A stretch of DNA of 64,000 bases from Wenzhouxiangella sp. XN24 (lineage in GTDB: Bacteria > Pseudomonadota > Gammaproteobacteria > Steroidobacterales > XN24). The stretch is from positions 62,001 to 126,000 of the forward strand of contig NZ_JAAMFG010000035.1 of NCBI RefSeq assembly GCF_011064545.1, written 5' to 3'. Each line of letters opens with the position of its first letter. The first letter of the stretch is position 1. The translations under genes and the position numbers were made by a program. Below the pieces are notes generated by a model, which saw nothing but the letters and a program-made list of their open reading frames with translations, had not been told where the DNA came from and did not search any database. Shown one piece after another: positions 1-64,000 of this stretch.

Positions 1-312
1 TTCATGCTCGAGTATCCGGACGTCGCGGAACGCAAGGTCGCGCTCGCCCAGCTGATCGGCGTCGAAGACAAGGTCTGGGTGCAGGTCGACGGGCACGACA
101 AGGTCTACGCGATCGCCGACGAGGACCTGGAGCGCGATACCGAAGAGAAGACCTCCTCGGTGCATTTCATGCGCTTCGAGCTCGATCCGGACATGGTCAT
201 GGCGCTCAAGGGCGGCGCGGGGCTCGCCATGGGCGCGGACCACGAGAACCTCAAGGTCGTCGTCAGCGTGCCCGACGCGGTGCGCGCCTCCCTGGTCAAC
301 GACCTGGCCTGA
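1..312 (+). CDS. DUF3501 family protein, C-terminal part
   Basis: The reading frame is open to the left edge, so only the last 103 codons are present. The visible part fits the C-terminal half of the DUF3501 family: a 'VEDKVWVQVDGHDKVYA' block followed by 'EEKTSSVHFMRFEL', the conserved strand of that family. Family members are about 190–200 residues and are often encoded next to rubrerythrin and GlpC-like Fe-S oxidoreductase genes, suggesting a link to oxidative stress, but no biochemical role is established. Those neighbours would lie outside this window. It is followed by a 133-nt gap before parE. The ATG at position 4 is internal, not the start. Confidence 0.8.
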   Translation, partial: FMLEYPDVAERKVALAQLIGVEDKVWVQVDGHDKVYAIADEDLERDTEEKTSSVHFMRFELDPDMVMALKGGAGLAMGADHENLKVVVSVPDAVRASLVNDLA

Positions 313-400
313 GCGAAGCCCGGACGTGCAGCGCGCCTGCGTCGCGGGTCGGCGCCGGCGCGCGGCGTCGAACCGCACCCGCGGGGCGTCGAACTGTTAG

Positions 401-2338
<1,938 letters not shown>

Positions 2339-2360
2339 GTTCGGCAGGGAGCAGGGCGCG

Positions 2361-4613
2361 GTGAAGGAGATGAAGCTCGATTTCGAGGGCGTCGAACGCC
2401 TCCCGTTGCGCGAGTTCACCGAGAAGGCCTACCTCGATTACTCGATGTACGTGATTCTCGACCGCGCCCTGCCGCACATCTCCGACGGGCTGAAGCCGGT
2501 GCAGCGGCGCATCGTCTACGCGATGAGCGAGCTCGGCCTGTCCTCCGGGCAGAAACCGAAGAAATCGGCCCGCACGGTCGGCGACGTCATCGGCAAGTTC
2601 CACCCGCACGGCGACTCGGCGTGTTACGAGGCCATGGTGCTGATGGCGCAGTCCTTCAGCTACCGTTATCCGATCGTCGACGGGCAGGGCAACTGGGGCG
2701 CGCCGGACGATCCGAAGTCTTTCGCTGCGATGCGCTACACCGAGGCGCGCCTCACGGCTTACGCGGCGACGCTGCTGGCCGAGCTCGGACAGGGCACGGC
2801 CGACTGGCAGCCCAACTTCGACGGCACGCTCAGCGAGCCCGTGCGCCTGCCGGCGCGCCTCCCCAACCTGCTGCTGAACGGCGCCTCGGGCATCGCGGTG
2901 GGCATGTCCACGGACATCCCGCCGCACAACCTGCGCGAGGTGACGGCCGCCTGCATCCACCTCCTCGAGAACCCGGCCGCCGGCCTCGACGAGTTGCTCG
3001 AGCACGTGCAGGGCCCGGATTTTCCCGGCGGCGCCGAGCTGGTCTCGCCGCCGGCCGACATTCGTTCGATCTACGCCACGGGCAACGGCACCCTGCGCCT
3101 GCGCGCGCGGTGGGAGCGGGAGGACGGCGAGATCGTCGTCCACGCGCTGCCCTGGCAGGTCTCGGGCAGCAAGGTGCTGGAGCAGATCGCGGCGCAGATG
3201 CGCGCGAAGAAGCTGCCGATGGTCGAGGACCTGCGCGACGAGTCCGACCACGAGAACCCCATCCGGCTGGTCATCGCGCCGCGCTCGAACCGCGTCGATT
3301 GCGAGGCGCTGATGGCGCACCTGTTCGCCACCACGGAGCTCGAGCGCACCGTGCGGGTGAACATGAACATCATCGGCCTCGACGGCCGCCCCCGCGTCAT
3401 GGACCTGCGCGGGCTGCTGGTCGAGTGGCTGGAGTTCCGCCTGCACACCGTGACCCGCCGCCTCAGCCACCGGCTGGAGAAAGTCGAGGCCCGGCTGCAC
3501 GTGCTCGACGGGCTGCTCATCGCGTATCTCAACCTCGACGAAGTGATCCGCATCATTCGCAACGAGGACGAGCCGAAGCCGGCGTTGATCGCGGCTTTCG
3601 GCCTGTCCGAGACCCAGGCCGAAGCGATCCTCGAACTCAAGCTGCGGCATCTCGCGAAGCTCGAGGAGATGAAGATCCGCGGCGAGCAGGACAGCCTCGC
3701 CGTCGAGCGCGAAGGCCTGCAGAAAATCCTCGGCAGCAAGGCGCGCCTGAAGCGCCTGGTGCGCGAGGAACTCGCGGCCGACGCCGAACGTCACGGCGAT
3801 GACCGCCGCACCCTGATCGTGGAACGCGCGGCGGCCCAGGCGCTGGACGAGAGTGCGCTGCTCCCTTCCGAGCCGGTGACCGTGGTGTTGTCCGAGCGCG
3901 GCTGGGTGCGGGCCGCCAAGGGCCACGAGGTCGATCCGTTGGCGCTCAATTATCGTTCCGGGGACGCCTTCCTGGCGGCGGCCCAGGGCCGCAGCAACCA
4001 GCTGGCGATGTTCCTCGACAGCACCGGGCGGGTCTACAGCCTGCCGGCCCACGGCCTGCCGTCGGCGCGCGGCCAGGGCGAACCGCTCTCCGGGCGCCTC
4101 AATCCGCCCGACGGCGCGACGTTCGCCGGCGTCCTGATCGGCGCGCCGGAGGACCGCTGGCTGCTCACCGCATCCGACGGCTACGGTTTCGCCGCGCGGC
4201 TCGCGGATCTCGCCTCGCGCAATCGCAGCGGCAAGCACGTGCTCAAGGCCGGGAACCGGGCGCGGGTGCTGCGTCCCGTCCCCGCGCCGGCCGATCCCGA
4301 CGCCCTGGTGGCGGTCGCGAGCGACGCCGGTCGGTTGCTGTGTTTCCCGATCGGTGACCTTCCGGAGCTGGCGCGTGGCCGGGGCAACAAGCTGCTCGGC
4401 ATCGACGCGAAAAAGTTCGCCGCGGGCGAGGAATCGATGGTGGCGGCCGTAGTCGTGCCGGCGGGGGCGGCGCTGCGCGTCTCCTGCGGCCAGCGCACCA
4501 TGACGCTGAAAGCGCGCGACCTCGAGGCCTATCTCGGTGAGCGTTCGCGCCGCGGCGCGCTGTTGCCGCGCGGCTGGCGCAAGGTGGACGACCTCGCGGT
4601 AGAGGAGCGCTAG
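2361..4613 (+). CDS. parC: DNA topoisomerase IV subunit A
   Basis: DNA-cleaving subunit of topoisomerase IV, 750 residues (E. coli ParC is 752). The catalytic tyrosine is Y126 in '[10 protein letters not shown]'. The quinolone-determining stretch '[10 protein letters not shown]' keeps Ser86 and Glu90, equivalent to E. coli S80 and E84, so the classical resistance changes are absent. A coiled-coil gate region lies around residues 370–470. The C-terminal region (about residues 500–750) is a degenerate beta-pinwheel without a clear GyrA box, as expected for ParC. I use the GTG at 2361; an ATG at 2370 is the alternative. Its stop overlaps the convergent downstream gene by four bases (CTAG). Confidence 0.96.
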
Positions 4614-6667
4614 TCCTCCGCGAGCACGACCTCCGGCTCCCGGATCTGGTAGCCCTGGATGTACTGCACGCCGATCTGCCAGAGCACGGCCATGGTATTG
4701 GCATCCTCGACGCGCTCCGCAATGGTGACGATCTCGCGGGCCTTCGCATCCCGCACTATGGTCTTCACGCGGTCCTGCATCGCCTCGTCGCCGGCCAGGC
4801 CCTGCATGAGCGAGCCGTCGATCTTGAGATAGTCCATCGGCAGGTGCGCCAGCAATTGCGTGGACACGGGGCCGCCGGTGAAGCCCTCCAGCGAAAAGCC
4901 GAAGCCGATTTTGCGCAGCCGTGCCGCCATCTCGTGCGTCTGGCGCAGGTGGCTGGCCGCCACGTCCTCGGCCACCTGGAACACGATCACGCCTTCGGGC
5001 AGCCGGGCGTTCTTGCGGCGCGTCTCCAGCCACGCGGGCAGCATGCCGTCGAGCATGGTGTCCTTCGACAGGCGGACGAAGACGGTGGACTGCGGCCGCG
5101 AGGCGCAATAGGCGAACGCCGCGCCGATCACCCAGCGGTCAATGTTCTTGATCAGGCGGTTGCGCTCGGCCGCCTGCACGAACTGCGCGGGCAGGACTTC
5201 GTCGCCCTGTTCGTCGATCATGCGCACCAGCAGGTCGTGCAGGTCCCGCTCCTCGCCGGTGAGGCTGGCGATCGGCTGCTTGGCGAGGCGGAAACGGTTC
5301 TCGAGCAGCGCCTTCTTGATGCGCTTGACCCACAGCTGGTCGAGCTCCTCCATGCGCGTCGAGTCTTCCTCGTGGCTGCTCATGCCGACCTGCGCCATGC
5401 CGAGCTCGGTGGCTTTCTGCAGCGCGTCTTCCGCCTCGGCATGCAGCACGTCGAGATCGAGCCCGCGCCGGTCCGCCACGGCGATGCCCGCACTCACCGA
5501 GAGTGAGATCGACTTGCCGCCGGCCTCGAACAGGGTGCGGCTGACCTTGGCGATGATGCTCGTGGCCCAGGCCTTGAGGTCGCGCCGCGTGCCGCGCGCC
5601 ACGAGGGCGCCGAACTCGGCGTGTCCGAGGCGCCCGTAGAGGTCGCGCGATTTCGCGGAATCGCGCAACAGGTCGGCGAGCCCGGCGAGGACGATGTCCA
5701 GCCCGCGCGTGCCGACCTGGCGCTGCACTTCATGGAACCCGTCGAGCCTGAGCAGCACGAGCGCCTGCACGCCCGCCGGCGGATCTCCCGCGAGCCGCTC
5801 CTCGAGGCACTTCAGCAGGTGCAGGCGGCCGTAGAGCCCGGTGCCGGGATCGAGACGCAGCGCCGCACCCAGGCGTTCTTCGATCGCCTCATCGTCTTCT
5901 TCCGGGCGCGCCGGGATGCGCACGCGCACGCACGGTTCCTCGTCGAAGCTCGCCGGCTCCATCTCGAGCAGCAGCGCCATCGGCTTGTCGTGTCGCGTGA
6001 TGCCCGTGGCCTTGATGCCCTGCGGCGGCCAGCGCCCCTGCGCGCAGGCGACGAGCGCACCCTTGATCGCGGGCTGGTCGTCGGGTGCGAACAGGTCCAT
6101 GAAGGTGAGGCCGGGAAGCTCCGACTCGTCCTCGAAACCGAACTGCTGCGTCCAGGCGCGGTTGGCGTCCAGCACGATGCCTTCGCCGACATGGGCGATG
6201 GCGTCGGCGGTCCCCGCCACGACGCGCCGCAGTTGCTCGCGGTAGGTGGATGCGCTGCTGATGGCGCCGCGCAGGGCCCGGTCCAGGCGCCCCAGGCGCA
6301 GCGCGCGATCGAAGATCGCCGCGAGCCGGTCGGGGCGCTCGAGCGTGGCCGCGTCCTGGGCGCCACAGCCGATGTCGTCCGCGATGACGCCTTCGTCCAC
6401 GGTCTCGCGGCAGCTGATCAGGGGCAGCTCCAGGCCGGCGGCCTCCAGCACGGCGGCCGCCGTGATCAGCAGGTTCTCGCTCTCGTCGGCAAACACCACC
6501 AGCAGTTCGCAACTCGCCTCGCCGAGCTGCTCGGCCAGGTCGCCGGCGTCATCCAGGCGCAGCACGTGCGCCGCGCGCCCGCTGTTGCGCAGCACGCGGT
6601 TGATGGCCTCGGCATTGTCTTCATGCCGGCTGAGTACGATTACCGGGACGGCGGTCGTCTCGCTCAA
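4610..6667 (-). CDS. FimX-like degenerate receiver–PAS–GGDEF–EAL protein
   Basis: Product of 685 residues, close to Pseudomonas FimX (691). Order: receiver-like domain (about 8–125) lacking an obvious phosphoacceptor set; PAS domain (about 150–270, with '[18 protein letters not shown]'); GGDEF-like domain (about 275–420) in which the signature is replaced by 'GHAEFG'; and EAL-like domain (about 440–680) in which the EAL position reads 'DLHDLL', although '[10 protein letters not shown]' is kept. Both catalytic motifs are broken, so it is probably a c-di-GMP or nucleotide sensor rather than a cyclase or diesterase. In FimX this architecture controls polar type IV pilus assembly; fimV at 16.4 kb fits that setting. 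The assignment to FimX orthology is inference. Confidence 0.75.
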
Positions 6668-6724
6668 GTAGGGTTCCTCGCTGCCCCGGGCAGGTTCGAC
6701 CGCAGGTGCGACCAGCGACGCATT

Positions 6725-7786
6725 CTAGCACCCGTCCAAGGGATCGCCAGCCGCGCCGACGGGCGACTTGGATCGCGCGCCCGGGACTTCGCGCACAAGG
6801 TGGGGCACGAGATAGCCCGGCAACCGCGCCTGCAGGCCCGCATGCAGGCGCGCGGCCGTGTCGGCAGCCGTGTCGAAGTGTGCGGTGCCTGCCACCCGGT
6901 CGAGCAGATGCAGGTAGTAGGGCAGGACCCCGGCATCGAAGAGCCGGGCGGACAACTCCGCGAGGACGGACTCGTCGTCGTTGATGCCTTTCAGCAGTAC
7001 GGACTGGTTCAGCAGGGTGGCGCCGCTGCGTGCCAGCGCGCCGCAGGCCGCCCGGACGTCCGCGGACAGTTCCCGCGGGTGGTTCACATGCAGCACGATG
7101 GCGACCCGCCAGGGCAGTGCCGCGAGCCAGTCGAGCAGCGGACCGTCGACACGTGCCGGCAGGACGACCGGCGTGCGGGTGTGAATTCGCAGGCGGCGGA
7201 TGCCGGGCAATGCGCCGAGCGCCGTGCTGATCCGCAGCAGGCGCGCCGTGGGCAGTACCAGGGGGTCGCCGCCCGAGAGGATAACCTCCTCGAGCCCGGG
7301 CGTCGCCGCGAGCGCGGCGATCGCGGCCTGAAGCCGCGCCGGCGTCAGCGTGCTCTCGCCATAAGGAAATTCCCGGCGGAAGCAGTAGCGACAGTTCACG
7401 GCGCAGGCGCCCGTGGTCATCAGCAGCGCGCGGCCCTCGTACTTGCTCAGCACGCCGGGGACCCGCAGCGCCTCCAGGTCGCCGACGGGGTCGGGACCGA
7501 AGCCGGGATGCGTCTCGAGCTCCGCCGCCAGCGGCAGGACCTGCATCAGCAGCGGGTCGCGCGGGTCGCCGGGCCGCATGTTCGCCAGGTAGGCGCGCGG
7601 CACGCGCAGCCCGAACCGGCCGGCCGCCTGGCGCGCCGCGGGGAGCAGGCCGGGATCCAGCCCGAGCAGCTGCAGGAGCTCCGCCGGGTCGGTCACGGCA
7701 TCCGCCAGTTCCCGGCGCCACGGTTCCAAGTGACGCGCCGCCGTGTCGGGCGGTATCATGGCCGGATTAGCTGCAAGGCTTTCCAC
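6725..7786 (-). CDS. epmB: EF-P–lysine 2,3-aminomutase
   Basis: Radical-SAM, PLP-dependent aminomutase that converts (S)-lysine to (R)-beta-lysine for attachment to elongation factor P. The CxxxCxxC cluster motif is C128/C132/C135 in 'GACAVNCRYCFRREF'; downstream are 'SGGDPL', 'HTRTPVVLP' and 'PYYLHLLDRVAGTAHF', all typical of the EpmB/KamA family. The C-terminal 'VREVPGARSK' carries the candidate PLP lysine. At 353 residues it is EpmB-sized and lacks the long C-terminus of clostridial KamA. It is divergent from efp with only 25 nt between starts (52 nt if M10 is used), so the two promoters must overlap coding sequence or each other. Confidence 0.94.
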   Translation of the reverse strand: MESLAANPAMIPPDTAARHLEPWRRELADAVTDPAELLQLLGLDPGLLPAARQAAGRFGLRVPRAYLANMRPGDPRDPLLMQVLPLAAELETHPGFGPDPVGDLEALRVPGVLSKYEGRALLMTTGACAVNCRYCFRREFPYGESTLTPARLQAAIAALAATPGLEEVILSGGDPLVLPTARLLRISTALGALPGIRRLRIHTRTPVVLPARVDGPLLDWLAALPWRVAIVLHVNHPRELSADVRAACGALARSGATLLNQSVLLKGINDDESVLAELSARLFDAGVLPYYLHLLDRVAGTAHFDTAADTAARLHAGLQARLPGYLVPHLVREVPGARSKSPVGAAGDPLDGC

Positions 7787-7811
7787 GTACGCCCCATCCG
7801 CTGGTGAATAA

Positions 7812-8378
7812 ATGGCGACCTATAGTACCAATGAGTTCCGTTCCGGCCTGAAGATCCTGCTCGACGGGGATCCCTGCGTCATCCTCGAGAACGAGTTCGT
7901 CAAGCCGGGCAAGGGCCAGGCCTTCAACCGGGTGCGCATCCGCAACCTGAAGACGGGCCGCGTGAACGAGCGGACCTTCAAGTCCAACGAGTCGGTCGAG
8001 GGTGCGGACGTCGTCGACACCGACATGCAGTATCTCTACTACGACGGCGAGTTCTGGCACTTCATGGTGCCGGACACCTTCGAGCAGCACGCCGCCGACG
8101 CCAAGGTGGTCGAGGAAGCGAAAGACTGGCTCAAGGAACAGGATCTCTGCCAGGTCACGTTGTGGAACGGCCAGCCCCTGCTCGTGTCGCCGCCCAATTT
8201 CGTCGAGCTGAAGATCGTCGAGACCGATCCTGGCGTGCGCGGCGACACCGCGACCGGCGGGCAGAAACCGGCCAAGCTGGAGACGGGCGCGGTGGTGCGC
8301 GTGCCGTTGTTCATCGAGCAGGGCGAGGTGATCCGCGTCGATACCCGCAGCGGTGCCTACGTCTCGCGCGTCAAGTAG
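7812..8378 (+). CDS. efp: Elongation factor P
   Basis: Translation factor that rescues ribosomes stalled at polyproline stretches. The 188-residue length and three-domain layout (KOW-like domain I, OB domains II and III) match the family. The modified residue is Lys34 in 'VKPGKGQAF', the position beta-lysylated by EpmA in E. coli; the presence of both epmA and epmB beside it makes beta-lysylation the expected modification rather than rhamnosylation (arginine) or 5-aminopentanol. The C-terminal signature '[10 protein letters not shown]' is intact. The last 26 nt overlap epmA, so the two genes are probably co-translated. Confidence 0.97.
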
Positions 8379-9360
8379 TTCCTCCGACTGGCGTCCGTCG
8401 GCCTCGCTCGAGAGGCTGCGGCTGCGCGCGAAGGCGTTGCATGCCGTGCGGGGGTTTTTCGCGGCGCGGGGATTGCTGGAAGTGGAAACACCGCAGCTCT
8501 CGGCCGCCGCCGCCACCGACGTGCACCTCGAGAGCCTCGCAGTCCACGCGCCCGGCGGGCCCCTGTCCGGCTGGTTGCACACCTCGCCCGAATTTCCCAT
8601 GAAGCGATTGCTTGCGGCCGGCGCCGGCGACATCTGGCAGCTGGCGCGCGTGTTCCGCGGCGGCGAGCAGGGGCGGCGCCACAACCCGGAGTTCTCGCTG
8701 CTGGAGTGGTATCGCCTCGATTGGGACACGGCGCGACTGATGACGGAGGTCGAGGAGCTGCTGCGCGTTCTTGCCGCCGAGCTCGCGCCCGGGCGCCCTG
8801 CGCCGGGCGAGACGGAGCGGCTGAGCTATCGCGAGGCTTTTCTCCGGCACGCGGGGTTCGACCCGTTCGTCGCCTCTGCGGCAGAGATCGTGACTGTCCT
8901 GGACGCGAAAAGGGTGTCGGTTCCGGAGAGTCTCGCGGCGGATCGTGATGCGGCTCTCGACCTCGCGCTTTCGATGCTGGTCGAGCCGGCCTTCGATGCG
9001 GCGCGCCCCACCTTCCTGGTGGACTTCCCCGCGGCCCAGGCCGCGCTCGCCCGCGTCCGGCCGGGCGATCCCCCGGTCGCGGACCGTTTCGAACTGTTTT
9101 TCGGTGGCATGGAACTGGCCAACGGTTTTCATGAGCTGGCCGACCCGCGGGAACAGGCGGCACGCTTCCAGGCGGATCTTCACGCACGCCGCGACCGCGG
9201 TCTCGACGCGCCGCCGGTGGACACGCGATTCCTCGGGGCGCTGGCGCACGGCCTGCCGGATTGTGCCGGGGTCGCGGTGGGTTTCGACCGGGTGCTGATG
9301 TGCCTGTGCGGCGCCTCGCACATCGACGAGGTCCTGGCTTTTCCGTGGGCTCGCGCGTGA
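8353..9360 (+). CDS. epmA: EF-P–(R)-beta-lysine ligase (truncated LysRS-like)
   Basis: Class II lysyl-tRNA-synthetase paralogue without an anticodon-binding domain that ligates (R)-beta-lysine to EF-P Lys34. Motif 1 region '[16 protein letters not shown]', motif 2 '[15 protein letters not shown]' and motif 3 '[16 protein letters not shown]' are all present. The N-terminal '[11 protein letters not shown]' aligns with the start of E. coli EpmA. The only plausible start before it is the GTG at 8353, which places the first eight codons inside efp in another frame. Product 335 residues (E. coli 325). Known in E. coli to work with EpmB and the hydroxylase EpmC; no epmC is seen in this window. Confidence 0.94.
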
Positions 9361-9396
9361 TGCGGGCGGATTGTTCTTTTGCTGTGAGGCACATCG

Positions 9397-9879
9397 ATGC
9401 ATGAGATGACGGGACCCGATTACGCCGACAAGGCGGCGTTCTACGCGGAGCTCGAGGCCCAGGCCCGCGCGCTCGTGAGCGATGAGCCGGACCGGATCGC
9501 CAACGCCGCGAATATCGCGGCGCTGATCTACCACGCGTTGCCGCGCATCAACTGGGCGGGCTTCTATTTCCTGCAGGGCGACGTGCTGGTGCTGGGGCCG
9601 TTCCAGGGCAAGCCCGCCTGCGTGCGTATTCCGGTCGGAAAAGGCGTGTGCGGTACGGCGGTGGCCGAGAACTCCAGCCAGCGGGTGGCGGACGTGAACG
9701 CGTTCCCGGGGCACATCGCCTGCGACGCGGCTTCGCGCGCGGAGATCGTCGTGCCCCTGCGCGACGCCGAGGGTGTGCCATGGGGTGTGCTGGACATCGA
9801 CAGCCCCGAGCCGGACCGTTTCGATGCGGCGGACCTGGCCGGGCTGGAGCGCCTCGCCCAGGTCTTCGAGCGTGCCTGA
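9397..9879 (+). CDS. msrC: GAF-domain free methionine-(R)-sulfoxide reductase
   Basis: Single GAF domain of 160 residues, the fRMsr family (E. coli YebR). It reduces free L-methionine-(R)-sulfoxide through thiol chemistry in the cytoplasm. The three family cysteines are visible: C75 ('GKPACVRIPVGKG'), C85 ('GVCGTA') and C109 ('GHIACD'), spaced as in the E. coli enzyme. 'INWAGFYFL' at the N-terminus and 'GVLDIDSPEPDRF' near the C-terminus are further signatures. It stands 36 nt after epmA and is convergent with psd. Confidence 0.92.
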   Translation: MHEMTGPDYADKAAFYAELEAQARALVSDEPDRIANAANIAALIYHALPRINWAGFYFLQGDVLVLGPFQGKPACVRIPVGKGVCGTAVAENSSQRVADVNAFPGHIACDAASRAEIVVPLRDAEGVPWGVLDIDSPEPDRFDAADLAGLERLAQVFERA

Positions 9880-9886
9880 GCGTCGC

Positions 9887-9948
9887 TGGCCGGCGAAGCG
9901 CTCGCCGGCTAAGGGCTGTTCGGCGAAGCGCTAGCCGGCGAAGCGTTG
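9887..9948. repeat. Three-copy CGGCGAAGCG short repeat at the psd 3' end
   Basis: The decamer CGGCGAAGCG occurs at 9891–9900, 9921–9930 and 9936–9945. The last copy encodes the C-terminal Arg-Phe-Ala-Gly of Psd and its stop; the earlier two lie in the convergent gap between msrC and psd and look like duplicated copies of the psd tail. No terminator-like U-tract was seen here. Confidence 0.6.
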
Positions 9949-10779
9949 TCCCATGCGGATCGCCGCGCCCGGCACGATCTCCGGCGCAATGCGCGGACCG
10001 TCTTTCGGCAGCACGACGACGACGGACGAGCCCATGTTGAAGCGTCCCAGTTCCTCGCCGCGCGACAGTCGCACGCTGCCGGGACCTTCCTCGGGATAGC
10101 GCCAGGTGCTGGCCTGGCGATCCGGCCCGGGCGCGACCTGGCCGGCCCAGGTCGTTTCGATCGAGCCGACGTTCAACGCGCCGACGAGTACGACCGCCAT
10201 GGGACCGAAATCGGTCTCGAACAGGCAGGCCACGCGCTCGTTGCGGGCGAACAGGCGGGGCACGGCGCCGACGGTGGCGCCGTTGACGCTGAACAGGGCG
10301 CCGGGCAGGTAGCGCATCTCGACGAGGCGCGCGGCGGCCGGCGCGTGGATCCGATGGTAGTGCCACGGCGCAAGATAGAGTGTCGCGAAGCTGCCCTCGA
10401 GCAAGGCGTCGGGCGTGTCGCCGCCGAGCAGCCGGGGCAGGTCGTAGCGGAAGCCCTTCGCCTGCAGGATGCGGCCGCTCTCGATGGCGGCGCTCTGGCT
10501 GACGATGCCGTCCACCGGACAGGCGAGCGCGTCCTCCTCGGCCGGCAGTTCCCGCGCGCCGGGCAGCAGGGCGCGCGTGAAGAACGCGTTGAACGTGGGG
10601 TAGGCGGTGGGATCCGTTTCCACCGCGTCGCGCATGTCGATGCGGTAGATGCGCATGAAGCCGCGGATGAGGAAATCCTTGACGCCGGGCTGCTCGATCC
10701 TCGCGAGCCACCCCACCAGGCGCGACATGGCGTGCTGCGGCAGCAGGCGCTGCAGTACGCCGAACAGGAAACCGAGCAT
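9931..10779 (-). CDS. psd: Phosphatidylserine decarboxylase proenzyme
   Basis: Makes phosphatidylethanolamine from phosphatidylserine at the inner membrane. The product is 282 residues, typical of bacterial type I Psd. Conserved blocks include 'ACPVDGIVSQ', 'LAPWHYHRIHAP', 'NERVACLFET' and the self-cleavage site 'FNMGSSVVV': cleavage before the first Ser would give the pyruvoyl group (the family motif is usually LGST, so this MGSS is a variant). I chose the ATG at 10779 because it forms a TGATG junction with the upstream PCu(A)C gene and because the open frame upstream of it lies antisense to nothing but within that gene. Confidence 0.93.
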   Translation of the reverse strand: MLGFLFGVLQRLLPQHAMSRLVGWLARIEQPGVKDFLIRGFMRIYRIDMRDAVETDPTAYPTFNAFFTRALLPGARELPAEEDALACPVDGIVSQSAAIESGRILQAKGFRYDLPRLLGGDTPDALLEGSFATLYLAPWHYHRIHAPAAARLVEMRYLPGALFSVNGATVGAVPRLFARNERVACLFETDFGPMAVVLVGALNVGSIETTWAGQVAPGPDRQASTWRYPEEGPGSVRLSRGEELGRFNMGSSVVVVLPKDGPRIAPEIVPGAAIRMGQRFAG

Positions 10780-11294
10780 CAGCCCCCCGGTGAGCCGACG
10801 GGGGCGTCGAACTCGATTCGCTCGCCGTCCTCCAGCAACAGGGTCATGGGCACCGTGCCGCTGGTGGGCACGCCGTCGGTCGGCTGCATGAGCATCAGGT
10901 GCAGGCCGCCGGGTTCGAAACGCACCGTGTCGCCCGGTGCGACCGTGACGGCTTCCTGCTCGCGCATGCGGGCGACCCCGTCGGTCATGATCGTACCGTG
11001 CAGCTCGACGGAACCGAAGGCGGGGCTCTCGACGCCCACGATCACCAGGGGCTCGGCGCCGGGGTTGCTGATCGACAGGTAGCCGGCGGTCATGTGCGCC
11101 GCGGGCGGTACGCGGCGGATCCAGGCGTCGCTGATGACGGGGCTGCCCGTGGCGGCTGCAGCTGGTTCCGGCGGCGTCGCATCGGCGGGCGCGGCTGATT
11201 CCGGTGGCGTCGCGCCGACGGGCGCCGATGTTTCCGGCGCGTCGGGCGCGCAACCCCAGAGCAGCGTCGCAAGTAACAGGACCGTCAGTCTCAT
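10779..11294 (-). CDS. PCu(A)C-type copper chaperone lipoprotein
   Basis: Periplasmic copper(I) chaperone family that supplies the CuA/CuB centres of haem-copper oxidases. The N-terminus is a lipoprotein signal with lipobox cysteine C15 ('LLWGC'), followed by a low-complexity Ala/Pro linker containing three 'ATPPE'-like units (about 28–50) and one PCu(A)C domain (about 52–165). The copper site is recognisable as 'ELHGTIMTDGVARM' and 'GGLHLMLM' (His and Met ligands). It overlaps the upstream SCO gene by four bases (ATGA) and the downstream psd by one, so the three genes form one operon. SCO plus PCu(A)C is a common pairing for CuA assembly. Confidence 0.88.
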   Translation of the reverse strand: MRLTVLLLATLLWGCAPDAPETSAPVGATPPESAAPADATPPEPAAAATGSPVISDAWIRRVPPAAHMTAGYLSISNPGAEPLVIVGVESPAFGSVELHGTIMTDGVARMREQEAVTVAPGDTVRFEPGGLHLMLMQPTDGVPTSGTVPMTLLLEDGERIEFDAPVGSPGG

Positions 11295-11917
11295 CGTGAT
11301 GCCTCCAGCTTCAGGATCCGTCGCATGTCTTCGGCGATGCCCTCGGCGGTGTGTGGGGTGGGGAACACGGCGGCCACTCTCGCCTGGCGGTCGACCACGA
11401 ACACGGAGGCCGTGTGATCCACCGTGTAGCTGTCGTCACCCGCCGGCGAATAGGCGTAAGCCGCGCCGAAGCTCCGGGTCAGTTCGGGCAGGTGCGCGTC
11501 CGCGACCGTGAGGCCCCGGAATTCCGGGTGAAAGAACGGCACGTATTCGGCCAGGCGCTCGGGCACGTCGCGCTGCGGATCCACGGAGATCATCACGACC
11601 TCGGGGCGATCCTCGGCCGGCAGGTCGTCCAGCAGGCGACGCGCGCCAGCCAGCACCTGGAGCGTCGCGGGACAGATGTCCGGGCAATGCGTGAAGCCGA
11701 AAAAGGCGATCGTCCAGCGTCCCTCGAGGTCCTGGATACGCAGCGGCTCGCCATGGTGATCGAGGCCGGGCAGGTCGGGCACGGGCCGCGGCGTGTTCAG
11801 CATGCGGGCATGCACCGGCATCTCCGGGGCGCCGAGGTGCGCCGCGAGCCAGGCGCCGGCGGTGGCTGCGACGATCGCGAGAACGACCGCCGCGACGATG
11901 AAGTGGTTGCGTGACAT
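11291..11917 (-). CDS. SCO1/SenC/PrrC family copper-binding protein
   Basis: Membrane-anchored thioredoxin-fold protein used in cytochrome c oxidase CuA maturation. One N-terminal membrane anchor (about residues 7–25) is followed by a SCO domain with copper ligands C78 and C82 in 'CPDICPATL' and H168 in 'TVDHTASVF'. The length of 208 residues is usual. It is the first gene of a minus-strand operon with the PCu(A)C lipoprotein and psd. Its start lies about 100 nt from the divergent prmB start. Confidence 0.93.
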   Translation of the reverse strand: MSRNHFIVAAVVLAIVAATAGAWLAAHLGAPEMPVHARMLNTPRPVPDLPGLDHHGEPLRIQDLEGRWTIAFFGFTHCPDICPATLQVLAGARRLLDDLPAEDRPEVVMISVDPQRDVPERLAEYVPFFHPEFRGLTVADAHLPELTRSFGAAYAYSPAGDDSYTVDHTASVFVVDRQARVAAVFPTPHTAEGIAEDMRRILKLEASR

Positions 11918-12014
11918 GCCGCCATTATCTCACAGCTGGCGCGTGATCGACCCGCCGGAATGCCGCTCGGTTATGATGTCGGCTTTCGCAGCCCCGGCAA
12001 GGAAGGACACCCGC

Positions 12015-12911
12015 GTGAGTTCGAGCGCACAGGCGCTGCACAGCCTGCACACCATCACGGATTTCGTGCGCTGGGGCGCCAGCCGCTTCGCCGCCGCCGG
12101 GCTGCATTTCGGCCACGGCACGGACGATCCCGTGGACGAGGCGCTCGTGCTGGTGCGCCACGCCCTGCACCTGGGGCACGACCTCCCCCCGGAGTTCTAC
12201 GGCGCCCGCCTGACCGATGAAGAGAAAGGCGCGGTGCTCGCCCTCATCGAAAGGCGCATCGAGGAACGCATCCCGGCCCCTTACCTCACCGGCGAGGCCT
12301 GGTTCGCCGGCCTCCCGTTTCACGTGGACCCGCGCGTGCTGATTCCGCGCTCGCCCTTCGCGGAGCTCATCGAGACCGGCTTTGCGCCCTGGGCGGAGCG
12401 CCTGGAAATCCACCGCGTGCTGGATCTGTGCACCGGCAGCGGCTGCATCGCGATCGGCTGCGCCATGGCGTTCCCCGACGCCGCGGTCGATGCCGTGGAG
12501 TTGTCCCCCGAGGCGCTGGAGGTGGCCCGGCAGAACGTCGCGCGTCACGACGTCGGGGCGCAGGTCGAACTGCTCGCGGGCGACCTCTGGGCCCCGGTGG
12601 CAGGGCGTCGCTACGAGCTGGTGGTGAGCAACCCCCCGTACGTCGGCGACGCCGAGATGGCCCGGCTGCCGCCGGAATACGGTCACGAGCCGGAAATGGG
12701 CCTGCGTTCGGGCACCGCCGGGCTCGACGTGGTGGCGAGGATCATTGCCGGCGCGCGAGCTCACCTGCAGCCCGGCGGGCTGCTGTTCGTCGAGGTCGGC
12801 AACTCTGCGCCGGCGGTGGCGGCGGCCTGGCCGGAGCTGCCGTTCACCTGGCTGGAATTCGCGCGCGGCGGGAGCGGCGTGTTCCTGCTCAAGGCCGAGG
12901 AGCTGCCCTGA
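12015..12911 (+). CDS. prmB: 50S ribosomal protein L3 glutamine N5-methyltransferase
   Basis: SAM-dependent methyltransferase that modifies a glutamine of ribosomal protein L3. The Gly-rich SAM motif is '[16 protein letters not shown]' and the amide-binding motif is 'SNPPYV'; the N-terminal helical domain with 'WGASRF' and '[18 protein letters not shown]' is characteristic of PrmB rather than PrmC. It is directly followed by aroC, the usual gammaproteobacterial arrangement for prmB. I start at GTG 12015 (298 residues) because a GGAAGGAC box sits about 10 nt upstream; an ATG at 11973 is a possible longer start. Confidence 0.93.
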
Positions 12912-14011
12912 TGTCGGGAAACACGATCGGTCGATTGTTCACTGTGACGAGCTTCGGCGAGAGCCACGGTCCCGGCCTCGGCTGCATCGTCGACGGGTGC
13001 CCGCCGGGCCTGCCGCTGGACGAGGAGGACATCCAGCGCGATGTCGAGCGGCGGCGCAGCGGCAAGTCGCGCCACGTGAGCCAGCGGCGCGAGCCCGACC
13101 AGGTGCGGATCATGTCGGGCGTCTACGAGGGCATGACCACCGGGGCGCCGATCGGGCTCGTCGTCGAGAACCTGGACGCCAAGCCGAAGGACTACTCGAA
13201 GATCGCCGAGCTGTTCCGGCCCGGCCACGCCGACTACACCTGGGCGCGCAAGTACGGGTTTCGCGATCACCGCGGCGGCGGGCGCTCCAGTGCCCGGGAG
13301 ACGGTGATGCGGGTCGCGGCCGGGGCGATCGCGCGCAAGTACCTGGCGTTGCGCCACGGCATCGACATCCGCGGCTGGCTCGCGCAGCTGGGCCCCATCG
13401 CGCTCGAGCCGGTCGCGCTCGAGACCGTCGATGACAACCCGTTTTTCTGCCCCGACCCGTCGCGCGTGCCGGAGCTGGAACGCTACATGGACGCGCTGCG
13501 CAAGGAGGGCGACTCGATCGGCGCGCGCGTCAACGTGATCGCCACGGGCGTGCCCCCCGGGCTCGGCGAGCCGGTGTTCGACAAGCTCGACGCCGACATC
13601 GCGCACGCCATGATGGGCATCAACGCGGTGAAGGCCGTGGAGATCGGCGACGGCTTCGCCGTGGTCGAACAGAAAGGCACCGCACATCGCGACGAGATGT
13701 CGCCGGAGGGTTTCCTGTCGAACCATGCCGGCGGCACGCTCGGGGGGATCTCCTCGGGCCAGGCGATTCGCGTCAGCATGGCGCTGAAACCGACTTCCAG
13801 CCTGCGGTTGCCCGGGCGCACGGTCGATGTCCGCGGCGAGGCCGCCACGGTCGTCACGACGGGACGCCACGATCCCTGCGTGGGCGTGCGCGCCACGCCG
13901 ATCGCCGAGGCCATGCTCGCGCTGGTGCTGATGGATCACCTGCTCCGCGATCGGGGCCAGAATGCCGATGTCGTGCCGGGAGCGCCGCTGATCCCCGATG
14001 CCCCCCGCTGA
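12911..14011 (+). CDS. aroC: Chorismate synthase
   Basis: Last step of the shikimate pathway: 5-enolpyruvylshikimate-3-phosphate to chorismate, reduced-FMN dependent. The 366-residue product carries the signatures '[11 protein letters not shown]' near the N-terminus, '[19 protein letters not shown]' in the middle and '[17 protein letters not shown]' near the end. The ATG at 12911 overlaps the prmB stop as TGATG, and the 3' end overlaps the MFS gene by 14 nt, so prmB–aroC–MFS–asd look like one transcription unit. Confidence 0.97.
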
Positions 14012-15251
14012 GCCGTCCGGCGCGCCGCCGAACGTCGCGCCGACCGGCCTTCATCCGCGCCTCGCGACCTTCTACCTGTTCTACTTCGGCGCGATCGGCG
14101 TGTTCGTGCCGTTCTTCTCCTTCTACCTGCAGCAGCAGGGATTCAGCGCCGTGGCCATCGGCCAGCTGATGGCGATTCCCATGGCGATGCGCGTGCTGGC
14201 GCCCGGCCTGTGGGGCTGGGCGGCCGACACCACCGGCCGGCGCGACCTGACCTTGCGCATCGGCGTGTCGCTGGCCGCCGCGGGCGCATTGTGGCTGGCC
14301 GGCGCCTCGGGCTATGTCGCGATGGCCTTCGCGCTCGCCGCCTTTGCCCTGCCGTGGAGCGGGCTCTTGCCGCAGTTCGAGGCGACCACCCTGAGCCATC
14401 TCGGCACGCGGCCGCATCGCTACGGGTTGATCCGCCTGTGGGGCTCCGTGGGGTTCATCGTCGCCGTGACGCTGGGCGGCTTCGCCTTCGAAGGGGCGCG
14501 GCTCGCCGCGGTCCCGGTCGTGTTGCTGCTGCTGGTGGTCGGCACCGCGGTGGCGGTCTGGCGTGTGCCCGCCGCACCGCCCGCCCCGACGACGACCACA
14601 GCGCCGGGCGGGCTCGGCGCCGCATTGCGCCGCCCCTGGGTGATCGCCCTGCTGCTCGTCTGCCTGCTGCAGCAGGCGGCCTTCGGGCCCTATTACGTGT
14701 TCTTCACCATCTATCTCGACGAGCTCGGTTACGGCACGGGCGTGACGGGATTGTTGTGGGCGTGGGGCGTGGCTGCCGAGATCGTCATGTTTATCTATAC
14801 TCCGCGGCTGATCGAGCGCTTCGGCTACCGGCCGCTGTTGTTGTTCGCGCTGGGCGTGTCGGTGTTGCGCTGGCTGTTGACGGCCTGGGCGGCGACGTCC
14901 CTGCCCCTGCTGGTGTTCGCGCAGACCTTGCACATGGCGGCGTTCGGCCTGTTCCACGCGGTGGTGGTGTTGCTGTTTCATCGCGCCTTCGCGGGAAGGC
15001 TGCAAGGCCGGGGTCAGGCGTTGTACAGTGCCGTGGGTTTCGGCATCGGCGGCGCCCTCGGCAGCCTGGGCAGCGGCTACGCGTGGTCGGTGGTCGGCGC
15101 CGCAGGGGCCTGGAGCGGCGCGGCGCTGCTGGCCGCGGTGGCGATGGTCGTCGCCTGGCGAGGACTGGCACATGCGGACGTCGCGGATGCGGCGCCCGCC
15201 TCGGTCACGGGACAGGATGAGGGGCGTCAGCCCATGCGAGGCAGGCAATGA
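13998..15251 (+). CDS. MFS transporter of the HcaT-like type
   Basis: Major facilitator of 417 residues with about 12 membrane segments and a short charged loop at the middle (about residue 190–205). '[35 protein letters not shown]' near the N-terminus and '[16 protein letters not shown]' resemble the MFS_1-like group that includes 3-phenylpropionate transporter HcaT and related nucleoside permeases. The substrate cannot be inferred. This gene sits after aroC in several gammaproteobacteria as far as I recall, but no functional link to chorismate is evident. It overlaps asd by four bases (ATGA). Confidence 0.8.
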
Positions 15252-16276
15252 GCAGGACAAAGTCGTATTCCGTGGCGGTGGTGGGCGCAACGGGCCTGGT
15301 CGGCGAGGCCATGCTGGAGTGCCTCGCGCAACGCGAATTTCCCATCCGGCAGCTGCACCTGCTCGCCAGCGAACGCTCCGCCGGTACGGCGGTCACCTTC
15401 GCCGGGCGCAAGCATGTCGTCACCGACCTCGCCGAATTCGATTTTTCCGGCGTCGATCTCGCGCTGTTCTCGGCGGGCGGCTCGGTCTCGGCGGAGCATG
15501 CGCCGCGGGCTGCGGCGGCCGGGGCCATGGTGATCGACAACACCTCGCACTTCCGCTACGACGACGACGTGCCGCTCGTCGTGCCGGAGGTGAACCCGGA
15601 GGCGCTCGAGCGGGCCTCCCGGCGCAACATCATCGCCAACCCGAACTGCTCCACCATCCAGATGGTGGTGGCGCTGAAGCCCATCCACGACGCCGCCCGC
15701 ATCACCCGCATCAACGTGGCCACCTACCAGTCGGTCTCGGGCGCGGGCCGTCGCATGGTCGAGGAACTGGCCCGCCAGACGGCCAACCTGATGAACGGCC
15801 GGCCGCTCGGCGACATGCTCTCGCCCCGCCCCCTGGCGTTCAACGCATTGCCGCAGATCGATGCCTTCGAGGACAACGGCTACACGCGGGAAGAGATGAA
15901 GATGGTCTGGGAGACGCAGAAAATCTTCGCCGACCCGACCATCGGCGTGAACGCCACCGCGGTGCGGGTGCCGGTATTTTTCGGCCATTCGGAGGCCGTC
16001 CACATCGAGACGGAACGGAAGGTCACGGCAGTCCAGGCCCGTCGCCTGCTGCGCGAGGCCCCGGGCGTCAAGGTCATGGACAGGCGCGTGCCCGGCGGCT
16101 ATCCCACGGCGGCCACCGAGGCGACGGGCGCGGATGCGGTGTGGGTCGGGCGGATCCGCGAGGATATCTCGCACCCGCGCGGCTTGAGTCTCTGGGTCGT
16201 CTCCGACAACATTCGCAAGGGTGCCGCGCTGAATAGCGTCCAGATCGCTGAAACTTTTGTAAAAACCTACTTGTGA
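15248..16276 (+). CDS. asd: Aspartate-semialdehyde dehydrogenase
   Basis: Reduces aspartyl phosphate to aspartate semialdehyde for lysine, methionine, threonine and diaminopimelate synthesis. The N-terminal NADP motif is 'GATGLVG', the catalytic cysteine is C134 in 'NPNCSTIQMV', and the His region is 'VPVFFGHSEAVHIE'. Length 342 fits the Pseudomonas-type enzyme (about 340–370). It is the last gene of the prmB–aroC–MFS–asd unit; the likely fimV promoter starts within its last codons. Confidence 0.96.
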   Translation: MSRTKSYSVAVVGATGLVGEAMLECLAQREFPIRQLHLLASERSAGTAVTFAGRKHVVTDLAEFDFSGVDLALFSAGGSVSAEHAPRAAAAGAMVIDNTSHFRYDDDVPLVVPEVNPEALERASRRNIIANPNCSTIQMVVALKPIHDAARITRINVATYQSVSGAGRRMVEELARQTANLMNGRPLGDMLSPRPLAFNALPQIDAFEDNGYTREEMKMVWETQKIFADPTIGVNATAVRVPVFFGHSEAVHIETERKVTAVQARRLLREAPGVKVMDRRVPGGYPTAATEATGADAVWVGRIREDISHPRGLSLWVVSDNIRKGAALNSVQIAETFVKTYL

Positions 16277-16285
16277 GCTTATAGT
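16257..16285 (+). promoter_or_regulatory. Sigma70-type promoter for fimV
   Basis: A −35 box TTGTAA (16257–16262) and a −10 box TATAGT (16280–16285) are separated by exactly 17 nt. Initiation would fall near 16292, giving a leader of about 90 nt. That leader begins with a perfect 7-bp hairpin, arms 16296–16302 and 16310–16316, of unknown purpose. Predicted by eye only. Confidence 0.6.
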
Positions 16286-16381
16286 TAGGCCGCTGTCATG
16301 AGGTGCTTTCTCATGATGGTCGTGCATGGCTAAAGCCGGTCTTGGCGGTGTATGCCGCAAGGTCGCCTTCAGGGAGTGACA

Positions 16382-19300
16382 ATGTCGCGCAAGCTGATTC
16401 TTCTCGGGGTGCTGTCCCTCGTTCTCGCGCCTGGCGTGGCCTTGTCCGTCGGACTGGGCGATATCCGGCTGAATTCCTACCTGAACCAGCGCATGGACGC
16501 GGAGATTCCGCTGCGTCTCAGCTCTCGCCAGGACCTCGAATCGCTGGAGGTGCAACTGGCTTCCCGGGAGACTTTCAGCCGCTACGGGCTCGATCGTCCC
16601 GGCTTCTTCGACGAACTGGAGTTCCGCGTCCGGGGCAACGATCCCGCGAACGCGGTGATCGACGTCACGTCCGCGCAGCCGATCATCGAGCCGTTTTTGA
16701 CCTTCCTCGTGGAGGTCAACTGGAATGGCGGACGCATCCTGCGCGAGTACACGGTGCTGCTCGATCCGCCGACGTTCCTGCCGGCGCGCGAGCCGGCCGC
16801 GGTCGAGACCCCGGCGGCCCCGGCCCCGGCCACCGAAACGCAGCGTCCGGCGCCCGAGGCGCGTCCCGTGCCCGCACCGCGACCCATTGCCTCGCCGGCC
16901 CCGGGCGCCGCCACGGAGTTCGGTCCGGTGCAGCGTAACGACACGCTGTGGGAAATCGCCCGGCGCGTTCGTCCGGACAGCGCGCTGACCACCAACCAGG
17001 TGATGGTGGCGTTGTACCGGGCCAACCCGAATGCCTTCGGCGGCAACATCAACCGGCTGCGCGCCGGCGCCATCCTGCGCGTCCCGAGCCGCGCGCAGAT
17101 CGCGTCGGTGTCCACCGGCGAAGCGAATGCCGAGGTCCGCACCCAGAACCAGGCCTGGCAGGGCAGCGCCGCCGCGGCGCCTGCACGGCGCCTCGAACTG
17201 GCGCCGCCGACCGAAGCGCCCGATCGGGCCGCGCCGCCGGCGACCACCGCCCCCGGGGCCACCGAGCCTGCCGCGGCATCCGCTGCGGCCGCGCCGTCCC
17301 CGCAATTGCTCGAAGCCGTCGAACAGCTGCGCGGCGAGCTCGCCGAAACACGCCGGCTGATGGAATTGAAGGACGCGGAGATCGCCGCGCTGCAGTCACG
17401 CCTGGCGGAGATCGAGTCCGAGGGCGTGCCCGTGCAGCCGCTGCCCACGGCCCCCGTGGAACGCCCGGACGCCGTCGAGCCGGACGCGACCGAAGCGCCG
17501 GGCGAGGCCGTGGTCGAAGCCGAGCCCGCGCCGGAACCGGCGGTCGAGCCGACCCCGGAGCCCGCGCCTGTCGTCGTCGCGCCGGTCGTCACGCCGCCGG
17601 TGGCGGCACCGTCGCTGATGGATCGTGCGCTGCTGTTGCTGGGCAGCCTGTGGTTATGGCTGGTCCTGGCCATCGTATTGATCGTCGCAGCCGTGGTGCT
17701 GTTCCTGCGTCGCCGCAACGAGAGTGAGAGCTCCATCGAGGAAGACCTGGCCGAAACCGGCAAGTGGGCGGCCCTCGATGCGGCCGCCGGAAAAGCCGCG
17801 CCGGAGGCCACCGCCGGGATCGCCGCGGCCGCAGCCGGTGCTGCGTCCACGCCCCCGCCGCCACCGCGACCACGCGATACGCTCGAATCGATCCTGGTCG
17901 AGGAGAGCAAGCCGGCCGCGCCGCCTCCGGAGCCGGAGCCGCTGCCTGCGCCCGCGCCCGAGCCGGAAACCGCCGGCGACGAGGACTACCAGTATCCGTT
18001 CGAGGACACGATCGCCGGCGAAACGGGTATCAACCTGGACCAGTCGGATCCCATGGCCGAAGCCGACTTCCACATGGCTTATGGGCTGTACGACCAGGCG
18101 GCGGAGATCGTGAAGAAGGCGATCGAGCGCGAGCCGGATCGCTACGACCTGCGGCGCAAGCTCATCGACATCTGCTTCGTCTGGGGCAATGCCGACGAGT
18201 TTCTCGCGCAGGCCCGGGCCGTGCGCGAGATGGGCGGTGCGGACCAGGCCGCCGACTGGGCCAAGATCGCCATCATGGGACGCCAGATCGCCCCCGGCGA
18301 GGCCATGTTCGCCGCAGGGGAGGCACCGTCGGTGGACGTGGACCTGGGCGGCGACACCGCGGCACCCCAGGACACCAGCGAATCCGGGGAATGGCTCGAT
18401 TTCGACGTCGGCGAGTCGGATGAACCCGTCGCCACACTCGGCGATACCCGGGAGCATCCCGGCCCGGGCGCGAGACGGCCCATCGAGGAGACCGCGGAAC
18501 TGAACCTGGAGGACCTCGGCATCGACCTCGACCTCGGGGAATCGGGCGAGCACGCGCTGGAGGATCTCGCGGCGCAAGTGCCGGACGAAGCCGGCGACGA
18601 GAACGAGGACCAGTTCACGGGCACCATGCGCCTCGAGGACACCCCCGCATTCGACACCTCCGCCGACGAGTCGGACGAGCCCGATACCCGTCTCGCTCCG
18701 GGCCCTTCGTTCCCGGCCGAGGACGAGGACGATGACGGCGGCACGCTCATGATGGAAGCGCTCGATATGCCGCCGAGCGACGACCCGACCCAGCGCGGCG
18801 AAGCGCTCGGGCTGTCGGAGGACGATCCGACACTGTCGGGCCTGTCGGGCATATCGCGCGATGCGCTGGGCGAGGACGATACGTTGCTGCGCGAGGCGAG
18901 GCTGTCCGGGGAGGGCGACGAATCCCCCGGCGAGGACGATCCCACCCTGACGGGTTTCGAGTCGCTGGCGGCCGATGTCGGCGAGGACGAACAGGACGAC
19001 GACGAGGATCGCACGATGCTGGCCCGCTTCGAGGCCGCGGACGATTCGCCGACCACGGAGATGGGCACGATCGACGAGGACGTCGATCTCGACCTCGACG
19101 AGCTCACGCAGGTCCTCGAGTCCGACCTGGAATCCTACAAGTCCGAGGAAGACGCCGACGCCACCCAGATGGCGCCGCGTTATCCGGGCGAATCCGACGG
19201 CGATGCGGACGCCACCATGATGGCCCCGGCGCTCGAGGAACGCGGTGAGCAGGACGAGGACGACGATGCGACGCAGATGTCGCCTCGCCCGGATGCCGAA

Positions 19301-19507
19301 GAGGCGGGCGCGTCGTATGAAGCGGGTGATACGCGCGAGATGTCGCCGGTCGAGATGAACGAAGTGGGCACCAAGCTGGACCTGGCGCGGGCCTACATCG
19401 ACATGGGCGACCCGGAAGGCGCCCGCAGCATCCTCGGCGAAGTCCTCGAGGAAGGCGACGAGGCCCAGCGCGAAGAAGCCCGCGAGCTCCTCGACAACCT
19501 CGACTGA
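16382..19507 (+). CDS. fimV: FimV/HubP-family polar landmark protein
   Basis: Large inner-membrane landmark protein that organises the cell pole, type IV pili and chemotaxis. The 1041-residue product has a signal peptide (1–22), the FimV N-terminal domain (about 23–140), a Pro-rich linker, a LysM-like peptidoglycan-binding domain (about 180–238, 'RNDTLWEIARRV'), an Ala/Pro linker and short coiled coil, a transmembrane helix (about 417–444), a TPR-like block (about 555–640), a very acidic cytoplasmic region (about 660–980) and the conserved C-terminal FimV domain ending 'REEARELLDNLD'. The acidic region repeats Thr-centred motifs such as DDPTL, DATQM and EDDTL. I use ATG 16382, since a signal peptide begins there and GGGAGTG precedes it; an upstream in-frame start would add ten residues. 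Confidence 0.93.
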   Translation: MSRKLILLGVLSLVLAPGVALSVGLGDIRLNSYLNQRMDAEIPLRLSSRQDLESLEVQLASRETFSRYGLDRPGFFDELEFRVRGNDPANAVIDVTSAQPIIEPFLTFLVEVNWNGGRILREYTVLLDPPTFLPAREPAAVETPAAPAPATETQRPAPEARPVPAPRPIASPAPGAATEFGPVQRNDTLWEIARRVRPDSALTTNQVMVALYRANPNAFGGNINRLRAGAILRVPSRAQIASVSTGEANAEVRTQNQAWQGSAAAAPARRLELAPPTEAPDRAAPPATTAPGATEPAAASAAAAPSPQLLEAVEQLRGELAETRRLMELKDAEIAALQSRLAEIESEGVPVQPLPTAPVERPDAVEPDATEAPGEAVVEAEPAPEPAVEPTPEPAPVVVAPVVTPPVAAPSLMDRALLLLGSLWLWLVLAIVLIVAAVVLFLRRRNESESSIEEDLAETGKWAALDAAAGKAAPEATAGIAAAAAGAASTPPPPPRPRDTLESILVEESKPAAPPPEPEPLPAPAPEPETAGDEDYQYPFEDTIAGETGINLDQSDPMAEADFHMAYGLYDQAAEIVKKAIEREPDRYDLRRKLIDICFVWGNADEFLAQARAVREMGGADQAADWAKIAIMGRQIAPGEAMFAAGEAPSVDVDLGGDTAAPQDTSESGEWLDFDVGESDEPVATLGDTREHPGPGARRPIEETAELNLEDLGIDLDLGESGEHALEDLAAQVPDEAGDENEDQFTGTMRLEDTPAFDTSADESDEPDTRLAPGPSFPAEDEDDDGGTLMMEALDMPPSDDPTQRGEALGLSEDDPTLSGLSGISRDALGEDDTLLREARLSGEGDESPGEDDPTLTGFESLAADVGEDEQDDDEDRTMLARFEAADDSPTTEMGTIDEDVDLDLDELTQVLESDLESYKSEEDADATQMAPRYPGESDGDADATMMAPALEERGEQDEDDDATQMSPRPDAEEAGASYEAGDTREMSPVEMNEVGTKLDLARAYIDMGDPEGARSILGEVLEEGDEAQREEARELLDNLD

Positions 19508-19511
19508 GGCC

Positions 19512-20228
19512 ATGGATCCGGCGGCCGGCGTTGCCGCGCCGGATGAAAATCCCGGCGGTTTTCATCCGGCTTTCCGGATCCTCCTGCTGGTGGCGCTGGC
19601 CGCCATGCTGTTCCGCTATTCGTTGAGCGGGATCGCGCTCGCGCTCGCGGGCCTGATGCTGGGCGCGGCCGCCGCCGGCGGGGAAACCCTGCGGGGGATC
19701 CTGAAGTCCCTGCGCCGCATCCGCTGGCTGTTGCTCTCCATCGTCATCATCTATCTCTGGGTCGCACCCGAGCCGCAGGCCGCGGGTCGTCCCTGGTACC
19801 TGCCGGCCTGGAGCGATATCGAGATCGCCCTGCAACGCGCCGGCGTGCTGGTGGTGCTCGTCACGGCGGTGGAACTCCTGCGGCGTCGCACGAGCGTGCC
19901 GGCGATGGCGGCGGGGCTGCTGGTGCTGCTTGCGCCGCTGACCCGCCTGGGTGTCGATACCGGCGTCTTCGCGCGGCGGCTCGCGATGACGCTGGATGCG
20001 GTGCCGCTGACCGCGGAGCGTGTCACCGCCGCCGCCGGCGCGCGACGCGCGGGCCGCGGGCTGGCCGGCTGGGGAGACGCGGCGGCCACGCTCGTGCGTG
20101 AACTCGAGACAGGCGCAATCGAGGCCCCATCGGATGCGCGCCTGCCGCGCCTGCCGCGCCCGCGGGTCAGCGACTGGCTGTGGCTGGCGGCGGGGCTCGC
20201 GGCCTGCTGGCTGGTGGGCCGGTTGTGA
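19512..20228 (+). CDS. Membrane protein with EcfT/CbiQ-like features
   Basis: Product of 238 residues with roughly five hydrophobic segments (about 22–60, 75–92, 110–128, 135–150 and a final one at 220–237). The alternation of short cytoplasmic basic stretches ('KSLRRIRWLL', 'ELLRRRT') and the '[30 protein letters not shown]' region resemble CbiQ/EcfT transmembrane components of energy-coupling-factor transporters, but no ATPase or S-component gene is nearby. It begins five nt after fimV and its stop overlaps the truA GTG by four bases, so it is in that operon. Function not assigned. Confidence 0.6.
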   Translation: MDPAAGVAAPDENPGGFHPAFRILLLVALAAMLFRYSLSGIALALAGLMLGAAAAGGETLRGILKSLRRIRWLLLSIVIIYLWVAPEPQAAGRPWYLPAWSDIEIALQRAGVLVVLVTAVELLRRRTSVPAMAAGLLVLLAPLTRLGVDTGVFARRLAMTLDAVPLTAERVTAAAGARRAGRGLAGWGDAAATLVRELETGAIEAPSDARLPRLPRPRVSDWLWLAAGLAACWLVGRL

Positions 20229-21028
20229 GCGGGCCGTTGCCGGGCCAGCGGCGGATCGCCGTCGGCGTGGAATACGACGGTGCCGGGCTGTTCGGCTGGC
20301 AGGTACAGAAGGACGGGCCGAGCGTGCAGGCGGCGCTGGAGACCGCGTTGTCCGCGGTGGCCGACGAAGCCGTGCGGGTGGTCGGCGCCGGGCGCACGGA
20401 CACCGGCGTCCACTCGACGGGCCAGGTGGCCCATTTCGACACCGCCGCCCGGCGCCGCCCCCGTGCCTGGCTGCTGGGGGCGAACAGCGCATTGCCGCCC
20501 GGCATCGCGTTGCGCTGGGCGGGCGAGGCACCGGACGGCTTTCACGCCCGCTTCTCCGCCGTGGCCCGCAGTTACAGCTACCTGTTGCTCAACCGGGAGG
20601 CGCGTCCGGCGCTGTGGCGCGATCGCGCCTGGTGGGTCCGCCGCCGCCTGGATGCCGAACGCATGCACGCCGCCGGCCAGGTCCTCGTCGGGCGGCACGA
20701 TTTCTCCGCGCTGCGGGCCTCCGAGTGCCAGTCCCGGACGCCGGAGCGCTGCATCCACAGCCTGGAGGTGACGCGGCACGGTGACTTCCTGCGCCTTGAC
20801 GTGACGGCCAACGCGTTCTTACATCACATGGTGCGCAACATCGTCGGCACGCTGGCCGCGGTGGGCCGCGGGGATCGCCCGCCGGACTGGGTGGCGGAGG
20901 TGCTGGCCGGCCGGGATCGACGCCTCGCGGGTGCCACGGCCCCGGCCGCGGGCCTGTATCTCGTGCATGTCGATTATGGCGGCCTGCTGCCGACGCCGCC
21001 GGCCGAGCGTCCCGGGCCGCTGAGTTGA
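20225..21028 (+). CDS. truA: tRNA pseudouridine(38-40) synthase
   Basis: Forms pseudouridine at positions 38–40 of tRNA anticodon stems. The catalytic aspartate lies in '[15 protein letters not shown]'; '[19 protein letters not shown]' and '[16 protein letters not shown]' are the other family blocks. With the GTG at 20225 the protein has 267 residues, close to E. coli TruA (270), and the start overlaps the upstream stop as GTGA. In many pseudomonads trpF (and sometimes trpBA) follows truA; here a 91-nt gap leads straight to accD. Confidence 0.95.
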
Positions 21029-21119
21029 GCGCTTTCGTTTATCATCGGCCCGGGTCGTCGCTGCGATGCGGCGGGCGCCGCGCCGCAGCAAGCCGCACGC
21101 CGAGTCGCGAGGGGAAGGC

Positions 21120-21998
21120 ATGAACTGGTTCGACAAACTGATGCCGTCACGGATCAAGACCCAGGGCGGTACGCAGGGCCGCAGCCGCTCCGTGCCGGAG
21201 GGCCTGTGGACGAAGTGCCCGGCCTGCGACGCGGTGCTGTACCGCGCCGAAGTCGAGCGCGCCCTGTCCGTCTGTCCCAAGTGCAGCCACCACATGCGGA
21301 TCAACGCGCGCGCCCGGCTGAAAATGTTCCTCGATCCGGGTACGGGACGGGAAATCGGCCAGTCGTTGCAGCCGGAGGATCCGCTGAAGTTTCGCGACAG
21401 CAAGCGCTACCGGGACCGGCTCACCCAGGCCCAGAAGACGACGGGCGAGCAGGACGCCATGGTGGCGATGACCGGCCAGCTGCTCGGTTTGCGCCTGGCG
21501 GTCTGCGCCTTCGATTTCCAGTTCATGGGCGGCTCGATGGGCTCCGTGGTCGGGGAGCGGTTCCGCCGGGCCGTCGACGCGGCCTGCGAGCAGCGCATGC
21601 CGCTGGTGTGCTTCTCCGCGAGCGGCGGGGCGCGCATGCAGGAAGGACTCTATTCGCTGCTGCAGATGAGCAAGACCGCCGCCGCGTTGCGACGCCTGGC
21701 CGATGCCGGGATGCCCTACGTGTCGGTCATGACGGACCCGACCACCGGGGGCGTGTCCGCCAGCCTCGCCATGCTGGGCGACATCAACATCGCCGAGCCG
21801 AAAGCGCTGATCGGTTTCGCCGGACCGCGCGTCATCCAGCAGACGGTCGGCGAGACGCTGCCCGAGGGTTTCCAGCGCAGCGAATTTCTCATTCGTCACG
21901 GCGCGCTCGACATGATCGTCGATCGGCGGGAGATGCGCGCCACCATCGGCGCGTTGTTGTCGATGCTCACCCATCGCCCGCTGCAACAGGCCGGCTGA
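21120..21998 (+). CDS. accD: Acetyl-CoA carboxylase carboxyltransferase subunit beta
   Basis: Beta subunit of the carboxyltransferase that makes malonyl-CoA, the first committed step of fatty-acid synthesis. The N-terminal zinc ribbon is visible as two CxxC pairs, 'CPACDAV' (about 36–39) and 'CPKCSHH' (about 57–60). The crotonase-like domain has '[14 protein letters not shown]', '[15 protein letters not shown]' and '[14 protein letters not shown]'. Length 292. I start at ATG 21120, preceded by AGGGGAAGG, rather than an upstream in-frame start. Confidence 0.96.
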
Positions 21999-22005
21999 GG
22001 GCCGC

Positions 22006-23271
22006 TTGGCAGCCCGCGACCTCGCCGCCTGGCTGGAGTGGCAGGAGCGGCTGCATCCGACCGAGATCGAGCTGGGCCTCGAGCGGGTCCGGGCCGTGCT
22101 CGAGTCGATGGACCTGGCGCAACCCCCCTTTCGCGTGGCGACGGTCGGCGGCACCAACGGCAAGGGCAGCTGTGTCGCCGTGCTCGAGGCGCTCGGGCTG
22201 GAGGCCGGCTGGGCCACCGGCGCCTACACCTCGCCGCACCTGCGCCGCTACAACGAGCGGGTGCGGATCGGCGGCGTTGACGCCACCGACGCCGAGCTGG
22301 TGGCGGCCTTCGAGGCCGTGGAGGCCGGGCGCGGGCGGACCAGCCTGAGCTATTTCGAGTTCGGCACGGTGGCTGCGCTGGAGATCTTCCGCCGGCGCGG
22401 CGTCGAGTGGGCCGTGCTGGAGATCGGGCTGGGCGGACGGCTCGATGCGGTCAACGCCGTGGACCCCGAGGTCGCGGTGGTGACGTCGATCGGGCTCGAC
22501 CACGTCGAGTGGCTCGGTCCGGACCGCGAGAGCATCGGTCGCGAGAAGGGCGGCATCTTCAGGCGCGGCCGGCCGGCGGTGATCGGCGATCGTGATCCGC
22601 CCGCCACCCTGCTGGCGGCGGCCGGTGAGGACGCGCTGCGGATCGGCAGGGATTTCGACTGGCGCACTGACGGCGATCGCTGGCACTGGCGCGGCCCGAA
22701 CGGCCGCAGCTATACCGGGTTGCCGCGCGGGCCGCTGGCCGCGCCGGTGCTGCTCGACAACGCCGCCTGCGCCATCGCCGCCTTCGATGCGCTCGATGCC
22801 GTGGCGGACGACGAGACGCTGCCGGCGCGCGCGCTGGCGCGGATGCGCCTGGCCGGCCGCCTGCAGCGCATCGACGGCCCGGTGACCTGGTGGCTGGACG
22901 TGGCTCACAACCCGGACGGTGCGGCGGTGCTCGCCGCCGCACTGCGCGCGGCGCCCTGTCGCGGCCGGACGATCGCGGTATTCGGCCTGCTCGGCGACAA
23001 GGACGCGCCCGGCGTGGCGGCGGCTCTCGACGGTTGCGTGGATCACTGGGTGCTGGCATCACTGCCCGGGCCGCGCGGGCGCTCCGCCGGCATGCTGGCC
23101 GATGTCGTCGTGGCGCACCTCTGCGGCAGCATCGAAACCGCGTCTTCGGTCGCGGCTGCCTGCGCCTCGGCCGCGGCGGCGGCGCGGCCGGGCGACCGCG
23201 TCGTGGCCTGCGGTTCTTTTCATGTAGTGGGCCCGACGCTCGACTGGCTTGAGGTATACTTCGCGCCCTAG
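22006..23271 (+). CDS. folC: Bifunctional folylpolyglutamate/dihydrofolate synthase
   Basis: Adds glutamate to dihydropteroate and to folates. The P-loop 'GGTNGKGSCVAVLEALG' is near residue 50, followed by 'YTSPHLRRYNERVRIGG', 'LEIGLGGRLDAVN' and 'DVAHNPDGA'. Length 421 matches E. coli FolC (422). The start is a TTG at 22006, seven nt after the accD stop; no ATG or GTG lies at a suitable place. The accD–folC–dedD–cvpA–purF order is the classical enterobacterial and pseudomonad one. Confidence 0.94.
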   Translation: MAARDLAAWLEWQERLHPTEIELGLERVRAVLESMDLAQPPFRVATVGGTNGKGSCVAVLEALGLEAGWATGAYTSPHLRRYNERVRIGGVDATDAELVAAFEAVEAGRGRTSLSYFEFGTVAALEIFRRRGVEWAVLEIGLGGRLDAVNAVDPEVAVVTSIGLDHVEWLGPDRESIGREKGGIFRRGRPAVIGDRDPPATLLAAAGEDALRIGRDFDWRTDGDRWHWRGPNGRSYTGLPRGPLAAPVLLDNAACAIAAFDALDAVADDETLPARALARMRLAGRLQRIDGPVTWWLDVAHNPDGAAVLAAALRAAPCRGRTIAVFGLLGDKDAPGVAAALDGCVDHWVLASLPGPRGRSAGMLADVVVAHLCGSIETASSVAAACASAAAAARPGDRVVACGSFHVVGPTLDWLEVYFAP

Positions 23272-23308
23272 TCTGAATGACGCCGGGTGGCGTTTCGGCC
23301 CTGGCAAT

Positions 23309-24025
23309 ATGGAGCGGAAGCTGAAGGAAAGACTCGTCGGCGCCACGGTCATCGTGGCGCTCGGGATCATCATTATCCCGTGGCTTCTGGATGGCCCGGC
23401 GCAGGCCCCGCGCCCGGTCGAAAGCGCGATCGAGCTGCCGCCCGTCGAGTCGCCGGGACGCACGTACACCATTCCGCTGGATCCGGGCGCCGGACCGCCC
23501 GTGCAGATCGACAGCGAGGAGCGGCAGATGAACGGCGTGGGCGCCGTGCAACGGCCGGCGCCGGTGGAGCCGGCACCGCTTGATCCCGGTGACGGAGACC
23601 CTGCGCCGGCGGGCGCGGAACAGCCCGAACAGCCGCCGCCCCGGCCGGCGCCTCAGCCCGCTGCCCCAGCCCCGGACACCGGGACCCCGGCTGCCGGAGA
23701 GAACGATCGCGCAGCGCCACCCGCGCGTGAACCTGCGCCCGAACCGGCCCCGCAACCCGCACCCGCCGCACAGCCGGCGCCGGCGAGCGACGCGTGGAGC
23801 GTGCAGGTCGGCAGTTTTTCCCAGCGCGACAATGCCCAGGCCCTGCAGCAGCGGCTCACGGCCGCCGGATTCGATGCTTTTGTCTCCCGCGTGGTGACCG
23901 ACGCGGGTACCCTTTACCGCGTGCGCGTCGGGCCGGTGCCCGACCGTGCCGCGGCGGACCGATTGCTGGTGCGGGTTCGCGCCGCGGGGCACGGCGGCGC
24001 CCGGGCCGTGCGGGTCGAAGACTGA
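23309..24025 (+). CDS. dedD: SPOR-domain membrane protein (DedD-like)
   Basis: Short cytoplasmic start 'MERKLKERLVGA', one transmembrane helix (about 10–28), a long Pro/Ala/Glu-rich periplasmic linker (about 30–160) and a C-terminal SPOR domain (about 165–238, 'AWSVQVGSFSQRDNAQAL … VRVGPVPDRAAADRLL'). SPOR domains bind denuded septal peptidoglycan, and DedD helps cell constriction in E. coli. Position between folC and cvpA is the conserved one for dedD. Length 238. Confidence 0.88.
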   Translation: MERKLKERLVGATVIVALGIIIIPWLLDGPAQAPRPVESAIELPPVESPGRTYTIPLDPGAGPPVQIDSEERQMNGVGAVQRPAPVEPAPLDPGDGDPAPAGAEQPEQPPPRPAPQPAAPAPDTGTPAAGENDRAAPPAREPAPEPAPQPAPAAQPAPASDAWSVQVGSFSQRDNAQALQQRLTAAGFDAFVSRVVTDAGTLYRVRVGPVPDRAAADRLLVRVRAAGHGGARAVRVED

Positions 24026-24042
24026 TGGCAAGCAGCTGAGCC

Positions 24043-24537
24043 ATGGTGATCATCGATTACATCCTGTTGGGCGCGCTGGCCGTTTCGGTGGTGATCGGCT
24101 TTTTCCGCGGCTTTTTTCGCGAGGCGTTGTCGCTGGTGAACTGGGGCCTGGCCGCCTGGCTCGCGTGGCGATTCTCGCCGCTGGTCGAGCCTTTCCTGGA
24201 TGCGGTCAGTTCGCCCGCGCTGCAGCTCTGGCTGAGCCGGCTCATCGTGTTCGTGCTCGCGCTGCTGGCCGGCGCGCTGCTGTCGCACCTCGTCGTCATG
24301 CTGGTGCGCAAGACGGGCCTGAACGGCACGGACCGCGTGCTGGGCATGCTCTTCGGCGCGGCGCGCGGCGTGCTCGTGATCGGTATCCTGGTGATCGGTT
24401 TCCAGATGCTGGAGATGGACCGTGAACCCTGGTGGCAGGACTCGTGGATCGTCCCGCGGACGGCTACGCTGACGGGACACCTGCGTGAATTCATCGATGC
24501 CGGGCTCGACAAGGCCGGCGATCTCATCACGGAGTAG
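24043..24537 (+). CDS. cvpA: CvpA family membrane protein
   Basis: Product of 164 residues with four hydrophobic segments; the start '[27 protein letters not shown]' is the CvpA signature. In E. coli CvpA is required for colicin V production and is usually co-transcribed with purF; its molecular role is unknown. It starts 17 nt after dedD and ends seven nt before purF. Confidence 0.9.
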
Positions 24538-24544
24538 AAGATCA

Positions 24545-26053
24545 ATGTGCGGAATCGTGGGAATCGTCGGCACAGGCTCGGTCAACCAGGCCCTGTACGA
24601 TGCGCTGACCGTGTTGCAGCACCGCGGCCAGGATGCCGCGGGCATCGTCACGGCGGACGACCGGATCCACATCCGCAAGAACAACGGGCTGGTGCGCGAC
24701 GTGTTCCAGCGCCGCCACATGTTCAAGCTCACGGGAAACATGGGCATCGGCCACTGCCGTTATCCGACCGCCGGCAGCTCCAGCCGCACGGAGGCGCAGC
24801 CCTTCTACACGAACTCGCCCTACGGCATCTGCCTGGCGCACAACGGCAACCTGACCAATGCCGATGAGCTCGCCGACCTGGTGATCCGCGAGGACCACCG
24901 GTATCTCAATACCGCCTCCGACTCGGAAGTGCTGCTGAACGTGTTCGCGCACGAGCTGGAAAAGGTCGACGGGGAATATCCCAGCCCGGCGCAGATCTTC
25001 CGCGCCGCCGAGGGCATCTATCGCCGCTGCCAGGGGGGCTACGCGGTCGTCGCGCTGATCATGAACACCGGCATCGTCGGCCTGCGCGATCCCTGCGGGA
25101 TCCGCCCGCTGATCGTCGGCTACCGCGACGTGGACGGGCGCCGCGAACACATGCTGGCCTCGGAGAGCGTGGCGCTCGACATCGCGGGTTTCGAGGTGCT
25201 GCGGGACGTGTTGCCGGGCGAGGCGGTGTTCATCGATCTCGACGGCGGGCTGCACATGCACCAGTGCGTGCCGGCGACGCGGCGCAGCCCCTGCCTGTTC
25301 GAGTACGTCTATTTCGCGCGGCCCGATTCGATCATCGACAACATCTCGGTCTACAAGGCGCGCCTGCGCATGGGCGAGGCGCTGGCCGACCGCATCATCC
25401 GCATGCGGCCGGACCACGACATCGACGTGGTGATCCCGGTGCCGGACACCAGCCGCACCAGCGCCCTGCCGCTGGCGCACCGGCTCGGCGTGAAGTATCG
25501 CGAGGGCTTCATCAAGAACCGCTACATCGGCCGGACCTTCATCATGCCGGGACAGACGCTGCGCGAAAAATCGGTGCGCCGCAAACTGAACGCCATCGAC
25601 CTGGAGTTCCGCAACAAGAACGTGCTGATCGTGGACGACTCCATCGTGCGCGGCACCACGTCGCGGCAGATCATCGAGATGGCCCGCGAGGCGGGGGCAC
25701 GCAAGGTGTATTTCGCCTCGGCGGCGCCGCCGGTGCGGTACCCGAACGTCTACGGCATCGACATGCCGGCCGCGGCGGAGCTGATCGCGCACGGTCGCAG
25801 CGAGGAGGAGGTCCAGGAGCTCATCGGCGCCGACTGGCTCATCTACCAGACCCTCGAAGATCTGTCGCGCGCCGTCCAGCACGACAACGCGGACATCCAC
25901 GAGTTCGACTCCTCCTGTTTCTCCGGTGAATACGTCACCGGGGGGATCACCTCGGAGTACCTGCGCAAGGTCGAGGAAAACCGTTCGGACTCGGTGCGCC
26001 ATGTGCGCGACAGCCGGCACGCCGGCGCGCCGGCCGCCGTCGAAGTCTTGTAA
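24545..26053 (+). CDS. purF: Amidophosphoribosyltransferase
   Basis: First committed enzyme of purine synthesis: transfers glutamine ammonia to PRPP. Class II glutamine amidotransferase with Cys2 as N-terminal nucleophile after Met removal ('MCGIVGIVG'), 'HRGQDAAGI' and '[11 protein letters not shown]'. The C-terminal phosphoribosyltransferase domain has the PRPP loop '[17 protein letters not shown]' (about 360–376). Length 502 (E. coli 505). I use ATG 24545 because Cys must be residue 2; longer in-frame starts are excluded by this. Confidence 0.97.
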
Positions 26054-26075
26054 CTGCCGGCAGCGCCACGGACCG

Positions 26076-27332
26076 ATGCGCATCCTCATCGTCGATGATC
26101 ACCGCGATTACCGGACCTGGCTCGGCCATCACCTGTCCGCCGCGCAGCCGGGGGCGGACATCGTCGATCACGAGGCGGCCGGCGAAGATCCCTGGCCGGA
26201 GGGCTTTGCGGCGACCGACTGGGACCTGGTCTTTCTCGATCACCGCGTGGGCATGCACGACGGACTCGAGTTGCTGCGCGACCTGAAATCGCGCGAGGAC
26301 TGCCCGCCGATCGTGTTCCTGACGCCCCAGGGCGACCAGCACGCCATCGCCCGGGCGCTGCAGGAAGGCGCGGACGATTTCCTGCCGAAGGGCCGCAGCA
26401 CGCACGACCACATCAGCCGGATCGTGCGCGAGGCGCTGCGCCGGGGCCGCCGCATGCCCGGCGCTGCGACGCGCGCGGCCGACGAGGACGCGCCTTCTTT
26501 CCGCCTCAAGGGACACCGGTTCCTGAAGGCGCTGGGCAGCGGTTCGACGGCCTCGGTGTATCTCATGGAGCGTGAGCGCAACGAGCAGCTGGCGGTCGCC
26601 AAGGTGTTCCGGCATGTGCCCGACCGGGTCGATCACTTCGCCCCCCTGCAGCGTTTCCTGCGGGAATACGAGGTGATTTCCGGCATTCGCCATCCGAATG
26701 TCGTGCAGATTTTCGATCTCGGCATCGCCGACGACATGGCCTTCATCGTCATGGAGTATTTCTCCGGGGGGCACCTCGGCGAACGTCTCGCGAAGGGCAT
26801 GCCGATGCAGGAGGCGCTGGAGTATCTCGCACAGGCGGCCCGCGCCCTGGCTGCGATCCACGCGGTCGGCGTGCTGCACCGGGACCTCAAGCCGGCCAAC
26901 ATCATGCTGCGCGACGACGCCACGCTGGCGGTCATCGACTTCGGCGTCGCCAAGCTGCGTGACGCCGCGGCCGAACTCACGGGGCTCGGCGAGGTCTTCG
27001 GCACCCCGTACTACATGAGCCCGGAGCAGGGCGAAGGCACCCCGGTCGACGAGCGCTCCGACATCTACAGCCTGGGGGTCGTGTTCCACGAGATGCTCAC
27101 GGGGCGCAAGCCGTACGTGGCGGGCTCGCCCATCGCGGTCATCTGGAAGCATCGGCACGCCCCGCTGCCGCGCCTGCCGAAGTCGATGGCGGAGTGCCAG
27201 CCCCTGCTCGATCGCATGATGGCCAAGGCGCGCGAGGAGCGCTTCGCCTCGGCCGACGAGCTGCTCGCCGCGGTCGTGGCCCTGCAGGCCCCCGACCCGG
27301 TGGCCGAAGTCTCCGGGGAGCCGGGTACATGA
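26076..27332 (+). CDS. Receiver domain–serine/threonine protein kinase fusion
   Basis: A two-component receiver joined to a Hanks-type kinase in a 418-residue soluble protein. Receiver (1–125): acidic pair D7/D8, phosphoacceptor D55 in 'LVFLDHRVGM', T83 and K105 in 'FLPKGR'. Kinase (about 145–405): Gly loop 'LGSGSTASVY', K176 in 'AVAKVF', catalytic 'HRDLKPANIM' (D270, K272, N275), 'IDFGVAKL' (D288) and 'GTPYYMSPEQ'. All catalytic residues are kept, so it should be active. No transmembrane or PASTA region is present. The receiver may gate the kinase in response to a histidine kinase not seen here. Its stop overlaps the DUF3422 gene by four bases (ATGA). Starts 22 nt after purF. Confidence 0.88.
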   Translation: MRILIVDDHRDYRTWLGHHLSAAQPGADIVDHEAAGEDPWPEGFAATDWDLVFLDHRVGMHDGLELLRDLKSREDCPPIVFLTPQGDQHAIARALQEGADDFLPKGRSTHDHISRIVREALRRGRRMPGAATRAADEDAPSFRLKGHRFLKALGSGSTASVYLMERERNEQLAVAKVFRHVPDRVDHFAPLQRFLREYEVISGIRHPNVVQIFDLGIADDMAFIVMEYFSGGHLGERLAKGMPMQEALEYLAQAARALAAIHAVGVLHRDLKPANIMLRDDATLAVIDFGVAKLRDAAAELTGLGEVFGTPYYMSPEQGEGTPVDERSDIYSLGVVFHEMLTGRKPYVAGSPIAVIWKHRHAPLPRLPKSMAECQPLLDRMMAKAREERFASADELLAAVVALQAPDPVAEVSGEPGT

Positions 27333-28669
27333 GCGCCGACGAGACACGGAAGAGTTCCGGTGGCGCGGCCGGCGAGGAGGCGTCGCTGTTGCCGGCCGGC
27401 CATCCCCTCAGGGAGGAACTGTACGGCGAATCGCATGCGAGGCCGTTCCCGGTCGTGTCCGCCCCGGTGCGGATCAGCCACCTGGCGATGCTGGCCGATC
27501 CCGGCGAGGCGGCCGCGCATCGCGCCCGTCTCGAGGCGCTCGCCGCCGTCCACGGCGTCGCGCCGCCGCCGCCCGACACGATGGCCTGGTATGCGGCGTT
27601 CCCGGGCTTCACCGTGCGCTGGGAACGGCACACGGAATTCTGCACCTACACCTTCCTGCGCCCGGACGACCACGAGGTGCCCTTCGCCCGTACCGCGATC
27701 GACGTCCTGCCGCAGGGCTGGCTGGCCTCGCTGCCCGGCGCGCTGCTGGTGGCGGTCCACGCGACCGTCGTCGCCGGCGAGCCGCCGGACCCATTCTGTC
27801 CCGAACTGCAGGCGCAGTTCGACGGCAAGATGGTCGTGGGCAGTCGGATCGTCGACGACCGGGCGGTCGTCTGGACCTCCCTGCAGCTGCACGGCGACGG
27901 GTTTGCGCGCTACCTGGTCTGCAACATGGGCCTGAACGATTTCCAGACGGGGCGCACGGTGCAGCGCCTGCTGGAGATCGAGACCTACCGGATCCTGGCG
28001 CTGCTGGGCTATCCCGAGGCCAAGCGTGTCTGGCCGCGGGTCAGGCGGCTCGACATGGAGCTCGCGCGCCTCATCGACCGTCTCGCGCGCACCGACGGGC
28101 CCACGAGCGAGCAACAGCTGCTGATGGAGCTGTCGGGGATCTCGCAGGCGATCGAGCACATGCGCTCGGACACCAATTATCGCTTCTCCGCGACCCGCGC
28201 CTACATGGCGGCAATGAACCGGCGCCTCGAGGACCTGCGCGAGCACAAGTACCCGGGCCGCTCGTCCATCACGAAATTTCTCGAGCGACGCATGCGTCCC
28301 GCGCTGGACACCTGCGATTCGGTGGACGCGCACCTGCAGGACCTTTCGCTGCGCGTGGCGCGGGCCACCGAGGCACTGCGCGCGCGCATCGAGACCAGCA
28401 TCGAGGAACAGAATCGCGACATGCTGGAATCCCTCAACCGCCGCAGCCTGCAGCAGCTGCGCCTGCAGCAGACCGTCGAGGGTCTGTCCGTGGCGGCCAT
28501 CAGCTATTACCTCGTCGGCCTGTTGAATTACGGCCTGAAGGGCCTGGAGAAGGCGGGACTGGCTTTGCCGGTCGAAGCGCTCACCGCCCTGCTGATCGGG
28601 CCCGTCGTGCTGGGGGTCTGGTGGCTGGTGCGCTGGCGCCGCAACCGCATCAACGCGCGCCACAACTGA
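27329..28669 (+). CDS. DUF3422 family membrane protein
   Basis: Product of 446 residues fitting DUF3422: N-terminal 'HPLREELYGESHARPFPVV' and 'GFTVRWERHTEFCTYTF', a helical middle with likely coiled coil (about 300–395) and two C-terminal membrane segments (about 396–415 and 420–438) followed by a basic tail. The family has no established function; 'EERMRP…' like coiled-coil and C-terminal anchors suggest a membrane-tethered scaffold, which is inference. It is translationally coupled to the receiver–kinase gene, which makes it a candidate partner or substrate. Confidence 0.8.
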   Translation: MSADETRKSSGGAAGEEASLLPAGHPLREELYGESHARPFPVVSAPVRISHLAMLADPGEAAAHRARLEALAAVHGVAPPPPDTMAWYAAFPGFTVRWERHTEFCTYTFLRPDDHEVPFARTAIDVLPQGWLASLPGALLVAVHATVVAGEPPDPFCPELQAQFDGKMVVGSRIVDDRAVVWTSLQLHGDGFARYLVCNMGLNDFQTGRTVQRLLEIETYRILALLGYPEAKRVWPRVRRLDMELARLIDRLARTDGPTSEQQLLMELSGISQAIEHMRSDTNYRFSATRAYMAAMNRRLEDLREHKYPGRSSITKFLERRMRPALDTCDSVDAHLQDLSLRVARATEALRARIETSIEEQNRDMLESLNRRSLQQLRLQQTVEGLSVAAISYYLVGLLNYGLKGLEKAGLALPVEALTALLIGPVVLGVWWLVRWRRNRINARHN

Positions 28670-28682
28670 TGCGGATCGGGAC

Positions 28683-29327
28683 ATGAATTCCCGCGCCGCG
28701 CCGACCGTGCCCGTCCCACCGCCTGTGCTCGCCGCGCTCGTCGAGTTTCTCGGTGCGCCGACGCCGTCCGGCTGGATCGACGCCGCTGCCGATCCGGCGG
28801 CCTTGCCGACGTTGCTGGTGGACCATGCCAATTGCGAAAAGAAGGCGGCCTCCACGGCGCTCGCGATGCTGTTTCGCTACGAGGACCACGACGCGCTGAC
28901 CGAGCGGCTCTCGCGGCTTGCGCGCGAGGAGCTGCGGCATTTCGAGCAGGTCCGCCAGCTGATGCGGCGACGGGAGATCGAGTGGCGCCGCGTCCCGGCC
29001 TCGCGCTATGCGGCCGGCCTGGCCGCCGCGGTGCGCAAGGCGGAGCCCGGGCGGCTGGTCGATCGCCTGGTGGTGGGGGCCTTCATCGAGGCCCGCTCCT
29101 GCGAGCGATTCGCCTTGCTGGCGCCGCGTCTCGACGCGGAGCTGGGCCGCTTCTATGCGGGGCTGCTGGCGTCCGAGGCCCGCCATTTCCAGCATTACCT
29201 GGAACTCGCGCGCGGCTTCGCCGGGGACGAACTCGACGCACGCATCGGCGAAATTCGGGCGATCGAGAATGCGCTCGCCACGGAGTACGACACGGAGCTG
29301 CGCTTCCACAGCGGCCCGCCGTCCTGA
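28683..29327 (+). CDS. miaE: tRNA-(ms[2]io[6]A)-hydroxylase
   Basis: Non-haem di-iron monooxygenase that hydroxylates 2-methylthio-N6-isopentenyladenosine at tRNA position 37. Di-iron ligands are visible in ferritin-like order: 'NCEKKAA', 'EELRHFEQV', 'EARSCERF' and 'EARHFQHY'. Length 214 fits (Salmonella MiaE about 270, Pseudomonas type about 200). It follows DUF3422 by 13 nt and is convergent with lpxH; the 82-nt gap between them contains several 'GATGACCGCG'-type short repeats but no clear terminator. Confidence 0.88.
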   Translation: MNSRAAPTVPVPPPVLAALVEFLGAPTPSGWIDAAADPAALPTLLVDHANCEKKAASTALAMLFRYEDHDALTERLSRLAREELRHFEQVRQLMRRREIEWRRVPASRYAAGLAAAVRKAEPGRLVDRLVVGAFIEARSCERFALLAPRLDAELGRFYAGLLASEARHFQHYLELARGFAGDELDARIGEIRAIENALATEYDTELRFHSGPPS

Positions 29328-29409
29328 ACCCGCGGCCCGCGCGCCGATGACCGCGTAGCGATGACCGCGGGTCCGCCACCGACGACCGCGCGACCGCGGC
29401 ATCGACCGA

Positions 29410-30156
29410 TCAGGGCGCCGCGTCGTCCGGCGACTCGCGCGGCAGCGTCCGCAGCACGAAGCCCTCCGCGTCCCAGGACAACACGCTGCCCTGCGTGTAC
29501 CAGTCACCGAGTACGATGCGCGTGGCCTCGCGGCCGTCGATCTCGAAGCGATGCACGGCGGGACGGTGGGTGTGGCCGTGGACCAGCAGCGTCACGTCGT
29601 GCGCCCGCATCGCGGCGACCACGGCATCCTGTTCGACGTCCATGATCTCCTCGGCCTTGCCCGCCATGCTGGCGGCGCTCGTCTCGCGCAGTTGCCGGGC
29701 GATCGCGAGTCGTTCCGCGAGCGGCCGGGCCAGCATCGCCTGTTGCCACTGCGGATTACGCACCATCTGGCGGAACGCCTGGTACTCGCGGTCCCCCGTG
29801 CACAGGGTGTCGCCGTGCATCAGCAGCACGCGCTGGCCATACAGCTCGACGACGGTCGGGTCCGGCAACAGCGTGCACCCGCTGGCGGCTGCAAAACCCT
29901 CGCCGACGAGAAAATCGCGATTGCCGTGCATGAAATAACAGGGCAGGCCGCCGTCGGCGAGGCGCTTCAAGGCCTCGATCACGCGCGCTTTCTCCGGCTC
30001 CGGGTCGTCGTCTCCCACCCACGCCTCGAACAGGTCGCCGAGGATGTAGAGCGCCTCGGCATCCCGCGTCTCCGTGGCGAGGAACTCGAGCGCCTGGGTG
30101 GTGATGTCCGGGCGCGCCGGGTCGAGGTGCAGGTCGGAGATGAACAGCGTGGTCAT
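29410..30156 (-). CDS. lpxH: UDP-2,3-diacylglucosamine diphosphatase
   Basis: Lipid A pathway enzyme that releases UMP from UDP-2,3-diacylglucosamine, peripheral to the inner membrane. Calcineurin-like metallophosphatase motifs occur in order: 'FISDLHLD' (N-terminus), 'GDLFEAWVGDDD', 'MHGNRDFLVG', 'LMHGDTLCT' and 'LVHGHTHRPAVH'. Length 248 (E. coli 240). It lies 13 nt after the cyclophilin gene, the common ppiB–lpxH pairing of proteobacteria. Confidence 0.96.
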   Translation of the reverse strand: MTTLFISDLHLDPARPDITTQALEFLATETRDAEALYILGDLFEAWVGDDDPEPEKARVIEALKRLADGGLPCYFMHGNRDFLVGEGFAAASGCTLLPDPTVVELYGQRVLLMHGDTLCTGDREYQAFRQMVRNPQWQQAMLARPLAERLAIARQLRETSAASMAGKAEEIMDVEQDAVVAAMRAHDVTLLVHGHTHRPAVHRFEIDGREATRIVLGDWYTQGSVLSWDAEGFVLRTLPRESPDDAAP

Positions 30157-30169
30157 GGCGGGCGCAGGC

Positions 30170-30745
30170 TCAGTCGCCCTCGACGACGCGTGCCGAGCTG
30201 ATCACCACGGGGGCCTGCGGCACGTCCGTGGGGAACGGTCCGCCGCGCCCGGTCGGAATGGAGGCGATCTTGTCGAGCACGTCGAGGCCTTCGACGAGCC
30301 GGCCGAACACCGTGTAGCCCCAGTTGCCCGGGCTGCCGTCGAGGCGCGGGTTGTCCACCAGGTTGATGAAGAACTGCGCGGTGGCGGAATGCGGGTTGTT
30401 GGTGCGCGCCATCGCGATGGTGCCGCGCTCGTTGGACAGCCCGTTGCGGGACTCGTTTTCCACGGGCTCGCGCGTGTCGCGCTCCTCGAATTCGGCGTCG
30501 TAGCCGCCGGCCTGGGCCATGAAGCCGGGGATCACCCGGTGGAAGATGAGGCCGTCGTAATGGCCGTCGCGCACATAGCGCAGGAAATTCGCCGTGGTCG
30601 CCGGCGCCTTCGCCGGATCGAGTTCGAGCACCAGGGCGCCGTGGTTCGTGAGCAGCTCGACCCGGGGGGCGGCGGAACCCGGGTCTTCGGCGCCGGCGGG
30701 GGCGGAGACGAGCGAAAGTGCAAGCGCGGAGAGAATGGGACGCAT
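30170..30745 (-). CDS. Periplasmic cyclophilin-type peptidyl-prolyl isomerase
   Basis: Signal peptide 'MRPILSALALSLVSAPAGA' followed by a single cyclophilin domain. Catalytic blocks 'FHRVIPGFMAQAGGY' (Arg and Phe of the active site), 'IAMARTNNPHSATAQFFINL' and 'YTVFGRLVEG' are intact. Like E. coli PpiA this is a secreted cyclophilin; mature length about 172 residues. The ATG at 30745 has AAGGAGCC just upstream, which decides the start over an in-frame ATG eleven codons earlier. First gene of a two-gene unit with lpxH, divergent from gltX (151-nt gap). Confidence 0.9.
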   Translation of the reverse strand: MRPILSALALSLVSAPAGAEDPGSAAPRVELLTNHGALVLELDPAKAPATTANFLRYVRDGHYDGLIFHRVIPGFMAQAGGYDAEFEERDTREPVENESRNGLSNERGTIAMARTNNPHSATAQFFINLVDNPRLDGSPGNWGYTVFGRLVEGLDVLDKIASIPTGRGGPFPTDVPQAPVVISSARVVEGD

Positions 30746-30896
30746 CACGGGCTCCTTCGATGACAGAGGCCGAGACATTAGTCGAGCCGGCGGTGGGGCG
30801 CAAATGGGTCTGCCGACCCCCGTGACCGGCGCGGCTGCGGCGCTTCGGTCCACGGGTCGTGTCGCGATCCGCGCAGTCCGTTACCATTACGCGCTT

Positions 30897-32306
30897 ATGT
30901 CCATCGTCACACGATTTGCCCCGAGTCCGACCGGGCGGCTGCACGCCGGCAACCTGCGCACGGCGCTGTTCAACTGGTGCCTGGCGCGCGGCGCCGGGGG
31001 CCGCTTCCTGTTGCGCTCCGAGGACACCGACGTGGCGCGCGAGGGACAGGGCGATCTCGAGAAACAGCTCGCCGACCTGGCGTGGTTCGGCCTCGACTGG
31101 GACGGCGGGCCGGACCGCAACGCGCCCGAAGGGCCGTTTCGCCAGTCGGAGCGTCGCGAGCTCTACCGCGAGGCGCTCGGGCACCTCGCGGAGACCGGGC
31201 ATGCCTACACCTGCTACCGGACGGAGCCCGAGCTGAAGCAGCGCCGCGCGGAGCTCCGGCGTCGCGGCCTGCCGCCGCGTTACGACCGCGAGTGGGCACA
31301 GCTGCCGCATGCCGAGATCGTGCGCCGCCGACAGGCCGGGCAGATGCCGGTGATTCGATTCGCGGCCCCGCAGACCGGCGAAGTCGGCTGGGACGACCTG
31401 GTGCGCGGGCCGCGCAGCCTGCCGGCCGCCGAGATCGCGGATTTCATCCTCGCGCGCAGCGACGGTTCCCCGGGTTTTTTGTTCGCCAATGCGGTTGACG
31501 ATGCCCTGATGGGCGTGACCCACGTGCTGCGCGGCGAGGATCACCTGGTGAACACGGCCCGCCAGCTCGTCATCCTCGAGGCGCTGGGCCAGCCGGCCCC
31601 GCGTTACGGCCACATGCCGCTGCTCGCGGGTGAAGACGGCACCAAGCTGTCCAAGCGCACCGGGGCGATGAGCGTCGGCAGCTTTCGCGATGCGGGGATC
31701 CTGCCGCTGGCCTTCGCCAACACGCTGGCCCGGCTGGGACATCCGTGGGAGGCGCCCGGCCTGCTGTCCATGCAGGACATGGCGGCGGGGTTCGATCCCG
31801 CGCGCCTGACGACCGCGGCGCAGCGTTTCGACATGGCCCAGGTCGGGCACTGGCAGCGCGCGGCGCTCGACGCCTTGCCGGCGGCAGACCTCGCGGCCTG
31901 GGCGGGCCCCGCCGCGCTCGAGGGGGTGCCCGCGGGCTTGCAGGAAAAATTCCTCGAAGCCGTGCGCCACAACGTGCTGCGGCCCGCCGAGGTCGCCGAG
32001 TGGCAGGCGATCCTGTTCGGCCCGCCGACCCTGGACCCGCCGCCGGACACCGCTGCGGCGCCCGGCCTGTTCGCGGCCGCCCTGGGCGCCTGGGAGGCGG
32101 GGGCGACGGACCACAGGCAGCTCGCCGCCGCGGTGAAGGACGCCGTCGGCGTCGGCGGAAAGCAGTTCTTCAAGCCCCTGCGCCTGGCCCTGACGGGCCG
32201 GACCGAAGGGCCGGATCTCGGCGCCCTGTTCGCCGTGATGCCCGGCGACACCATCCGTGCGCGCCTTGCGCAGCACGTCCAACCCGCGCCCGGCGCGGAA
32301 GCCTGA
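30897..32306 (+). CDS. gltX: Glutamate–tRNA ligase
   Basis: Class I aminoacyl-tRNA synthetase charging tRNA-Glu. The HIGH-type motif is '[16 protein letters not shown]' and the KMSKS-type motif '[11 protein letters not shown]'. Length 469 (E. coli 471). The zinc-binding cysteine cluster of E. coli GluRS is not apparent: the corresponding place reads '[11 protein letters not shown]' with one Cys and no later partner, so this looks like the zinc-free subtype. Whether it is discriminating cannot be judged by eye. Start ATG at 30897. cysS follows after 11 nt. Confidence 0.95.
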
Positions 32307-32317
32307 CAAGGGACGCC

Positions 32318-33808
32318 ATGCTCGTCATCCACAATTCACTCAGCGGTCGCAAGGAAGCGTTCACTCCCATCGAGCCGGGCAAGGTGCGGATGTACGCCTG
32401 CGGCATGACCGTTTACGACTATTGCCATATCGGCCATGCGCGGGCCCACGTGGTGTTCGACGTGGTGGCGCGCTACCTGCGCTGGTCGGGCTACCAGGTC
32501 GAGTTCGTGCGCAACATCACCGATATCGACGACAAGATCATCCGCCGCGCCGCGGAGAGCGGCGAGACGCTGCAGTCGCTCACGCAGCGCTACATCGATG
32601 CGATGAACGAGGATTTCGCCGCCATCGGCATCCTGCCCGCCGACCATGAGCCGCGTGCGACCGAGTACACGGACAACGGCAAGATCCAGGAGATGATCCA
32701 GGCGCTGATCGAGCGGAACCACGCTTACGCGGCCGACAACGGCGACGTGTATTACAAGGTCGCGAGCTTCCCCGAATACGGCAAGCTCTCCGGCAAGCGG
32801 CTCGCCGACCTGCGCGCCGGGGCCCGCGTGGAGGTCGACGAGGCCAAGGGCGACCCGCTGGATTTCGTCCTGTGGAAAGCCGCCAAGCCGGGCGAGCCGG
32901 CGTGGGACTCGCCGTGGGGACGGGGCCGCCCGGGCTGGCACATCGAGTGCTCCGTCATGTCCACGGAAATCCTCGGCGAGCATTTCGACATCCACGGCGG
33001 CGGGCTGGACCTCAAGTTCCCGCACCACGAGAACGAGCTGGCGCAAAGCTGCGGCGCGACGGGCGCGAAGTTCGTCAATTACTGGATGCACAACGGCTTC
33101 GTGCGCGTGGACGAGGAAAAGATGTCCAAGTCGCTGGGCAATTTCTTCACCATCCGCGAGGTGCTGCAGCGCTATCCGGCCGAGGCGATCCGCTATTTCG
33201 TCCTCTCGAGTCACTACCGCAGCCCGCTGAACTACACGGAGCAGAACCTCGACCAGGCCGTGGCGGCGCTGCGGCGGCTGTACACCGCGCTGCGCGGCGT
33301 GGCTGGCTCAGGCGGGTCCGACGCGGACTGGATCGAGCGCTTCCGCGCGGTGATGGACGACGATTTCAACACCGCCGAGGCGCTCGCGCTCTACCAGCAG
33401 CTGGCCGGCGAACTGAACCGGGCCAAGGACGCGGGCGAGACGGCCCAGGCCGAGCGACTCGCGGCGACCCTCAGGGACGTCGCCGGGGTGCTCGGCCTGC
33501 TGCAGACGGATCCCGATGCCTGGTTGAAGAGCGGGGGCCGGGGATTCGGCGCGGACGGGCGGCCGATCGCACTGCAGGCCGCGGCGTTACCCGAAGGTGT
33601 CGAGGGAGCGCTTGCGCCGGGCGAAGCCGATGCCGCGACAGCATCCATCCCGCTCTGCGAGCACGAGATCGACGCGCGCATCGAGGCGCGCAACGCGGCG
33701 CGCAAGCAGAAGGACTTCGCCGCCGCCGACCGCATCCGCGACGAACTGGCGGCGGCCGGCATCGTGCTCGAGGACGGTCCTGGCGGCACGCGCTGGCGGC
33801 GCGAGTAG
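32318..33808 (+). CDS. cysS: Cysteine–tRNA ligase
   Basis: Class I synthetase charging tRNA-Cys. '[18 protein letters not shown]' holds the first zinc cysteine and the HIGH motif; '[10 protein letters not shown]' and '[11 protein letters not shown]' supply the remaining zinc ligands; '[10 protein letters not shown]' is the KMSKS loop. The C-terminal anticodon-binding domain contains a loop (about 410–440) rich in Ala and Glu, making the protein 496 residues versus 461 in E. coli. It is probably co-transcribed with gltX and convergent with the next gene. Confidence 0.96.
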
Positions 33809-33816
33809 GGCCTGGC

Positions 33817-35193
33817 TCAGAACAGGCCCTGCACGCCGGCCACGACGCGGTGGCGCTGGTAGTCGAAGAACGGGGTCTTGGCATCGTTGCGTGTCCAGTC
33901 GTAACGCAACGACCATTCCCAGCGCCCTGCCAGCGGTCCGGCCAGTCCGGCCGCCAGCTCGAGGCGTCGCTCGGTGAGATCGAATACCCGCACCTCCGTG
34001 CGGCTGTCGCGCCACCCGGCGCCGAATCCCACGCGCAGCCGATTGTGCAACTCGCGCTCCCACTCGACGTCGAGACGATGCCGGTCGGCTGACAGCGCCG
34101 CGCTGTCCCGGTCGTTGAACTCGAGCCGATACTCGAACCACAGGCGCTGCGCACCGACACGGCGGTAGAGCGCGACGGCGGCCTCCTGCCGCCGGCCGCT
34201 CAGCCGCTCGAACGGCGCGCTGCCGTCGATGTCCTCGAAGCGATACTGCAGCTGCAGTCGCCAGTCGGTGGCGAAGCGGCGCGTGGCGCCGAGCAGCATG
34301 GTGAAGCGTTGCTCGTATTCCTCGCCGTCCAGCCAGTTCAGTCCGGCGCCGGCAGCGATCTCGCCGTCCCAGGCGCCGAGCGCCGCCTGGTACACGAGCT
34401 CCGCCTGGGCGCCGGCCTGGTCGAACTCCGACGCGTCGGCGTGGCGCAGCACGAAGCCCGCCGCCTCGAGGCTGAAGGCGCCACCCAGCGGCACGGACAG
34501 GCCGAGGCTGGTTTCGGCGAAGGCGCTCGGGGTGTCGCTCGACCCCAGCAGGTCGCCGTCCGCGACGAGCGCGACATTGTCGTCGTAACCCAGCGAGGCG
34601 GCGACGAATACCAGCACCGGATCCCGCGCGCGCCGAGCCACGCGCCCCACGGTCGCGGCGGCCGGCGCGAGCCCTTCGAGCTGCAACTCGGCGAGCTCTC
34701 GCAGCGTCTCCTCTTCGCTGTGTTCGCGCGCCCGGCGGAACCAGTCCCGCGCGGCCTCGGGATCATCGCGGCGCAGGCTGACGAGGCCGAGATTGTAATA
34801 GGCGAGCGCGGCCATCTCCGGGCTGCGTGCCACGACGAGAAAAGCCTCGCGAGCGAGCTCCAGCCGGTCGAGCTCCCACGCCGACACGCCGATGTTGTAA
34901 TGCACCGCGGCGCCGTCCATGCCGGCGTCGCGTGCCGCGATGAAGAACTCGAGCGCCGTGGCGAAATCGCCTTCGCGAGAGGCCGCCGTGCCGGCGGCGA
35001 AGAGGGCGCGCGGATCGCTGCTCGCCCGGGTCTCTGCGGTCCCGGTTTCGGCCATCGCCGAAACCGTCGTCGCCGTCGCGGCCATGCGCCCCGACGTGTC
35101 GGTGGCCTCGGGCGGCAAGGGGCGGGCGGCGAGCTCGGGGGTGCCGAGCAGGCAGGCGAGCACCGGCAGCAGGAGATGTCGGGGCGTCTTCAA
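33817..35193 (-). CDS. TPR-containing outer-membrane beta-barrel protein
   Basis: Product of 458 residues: signal peptide (1–23), low-complexity linker, two or three TPR-like repeats (about 60–165; 'AVHYNIGVSAWELDRLELAREAF', 'ALAYYNLGLVSLRRDDPEAA'), then about 270 residues of alternating hydrophobic/aromatic strands ending in a terminal Phe ('VVAGVQGLF'), the BAM signal. This TPR plus barrel layout resembles surface lipoprotein assembly modulators (Slam) and related TPR-porins, but I cannot confirm orthology. No obvious surface lipoprotein gene is adjacent; the DUF4382 lipoprotein 2 kb away is only a possible client. Convergent with cysS (8-nt gap). Confidence 0.65.
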   Translation of the reverse strand: MKTPRHLLLPVLACLLGTPELAARPLPPEATDTSGRMAATATTVSAMAETGTAETRASSDPRALFAAGTAASREGDFATALEFFIAARDAGMDGAAVHYNIGVSAWELDRLELAREAFLVVARSPEMAALAYYNLGLVSLRRDDPEAARDWFRRAREHSEEETLRELAELQLEGLAPAAATVGRVARRARDPVLVFVAASLGYDDNVALVADGDLLGSSDTPSAFAETSLGLSVPLGGAFSLEAAGFVLRHADASEFDQAGAQAELVYQAALGAWDGEIAAGAGLNWLDGEEYEQRFTMLLGATRRFATDWRLQLQYRFEDIDGSAPFERLSGRRQEAAVALYRRVGAQRLWFEYRLEFNDRDSAALSADRHRLDVEWERELHNRLRVGFGAGWRDSRTEVRVFDLTERRLELAAGLAGPLAGRWEWSLRYDWTRNDAKTPFFDYQRHRVVAGVQGLF

Positions 35194-35306
35194 GTGCGAG
35201 ACCGACAGGAGCCAGGGAGGGCGTCAGGATAGCAGGAGGAGATGTTGCGCCGAACCGGCGCCCGCCGTGGCCGGCGATGCGCCGCGGCTGCCGCCCTCGC
35301 GCTTGC

Positions 35307-35804
35307 TCATGGCCGGCCGGGTGGCCGAGGGCGATTCGGGGGGTCGGGTCGCTCCGGTCGCAGTTCCTCGGCGCGGGACCGTCCGAAGTCTTCGCGCCGC
35401 TCGCGTGCCTGCTCCGCCATGTCCCGGGCGCGTTCCGCCGCCTGCTCGCGCAGCGGCCGACCGCTTCCGCGACCGGGTGCCTCGCCACCGGCCTGGTCGC
35501 TTCGGCCGTCTGGCGGTCTGCTGTCCACCTCGCGCAATCGCGGCGGCGGCAGGGACAAACGGCGTGTCACCGCTCCCGCGCCCAGCGCGTCGGGATCCTC
35601 GATGATGCGCATCGTGAGGGAGAGTTCGGGGCGATCCGGGCGCTCGGCCGCGGTCTCGCGCGGGGGATCGGGTGGAGGATCGCGTGGAAGGTCGTCGTCG
35701 GCCGCCGCCACGGGGCCGCCGAAAAGGAACACGCCGCAGATCGCCGCCAGGGTGAGTGCGGGCAGAACCCGCCTGGAACCCGGGTTCGACGTCATCGCTT
35801 TCAT
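35307..35804 (-). CDS. Secreted Pro/Arg-rich hypothetical protein
   Basis: Product of 165 residues with a likely signal peptide ending at 'GGPVAAADD', then a disordered region dominated by Pro, Arg, Asp and Glu ('RDPPPDPPRET', 'RPERPDPPNRP'). No domain recognised. It overlaps the anti-sigma gene by four bases (ATGA), so it is the third gene of the sigma–anti-sigma operon and may be an accessory envelope component of that system. Codon composition resembles neighbours. Confidence 0.6.
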   Translation of the reverse strand: MKAMTSNPGSRRVLPALTLAAICGVFLFGGPVAAADDDLPRDPPPDPPRETAAERPDRPELSLTMRIIEDPDALGAGAVTRRLSLPPPRLREVDSRPPDGRSDQAGGEAPGRGSGRPLREQAAERARDMAEQARERREDFGRSRAEELRPERPDPPNRPRPPGRP

Positions 35805-36535
35805 GGGGCGTCCACCTGGATGCGCAGCTCGACCTGCTGTGTCATTTCACCATGTTCGACCAGCGCCGTCAGCCGGCCCTGCTCGAGCGAATGGGCAATG
35901 ATCGGCAGCGGCAGCACGTTGGTGCCCGCATCCAGGTCGGCCTGCCACTGCAGTTCGCGCTGCGCGCCGAAGCCGACCAGGTCGATACCTCCTTGCAGGG
36001 TGATGGTCAGCAGGGCGCCCGGCAACGCCGCGTCGGCATCGATGGCGACGCCGATTTCGCGGGGCTCGTAGAGCGTGAGGCGCAAGTCCGCGGCGTCCTG
36101 CGGCATGTGCGCGTCGCGGGGCACACCCCACAGCATGACCATCAGCGCGGCCGCGGCGGCGGCGCCCAGCACGCCGCCGAGCCACAGGTCGAGACGGCGC
36201 CGCGGGACCTGGCGGGAGCGGCCCCGGAAACCTGTCGTCTTGCTGGAGGCGGATTCCGCGGGGCCGGGCACAGGGCTGTCGCTTGTGGCCACCGTCAGGC
36301 GATTGCGGGCCACGGCACTGGCCAGCGCGGCGCCGGCGAATCCCGGCCGCGGGTCGGGCACCGGCATGTCGCGCAATGCCTGGTTAAGGCGTCGGGCGCC
36401 GGCGAGCGCCGCGGCGCAGTCACGGCAGCCGGCGAGGTGGGCATGCAAGGGCGCGGCCGCGGCCGGCGACAAGCTGTCGTCGAGCAGGTCATCGAGCCGT
36501 TGCAGTGTGGCTTTGCAATCCGCCGGGTAGTTCAT
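35801..36535 (-). CDS. Zinc-type anti-sigma factor, membrane anchored
   Basis: Product of 244 residues. The cytoplasmic N-terminus has a ZAS-like zinc motif His-x3-Cys-x2-Cys in 'HAHLAGCRDCAAAL' (about 29–36). One transmembrane segment (about 122–140, 'WLGGVLGAAAAAALMVMLWG') leads to a periplasmic domain of about 100 residues rich in beta strands. The ATG lies one nt after the sigma factor stop. By position and motif it should hold the adjacent ECF sigma factor at the membrane and release it on an envelope signal; the signal is unknown. Confidence 0.8.
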   Translation of the reverse strand: MNYPADCKATLQRLDDLLDDSLSPAAAAPLHAHLAGCRDCAAALAGARRLNQALRDMPVPDPRPGFAGAALASAVARNRLTVATSDSPVPGPAESASSKTTGFRGRSRQVPRRRLDLWLGGVLGAAAAAALMVMLWGVPRDAHMPQDAADLRLTLYEPREIGVAIDADAALPGALLTITLQGGIDLVGFGAQRELQWQADLDAGTNVLPLPIIAHSLEQGRLTALVEHGEMTQQVELRIQVDAP

Positions 36536-36536
36536 T

Positions 36537-37148
36537 TCATGGCCTCTCGAGCTGTTCACGAATGACCGCGGCAAAAGGTTCCGTCGCCAGGATTTCACGC
36601 AACGTGGCGCGGGCCCGATGGAGCCGCGACTTGAGCGTGCCGACGGGCACCTCGAGCAGCGTCGCGAGTTCCTCGAGCCGGTAGCCCTCGACATCGTGCA
36701 GTGCGATCACGGCGCGCTGGTCGGGGTTGAGCCGTCCCCATGCCTCGGCCAGCGCATCCCGGGCATGCTCGCGTTCGAGCGCCTCGCCCGGTTGCGGCGC
36801 GTGGTCTGCGAAGACCTCGCCGAAATCCTCGCCGCCCGCCGCGCCGGTGGCCGGCGCCTCGTGCATGGGACGCACCGGCGAATTGCGGCTGCGCCGGTGC
36901 TGGTCCACGAAAATCCGGTACATGACGCGCAGCGCCCACGGTTCCACCCGTTCCAGCTCGGCCAGCTTCGCCATCTGCGGGTAAAGGCGCACCAGGAGTT
37001 CCTGCACGAGGTCTTCCGCCTGGTCACGCGCGGCCGTCCAGCGATAGGCATGCCGGAACAGGGTCGGGATCAGGGGCTCGAGCAGGCGCGTGAATTCCTG
37101 CGCCGAATCACCGACAGGGCGGTCGCCCCGGCCGCGGCCGGGTTTCAC
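36537..37148 (-). CDS. ECF-family RNA polymerase sigma factor
   Basis: Sigma2 region (about residues 25–95: 'AYRWTAARDQAEDLVQELLVRLYPQM', 'WALRVMYRIFVDQHRR') and sigma4 region with helix-turn-helix ('LNPDQRAVIALHDVEGYRLEELATLLEVPVGTLKSRLHRAR'). There is no sigma3, as expected for ECF factors. The start is uncertain: the GTG at 37148 gives 203 residues, a normal size, and leaves 178 nt for divergent promoters; ATGs at 37304 and 37337 are in frame, but the added residues look non-coding and the longest would overlap the divergent lipoprotein gene. Operon with anti-sigma and a secreted protein. Confidence 0.85.
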   Translation of the reverse strand: MKPGRGRGDRPVGDSAQEFTRLLEPLIPTLFRHAYRWTAARDQAEDLVQELLVRLYPQMAKLAELERVEPWALRVMYRIFVDQHRRSRNSPVRPMHEAPATGAAGGEDFGEVFADHAPQPGEALEREHARDALAEAWGRLNPDQRAVIALHDVEGYRLEELATLLEVPVGTLKSRLHRARATLREILATEPFAAVIREQLERP

Positions 37149-37194
37149 GGCCGACCGACGCCCGCTCGGCGTCGCGGCCGCCCCGGTGGCGGAG

Positions 37195-37219
37195 GGAACC
37201 GAATCACCGCGCCGTTCGT
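37195..37219 (+). promoter_or_regulatory. Candidate ECF-type promoter for the DUF4382 gene
   Basis: GGAACC (37195–37200), 16 nt, then CGT (37217–37219), the general form of ECF sigma promoters (GGAAC plus a CGT-like −10). It points toward the DUF4382 lipoprotein gene, about 110 nt downstream, and lies just upstream of the divergent ECF sigma gene. Low-information match; speculative. Confidence 0.3.
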
Positions 37220-37326
37220 GTGAGAGGCTGAGAGGATGCGAAATGCTCCTTGGCGTGGTGGCGCCGCGAGATTCGGCGCCGAAATCAAAAACAGGCCTGA
37301 TCATTATGGCCGAACGGAGAAATTCA

Positions 37327-38298
37327 ATGCGAAGCACTCATACCGCCCTCGGCACGGCCCTGCTGGCTGCCGGGGCCCTGGCCCTGGCCGGCTGCGGCGG
37401 CGACACGATCTCTTCCGAAGAAGAATCCGGCGCCTCGGGCGTCGTGACTTTTTCCATGACCGATGCGCCGGTGGACGAAGCGCACGCCGTGGTCATCGCC
37501 ATGACCGAGTTCGAGCTCAAGCCGGTCGATGGACCGTCGTTCCGCATCCCGGTCAACGAGGCCGGCCGGCAGCTCGACCTGTTGCAGCTGACCAACGGCC
37601 AGTCGGCGACCATCATCGAGGACGAAGACATTCCGGCCGGCGAATACGAGTGGCTGCGCATACATTTCGACCAGGCGGCTTCCTACGTGCAGCTCGAGGA
37701 AGACGGCGGCCAGTACGGCTTTTTCATGCCGAGCGGCGCGCAGACCGGCTACAAGGTCGTCGGCGGCCTCGAGGTCCCCGTCAACGAGCCGGTCGAATAC
37801 ATCCTCGATTTCGACCTGCGCAGGTCCCTGCTCAAGCACCCCGGCATGAGCCGCGGGCCTTTCGGTGAAGATCGCGCCTTCCTGCTGAAGCCGACGGTCC
37901 GCATGATGAATCGCCGCATCACCGGCGGCGTGCGTGGGCTGGTCGCCGAGGAGCTGCTCGCCATGAACAACGTCGAGGCCTGCGGCGCGGACGGCGTGGA
38001 CGCGGTGTACGCCTTCGAGGGCTTCGATGTCGATCCGCTCGGTGCCGGCGTGGTGCCGCTGGTCAGCGATCTCGTCGAGCCGACGATGGATGCCACGGCC
38101 TATGCGTACGTGTTGCGTTTCCTCCTCCCGGGCGAGTACACGCTGGGCTTCACCTGCGTCGCCAATCTCGACGACGGCGTGGTCGAGAACTACCCGGCGG
38201 AAGGCCTGGTGTTCAGCGAGACGGCCAACGTGGAGATCGTCGCCGGCGAGGTGAAGTCCTGCGACCTGCCACGGCCCGAGGGTGCCGATCCCTGCTGA
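37327..38298 (+). CDS. DUF4382 domain lipoprotein
   Basis: Product of 323 residues with a lipobox at C23 ('ALALAGC'), then a DUF4382 domain ('VVTFSMTDAPVDEAHAVVIAMTEFEL', about 38–175, ending in a 'YKVVGGLEVPVN' strand) and a C-terminal Ig-like carbohydrate-regulatory-type segment (about 205–310, 'GGVRGLVAEE' … 'GEYTLGFTCV'). These are putative envelope proteins of unknown function. It is divergent from the ECF sigma operon and followed by a strong terminator, so it is a monocistronic gene and a candidate target of that sigma factor. Confidence 0.8.
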   Translation: MRSTHTALGTALLAAGALALAGCGGDTISSEEESGASGVVTFSMTDAPVDEAHAVVIAMTEFELKPVDGPSFRIPVNEAGRQLDLLQLTNGQSATIIEDEDIPAGEYEWLRIHFDQAASYVQLEEDGGQYGFFMPSGAQTGYKVVGGLEVPVNEPVEYILDFDLRRSLLKHPGMSRGPFGEDRAFLLKPTVRMMNRRITGGVRGLVAEELLAMNNVEACGADGVDAVYAFEGFDVDPLGAGVVPLVSDLVEPTMDATAYAYVLRFLLPGEYTLGFTCVANLDDGVVENYPAEGLVFSETANVEIVAGEVKSCDLPRPEGADPC

Positions 38299-38335
38299 CA
38301 CGTTGCAGCGGCGGCCATCCGGCCGGCATGACATG

Positions 38336-38368
38336 AGGGGTTCGCGCGGTGACGCGCGGACCCCTTTT
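38336..38368 (+). terminator. Rho-independent terminator after the DUF4382 gene
   Basis: A 13-bp stem (AGGGGTTCGCGCG against CGCGCGGACCCCT, one mismatch) with a short GTGA loop, followed by TTTT. It lies 38 nt after the stop and also faces the convergent folD gene. Confidence 0.8.
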
Positions 38369-38386
38369 CAGTCACGGGTTTTCCAG

Positions 38387-39241
38387 TCAGGGGTCGCGGC
38401 GCTCCGCCGCGTCCAGCGTGTTCTTCATCAGCATGGCCACGGTCATGGGACCGACGCCGCCGGGCACGGGGGTGATCCAGCCGGCGCGCTCGGCGGCCGC
38501 GTCGAACTCGACATCGCCGCACAGCTGGCCGTCGGGCAGGCGGTTCATGCCGACGTCGATCACCGTCGCGCCGGGGCGGATCCAGGCGCCGCGCACCAGT
38601 CCCGGCTTGCCGACCGCGACCACGATGATGTCGGCGCGCGCCACCTCCGCGCCCAGGTCCGCCGTGAAACGGTGGCACACCGTCGTCGTGGCGCCGGCCA
38701 GCAACAGCTCCAGTGCCATGGGCCGCCCGACGATGTTCGAAGCGCCCACCACCACGGCGCTCCGGCCGCGCACCGGGATGTCGCTCCGGGCGAGCAATTC
38801 CATCACGCCGGCCGGTGTGCAGGGCCTCAGCAGCGGAATGCGCTGCGCGAGGCGGCCGATGTTGTAGGGGTGGAAGCCGTCCACGTCTTTCGCGGGATCG
38901 ATCGCCTCGATCACGCGGCGCGCATCGAGCTGCTCCGGCAGGGGCAGCTGCACGAGAATCCCGTCGATCGCGGCATCGGCATTGAGCCCGGCCACCAGGG
39001 CGTCGAGCGCGTCCTGGTCCGTGTCTTCCGGGAGGTCGTAGGCCACCGAGCGGATGCCGACCTCGTCGCAAGCCTTGCGCTTGTTGCGCACGTAGATCGC
39101 CGAAGCCGGGTCCTGCCCGACCATGACCACCGCGAGCCCCGGGGGCCGCCGGCCCGCCGCGACGCGGTTCTCGACGCGGGCCCGCAGGTCTCGCTGGAGG
39201 TCGGCGGCCACTTGCCGCCCATCGATCAGTCGTGCCGTCAC
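38387..39241 (-). CDS. folD: Methylenetetrahydrofolate dehydrogenase/cyclohydrolase
   Basis: Bifunctional one-carbon enzyme making 10-formyl-tetrahydrofolate. '[17 protein letters not shown]' holds the catalytic Lys; 'QLPLPEQLD', '[13 protein letters not shown]' and '[17 protein letters not shown]' are the substrate and NADP-binding signatures; '[14 protein letters not shown]' closes the domain. With GTG at 39241 the protein has 284 residues (E. coli 288). Located next to a tRNA cluster and tig, as in pseudomonads. Divergent from the tRNAs. Confidence 0.95.
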
Positions 39242-39323
39242 GCGTCTCGGAACCCGCTGCGAAGGGGGCCGGATTGTCTCACGCAAGCATCGGAGCGAAC
39301 AAGAAAAACCCGCATTTGCTGCG

Positions 39324-39352
39324 TTGACGCGTCGGTGGGCCGGGCGTATCAT
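39324..39352 (+). promoter_or_regulatory. Sigma70 promoter for the tRNA cluster
   Basis: TTGACG (39324–39329), 17 nt spacer, TATCAT (39347–39352). Initiation would fall near 39359, about 80 nt before tRNA-Pro. The rest of the folD–tRNA gap (39242–39438) shows no gene. Confidence 0.7.
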
Positions 39353-39438
39353 TCGACGCCCTTGCAGGGCGGGCGAGCGAAGATCGGGCGCCGGTCGTGC
39401 CGGGGGCAGTCTCGCGTGGCGAGGACCGGGTGACACGC

Positions 39439-39515
39439 CGGGGCATAGCGCAGTCTGGTAGCGCGTCTGCTTTGGGAGCAGAAGGTCGGGGGTTCGAATC
39501 CCTCTGCCCCGACCA
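39439..39515 (+). tRNA. tRNA-Pro(TGG)
   Basis: 77-nt cloverleaf: acceptor CGGGGCA pairs with TGCCCCG, discriminator A, encoded CCA. The anticodon stem TCTGC/GCAGA encloses loop TTTGGGA with anticodon TGG. T-arm contains GGTTCGAAT. First gene of the cluster. Confidence 0.95.
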
Positions 39516-39552
39516 GTTTTATTGCGAGGGAGTTTAGACCAGTCAAGTTGAT

Positions 39553-40012
39553 GCGCCCGTAGCTCAACCGGACAGAGCATCGGCCTTTGAGTGAGGAGCC
39601 TGCAGCGGGAAACACAACCGTTGCAGTGAACCGCACCGTAACGGGGAAACCTTAACAGGTAATGCTGATGGCAATCCCGTGGAAACCTGCAGGTGATCCC
39701 CGTCCCGAGGTGAATCGCGGCTCGATGCAGTCGAGTTCCTCGCATCACGGATAAGGATCACCTGGGCGACCTGAAGGCTCAGTGAATTCGGTTCGAACGT
39801 ATCGCTGAGGGTAAGGGCAGCCGGGAACGGTCAGTCACGAAACGTAAATTTCGCAGCTGATTACCGCGGGGTTCCGTAGAGACTAGACGTGCGGCGCCTG
39901 AGATGGCGAAGGGATAGTCCAGACCACAAACCCGCCAGGTTGCGGGGCCGCGAAAGCGGTAGTTGGTAAGCTAAGCCGAGGGTTGCAGGTTCGAGTCCTG
40001 CCGGGCGCGCCA
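39553..40012 (+). tRNA. tRNA-Arg(TCT) interrupted by a group I intron
   Basis: Two exons, 39553–39587 (35 nt) and 39971–40012 (42 nt), join to a perfect 77-nt tRNA. The acceptor GCGCCCG pairs with CGGGCGC, discriminator G, encoded CCA. The D-arm is GCTC/GAGC, anticodon stem TCGGC/GCCGA, seven-base loop CTTCTAA and T-arm GCAGG/CCTGC with TTCGAGT. The anticodon is TCT, decoding AGA/AGG. The insertion lies between anticodon positions 34 and 35. Only this junction satisfies both a seven-base loop and a terminal intron G. Ordinary tRNA scanning would miss or mis-call this gene. Confidence 0.88.
39588..39970 (+). ncRNA. Group I self-splicing intron in tRNA-Arg
   Basis: A 383-nt intron with a recognisable group I core. 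P1: exon GGCCTT pairs with intron GGAGCC, with a U·G at the splice site and one C·A mismatch. P2: 39600–39604/39622–39626. P3: CCGCAC 39631–39636 with GTGCGG 39889–39894. P4: ACGGG 39641–39645 with CCCGT 39676–39680. P7: GACTA 39881–39885 with TAGTC 39915–39919 (the classical R and S elements). P8: CGCC 39895–39898 with GGCG 39905–39908. P9: CCCGC/GCGGG 39931–39946, then a GAAA-capped hairpin 39948–39959. The intron ends in G. P6 is extended (about 39690–39870). There is no open reading frame and so no homing endonuclease. The compact core and tRNA location suggest subgroup IC3, which is inference. Confidence 0.9.
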
Positions 40013-40051
40013 TTTCCGGAAAACTGGTTTATGATTACGCGCCTGACAATG

Positions 40052-40127
40052 GTGGGCGTAGCTCAGTTGGTAGAGCCCTGGATTGTGATTCCAGTCGTCG
40101 TGGGTTCGAGTCCCATCGTCCACCCCA
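40052..40127 (+). tRNA. tRNA-His(GTG)
   Basis: Acceptor GTGGGCG pairs with CGTCCAC (one G·T), anticodon loop TTGTGAT gives GTG. A G at 40051 can serve as the G−1 that pairs with discriminator C73, the histidine identity element; CCA is encoded. Third gene of the cluster. Confidence 0.94.
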
Positions 40128-40209
40128 TTTTCCCGGCGCGCATCAGCGGTTCTTTACAAAGCCGTGACACGCGGCCAAAATTCGCGTCTTGCCTTCGCGG
40201 CAAGGCACC

Positions 40210-40285
40210 GGGCCGCTAGCTCAATTGGCAGAGCAACGGACTCTTAATCCGCAGGTTGAAGGTTCGATTCCTTCGCGGCCCACCA
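40210..40285 (+). tRNA. tRNA-Lys(CTT)
   Basis: 76-nt cloverleaf with acceptor GGGCCGC/GCGGCCC, discriminator A and encoded CCA. The anticodon loop CTCTTAA gives CTT; the base pair at the top of the anticodon stem is an A·C mismatch. T-arm GAAGG/CCTTC. Followed directly by a terminator hairpin. Confidence 0.92.
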
Positions 40286-40297
40286 AATCGACCCCCG

Positions 40298-40327
40298 CGA
40301 GACCGCCGCAAGGCGGTCTCGTCATTT
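40298..40327 (+). terminator. Terminator after tRNA-Lys
   Basis: Perfect 10-bp stem CGAGACCGCC (40298–40307) with GGCGGTCTCG (40312–40321), GCAA tetraloop, then TCATTT. It would end the Pro–Arg–His–Lys transcript and separate it from tRNA-Leu and tig. Confidence 0.75.
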
Positions 40328-40458
40328 GGGGCGCCGGCTGGTGGCGGCGATCAAGCCACCCGGAGCGCCGAAAAACAGGAATACGGAGGCGTTCCTAGGT
40401 ATACTTTGCGGCTGGTCTGGCGCGGGCAAGGCCGGACTCGGCCTCCCCGGTCCCAAGC

Positions 40459-40547
40459 GCGAAAGTGGCGGAACTGGTAGACGCGCCGGGTTTAGGTCCC
40501 GGTGGGGTTGATCCCCCGTGAGAGTTCGAGTCTCTCCTTTCGCACCA
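40459..40547 (+). tRNA. tRNA-Leu(TAG)
   Basis: 89-nt class II tRNA with acceptor GCGAAAG/CTTTCGC, long variable arm and encoded CCA. Anticodon stem CCGGG/CCCGG encloses TTTAGGT, anticodon TAG. Upstream, TATACT at 40400–40405 is a possible −10 box without a convincing −35. It ends 86 nt before tig. Confidence 0.95.
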
Positions 40548-40633
40548 GCCTCCCGAGCCCGGGTGACGGGCAACGACAACATGCGCCGCGAACGCCTGCG
40601 GCGGATCGCTTAGCAAAGAGGAACGATGCTGTG

Positions 40634-41938
40634 ATGGTTTCTGTGGAGTCCACCGAGGGCCTCGAACGGCGCATGACGGTCGAAGTGCCGGCCGAGCGCG
40701 TCGAGGGAGAGATTGACAAGCGGCTCAAGGACATGAGCCGTCGCGCGAAGATCAAGGGCTTTCGCCCCGGCAAGGCGCCGCTCAAGGTGATTCGCCAGCA
40801 GTACGGGCCCCAGATCCGCGAGGACGTCGTTTCCGAGATGCTGCGCAACAGCTGGATCGAGGCGATCTCGGAGAAGAAGCTTCGCCCGGTCGGCAGCCCG
40901 CGCATCGAGAGCCACAAGGCGACCCCGGCGGACGGCCTGAGCTTCACCGCGGTGTTCGAGGTGTTTCCCGAGATCGAGCTGCAGGACGTCAATAACATCC
41001 AGGTCGAGCAGCCCACGGCGGAGATCAGCAGCGCGGACGTGGACGCGATGGTGGACAAGCTGCGCGGCCAGCGGACCGTGTGGACCGAGGTGGAGCGCGG
41101 CGCCGCCGAGGGCGACCGGGTCACCATCGACTTCGCCGGGACGATCGACGGCGAGGCCTTCCGCGGCGGCGCCGGCAACGATATCGGCATCGTGCTGGGC
41201 GAGGGGCGCATGCTCAAGGACTTCGAGGCCGGCCTCAAGGGCATCGCCCCGGGCGAGGAGCGGGTCATCGAAGTGGAGTTCCCGGCCGACTACGGCGCCG
41301 AGGAACTGGCCGGCAAGCAGGCCGAGTTCAAGGTCACCGCGCGCAAGGTGGAAGAATCCGCCTTGCCCGAGGTGGACGAGGATTTCTGCCGTTCCTTCGG
41401 CATCGAGGAAGGCGGTGTCGAGCGGCTGCGCGCCGAGGTCGAGGAGAACATGCGCGAGGAGGCCCGCCTGCGGGTGCGCGACACCCTCAAGCGCCAGGTG
41501 CTCGACAAGCTCGTGGCGGCCAACACCTTCGACGTGCCGGCCGCGCTGGTCGAGGAAGAGGTCCGGAGCCTGCAGCAGGACATGGCCCGGCGGATGAACC
41601 CCGACGCGGAAGCCGGCAACGCCGAGCTGCCGCCGCGCGAGCCTTTCGAGGCGCCGGCGAAGTTCCGCGTCGCCCTCGGCCTGCTGATCGGTGAGATCGT
41701 GCGCAACAACGAGATCCGCGTCGATCCCGCGCGCGTCCAGGACAGATTGCAGTCGATCGGCGAGGGTTACGGCGACGCCGAGGCGGTGATCAAGATCTAT
41801 CGCAACAACCCGGACCTCATGTCCCAGGTCGAAACCAGCGTGCTGGAGGACCAGGTCGTGGACTGGCTGCTCGAGCGCGTCCAGATCGAGGAAAAACCGG
41901 TCCCCTTCGGCGAACTGATGAACCAGGAGAACGGCTGA
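40634..41938 (+). CDS. tig: Trigger factor
   Basis: Ribosome-bound chaperone and prolyl isomerase for nascent chains. The ribosome-binding signature 'GFRPGKAPLKVI' is near residue 45. The FKBP-type isomerase domain (about 150–245) contains 'GDRVTIDFAGTIDGEAF' and 'LPADYGAEELAGKQ'-like strands; the helical C-terminal arms follow. Length 434 (E. coli 432). The ATG at 40634 is chosen because the N-terminus 'MVSVESTEGLERRMTVEVPAE' aligns with the family; longer frames would run into tRNA-Leu. Followed by clpP, clpX and lon as in E. coli. Confidence 0.96.
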   Translation: MVSVESTEGLERRMTVEVPAERVEGEIDKRLKDMSRRAKIKGFRPGKAPLKVIRQQYGPQIREDVVSEMLRNSWIEAISEKKLRPVGSPRIESHKATPADGLSFTAVFEVFPEIELQDVNNIQVEQPTAEISSADVDAMVDKLRGQRTVWTEVERGAAEGDRVTIDFAGTIDGEAFRGGAGNDIGIVLGEGRMLKDFEAGLKGIAPGEERVIEVEFPADYGAEELAGKQAEFKVTARKVEESALPEVDEDFCRSFGIEEGGVERLRAEVEENMREEARLRVRDTLKRQVLDKLVAANTFDVPAALVEEEVRSLQQDMARRMNPDAEAGNAELPPREPFEAPAKFRVALGLLIGEIVRNNEIRVDPARVQDRLQSIGEGYGDAEAVIKIYRNNPDLMSQVETSVLEDQVVDWLLERVQIEEKPVPFGELMNQENG

Positions 41939-42019
41939 GGCCGGGCGCGCTTGCGCGCCGTCCCGGGTTCGGATACTTGTAGAGACATCGTCGCCGGCGG
42001 GCGGCAGCGGAGTGAAAGA

Positions 42020-42640
42020 ATGACGACCAAGGCGTTGAACCTCGTCCCCATGGTGGTGGAGCAGACCGCGCGTGGCGAACGGGCTTACGATATCTATTCG
42101 CGGCTCCTCAAGGAGCGCGTGATCTTCGTGGTGGGCCCGATCGAGGATCACATGGCGAACCTGATCGTCGCGCAGCTGCTGTTCCTCGAGTCCGAGAACC
42201 CGGACAAGGACATCCACCTGTACATCAACTCGCCGGGCGGCGTCGTCACCGCCGGCATGTCGATCTACGACACGATGCAGTTCATCAAGCCGGACGTCTC
42301 GACCATCTGCGTCGGGCAGGCGGCGAGCATGGGCGCGATCCTCCTGGCGGCCGGCGCCCACGGCAAGCGCTTCTGCCTGCCGCATTCGCGGATCATGATC
42401 CACCAGCCGCTGGGCGGCTTCCAGGGCCAGGCCTCGGACATCGACATCCATGCGCGCGAGGTCCTGAAGATCCGCGACCGCCTGAACGAGCTGCTGGCCG
42501 CGCACACCGGGCAGGACAAGGAAAAGGTCGCCAAGGACACCGATCGGGACTTTTTCATGGGCGGCGACCAGTGCGTCGAATACGGCCTCGTGGACCGCGT
42601 CCTGAGCCGCCGTGGCGAGGCGCTGCCCCTGCAGGGCTGA
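42020..42640 (+). CDS. clpP: ATP-dependent Clp protease proteolytic subunit
   Basis: Serine protease barrel that degrades substrates unfolded by ClpX or ClpA. Catalytic triad: S103 in 'GQAASMGA', H128 in 'MIHQPLGG' and D177 in '[10 protein letters not shown]'. Length 206 with a short propeptide before '[23 protein letters not shown]'. The ATG at 42020 is used because the frame upstream lies in the tig–clpP gap. It is followed 111 nt later by clpX. Confidence 0.97.
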
Positions 42641-42662
42641 GTCCCGCACCGCAGCGTGTTTT

Positions 42663-42692
42663 TTGCAGCCGGTCACGGCGGCGTGATATATA
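42663..42692 (+). promoter_or_regulatory. Candidate promoter for clpX
   Basis: TTGCAG (42663–42668), 18 nt, TATATA (42687–42692) in the clpP–clpX gap. Initiation near 42700 would leave a leader of about 50 nt. By eye only. Confidence 0.4.
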
Positions 42693-42751
42693 AGCTCTGC
42701 CGGAATGCGCCTGTGCGCCCGGTTACCGGTTTGAACCCCCGAGGTTAAGGA

Positions 42752-44056
<1,305 letters not shown>

Positions 44057-44149
44057 GGATCCGGGCGGATCTCCCGACAACCGGCCGCCACCTGTTCGTG
44101 GCCGCCCGGAGAAACCTTCCGGGGAACCCCTGGCGTCGGGGGGAGTCTG

Positions 44150-44178
44150 CTTGATAACGACCCGCTGCGCCCCCATAT
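44150..44178 (+). promoter_or_regulatory. Sigma32 (heat-shock) promoter for lon
   Basis: CTTGAT (44150–44155), 15 nt, then CCCCATAT (44171–44178). This fits the RpoH consensus (CTTGAA, 13–15 nt, CCCCATnT) and lies about 70 nt upstream of the lon start, as in E. coli where lon is a heat-shock gene. It suggests lon can be induced independently of clpX. Confidence 0.75.
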
Positions 44179-44250
44179 CTCCCACTGGGCCGGGGTCGGC
44201 ACCTGCCGATCTCGCCCTGTTGCTAATGTTTTCATGAGGATACCCCCAAC

Positions 44251-46677
44251 GTGGCAGAAGACACTTCGAACAGCCCGCAGACTCCCGTGATCCCGGAAAC
44301 CGGCGCCCCGGTGCTGCCGTTGCGGGACGTGGTGGTCTATCCGCACATGGTCATACCGCTGTTCGTCGGGCGGGACCGCTCGGTCCAGGCGCTGAACCAG
44401 GCCATGGAGGGCGGCAAGCAGATCGTGCTCGTGGCCCAGCGCCAGGCCGACGTGGACGAGCCCGGCCCCGGTGATCTCTACGACGTCGGCACCCTGGCCA
44501 CGGTCCTGCAGTTGCTCAAGCTCCCCGACGGCACCGTGAAGGTGCTCGTGGAGGGCGGCCAGCGCGTGGCGTTGAAGAGCATTCACGAGGGCGAGTATTT
44601 CCACGCCGACATCGAGATTCTCGAGGACACGGACGGTCGCGATGACCGCGAGATCGAGATCCTGACGCGCTCCATCGTCACGCAGTTCGAGAACTTCGTG
44701 AAGCTCTCCAAGAAGGTGCCGCCCGAGATCCTGACCTCGCTGTCGGGCATCGATCATCCGGGTCGCCTCGCCGATACGGTCGCGGCGCACATGTCGCTGC
44801 GTCTTTCCGACAAGCAGCGCGTGCTGGAGGCCGCCAGCCTGCGCGCCCGCCTCGAGCTCGTCATGACGCTCGTCGAGGGCGAGATCGACGTGCTGCAGAT
44901 CGAGAAGCGCGTGCGCGGACGCGTCAAGCAGCAGATGGAGAAGAGCCAGCGCGAGTATTACCTCAACGAGCAGATGAAGGCGATCCAGAAAGAGCTCGGC
45001 GACATGAACGACGAGGCCAACGAGGCCGCCGAGCTCGAGAAGAAGATCGAGGCCGCCGGCATGCCGGCCGAGGCCAAGGAAAAGGCCACCTCCGAGCTGA
45101 ACAAGCTGAAGATGATGTCGCCCATGTCCGCCGAGGCGACCGTGGTGCGCAATTACATAGACTGGCTGCTGAAGGCGCCGTGGAAGAAGCGCACCCGCGT
45201 CCTGAAGGATCTCAGCCGCGCCGAAGGGGTGCTGGAAGAGGATCATTACGGGCTGGAGAAGGTCAAGGAGCGCATCGTCGAGTACCTGGCGGTGCAGCAG
45301 CGCGTGAAGAAGCAGAAAGGCCCGATCCTGTGTCTCGTCGGGCCGCCGGGCGTCGGCAAGACCTCGCTGGGCAAGAGCATCGCGCGCGCCACCAACCGCA
45401 AGTTCGTGCGCATGAGCCTCGGCGGCGTGCGTGACGAGGCCGAGATTCGCGGCCACCGGCGCACCTACATCGGTTCCATGCCGGGCAAGATCATCCAGAA
45501 CATGTCGCGCACGGGGGTGCGCAACCCGCTGTTTTTGCTAGACGAAGTGGACAAGATGTCGATGGACTTCCGCGGCGATCCGTCTTCGGCGCTGCTCGAA
45601 GTGCTCGACCCGGAGCAGAACTCGAGCTTCAACGACCACTACCTCGAGGTGGACTTCGACCTGTCCGAGACGATGTTCATCTGCACGGCGAACAGCCTGA
45701 ACATCCCGGCGCCGCTGCTGGACCGCATGGAAGTGATCCGCATCCCCGGCTACACCGAGGACGAGAAGCTCAACATCGCCAAGCGCTACCTGGTGCCGAA
45801 GCAGATCAAGAACAGCGGGCTCAAGGAGAGCGAGCTGGCGCTGACCGACGGCGCGCTGCGCGACGCGATCCGCTACTACACGCGGGAAGCGGGCGTGCGC
45901 AGCCTGGAGCGCGAGCTGGCGAAGATCTGCCGCAAGGTGGTCAAGGAGATGGTCCTCGACCCCGAGCAGAAGAAAGTCACCGTCAAGCCGGGTTCGCTCG
46001 ACAAGTATCTCGGCGTGCGGCGTTACCGCTACGGGCGGGCGGAGGAGACCGATCGCGTCGGGCTCGCCACGGGGCTGGCCTGGACCGAGGTGGGCGGCGA
46101 ACTGCTGACCATCGAGGCGGCGACCCTCCCGGGCAAGGGCAAGCTGATCCACACCGGCACGCTCGGCGACGTGATGAAGGAGTCGATCCAGGCCGCCATG
46201 ACGGTGGTGCGCAGCCGCTCGCGCGTGCTGGGCATCGATCCCGAGTTCTACGCCAAGCACGACGTGCACATCCATGTGCCCGAGGGCGCGACGCCCAAGG
46301 ACGGCCCCAGCGCCGGTATCGGCATGTGCACGGCGCTGGTCTCGGCGCTCACGGGCATTCCGGTGCGCTCCGACGTCGCGATGACCGGCGAGATCACGCT
46401 GCGCGGCGAAGTGCTGCCGATCGGCGGACTGAAGGAGAAGCTCCTCGCCGCCCATCGCGGGGGGATCGGCATCGTGCTGATCCCGGAGGAGAACGAGAAG
46501 GACCTCGTCGAGATCCCGAAGAACATCAAGGGCAAGCTCGATATCCGCCCGGTGAAGTGGATCGACCAGGTGCTGGAGGTGGCGCTGACGCACCTGCCGA
46601 CCGCCAGTCCCGAAGTGCCGGAGGAGCCGCCGGCCGGGGATGCCAAGCCGGAAGGCAAGGGCGTGCACGCGCACTGA
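44251..46677 (+). CDS. lon: ATP-dependent protease Lon
   Basis: Homo-oligomeric AAA+ serine protease for damaged and regulatory proteins. Order: LON substrate-binding N-domain (about 18–210, '[21 protein letters not shown]'), coiled-coil linker (about 215–290), Walker A '[10 protein letters not shown]' (about 368), 'LDEVDKM' Walker B, and the Ser–Lys protease domain with '[10 protein letters not shown]' and '[14 protein letters not shown]'. Length 808 (E. coli 784). The start is GTG at 44251. Followed by a long hairpin and then the convergent cyd operon instead of hupB. Confidence 0.97.
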
Positions 46678-46697
46678 AACGTGGCCATTGATTGAAC

Positions 46698-46743
46698 GGC
46701 TGGCGGGGTGCCACGCGCATCCGCGTTCGGAACCCCGCCAGCC
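46698..46743 (+). terminator. Long hairpin after lon
   Basis: Perfect 12-bp outer stem GGCTGGCGGGGT (46698–46709) with ACCCCGCCAGCC (46732–46743) and an inner 5-bp stem ACGCG/CGCGT (46713–46717/46722–46726) capped by CATC. No T-run follows, so it may act as a 3' stabiliser or a weak bidirectional terminator between the convergent lon and cydC genes. Confidence 0.55.
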
Positions 46744-46760
46744 ATCCCGCCAGATCATCC

Positions 46761-46813
46761 GCCATATTTCGCTTTCAATCAGGCTAATAGTCTGTTCTAG
46801 AGAGAAATATGGC
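46761..46813. repeat. 10-bp inverted repeat in an AT-rich island
   Basis: GCCATATTTC (46761–46770) and GAAATATGGC (46804–46813) form perfect inverted arms 33 nt apart. The interval and flanks (about 46760–46835) are clearly AT-richer than anything around. No gene or known element recognised; it lies in the lon–cydC convergent gap. Confidence 0.6.
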
Positions 46814-46846
46814 CCGTAAAAAACCCGCCAATAATCCCGCCTGCGA

Positions 46847-48502
46847 CTAATTGACGCCGCCTACCCGGACGATGCGGTCGTAGGGCGGCAGCAGCTCCGG
46901 GTCGTGGGTGATCATGATCACCGTGCGCCCCGCGAGCCAGCGGTCGAGGGTCGCCGCGATCGCGCGAGCCGTGCCCGCATCCAGGCCGGTGGTCGGCTCG
47001 TCCAGGATCACGATCGGGCAATCGCTCAGCACGAGCCGGGCGAGCGCGATGCGCCGGGCTTCGCCGCCCGAGATGTTGCTGGCCGCCTCGTCGATCCAGG
47101 TCTCGGGGCCGTCTTCGAGTCCTGCCGCGAATTCCCCGAGGCCCGCGGTCTCCAGCGCCTCGAACAGCTCGGCATCGCTCGCCCCGGGCGCCGCGAGGCG
47201 GAGATTCGCGGCCAGCGTGTCGTGAAACAGCACGGGGCGCTGCGCCAGCAGGCCGATGTGCCGGCGCAGCAGGTCCTGGTCCAGCTGCCGCAGGTCCACG
47301 CCGTCGAGACAGACGCTGCCGCTATCCGGGTCGAGCTGGCGCATCATCAGCATCGCGAGGGTGCTCTTGCCGGCGCCACTCGGGCCGACCAGCGCGAGCC
47401 GCTCGCCCGGCGCGATCTCCAGGTCGAAGCCGTCGAGCACCGGCGGCAGGTCGTCGCGGTAACGGAAGCTCACGCTGCGCAGCTCGAGCCGCTGGCCGGC
47501 CGGCGCCAGCCCGGGATCGGCCGGTGCCAGCAGCGGCTCGCGCTCCATGGTGTCGCCGAGCCGTCCGGCGGCCCCGCGGCACTGTTCCAGCCGTCGCCAG
47601 GCGCCGGGCAGTGGCTGCCAGGCTTCGCCGAGGGCGAGCACGCCGAGTGCCAGCAGGCCGAGCACCGGCCCCGTGATGTTGCCCTCTTGCAGCAGGCCGA
47701 TGCCGAGCACGAGGGCGAGCCACACGGCACCGAGGCCGGTCAGCGTCACCAGCGCCTGGGCGATCGCGTCGAGTTTCTGCAGCCGTTCCTGCAGGCCGAT
47801 CACCTGGCTTGAACGATCCTCCAGCTCGCGCCGTTCGCGGTCACCGAGATCGAAGGCCACCACGTCCTGCAGCGCCTCGAGGTTGTCGCTGGCGTGACGG
47901 CGCAATCCTGGCAGCGCCGCCACCAGCGCGCGGCTGGCGCCGCGGCCGCGCCGCCGCGTGAGCTCAGCCACCAGCGGGTTGACCACGAGCATGAGTCCGA
48001 GCGCGGCCACGGCCAGCCACGGATCCACCAGCAGGCCGGTCAGCAAGCCGGCCAGCACAGTGAGCAGGAATGCCGAGACCCCCGGCCCGATCACGCCGAG
48101 GAACAGGTGGTCCAGCGTGTCCACGTCCGCCGTGAGACGATTCAGCGTGTCGCCGCGCTGCAGGCCGCGCAGCTGCCCCTCGTCCAGGGTGAGCAGCCGG
48201 TCGAAGAGCCGCAGGCGCAGGTCGGCGAGCAGGCGGAAGGTCGCCTCGTGGGTGACAAGGCGCTCGAGGTAGCGCGACACCGTGCGGCTGATGGCCGCGA
48301 ACTGGATGCCCGCGCCCGGACTGAACACGTCGAGCGCGGCGATCAGGCCGAGCCCGGTGAGCGCGCTGGCCGTGAGGAACCAGCCGGACAGCGACAGCAG
48401 GATCACCCCTGAGACCAGGCTGAGGAAAATCAGCAGCACGCCGCCGACCAGCCACCAGCGCCGGTGGCCGAGCAGCGGACCGAGGCCGAGGCGGTCTCTC
48501 AT
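46847..48502 (-). CDS. cydC: Thiol-reductant ABC exporter subunit CydC
   Basis: Half of the CydDC exporter that sends glutathione/cysteine to the periplasm and is needed for cytochrome bd assembly. Six-helix ABC exporter domain (about 15–300), then an ATPase domain: Walker A 'GPSGAGKST' (about 372), signature 'NISGGEARRIALARL', Walker B 'PIVILDEPTTGLD' and switch His in 'MITHDPELL'. Length 551. The start overlaps cydD by four bases (ATGA). Last gene of the minus-strand cydABDC operon. Confidence 0.93.
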   Translation of the reverse strand: MRDRLGLGPLLGHRRWWLVGGVLLIFLSLVSGVILLSLSGWFLTASALTGLGLIAALDVFSPGAGIQFAAISRTVSRYLERLVTHEATFRLLADLRLRLFDRLLTLDEGQLRGLQRGDTLNRLTADVDTLDHLFLGVIGPGVSAFLLTVLAGLLTGLLVDPWLAVAALGLMLVVNPLVAELTRRRGRGASRALVAALPGLRRHASDNLEALQDVVAFDLGDRERRELEDRSSQVIGLQERLQKLDAIAQALVTLTGLGAVWLALVLGIGLLQEGNITGPVLGLLALGVLALGEAWQPLPGAWRRLEQCRGAAGRLGDTMEREPLLAPADPGLAPAGQRLELRSVSFRYRDDLPPVLDGFDLEIAPGERLALVGPSGAGKSTLAMLMMRQLDPDSGSVCLDGVDLRQLDQDLLRRHIGLLAQRPVLFHDTLAANLRLAAPGASDAELFEALETAGLGEFAAGLEDGPETWIDEAASNISGGEARRIALARLVLSDCPIVILDEPTTGLDAGTARAIAATLDRWLAGRTVIMITHDPELLPPYDRIVRVGGVN

Positions 48503-50199
48503 CGCTCGATCTCCCGCAATGCCCCGTCGGCCAGCAGCAATGCCCGGTCGGCCCAGCGCAAGGCGAGCGCGCTGTGGCTGGCGCAGATCACCGTCATCGG
48601 TCCGGCCGCGAGCGCGCGGTCCAGGTCGGCCCAGAACTGTTGCTCGGTGTCCGCATCGAGGCTGGCCGTCGGCTCGTCGAGCAACAGCAGCGGCCGAGGC
48701 GCCAGCAATACTCGCGCGAGGGCGATGCGCCGCGCCTGCCCGCCCGAGACGCCGAGCCCGTCCTGCCCGAGAAGGGTGTCGAGTCCGGCCGGGAGCGTGG
48801 CGAGAAAGCGCTCCAGCCCGGCGAGGGCGACGGCGCGTCGCAGCGCCGCGTCGTCGGCGGGATGCCCGAGCAGGATGTTGTCGCGAATGCTGGCGGCGTA
48901 GAGGAACGGCTGTTGTCCGAGATAGGCGCGGACCCGGCTGAGCTGGGTGCGGGTCAGGGCGGCCAGGGGCGTCTTGCCGAGCAGGATCTCGCCGGCATCG
49001 GGCTGGACGAACCCACCGACGATCGACAGCAGCGTGGATTTGCCGCTGCCGCTGGCGCCGGCGATGACGAGTTTCTGCCCCGCCGGGACGTCGAGGTCGA
49101 GGCCGGTGAACAGCGCGGGCCGGCCGGGCAGGGCGATGTGCACCTCCCGGATGTGCACCGGGCAGGCCTGCGTCGGGATCGCTTCCGCCGGGCGCGCCGG
49201 TTCCGGGCGCGCCACCGGCGCGGCGAGGACTTCGCGGATGCCTTCCGCCGCCGCGAGCGCGCCGGCCCGGTCGTGCCAGTGCTGGGCCAGGGTGCGCAGC
49301 GGGTTATAGAACTCGGGCGCCAGGAGCAGGATGAACAGGCCGGAGAAAAGGGTCAGCGTCTCGGCCGGGCCCAGCGTGATGAAGCCGAGCAGCCCCATGC
49401 CGATGTAGATCGCCAGGGTGGCGATGGCGATCGCGCTGAAATACTCCAGCACCGCGGAGGAGAGGAACGCGACCCGGAGGACGCGCATGGTGCGTGCGCG
49501 GAAGTCCTCGGCGAACGCGGCGATCCGCGCGGATTCGCGCTGCTCGGCGCCGAAGCGGCGGATGGTGTCGAGGCCGCGCAGGCGATCGAAGAACAGGCCG
49601 CTCAGGCGGCCCAGCGCCTGTTGCTGGGCGCGCACCACCTGCTGGGCGCCCATGCCGATCAGGATCATGAACGCGGGGATCAGCGGCGCGCTGAGCAGGA
49701 GCAAGGCGCCGGCCAGCCAGTTGGCCCAGAACACCGCCACGAGGATGGCCACCGGCACCACGGTCACCGTCGCCATCTGCGGCATGAAGCGGGCGTAGTG
49801 GGGATCGAGGCTTTCCACCTGTTCGATCAGCACGGTGGTCAGCGATCCCGTGCCGAGCCGGCCTTTCAGCAGCGGTCCCGCGTCGAGCATGCGCACGAAC
49901 AGTTCGCTGCGCAGCTGCTGGCGGACTTCGCCCGAGGCGCGCGCTGTCAGCACGCCGCGCACCCCGCCCACCAGCGAGCGCAAGGCGAACACCGCCAGGA
50001 GGCCGATCAGGGGGAGCTGCAGCGCGGCCAGTTCGCGCGCATCGACGACCGCGGCGGCGATGATCCAGGCCAGCAACCCGGCCTGGGCGAGGACGCAGAA
50101 GGCCTCGGCCGTCGCGAGGCCGAAAGAAGCGGGCGCCAGCCAGGCCGGCGCCCGCGATTTCAGCCAGCGGTTATGCCCTGACCGTGTTTCAGTGGCCAG
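48499..50199 (-). CDS. cydD: Thiol-reductant ABC exporter subunit CydD
   Basis: Partner of CydC. ATPase motifs: Walker A 'GASGSGKST', signature 'GVSGGQARRIALARV', Walker B 'PLLLLDEPTASLD' and switch His 'CASHSALAL'. The start is a problem. The first conventional codon (TTG at 50076) falls inside the first membrane helix, but the frame stays open upstream with coding-like sequence 'NRWLKSRAPAWLAPASFGLA' that matches the expected N-terminus. The only initiator-like codon there is a CTG at 50199, giving 566 residues and an 11-nt overlap with cydB. I annotate that start with caution. Confidence 0.85.
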   Translation of the reverse strand: MATETRSGHNRWLKSRAPAWLAPASFGLATAEAFCVLAQAGLLAWIIAAAVVDARELAALQLPLIGLLAVFALRSLVGGVRGVLTARASGEVRQQLRSELFVRMLDAGPLLKGRLGTGSLTTVLIEQVESLDPHYARFMPQMATVTVVPVAILVAVFWANWLAGALLLLSAPLIPAFMILIGMGAQQVVRAQQQALGRLSGLFFDRLRGLDTIRRFGAEQRESARIAAFAEDFRARTMRVLRVAFLSSAVLEYFSAIAIATLAIYIGMGLLGFITLGPAETLTLFSGLFILLLAPEFYNPLRTLAQHWHDRAGALAAAEGIREVLAAPVARPEPARPAEAIPTQACPVHIREVHIALPGRPALFTGLDLDVPAGQKLVIAGASGSGKSTLLSIVGGFVQPDAGEILLGKTPLAALTRTQLSRVRAYLGQQPFLYAASIRDNILLGHPADDAALRRAVALAGLERFLATLPAGLDTLLGQDGLGVSGGQARRIALARVLLAPRPLLLLDEPTASLDADTEQQFWADLDRALAAGPMTVICASHSALALRWADRALLLADGALREIER

Positions 50200-51196
50200 C
50201 GTATCCCGCCCCGCGCTTCACCTTGCCGCGGAACACCCAGTAGGTCCAGGCGGTGTAGCCGAGGACGATGGGGATCAGGAACATGAAGCCGATGAGCAGG
50301 AACAGCTGGCTGCCCGGGTCGGAGGCCGCATCCCAGAAGGTGTAGTTCGGCGGCACCGCCAGCGGCCACATCGAAATCAGGATGCCCAGGTAGAACATCG
50401 AGAACAGCGTCATCGAGCCGAGGAACGGCGCGGTCTCGGCCCGCTTCCTGAGTTGCACGAACACCCATGCGGCGAACGCGATGGTCAGCGCCGGGAAAAT
50501 CCACAGCCAGTTGACGTGGTCGAACCAGCGGGTCATGACGCGCTCGTTGGTCAACGGCGTCCAGATGCTGACCAGCACGAAGAAGCCCAGCACGATGACG
50601 AGCAGGCGCGGGGCCAGCTTGAAGGCCCAGTCCTGCGTCTTGCCCTCGGTCTTCATGATCGTCCAGGTCACGCCGAGCAGCGCATAGCCGGCCACCACGC
50701 CGAGTCCCGTCATCAGCGTGAACGGCGTCAGCCAGTCGAAGGCGCCGCCGACGTAGCGGCCATCGACGACGTTGAAGCCCTGCACGTAGGAGCCGATGAC
50801 GGCGCCCTGCGCGAAGGACGCGACGGTCGAGCCGCCGAAGAAGGCGTAATCCCACCAGTGCTTCTGCGTCGTGGCCTTGAAGCGGAACTCGAACGCGATG
50901 CCGCGGAAGATCAGCCCGGCGAGCAGCAGGAAAACCCCGATGTAGAGAGCCGGCAGGAACACCGAGTAGATCATCGGGAAGGCGGCCAGCAGGCCGGCGC
51001 CGCCGAGGATCAGCCAGGTCTCGTTGCCGTCCCACACGGGGGCGACCGAGTTCATCATCTCGTCGCGGGATTCTTCGCTCGGTGCGAAGGGGAAGAGGAT
51101 TCCGACGCCGAGGTCGAAGCCGTCCATGAGCACGTACATGAACACGCCGAAGCCGATCAGCAGCACCCAGATGAGTGTCAGGTCAATCAGTTCCAT
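50189..51196 (-). CDS. cydB: Cytochrome bd-type quinol oxidase subunit II
   Basis: Membrane subunit of the bd-type terminal oxidase, 335 residues with about eight helices ('GFGVFMYVLMDGFDLGVGIL', 'MNSVAPVWDGNETWLILGGAGL', 'GIAFEFRFKA'). The length and sequence type resemble CioB of the short-Q-loop oxidases (335 residues in Pseudomonas) as well as CydB. It starts two nt after cydA and is followed by cydD. No small CydX-like ORF is visible after it. Confidence 0.93.
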   Translation of the reverse strand: MELIDLTLIWVLLIGFGVFMYVLMDGFDLGVGILFPFAPSEESRDEMMNSVAPVWDGNETWLILGGAGLLAAFPMIYSVFLPALYIGVFLLLAGLIFRGIAFEFRFKATTQKHWWDYAFFGGSTVASFAQGAVIGSYVQGFNVVDGRYVGGAFDWLTPFTLMTGLGVVAGYALLGVTWTIMKTEGKTQDWAFKLAPRLLVIVLGFFVLVSIWTPLTNERVMTRWFDHVNWLWIFPALTIAFAAWVFVQLRKRAETAPFLGSMTLFSMFYLGILISMWPLAVPPNYTFWDAASDPGSQLFLLIGFMFLIPIVLGYTAWTYWVFRGKVKRGAGYAGH

Positions 51197-51198
51197 GT

Positions 51199-52602
51199 TC
51201 AGCTCCTTGCCGGTTCGGGCGAATCATCCAGGGGCGTGGAGACTGCCGACCAGGGGCGCTTGGGCCGGCCTTCCTCGGAATCTTTCTCTTCGGGCGTCGG
51301 CCCGGCGATGATGACCTTGCGCAGGTAGAAGACACCGGCGGCGAACACGATCGCGTAGACCGCGATGTAGCCGATCAGCGTGACCAGGGCCATCCAGCCC
51401 GTCAGGGACGGGGTGAGGCCTTCGCCGACCGTCATCATGCCCTGGATGATCCAGGGCTGGCGGCCCACTTCGGTAACGAACCAGCCTGCGAGCACCGCCA
51501 CGAAGGGCAGCGGGATCATGTAGCTGAGGATCTTGAGCAGGCCGCGCGACTCGTAAAGCGTGCCGCGGAACAGCTTCCATGCGCCCGCGAGCGCGACGGC
51601 GATCATCAGCATGCCGATCGCCACCATGATGCGGAAACTCCAGAACACGATGCCCACCGGCGGGCGCTCCTCGCGGGGCACCGAGGTCAGGCCCACGACC
51701 TCGCCGTCCCATTCATGCGTGAGGATCAGGCTGGCGAGCTTCGGGATGCCGATCTCCAGGTGATTGGTCTCGTTCTCGGCGTCGGGAATGGCGAACAGGA
51801 ACAGCGGCACGCCGGTGCTCGTTTCCCAGTGGCCTTCCATCGCCGCGACCTTGATGGGCTGCTCTTCGAGCGTGTTGAGCCCGTGCATGTCGCCGGTCAA
51901 CAGCTGCAACGGCGTCGCGACCGCCAGCATGATGATGCACATCTTGAGGGCTTTCTGCGCCATCGCCTCGTGCCGGCCGCGCAACAGGTACCACGCGCTC
52001 ACGCCGGCGACCACGAAGCCGCCCGTGATGAAGGACGCGAGGGCGAAGTGGACGAAGCGATAGGGGAAGGAGGAATTGAAGATCGCCTGGGTCCAGGAGG
52101 TCATCTGGATCATTCCGTCGACCATCTCCACGCCCGCCGGGGTCTGCATCCAGCTGTTGGCGGCCAGGATCCAGAACGACGAGATGAAGGTGCCGACGGC
52201 GACCATGCAGGCGGCGAACAGGTGCATGCCGTGCGGCACCTTCTCGCGCCCGAACAGCAGCACCCCGAGGAACGTCGCCTCGAGGAAGAACGCCGTGACC
52301 ACCTCGTAGGCCAGGATCGGGCCGATGAAGTTGGAAGCCGAATAGGAGAAGTTGCTCCAGTTGGTGCCGAACTGGAAGGCCATCACGATGCCCGACACGA
52401 CGCCCATGCCGAACACGACGGCGAAAATCTTGATCCAGAACTTGGAGAGTTCCAGGTAGACGGGGTTTTCGGTCTTGAAGTAAAGGCCTTCGAGCACCGC
52501 GATGTAGGCGGCGAGGCCGATGCTGAATACCGGGAAGATCGCGTGGAATGAGACGACAAACGCGAACTGGATGCGTGAAATCAACAGTGGATCGAGTTCC
52601 AT
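51199..52602 (-). CDS. cydA: Cytochrome bd-type quinol oxidase subunit I
   Basis: Quinol-oxidising, haem-bearing subunit. H20 in '[19 protein letters not shown]' is the haem b595/d axial position; 'GRQPW' and '[15 protein letters not shown]' are other family blocks. I use the ATG at 52602, with AGGGAG upstream, giving 467 residues; the frame extends further but without CydA-like sequence. The periplasmic Q-loop is short, so the enzyme resembles the cyanide-insensitive CioA subtype rather than the long-loop E. coli CydA; this is an inference from length. First gene of cydABDC. Confidence 0.94.
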
Positions 52603-52634
52603 CGGCACGGCTCCCTGTGAATGCTGGGCGATAT

Positions 52635-52647
52635 GATACATCGTATC
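52635..52647. promoter_or_regulatory. Dyad GATAC-N3-GTATC upstream of cydA
   Basis: A perfect 5-bp dyad 33–45 nt before the cydA start, within the longer partial palindrome GCGATA…TATCGC. On the minus strand TATCAT inside it could be a −10 box. It may be an operator for the oxidase operon. No FNR/ANR-type TTGAT-N4-ATCAA site was found. Confidence 0.35.
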
Positions 52648-52731
52648 GCGCTGATATGGCGCCGGTTTCGCCATGGCGGGCACGATGTGCTTCAAGACAG
52701 CATTCGTCGCAGGAGACCGGGCCGTTTCCGA

Positions 52732-52760
52732 TTGACCTTGCGAGGTGCGCTTGTTATAAA
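52732..52760 (+). promoter_or_regulatory. Sigma70 promoter for hupB
   Basis: TTGACC (52732–52737), 17 nt, TATAAA (52755–52760): a near-consensus promoter, fitting an abundant nucleoid protein. Initiation near 52767 leaves a leader of about 177 nt before hupB. The remainder of the 341-nt cydA–hupB gap shows no gene. Confidence 0.75.
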
Positions 52761-52943
52761 TCGCAGTCTTTCACGGCGCTCGATCGAATGGCCCGCCGCA
52801 TCGGCGGGCCAATCAGTTTAGGGACGAGGAAAAAGGCGCCACCCGGATCCGCAGTGCGACAAGGCAGCGAGATTCCGGCGGGGGGAGAAACGGGGACCGC
52901 CATGCGGTTCGTGGTCACACATACAGAATTTGAAGGTAACCTG

Positions 52944-53216
52944 ATGAACAAGGGCGAATTGATCGAGGCCGTGGCGACCGCCGCCGACCTCACCAAGGCT
53001 GATGCAACGAAGGCCGTGGAAGCGTTTGTAGACACCGTGACCAAGGCACTGAAGAAGGGCGACCAGGTCGCGATCGTCGGTTTCGGCAGCTTCTCGGTGA
53101 AATCCCGCGCAGCCCGCCAGGGCCGCAACCCGAAGACGGGCGATCCCATCAACATCCCCGCGAGTCGCGTCCCCGGTTTCAAGGCTGGCAAAGCCCTGAA
53201 GGACGCAGTAAACTAG
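52944..53216 (+). CDS. hupB: HU family DNA-binding protein
   Basis: Small histone-like protein of 90 residues that bends and compacts DNA. '[28 protein letters not shown]' and the DNA-binding arm '[38 protein letters not shown]' match HU-beta. A ribosome-binding GAAGGT lies before ATG 52944. In most gammaproteobacteria hupB directly follows lon; here the cyd operon intervenes. Two tRNAs follow 20 nt later. Confidence 0.97.
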
Positions 53217-53236
53217 CGCGCCCTCCCGGGGAGCGC

Positions 53237-53312
53237 GGGTGCTTAGCTCAGCTGGGAGAGCGTCGCCTTTACACGGCGAAGGTCGAAGGTTCGATCCCTT
53301 CAGCACCCACCA
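53237..53312 (+). tRNA. tRNA-Val(TAC)
   Basis: 76-nt cloverleaf: acceptor GGGTGCT/AGCACCC, discriminator A, encoded CCA. Anticodon stem TCGCC/GGCGA with loop TTTACAC, anticodon TAC. Lies between hupB and tRNA-Asp. Confidence 0.95.
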
Positions 53313-53323
53313 GGTTGAGTTCA

Positions 53324-53400
53324 GGAGCGGTAGTTCAGTTGGTTAGAATACCGGCCTGTCACGCCGGGGGTCGCGGGTTCGAGTCCCGTCCGCTCCGCCA
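53324..53400 (+). tRNA. tRNA-Asp(GTC)
   Basis: 77-nt cloverleaf: acceptor GGAGCGG/CCGCTCC, discriminator G, encoded CCA. Anticodon loop CTGTCAC gives GTC. Followed directly by a terminator. Confidence 0.95.
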
Positions 53401-53403
53401 ATG

Positions 53404-53438
53404 AACGAAAGGGCGCCCGCGTGGCGCCCTTTCATTTT
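53404..53438 (+). terminator. Terminator after tRNA-Asp
   Basis: Perfect 11-bp stem GAAAGGGCGCC (53407–53417) with GGCGCCCTTTC (53423–53433), CGCGT loop, followed by ATTTT. It closes the hupB–tRNA-Val–tRNA-Asp unit before ppiD. Confidence 0.85.
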
Positions 53439-53484
53439 CCGGGTCCGGCCGCCGCCGGATCCGACCGGATAGCCGAGACAGTTC

Positions 53485-55371
53485 ATGCTGCAGAAAATCA
53501 GAGAGAAGATCACCGGCTGGGTCGCCTGGACGATCGTCATCACCATCGGCCTCGTGTTCGCCGTCTGGGGTATCGACCTGAGTTTCACTCCCCGTCCCGT
53601 CGCCGCCAAGGTCGAGGGCGTGGAAGTGCCGGTCGAACCGGTGCGTCGTGCCTACCAGGAGCAGGTGAGCCGTTTTCAGCAGGCGTTCCGCGGCGATGTG
53701 CCCGAGGAGATCGCCGGCGAGATCCGCCGCGGCGTGATCGAGCAGTTCGTCAGCCGCACGCTGCTCCAGCAGCGGGTGGAAGCCCAGGGTTATCGCATCG
53801 GCGACGGTGCGCTCATGGACTACATCCAGGGCATCGAGTTTTTCCAGGTGGACGGCCAGTTCAGCATGGACGCCTATCGCGCCGCGCTGGCCGGCGCCGG
53901 CTACACCGCGCCGATGTTCGAGGCCGAGCAGCGCAGTCTGCTGCAGGTGCAGCAGTTGCAGGATGCCGTCGTGCTGTCTTCTTTCGTCACCAGCGATGAA
54001 ATCGAGCAGCGCGTGGCGTTGCAGCGCCAGTTGCGCGAGGTCGAATGGGTCGCCTTGCCGCTGGAGCGCTTCCTCGAGGAAGTCGAGGTCACCGACGCCG
54101 AGGTCGAAGCCCGCTACGCGGAAAGCAGCGAGCGCTGGATGACGCCGGAGACCGTGGACCTTTCCTATATCGAGGTGAAACTCGACGAGCTCGCCGCGGA
54201 CATCGCGGTTTCCGACGAGCGGTTACGCGAATTCTACGAGACCGAACGGGCGCGCGAGCCGGAGCGCTACAGCGGCCGCGAGCGCCGCAAGGCGGCGCAC
54301 ATCCTGCTGGGCCCGGGTGACGACGCCGAAGCGCGGCTCGAGGCCCTGCGGGAGCGGCTGGCGGCCGGCGAGGACTTCGCCACGCTGGCGGCCGAAGTGT
54401 CGGAGGATCCCGGCTCGGCGCGCGCCGGCGGCGATCTCGGCTGGGTCGAGCGCGGCATGATGGTGCCGGCCTTCGAGGAGGCGCTGTTCGCCCTCGAGGA
54501 GGGGACGATCAGCGCGCCGGTGCGCACCGAGTTCGGCTGGCACCTGATCCGTGTCGACGAGATCGAAAAACTCGGCGGCACCACGTTCGAGGAGGCGCGC
54601 GAGGAGTTGCTGGCCAACTTCCGGCGTCGCCAGGCGGAAGACCGCTTTTACGACGACGCGGAAGAGCTCGCCCGTATCGCCTTCGAGAATCCCGGCAGCC
54701 TGGTGCCGGCGGCGACCGAGCTCGGTTACGAGATCCGCACCGTGGAGGGCGTGAGCCGCGCGGGCGGGCCGGGGATCGCCGCGAGTCCGGAAGTCATCGC
54801 CGCGGCCTGGAGCGAGGCGGTGCGCACGGAAGGCGAGAACAGCGAGCTGCTCGAGCTCGCCGACGGGCATGCCGTGGTCCTGCGGGTCGCCGATACGCAT
54901 CCTGCCGAGCTGCGCCCGCTGCAGGACGTCGCGGAGCAGATCAAGGCCGAATTGCAGCGCGAGAAGGCGGCTGCTGAGGCGCGCGAAACGGGTGAGCAGG
55001 CCCGCGCCCGCCTGGCGGCCGGCGAGCCCGTCGCCGACGTGGCGGAGTCGCTGTCGGCCGATTTCGTCGCGGGGATCACCGTGGTGCGCGACGACGCGAC
55101 CGTCCCGCCGGCTGTCGCCCGCGCTGCGTTCGAAGCGCCCGCGCCGTCCGGCGACGGCGCCGCCGTGGTGGCCACGGAGGGGGCCAATGGCTACTTCGTC
55201 GTGAAGGTATTGTCGGTGACCCCGGGCGGGATCGACCTGCTGCGACCGGAGGAGCTCCAGGAGTTGCGCAACCAGGCGCGGGGCGCGCGCGCTTCGCAGG
55301 AGCTGCAGTCCTATCTCGAGGACATGCGCGAGAACGCGGACGTCACGATCTTCGAGAGCGCCCTGGAGTAG
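53485..55371 (+). CDS. ppiD: Periplasmic chaperone/isomerase PpiD
   Basis: Membrane-anchored periplasmic folding factor associated with the Sec translocon. One N-terminal transmembrane helix (about 10–32), a SurA-like N-terminal chaperone region (about 36–190), a parvulin-type domain (about 265–360: '[22 protein letters not shown]' … '[11 protein letters not shown]') and a C-terminal domain. Length 628 (E. coli 623). Position downstream of hupB is conserved in gammaproteobacteria. Confidence 0.94.
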
Positions 55372-55414
55372 TCCGGTCGCGCCGCGCGCGCGTCGATCCT
55401 GATAACATTCGGCG

Positions 55415-56722
55415 ATGCGCAAGCTGCAGCTTCACTGGCAGATCCTCATCGCGATCCTCGTCGGGATCGCCGCAGGCTGGCTGAGCGGCACGGAGGCCGG
55501 GCTGTTCGGCGTCAGCTTCTTCAGCGTCTACGACTTCGTCGGCACGCTGTTCATCAACGCGCTCAAGATGCTGATCGTCCCGCTGATCGTCTCCTCGATC
55601 ATCGTCGGCGTCGCCGGCATCGGGGGCGGCGGCAACCTCGGCCGGCTCGGCGGCAAGACGCTGGTGTTCTACGGCCTGACGTCGATGTTGGCGATCCTCG
55701 TCGGCCTCGTGCTCGTGAATCTCGTGCAACCGGGGATCGTGAACGGCGAGCCGGCGCGCGACCTGCTCGCGCTGGAGAGCAGCACGCGGGCCGTCGCCGA
55801 GAGCGTCGGCGCCGCGGCGGGCGCGGGCGGGGGCGGGCAGCTGGCGCAGATGTTCCTCAGCATGGTGCCGCCCAACATCATCGCCGCCGCCGCCAACGGC
55901 CAGATGCTGGGGCTGATCTTCTTCAGCATCGTGTTCGGTTATTTCATGACGCGCGTCGGCCACGAGCACGGCGACACGATGTACCGTTTCTGGGACGCCC
56001 TGTTCGCGATCATGATGAAGATCACGACCTGGGTGATGGCTTTCGCCCCCATCGGGGTGTTCGGCCTCGTCGCACGCACCGTGGCGCAGACCGGCTTCGA
56101 CGCCGCGCGGCCCTTGGTCATATTCAGCCTGACGGTGCTGGGCGCGCTGGCGGTGCACGCGCTGCTGACGATCCCGCTGCTGGTGCGACTGGTCGCGCGG
56201 GCCAGCCCCGTGGCGCTGTACCGCGCCGCCGCCCCGGCGCTGCTGACCGCGTTTTCCACGGCCTCGTCGTCGGCGACGCTGCCGATCACGATGGACGCCA
56301 TGGAACGGCGCGCGGGCGTGTCGAACCGCGTGTCGAGTTTCGTCCTCCCGCTGGGCGCCACCATCAACATGAACGGCACTGCGCTCTACGAGTGCGTGGC
56401 GGCGATGTTCATCGCCCAGGCCTACGGGCTGGAGCTGTCCTTCGGCATCCAGTTCGTGATCGTCGTCACCGCGCTGGTCACGTCGATCGGCGTCGCGGGC
56501 ATTCCCTCGGCCTCGCTGGTGGCGATCGCCATCATCCTCGCGGCCGTCGGCCTGCCGGTCGAGGCGATCGGCGTGCTGTTCGTCTTCGACCGCATCCTCG
56601 ACATGGCGCGCACCGCCATCAACATCCTCGGCGACTGCACCTGCGCCGTGATCGTCGCGACCCTGGAGGGCGAGGAAGGGGTGTTGAAAGGCGAGACGCC
56701 GGAGCAGCCGGCCCGGGCCTGA
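55415..56722 (+). CDS. Dicarboxylate/amino acid:cation symporter
   Basis: DAACS-family Na+ or H+ coupled transporter of 435 residues (GltP/GltT/DctA type). Family motifs: Ser-rich HP1 'FSTASSSATLP', TM7 'GATINMNGTALYE', HP2 'GIPSAS' and TM8 'NILGDCTCAV' with the substrate-binding Asp. Substrate (glutamate, aspartate or C4-dicarboxylate) cannot be decided by eye; the TM8 Asp–Cys lacks the Arg seen in many acidic amino-acid carriers, so a neutral amino acid is also possible. Stands alone, 43 nt after ppiD. Confidence 0.9.
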   Translation: MRKLQLHWQILIAILVGIAAGWLSGTEAGLFGVSFFSVYDFVGTLFINALKMLIVPLIVSSIIVGVAGIGGGGNLGRLGGKTLVFYGLTSMLAILVGLVLVNLVQPGIVNGEPARDLLALESSTRAVAESVGAAAGAGGGGQLAQMFLSMVPPNIIAAAANGQMLGLIFFSIVFGYFMTRVGHEHGDTMYRFWDALFAIMMKITTWVMAFAPIGVFGLVARTVAQTGFDAARPLVIFSLTVLGALAVHALLTIPLLVRLVARASPVALYRAAAPALLTAFSTASSSATLPITMDAMERRAGVSNRVSSFVLPLGATINMNGTALYECVAAMFIAQAYGLELSFGIQFVIVVTALVTSIGVAGIPSASLVAIAIILAAVGLPVEAIGVLFVFDRILDMARTAINILGDCTCAVIVATLEGEEGVLKGETPEQPARA

Positions 56723-56809
56723 GAGGACGGTAACGAAGATCCCGCGCAGGCTGTCGCGCTGCGTCTCGCCTGCAGATGGACCGTGCGGAGCCTGGCGCCA
56801 GCCCGGCCG

Positions 56810-57661
56810 TCAGATCGCCAGCGCCGCCGGATCGACGGCGGGCTCGGCCGAGGCCGGTGCGGGCCGCGTCCAGTACACGTCATGGGTGGCGCCGCTGGCC
56901 AGCAGCGCGGCGCGATCCACCGGCGTCACGCCGCCGTCGCGCAACACCGCGGGCGAGAAGCCCAGTTCCACCAGCAGGTCGAGCATGCCCGCCGGATGCA
57001 CATCGAGCTGTTCGAGGCGCGCGGGCGAAAACTCGGTGAGCAGCGCCTTGCAGCGCCCGAGAGTCTCCAGCGCCCCGCGCAGGGCGAAATACTCGAATCC
57101 CTCGACGCCGATCTTGATGAAGCCGACGGGCTGATGCTCGAGGCCGTGGCTGCGGCAGTAGTCGTCCAGGCTGACCATCTCGATCGGCAGCGGGGCGGTA
57201 CCCCGGCCGCCGAACAGGGCGGCGCCGGTGCGGCGCCGCGCCCCGTAGCGATGCAGCACGGCGGTGCCCGAGCCTTCGCCTACGGCGGCGCCGACGACCG
57301 TCACGGCATCGGCGCGATTGCGGCTCGCGTTCTCCTGCAGCAGCCCCCGCGCCCAGGGATCCGGCTCGAAGGCATGGATGCTCGTGCCGCGGGGCGCGAT
57401 GCGTGCGAGAAGGAGCGAGTACCAGCCGATGCTCGCGCCGATGTCGAACACCAGCTCGTCGGGCTCCAGTTGCAGGCGGGTCGCCAGGAGGTCGATGACC
57501 TCAGGCGCGTGCATCCGGTCGGCATAGAGATGCCGCCCGACCGGGTCGTCCGCCGGCACTCGCAGTTCGAGGTCGAATTCCGGGACCTGGGCCAGCAGCG
57601 TGCGCCGCCCGAGCATGAAGCGTTGGACGAGGAAGGCGGCCGAGCGAAGCGGGTTGGACAT
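56810..57661 (-). CDS. FkbM family methyltransferase
   Basis: SAM-dependent O-methyltransferase-like protein of 283 residues. SAM motif 'LVFDIGASIGWYSLLLARI' (about 80–98), acidic 'IHAFEPDPWARGLLQEN' and the FkbM block 'VGFIKIGVEGFEYFALRGA', where Ile-Gly-Val-Glu replaces the usual IDVEG (Asp to Gly). FkbM proteins methylate sugars or other small molecules; the target here is unknown and no glycan cluster is nearby. The altered acidic residue makes activity less certain. Confidence 0.82.
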   Translation of the reverse strand: MSNPLRSAAFLVQRFMLGRRTLLAQVPEFDLELRVPADDPVGRHLYADRMHAPEVIDLLATRLQLEPDELVFDIGASIGWYSLLLARIAPRGTSIHAFEPDPWARGLLQENASRNRADAVTVVGAAVGEGSGTAVLHRYGARRRTGAALFGGRGTAPLPIEMVSLDDYCRSHGLEHQPVGFIKIGVEGFEYFALRGALETLGRCKALLTEFSPARLEQLDVHPAGMLDLLVELGFSPAVLRDGGVTPVDRAALLASGATHDVYWTRPAPASAEPAVDPAALAI

Positions 57662-57732
57662 GGCTGGCGGCAGTTTGCGACGGGAGGCGTGGAGAATCCG
57701 GAGTGCGGGAGGGCAGACGCGCGGCCGGCCGC

Positions 57733-58521
57733 TCAGTCCTCGGGCAGCGACATCCCCACGTGACTGTAGCCGCCGTCCACGTAGAGGATCTCGCCCGTGA
57801 TGCCCGCGGCGAGATCCGAACAGAGGAATGCGGCGGCGTTGCCCACGTCCTCGATCGTCACGTTCCGCTGCAGGGGGGCGATGCGCGCCACCTGGCCGAG
57901 CATCTTGCGGAAGCCACCGATTCCCGCGGCGGCGAGCGTCTTGATCGGGCCGGCCGAGATGCCGTTGACGCGCAGCCCTTCCGCGCCGAGGTCGGCGGCC
58001 AGGAAACGCACCGTCGCCTCGAGGCTGGCCTTGGCCGGGCCCATCACGTTGTAGTTTGGCACGGCGCGCACGGCGCCGAGGTAGCTGAGCGTGAGCAGCG
58101 ATCCGCCGCGCCCCTGCATAAGCGGCAGGCCGGCCTGGGCGAGTGCCGCGAAGCTGTAGGCGCTGATGTCGTGGGCGATCTTGAAGCCCTCGCGGGTGAC
58201 CGAATCGACGAAGCGACCGCTCAGCTGCTCGCGCGGCGCGAAGCCGACCGAGTGGACGATGCTGTCGAGCCCGTCCCAGTGACTGCCCAGCGCCTCGAAG
58301 GCGGAGGCGATCTGGGCGTCCTCGGCCACGTCCATCGGACAGGTGAAGCCGCCGCCGAGCTGTTCGGCCATGGCCTCGACACGCGGCTTGAGCTTGTCGC
58401 CTTGGTAGGTGAATGCGAGTTCGGCGCCCTCGCGGTGCATTGCCTGCGCGATGCCCCAGGCGATGGAGCGCTCGCTCGCGAGGCCGACGATCAGTACGCG
58501 CTTGCCGTCAAGAAATCCCAT
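57733..58521 (-). CDS. fabI: Enoyl-ACP reductase (NADH)
   Basis: Last reduction of each fatty-acid elongation cycle. SDR fold of 262 residues (E. coli 262) with '[24 protein letters not shown]' nucleotide-binding start and the FabI-type catalytic pair in '[19 protein letters not shown]' (Tyr and Lys). '[12 protein letters not shown]' is the conserved substrate loop. FabI type implies potential sensitivity to triclosan-class inhibitors. It is 71 nt from the FkbM gene and 9 nt after mltD in the minus orientation reading order (mltD lies upstream of the next stop). Confidence 0.96.
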
Positions 58522-58530
58522 CGAAGCTCC

Positions 58531-60330
58531 TTAACCGCCGGATTGCGCGGTGACGTCAACGTGCAGGACCAGACGTTGGCCCGGCTGGAGATAACGGTCC
58601 CGGTCCAACTGGTTCCAGCGGCGGATATCCGCCACAGAAACGCTGAAATTGCTCGCGATTCGCGACAGCGAGTCGCCGCGCCGCACAGTGTAGTGCACGC
58701 GGCGGATGGTCGGCTGTGCCTGGGGTACGGCGCCCGCTGCCGCGCCCGTCGCAGCGCCCGCCGCAGCGCTCCTGCCGTCGCCGCGCGCCCAGACGACCAG
58801 TTCGCGTCCGACGGACAGCGTGTCGCCCGGCGCCATGCCGTTCCACGCCGCGAGTTCGCGCACGCCCACGCCGTGGCGGCGCGAGATCACCCAGAGCGAT
58901 TCGCCGTTGCGCACCGTGTGCGTGAGGCGGGTGCGCCCGGGCCGATTGCGTTGCTGCGTGTCGGCGAGGCGGTTGTCGGCGCTCAGCGGATAGTCATTGA
59001 TGCTGCGCGTGGAGGTCGGGATCATCAGGTGCGCGCCGAGGCGGATGTTCGTGCCGGATAGGCCGTTCACGGACTGCAGCACCGCCACGGTCGTCTTGTA
59101 ACGTTGCGCGATGCCGCCGAGCGTGTCGCCGGGACGCACTTCATGGCGCTGCCAACGGACTCGCTCCGCGGCCGGCAAGGCGGCGAGTGCGGCGGCGAAC
59201 GGCGCGGCGCGCTCCACCGGCAGATGCAGGCGATGCGGCCCCGCCGGATCGGTCGCCCAGCGGTTGAAGCCCGGGTTGAAAGCCTGCAGCGCCGCGAGCT
59301 CCAGCTCCGCGAGTTCCGCGGCCACGGCCAGGTCGATCTGGCCGTCGAGCTCGATGGTCGTGAAGACGGGTTCGGGCGGGATGAGGGGCAGCGACAGGCC
59401 GTGGGCATCGGGATCGGCAAGCACCGCGGCCAGGCCCAGGAGGCGCGGCACGTAGTTGCGGGTCTCCCGGGGCAGCGACAGGTCCCAGAAGGTCGCGGGG
59501 CGGCCGGCCCTCAGGTTCTTGTCGATGGCGCGGCCGACCCGGCCCTGCCCGCCGTTGTAGGCCGCCAGCGCCAGCAGCCAGTCGCCGTCGAAGCGCTCGT
59601 GCAGTGACTCGAGATAATTCAGCGCCGCCTGCGTGGAGTCCACGACGTCTCGCCGGCCGTCGTACCACCAGTTGCGGCGCAGGCCGATGTGCGTCCCCGT
59701 GGCGGGCACGATCTGCCAGAGCCCTGCGGCGCGCCCGTGCGAATAGGCGAAAGGATCGTAGGCGCTCTCGATGACCGGGAGAAACGCGAGTTCTCCCGGC
59801 AGGCCGCGCGCCTCGATCTCGGCCGCGACGTGCGCCAGGTAGGGCCGCGCGCGTTCGAGGACCCGCTCGAGGTACGCGGGGTTGCGGGCGAACCATTCGA
59901 CCTGGGTGGCCACTTTCGGGTGGCTGACCGGGGGCAGGGCGAAGCCGTCGCGGAGGCGGGCCAGCAGGTCCGCGGGCGGGGGCTCGATTGCGGGGGCCGG
60001 GGGGAGTGCATCTTCGGTGGGCGCAACTTCGGTGGGCGCAACTCCGGAGGATGGGGTGATCGCGGGAGAGGGGTCTGCGACGGCCAGCTGGCGATCGGCG
60101 GCGACGGTCGATAACAGGGCCGCATCGCTGGTGGCGTTTGCGGCCTCGAGCGCGTCGTCCTGCATGGTGTCGCGCGGCACGGCACAGGCCGCGAGCGAGA
60201 CCGCGAGGAGCATGCCGGCGAGGCGCTGACCCAGGCCGGCGAGCTGACGCAGGCCCGTGAGGCGCTGACCCAGGCCGGTGAGGCGCTGACCCAGGCCGGC
60301 GCGTCGCCCGTGCGCCTCAGGAGAAGCCAT
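58531..60330 (-). CDS. mltD: Membrane-bound lytic murein transglycosylase D
   Basis: Lipoprotein lytic transglycosylase of 599 residues with three LysM domains. Lipobox cysteine C49 ('VSLAAC'); SLT domain (about 165–330) with catalytic Glu in 'FLPVIESAYDPFA' and 'GLWQIVPATG'; LysM domains near 400–445, 465–510 and 555–595. The start ATG at 60330 overlaps gloB by 14 nt. The signal peptide is unusually long because a 7-residue unit (GLGQRLT/A) is repeated about four times before the hydrophobic core, and a 15-bp duplication in the linker gives APTEV twice. Adjacent to gloB, rnhA and dnaQ as in E. coli. Confidence 0.92.
   Translation of the reverse strand: MASPEAHGRRAGLGQRLTGLGQRLTGLRQLAGLGQRLAGMLLAVSLAACAVPRDTMQDDALEAANATSDAALLSTVAADRQLAVADPSPAITPSSGVAPTEVAPTEDALPPAPAIEPPPADLLARLRDGFALPPVSHPKVATQVEWFARNPAYLERVLERARPYLAHVAAEIEARGLPGELAFLPVIESAYDPFAYSHGRAAGLWQIVPATGTHIGLRRNWWYDGRRDVVDSTQAALNYLESLHERFDGDWLLALAAYNGGQGRVGRAIDKNLRAGRPATFWDLSLPRETRNYVPRLLGLAAVLADPDAHGLSLPLIPPEPVFTTIELDGQIDLAVAAELAELELAALQAFNPGFNRWATDPAGPHRLHLPVERAAPFAAALAALPAAERVRWQRHEVRPGDTLGGIAQRYKTTVAVLQSVNGLSGTNIRLGAHLMIPTSTRSINDYPLSADNRLADTQQRNRPGRTRLTHTVRNGESLWVISRRHGVGVRELAAWNGMAPGDTLSVGRELVVWARGDGRSAAAGAATGAAAGAVPQAQPTIRRVHYTVRRGDSLSRIASNFSVSVADIRRWNQLDRDRYLQPGQRLVLHVDVTAQSGG
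60215..60295. repeat. 21-bp tandem repeat in the mltD signal-peptide region
   Basis: Copies at 60215–60235, 60236–60253 (an 18-bp variant), 60254–60274 and 60275–60295, unit CCGGTGAGGCGCTGACCCAGG. In frame it encodes the heptapeptide Gly-Leu-Gly-Gln-Arg-Leu-Thr/Ala. A separate 15-bp tandem pair (60012–60026 and 60027–60041) lies in the linker of the same gene. Confidence 0.9.
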
Positions 60331-61090
60331 CTTTCCAGCGACGCACGGCGGCGAAGACTTCGACGCGCGAAGCGAGGTCGTGACCTGCCTGTTCGCGGGC
60401 GGCGCTGGCCACCGTCGGCTCGTCGCAGCGCAGGAAGGGATTGATGCGTTTCTCCACGGCGAGCGTGGAGGGCAGGCTGGGGGCGTGCTCGCGGCGCATC
60501 GCGGCAACCTGCTCTTCGTGGGCCGCGATGTCGGTGTTGTCGGGCTCGACGGCGCGGGCGAAACGCAGGTTGGCGCCGGTGTATTCATGACCGCAGTAGA
60601 CATGCGTCTCGTCCGGCAATGCGGCGAGCGCATCGAGGGAGGACAGCATCTGCGCGGGGGTGCCTTCGAAGACGCGGCCGCAGCCGGCGCTGAACAGGGT
60701 GTCGCCGCAGAACAGCGCGCCGTGCCCGTGGAAGGCGACGTGGCCCGCGGTGTGACCGGGGATATCGATGACGTCGAAGGCGAGGCCGAGTTCGGGCAGC
60801 TCGACGCGGTCTCCGCCGGACACCACCGAGGTCATGCCGGGCACCGGTTCGTCGGCGGGGCCCCAGGCGGGGATATCGAACGCGGCCCGCAGCGCGGGGA
60901 TGCCGCCCGAGTGATCGGGGTGGTGATGAGTCAGCAGGATCGCCACCGGCGTGAGGTCGCGCTCGGCGAGTGCGGCGATGACCGGCTCTGCATCGCCCGG
61001 ATCGACGATGGCGACGCGGCTCGGGTCCTCGCCGTGGATGAGCCAGATGTAGTTGTCGCGAAATGCTTCGACAGCGGTAACTTTAAGCAT
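60317..61090 (-). CDS. gloB: Hydroxyacylglutathione hydrolase (glyoxalase II)
   Basis: Metallo-beta-lactamase-fold enzyme hydrolysing S-D-lactoylglutathione in methylglyoxal detoxification. Metal motif 'LLTHHHPDHSGGIPAL' (THxHxDH), later His in 'IPGHTAGHVAF' and 'VYCGHEYTGANLRFA' are the glyoxalase II signatures. Length 257 (E. coli 251). Divergent from yafS, the same arrangement as gloB/yafS in E. coli. Confidence 0.95.
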   Translation of the reverse strand: MLKVTAVEAFRDNYIWLIHGEDPSRVAIVDPGDAEPVIAALAERDLTPVAILLTHHHPDHSGGIPALRAAFDIPAWGPADEPVPGMTSVVSGGDRVELPELGLAFDVIDIPGHTAGHVAFHGHGALFCGDTLFSAGCGRVFEGTPAQMLSSLDALAALPDETHVYCGHEYTGANLRFARAVEPDNTDIAAHEEQVAAMRREHAPSLPSTLAVEKRINPFLRCDEPTVASAAREQAGHDLASRVEVFAAVRRWKDGFS

Positions 61091-61227
61091 GCGGGGATTC
61101 TACGGGCGGAAGTGGCCGGCAGCCAACCCGGTGCGGCGTGGCCCGCGGCCGACGTGGCGCGGCCGATGGGCGACGTGGCGCGGCGCGGCCCTGTTGCCGG
61201 GGCGGTGCAGCCGTTATCCTTGCGGCC

Positions 61228-61929
61228 ATGCCGGTATACCCCACTGAGCTGTTGGATTGGCTGGAGACCCCGACGGGCCAGCGCCTGCGGGCCGCCGAGC
61301 AGGCGGTGGTGGCCGAGCCGCTGCGCCGCGTGTTCGGGTCGCAGCTGCTGCAGGTGGGCGCGTGGGGCGCGCCGGATGCTTTCATCGGTCTCGCGGGGAC
61401 CGTGCGCAGGGCGGTGTGTTCCGACATCGCCGCGCCGGGCGTGAGTTTCATCGCCGAGGACTGGCAGTTGCCGGTGGCGAGCCACTCGGTGGATGCCGTG
61501 CTGTTGCCCCATACCCATGAGCGCTCCAGCGAGCCGCACCAGTTGCTGCGCGAATGCGAGCGGGTGCTGACCGGCGGCGGGCGGTTGATCGTCATGGGCT
61601 TCAATCCCTGGAGTGTGCTGGGCGTGCGTCGCCTTTTGACGCGGGGCGCCTGGCCGCCGCAGGTGCACCAGCTGTATTCCGAGCGGCGCCTGCGCGACTG
61701 GCTGTCGCTGCTGAATTTCGACGTCACGTCGGTGTCGCGGTATTTCCCGGCGTTTTCGGAAGCCGACGGGCGGGGGCACCACGCGCGCGGGTTGCCGGGG
61801 TATTACGGCGGCTACCTGCTGGTGGCGGTGAAGCGGGTGCACGCCGTCACGCCGTTGCGACGGCTGTGGCGCCGGCCGGAGCGGGTGCCGACCGGGCTTG
61901 CGGAGCCGACGCGGCGGAATCCGCTATGA
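61228..61929 (+). CDS. YafS-like SAM-dependent methyltransferase
   Basis: Class I methyltransferase (type 11) of 233 residues with 'LLQVGAWG' as a degenerate glycine motif, '[45 protein letters not shown]' as core and '[12 protein letters not shown]' at the C-terminus. It matches the YafS group by sequence pattern and by location between gloB and rnhA. Substrate unknown. I use ATG 61228, since upstream residues look random; the stop overlaps rnhA as ATGA. Confidence 0.85.
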
Positions 61930-62432
61930 GCGGGGCGGGCGAGGCGGCGGAGGCGGTGGGCGAGTCGGCCGGGGCGATGAGTGCGGTGGAGGCCTGGACC
62001 GACGGCGCGTGCCGGGGCAATCCCGGTCCGGGTGGCTGGGGTGCGTTGCTGCGTGCGGGCGGCCGGGAGCGCGAGCTGAAGGGCGGCGAGTTGCTGACGA
62101 CGAACAATCGCATGGAGCTGATGGCGGCGATCATGGCGCTGGAGGCCTTGAAGCGGCCGTGCAGCGTCGATATCTACACGGATTCGCAATACGTGCGTGG
62201 CGGGATCACGCAGTGGATGGCTGCGTGGAAGCGCAATGGCTGGCGCACGTCGGGGCGCCAGGCGGTGAAGAACCAGGACCTGTGGATGGCGCTGGAGGCG
62301 GCCGCGGCGCGGCACGAGATTCGCTGGCACTGGGTGAAGGGGCACAGCGGGCATCCGGAGAACGACCGCGCCGATGCGCTGGCGAACGAGGCCATTGATG
62401 AACTCATGGAGCGGGCGGCGCCGGGCGCCTGA
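61926..62432 (+). CDS. rnhA: Ribonuclease HI
   Basis: Cuts RNA in RNA–DNA hybrids. Catalytic acids follow the D-E-D-D pattern: '[17 protein letters not shown]' (D), '[13 protein letters not shown]' (E), 'IYTDSQYV' (D) and '[11 protein letters not shown]' (D), with the basic handle '[20 protein letters not shown]'. The ATG at 61926 overlaps yafS; an ATG at 61977 would give 151 residues, closer to E. coli (155), and is a real alternative. dnaQ follows. Confidence 0.95.
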
Positions 62433-62473
62433 ATCGAGCGGGAGCGGACGGCAATCGAGCGGGAGCGGACGGC
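62432..62473 (+). repeat. Perfect 21-bp tandem duplication before dnaQ
   Basis: Two identical 21-bp copies (62432–62452, 62453–62473), beginning with the last base of the rnhA stop and ending just before the dnaQ ATG. Each carries a GGGAG ribosome-binding sequence, so dnaQ has two in-register candidates, the proximal at a normal spacing. Confidence 0.95.
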
Positions 62474-63208
62474 ATGAGACAGATTGTTCTTGATACGGAA
62501 ACGACCGGGCTGGAGCCGGCCGAGGGGCACCGGGTGATCGAGATCGGCTGCGTGGAAATCGTCAACCGGCGGCCGACGGACCGGACTTTTCATTACTACC
62601 TGAACCCGGAGCGCGAGATCGACCGCGAGGCGGAGAACGTGCATGGCCTGTCCAGCGCGTTTCTCGCGGACAAGCCGAAGTTCAGTGACATTGCGGGCGA
62701 GTTTCTCGCGTTCATCGAGGGCGCGGAGCTCGTGATTCACAATGCGGCGTTCGACGTGGGGTTTCTCGACGCGGAGTTCGCCCGGCTCACGCCGCCGGGG
62801 CCGGCGGTGGCGGGTGTGTGCGGGGTGCTGGATACCTTGATGCTGGCGCGCCAGTTGCATCCGGGGCAGCGCAACAGCTTGGATGCGCTGTGCAAGCGCT
62901 TCCAGATCGACAACTCCAACCGCGAATTGCACGGTGCTCTGCTCGATGCGCAGCTGTTGGCGAACGTCTACCTGCTGATGACGGGCGGGCAGGCGGAGCT
63001 TGTGTTGGCCGCGGAGGAGACGACTTCGTCCGGTGCCGAGAGGCGCAAGCCGAAGCAGGTGCGGCGCAAAGGGCTGAAGCTGGTGGTCCAACGCGCCAGC
63101 GAGGACGAGCTGGCAGCCCACGAGGCGGCGCTGGACCGGCTGGACAATGCGGTCGGTGGTCCGTGCATGTGGCGCCAGGCGATGCCTGAGGCCCTGGCCA
63201 AGTCCTAG
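62474..63208 (+). CDS. dnaQ: DNA polymerase III subunit epsilon
   Basis: 3'-5' proofreading exonuclease of the replicase. DEDDh residues: D7 and E9 in 'VLDTETTGLEP', the middle Asp in 'VIHNAAFDVGFLD', and His/Asp in 'HGALLDAQLLANVYLLMTGGQ'. The C-terminal tail (about 180–244) would bind the polymerase. Length 244 (E. coli 243). Linked to rnhA as in enterobacteria, but here co-oriented rather than divergent. The stop overlaps the convergent cytochrome gene by four bases (CTAG). Confidence 0.95.
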   Translation: MRQIVLDTETTGLEPAEGHRVIEIGCVEIVNRRPTDRTFHYYLNPEREIDREAENVHGLSSAFLADKPKFSDIAGEFLAFIEGAELVIHNAAFDVGFLDAEFARLTPPGPAVAGVCGVLDTLMLARQLHPGQRNSLDALCKRFQIDNSNRELHGALLDAQLLANVYLLMTGGQAELVLAAEETTSSGAERRKPKQVRRKGLKLVVQRASEDELAAHEAALDRLDNAVGGPCMWRQAMPEALAKS

Positions 63209-64000
63209 TCGCAGCCCGCCAGCCCGGCGATCCACGCGCTGATGAGCGCCAGCCCGTCTTCGTCCACTGCCAGGCTGCCGATCGGTGGCATCGCGTGCGT
63301 GTCGCGCAACCCCATGCGCAGCCAGATAAGCGAGCGGCCCGGGTCCCCCGGGCTCAGCAGCCGGGCGTTCTCGATACCCAGGTTGCTGCCCGTAATGCCA
63401 GGGACATCGCATGTCGCGGTCTCGCCGAGGGTTACGTCATAGCGCAAGTCCATGGCCGAGGGCGTCGGCCCGCCCGGCCGGTGACAACCCGCGCAATTGG
63501 TGTGCAGGTAGGCACGCGCCCGTTCAGCCAGCGCAGCGCTGCCGAAGGGATCCGGCAGGGCCGATAGCTCGGCGGGTTCGGCAGTCAACGGCGGATCGAG
63601 CAGTTCGATCGCGTTCAGGGTGAGTAGCTGGTTGGCGCTGCGACCGGTCTGGGGATAGAGCAAGTCGCCGTTGAGCTGCGCGATCTCCAGGCCCAAGGAG
63701 CGACCGGCTGCCGCCGTGTGGCATTGCAGGCATTCGACTTCACTCGGGAACAGCCAAGGGCGCCCGGAGATATCGACGAGTGCCCCGCCGACGACCCGTG
63801 TCGCATCGGTCTGTGCTTCGTTCCAGGCGTAGGTGTAGCCCGCCCATACGCCGTCGGGATGGCGCATGAAAAGTCGCGTCTCGATCAGCCGGCCCTGGCG
63901 CCGGAAGCTCTTCATCAGCACGGCGCCCGGCGGGAAGTCGAAATCACCCTCCGGCGTGAGCGCGACGCGCGTTGCCTCGGGGAGCGCGAGCCAGCGGTCC
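63205..64000 (-). CDS. SO2930-family di-haem c-type cytochrome, C-terminal part
   Basis: The frame is open to the right edge, so the N-terminus is missing. Two CxxCH haem sites are visible, 'CLQCHT' and 'CAGCHR', with 'MRHPDGVWAGYTYAWNEAQTDATRV' and 'WLFPSEVECLQCH' typical of the SO2930 family of putative periplasmic di-haem proteins. 'MPPIGSLAVDE' near the end gives a Met that could be an axial ligand. Function unknown; probably periplasmic electron transfer. Convergent with dnaQ. Confidence 0.85.
   Translation of the reverse strand, partial: DRWLALPEATRVALTPEGDFDFPPGAVLMKSFRRQGRLIETRLFMRHPDGVWAGYTYAWNEAQTDATRVVGGALVDISGRPWLFPSEVECLQCHTAAAGRSLGLEIAQLNGDLLYPQTGRSANQLLTLNAIELLDPPLTAEPAELSALPDPFGSAALAERARAYLHTNCAGCHRPGGPTPSAMDLRYDVTLGETATCDVPGITGSNLGIENARLLSPGDPGRSLIWLRMGLRDTHAMPPIGSLAVDEDGLALISAWIAGLAGCD

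Follow-up and report, generated by a model that had tools for sequence, protein, structure and literature searches.

The tRNA-Arg(UCU) gene of the gammaproteobacterium Wenzhouxiangella sp. XN24 is split within its anticodon, which raises the question of what the inserted DNA is, how it reached this site, and whether the gene can still serve the cell. The stretch of DNA analysed as a whole (the window, 64 kb) represents positions 62001-126000 of contig C35 in genome G000 (3.29 Mb, 98.7% complete), and the gammaproteobacterial origin that had been read from the DNA alone was supported. All features of the locus lie on the plus strand, in the order tRNA-Pro, split tRNA-Arg(UCU), tRNA-His, tRNA-Lys and tRNA-Leu. 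The upstream neighbour is tRNA-Pro(TGG) at 39439-39515, and the downstream neighbours tRNA-His, tRNA-Lys and tRNA-Leu(TAG) occupy 40052-40547, followed by genes which we take, from their translations, to be tig-clpP-clpX-lon. Elsewhere in the window, ARAGORN called a 96-nt tRNA-Ala(ggc) at 20206-20301, which had no Rfam match and is probably false.

Group I intron in the sole tRNA-Arg(UCU) gene found

After joining of the 5' exon (39553-39587, its last nucleotide being position 34 of the tRNA) with the 3' exon (39971-40012, CCA included), ARAGORN called a 77-nt tRNA-Arg(tct) split between positions 34 and 35 (U|CU); the unspliced precursor was called only when introns were allowed, as i(36,383). 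Both exons were directly joined, with 0 nt between them, in all 14 empty-site loci of relatives (L007-L020), so that the boundaries of the intron are exact: it extends from 39588 to 39970, is 383 nt in length and ends with G. The complete tRNA that had been predicted from the two halves was thus confirmed. A terminal G was observed for 39 of 39 distinct introns at this junction with a placed 3' end (L037 left out).

The helices P2, P3, P4, P5, P5a, P6, P7, P8, P9 and P9.1 were all found within the intron, giving the P3-P8 and P4-P6 core with the P7 pseudoknot. The P2 hairpin (39600-39626) is formed by pairing of 39600-39608 with 39618-39626. The 5' strand of P3 (39631-39636) pairs with its 3' strand at 39889-39894, and P4 (39641-39680; 39641-39646 with 39675-39680) encloses P5 and P5a. 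The 5' strand of P6 (39681-39687) has its partner at about 39869-39875, and that of P7 (39881-39885) at 39915-39919. The P8 hairpin (39895-39908) is followed by J8/7 (39909-39914), and the segment 39931-39959 contains P9 (39931-39946) and the P9.1 GAAA hairpin (39948-39959).

Covariation was analysed on alignment A2, composed of 20 related introns without endonuclease gene and leaving out the window intron. Standard pairs filled 98.7% of pair cells and two-sided changes occurred in 18 of 48 pairs, giving a covariation of 0.328 as compared with 0.116 (sd 0.009) for shuffled and at most 0.057 for slid alignments. Two-sided changes support P2 (8 of 9 pairs), P4, P5a, P8, P9 and P9.1 (7 of 9 pairs for the last two together); no variation is seen in P5, P6 or P7, and P3 varies one-sidedly only, these four being conserved rather than proved by covariation. 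The predicted core of P3, P4, P7, P8 and P9 was present in full, with this qualification for P3 and P7. The putative internal guide GGAGCC of P1 is located at 39595-39600. By eye, the U at the 5' splice site faces a G in either register of P1, and the predicted U·G and terminal G were thus both there; the guide (20 of 20 rows of A2) and the 5' exon end are invariant, which places P1 itself outside the reach of covariation. As read, P1 contains either a C-A mismatch or just three pairs, and this counts against the explanation that we favour below.

Model R1, a covariance model built from A2 and thus with the window intron excluded, matched the window at 39586-39970 (224.4 bits, E 9.8e-75). This was the sole match up to E 1 in the 64 kb, and its score falls inside the range of the relatives. 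Together with the covariation among relatives, it bears out the original prediction of a group I intron. The test proposed for that prediction, a match to the Rfam model RF00028, failed, formally the outcome that had been named as a refutation: no match to the window intron was found up to E 1. This miss is one of the results that weigh against the favoured explanation, although such a match is a detection test and not a defining property of group I RNA. RF00028 also missed eight of eight other tRNA-Arg members of the family (L002-L006 and three others), indicating that the failure is a limit of the reach of this model. Among 12 further loci, it detected the single tRNA-Gln intron, five of eight tRNA-Leu introns and none of three tRNA-Arg introns. 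The tRNA-Gln(CUG) intron (G222, L250) scored 80.7 bits with RF00028 (cut-off 50) and 69.4 bits with R1, and the five tRNA-Leu(UAA) introns gave E values of 8.5e-4 to 2.3e-8, all below the cut-off, and are reached by R1 as well. Since R1 and RF00028 share these tRNA-Gln and tRNA-Leu relatives, the tRNA-Arg introns are tied to curated group I. The window intron may resemble the Azoarcus intron, which belongs to subgroup IC3.

No second tRNA-Arg(UCU) gene was found in the 98.7% complete genome by RF00005, ARAGORN or a sequence pattern. RF00005 gave 44 matches, and ARAGORN, run on 30 of them and on 10 other loci, called as arginine tRNAs cct, ccg and acg only; the pattern TTCTR...GTTCRA matched 14 times, as often as in the reversed control (14), and never at an RF00005 place. 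The codon AGA is used once in the trigger-factor frame. As tRNA-Arg(CCU) cannot read AGA and no other tRNA-Arg(UCU) was found, splicing is needed for the reading of this codon, and the split gene must work in its spliced form. The ribozyme would excise itself from the precursor by guanosine-started two-step splicing, as predicted from its core, and the product would read AGA. That the gene is instead a dead, unspliced pseudogene, with another tRNA reading AGA, is hardly credible. The endonuclease described below is indeed dead, and splicing here is predicted from sequence; nevertheless, the intact second copy that was named beforehand as the sign of a pseudogene did not turn up, the core helices and both exons are intact, and the R1 score is that of the relatives.

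Endonuclease relic and states of the homing cycle

The original prediction had regarded the intron as lacking a homing endonuclease, and had concluded that it was either old and vertically kept or acquired by reverse splicing. The first statement has to be corrected. The P6 loop contains the relic of a PD-(D/E)XK homing endonuclease gene of the PF11645 type (39725-39879; the start, taken as ATG 39725, is uncertain). Its C-terminal piece of 34 residues (39775-39876) is 73.5% identical to the protein of locus L027 (tblastn, E 3.4e-14), while the N-terminal piece of 11 residues (39750-39782), matched by eye, is in another frame. The catalytic middle is missing, an open frame with the catalytic D..QxK is absent from the window copy, and the profile scan with PF11645 gave no match in G000. 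The former stop, TAG at 39877-39879, lies inside the conserved J6/7; in the intact copies, too, the gene stop read from the sequences is the TAG of J6/7, within the ribozyme core.

An intact form is seen in genome G015, of which the 644-nt intron holds a 139-aa open reading frame matching PF11645 (PDDEXK_5) with E 6.8e-40 (one protein scanned, L004). Among 16 aligned endonucleases, D40 and K55 are invariant and Q53 nearly so, and these three are presumably the catalytic residues. The profile of the 16 proteins matched and aligned to PDB 2ost (E 6.3e-8), an entry titled 'putative endonuclease' which we take to be I-Ssp6803I from the tRNA-fMet intron of Synechocystis. Values of dN/dS for intact genes were between 0.06 and 0.21 (21 of 66 pairs, those with usable dS below 1.6), indicating that the intact genes are under purifying selection. 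A plasmid search with the endonuclease gave no match. These likenesses identify the P6 insert as a defunct homing endonuclease gene of the I-Ssp6803I type.

The same locus was matched in 54 of 59 genomes, and the intron was present in at least six (G000, G001, G002, G015, G038 and G058), the organism's own included in both counts, in answer to the proposal to look for the insert in related genomes. In the relative Thioalkalivibrio sp. XN8, the intron is 227 nt long. In a scan of genome contigs with the core pattern, 37 introns were detected on 36 stretches; apart from those of L052 and L037, every one interrupts tRNA-Arg(UCU) at the same junction. Combined with the first six, and after removal of the duplicates L029, L032 and L053 (identical to L002, L006 and L005), they make 40 distinct introns, among which L052 (5' exon not found) and L037 (3' exon off the contig, length underestimated) were kept. 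An intact endonuclease gene is carried by 12 of the 40, a relic by eight, the window's included, and none by 20, and many empty sites exist beside them. These states are those of a homing cycle, in which gain, decay and loss follow one another. Locus L052 consists of the intron 3' part with a relic endonuclease, its 5' side running into other sequence. In another stretch (L044, 2561-3851), two tRNA-Pro/Arg/His clusters with different tRNA-Arg introns lie on opposite strands of a 5.7-kb contig, which may be a chimeric assembly.

The explanation that we consider very probable is that a mobile intron with an endonuclease in P6 reached this site and its endonuclease decayed, leaving a remnant maintained by splicing, with phages as plausible source and vehicle. 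The intron would have arrived with a PD-(D/E)XK homing endonuclease in its P6 loop, and this enzyme would cut the intron-less tRNA-Arg(UCU) gene at or near the anticodon, the predicted target, with homing through repair of the cut. In G000 the endonuclease would have lost its catalytic middle after fixation, giving an immobile intron kept by splicing, within a cycle in which such gain, decay and loss recur.

The two routes named in the original prediction fare less well. An old intron inherited vertically, with an unrelated P6 expansion and without mobility, would fit its presence in each of the three genomes searched within this genus (G000, G001 and G002), as well as the persistence of introns without endonuclease (20 of 40). 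We nevertheless regard it as very unlikely, as the P6 insert matches an endonuclease, 12 relatives keep the gene intact under purifying selection, and the distribution is patchy. The exact junction pattern was detected in 32 genomes out of 396 for the order, 6 out of 369 for a class sample and 1 out of 329 for a phylum sample. The window's genome contributes to each of these counts, all of which are lower bounds, as the pattern missed the tRNA-Arg(UCU) intron that R1 and ARAGORN detected in G066. Spread by reverse splicing of RNA would agree with the same endonuclease-less half of the set; this process needs no endonuclease, yet 12 intact and eight decayed genes are found at one and the same site, which makes it highly improbable as well. 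Homing driven by the endonuclease is indicated jointly by this patchiness, by the intact state of the gene in relatives and by the existence of empty sites.

The association of endonuclease and intron was also examined in the 396 genomes of the order. PF11645 was found in 17, at one place each and with a stop inside in two. At each of the 17 places, R1 matches flank the gene or adjoin it on the same contig, so that in this sample the endonuclease is seen only in such introns; 16 of the 17 genomes have the junction pattern on that contig, and in the other (G093) the gene is bracketed by R1 matches. R1 matches themselves occurred in 208 of the 396 genomes, many from introns of other tRNAs. The best R1 matches were tRNA-Arg(UCU) at all eight loci fetched, and 20 further places, nearly all weaker matches, gave 13 tRNA-Leu(UAA), four tRNA-Phe(GAA), two tRNA-Arg(UCU) and one tRNA-Gln. 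The tRNA-Leu(UAA) introns of the same family and the tRNA-Gln(CUG) intron in these relatives are represented by loci L243-L261.

Genome G015 carries both an intron with intact endonuclease (C28, L263) and an intron-less tRNA-Arg(UCU) at C32:4249-4325 (L262). This double copy fits an efficient cutter badly unless the bin mixes strains, and it represents either mixed strains or a real second copy.

Phage endonucleases and introns in viral tRNA genes

Free-standing relatives of the endonuclease were found in phages. The gene adjoins tRNA-Arg(UCU) in Synechococcus phage Sf-FR1, where the identity is 57%, and in Acinetobacter phage Herod, where it is 42%; these are the best two of 30 named phage records and those with known surroundings (the other 28 being more distant). 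Together with 39 loci from a profile scan of IMG/VR, these two make a set of 41 loci, forming 30 clusters at 95% nucleotide identity. An intact tRNA-Arg(UCU) gene lies within 100 nt of, or overlaps, the endonuclease at 35 of the 41 loci and in 24 of the 30 clusters. Within 100 nt, Arg(tct) made up 35 of 52 tRNAs as against 1 of 143 farther away (Fisher p 1.3e-24), and for representatives only 24 of 36 as against 1 of 124 (p 1.4e-18). The loci were found by similarity to the endonuclease of tRNA-Arg introns, and the linkage accordingly holds for its close relatives and not for the whole Pfam family. R1 detected no intron at 40 of the 41 loci, so that the phage endonucleases are free-standing as far as R1 sees. 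Six loci are exceptions: near the endonuclease no tRNA-Arg(UCU) was found in L101, L129, L130 and L133, in L098 it lies 432 nt off, and in L131 it is interrupted. The tRNA nearest to the free-standing PF11645-type endonucleases of L129 and L130 is tRNA-Ser(GCU), perhaps another target.

In L131, tRNA-Arg(UCU) is split by a 229-nt intron of the same family (R1, 160 bits) that lacks an endonuclease gene, with the free-standing endonuclease just downstream. A terminase (phrog_38, E 9.7e-44) is encoded on this contig, as detected on L150, which belongs to the same contig. The first form of the intron core pattern gave no stretch on viral contigs; with a shorter 3' core motif, to which the AT-rich L131 intron conforms as well, 79 viral stretches with 96 R1 matches (E 0.01 or better) were obtained, 29 stretches yielding no tRNA after splicing. 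By junction and ARAGORN, tRNA-Arg(UCU) is interrupted in 16-17 of the 79, or 10-11 distinct cases at 95% identity. The range reflects the doubtful L203 (3' exon CTAATG), and in L142, L151 and L170 the split falls at 33/34 and not at 34/35; as some viral tRNA names are unreliable (SeC, Stop or Ser at clear Arg junctions), the counts rest on the Arg(tct) calls. An intact endonuclease resides in P6 of a tRNA-Arg(UCU) intron in L177 (83.7-kb IMG/VR record), where it is flanked by R1 matches, and a relic inside a viral intron was found in L182. In a PHROGs scan of ten proteins (L150, L177, L162, L191, L182 and L214), the terminase was the sole packaging or structural match and the proteins of L177 and L162 gave none; the viral label of contigs without PHROGs support therefore rests on IMG/VR. 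Tandem introns of the family were observed within one phage tRNA cluster, three each in L162 and L188 and two each in L146 and L198. In L162 (3561-5017 of a 280.9-kb viral record) they lie in tRNA-Arg(UCU), at a tRNA-Leu(UAA)-like junction and at a third site, and the arrangement is similar in L146, L188 and L198.

With the endonuclease family beside intact tRNA-Arg(UCU) and the intron family inside their tRNA genes, phages would be both a plausible source and a plausible vehicle of the mobile intron, an arrangement suggesting that selfish DNA moves between phages and bacteria within tRNA genes. A tree was built from 12 intron proteins, L177 and 26 of the 30 phage representatives, the matches of the other four (L118, L133, L134 and L137) being partial or weak. 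In it, the 12 bacterial intron endonucleases formed one group (96/89) apart from the 26 phage proteins and L177, the latter placed without support. This topology agrees with a single old entry into the intron of bacteria and perhaps an independent one into phage introns; no recent step from phage to bacterium appeared in it, which counts against the reading, as do the loci L098, L101, L129, L130 and L133 mentioned above. The phage tRNA-Arg beside the endonuclease often keeps the anticodon arm GCCTTCTAAGC, the same as in the bacterial target, which leaves the resistance of the phages' own tRNA genes without explanation and counts against the mobile-intron explanation.

The phage cassette of tRNA-Arg(UCU) and free PF11645 endonuclease might alternatively be a weapon that cuts tRNA-Arg(UCU) in the host or in competing phages, with the phage supplying its own copy and a group I intron at the cut site making the bacterial gene uncuttable. 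This reading is compatible with the phage linkage, and we consider it unlikely. If it were true, introns with a dead or lost endonuclease would be kept as an immunisation of an essential tRNA gene.

Significance and relation to known systems

What makes these results interesting is the larger system that bacteria and phages form around a single tRNA. A single tRNA site shows all stages of the homing cycle (empty site, intact endonuclease, relic and endonuclease-less intron) in related bacteria, and the same endonuclease recurs in phages, both free-standing and inside an intron, so that it becomes testable how an endonuclease and an intron come to share a target. In practical terms, a tRNA gene of which no second copy is in sight can escape annotation that relies on Rfam's group I model and on tRNA finders blind to introns.

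Beggiatoa and Thiomargarita are gammaproteobacteria. A putative intron interrupting tRNA-Arg-TCT has been noted in Beggiatoa BOGUAY and Thiomargarita nelsonii, its type and structure not being determined there, and no endonuclease is described in the accessible part of that paper (PMC4853749). The tRNA species and the bacterial class are those of the window, and the novelty originally proposed for a gammaproteobacterial tRNA-Arg(UCU) is thereby lost. Bacterial tRNA introns are known from tRNA-Leu(UAA) of cyanobacteria, tRNA-Arg(CCU) of alphaproteobacteria and tRNA-Ile(CAU) of Azoarcus. Introns of tRNA-Ile2 in Acidovorax and Burkholderia are described in PMC8450103. All these are likewise bacterial group I introns of tRNA genes, in tRNAs other than that of the window. 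The free-standing endonuclease F-CphI is aimed at an intron insertion site in collaborative homing; it resembles the phage enzymes described here in this respect but concerns psbA, whereas tRNA-Arg(UCU) is the gene concerned here.

A review places all phage introns then known in protein-coding genes (PMC3984707). Among the matches listed by our searches of the open literature, including the accessible parts of PMC6125680, PMC13096335 and PMC11878797 and with subscription papers outside their scope, neither phage tRNA introns nor the endonuclease-tRNA-Arg(UCU) linkage had been described. As far as these searches reach, the linkage and the family introns in viral tRNA genes appear to be new. SegB of T-even phages is likewise a free-standing phage endonuclease by tRNA genes, but is grouped with the GIY-YIG endonucleases in PMC13096335, whereas the enzyme here is of the PF11645 type and accompanies tRNA-Arg(UCU). 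With I-Ssp6803I and the tRNA-fMet intron of Synechocystis, the present system shares a PD-(D/E)XK endonuclease within a tRNA group I intron. Unlike that case, another tRNA is interrupted, the endonuclease sequence is distant, the gene is located in P6 and is decayed or lost in 28 of the 40 introns, and free-standing relatives of the enzyme are found in phages.
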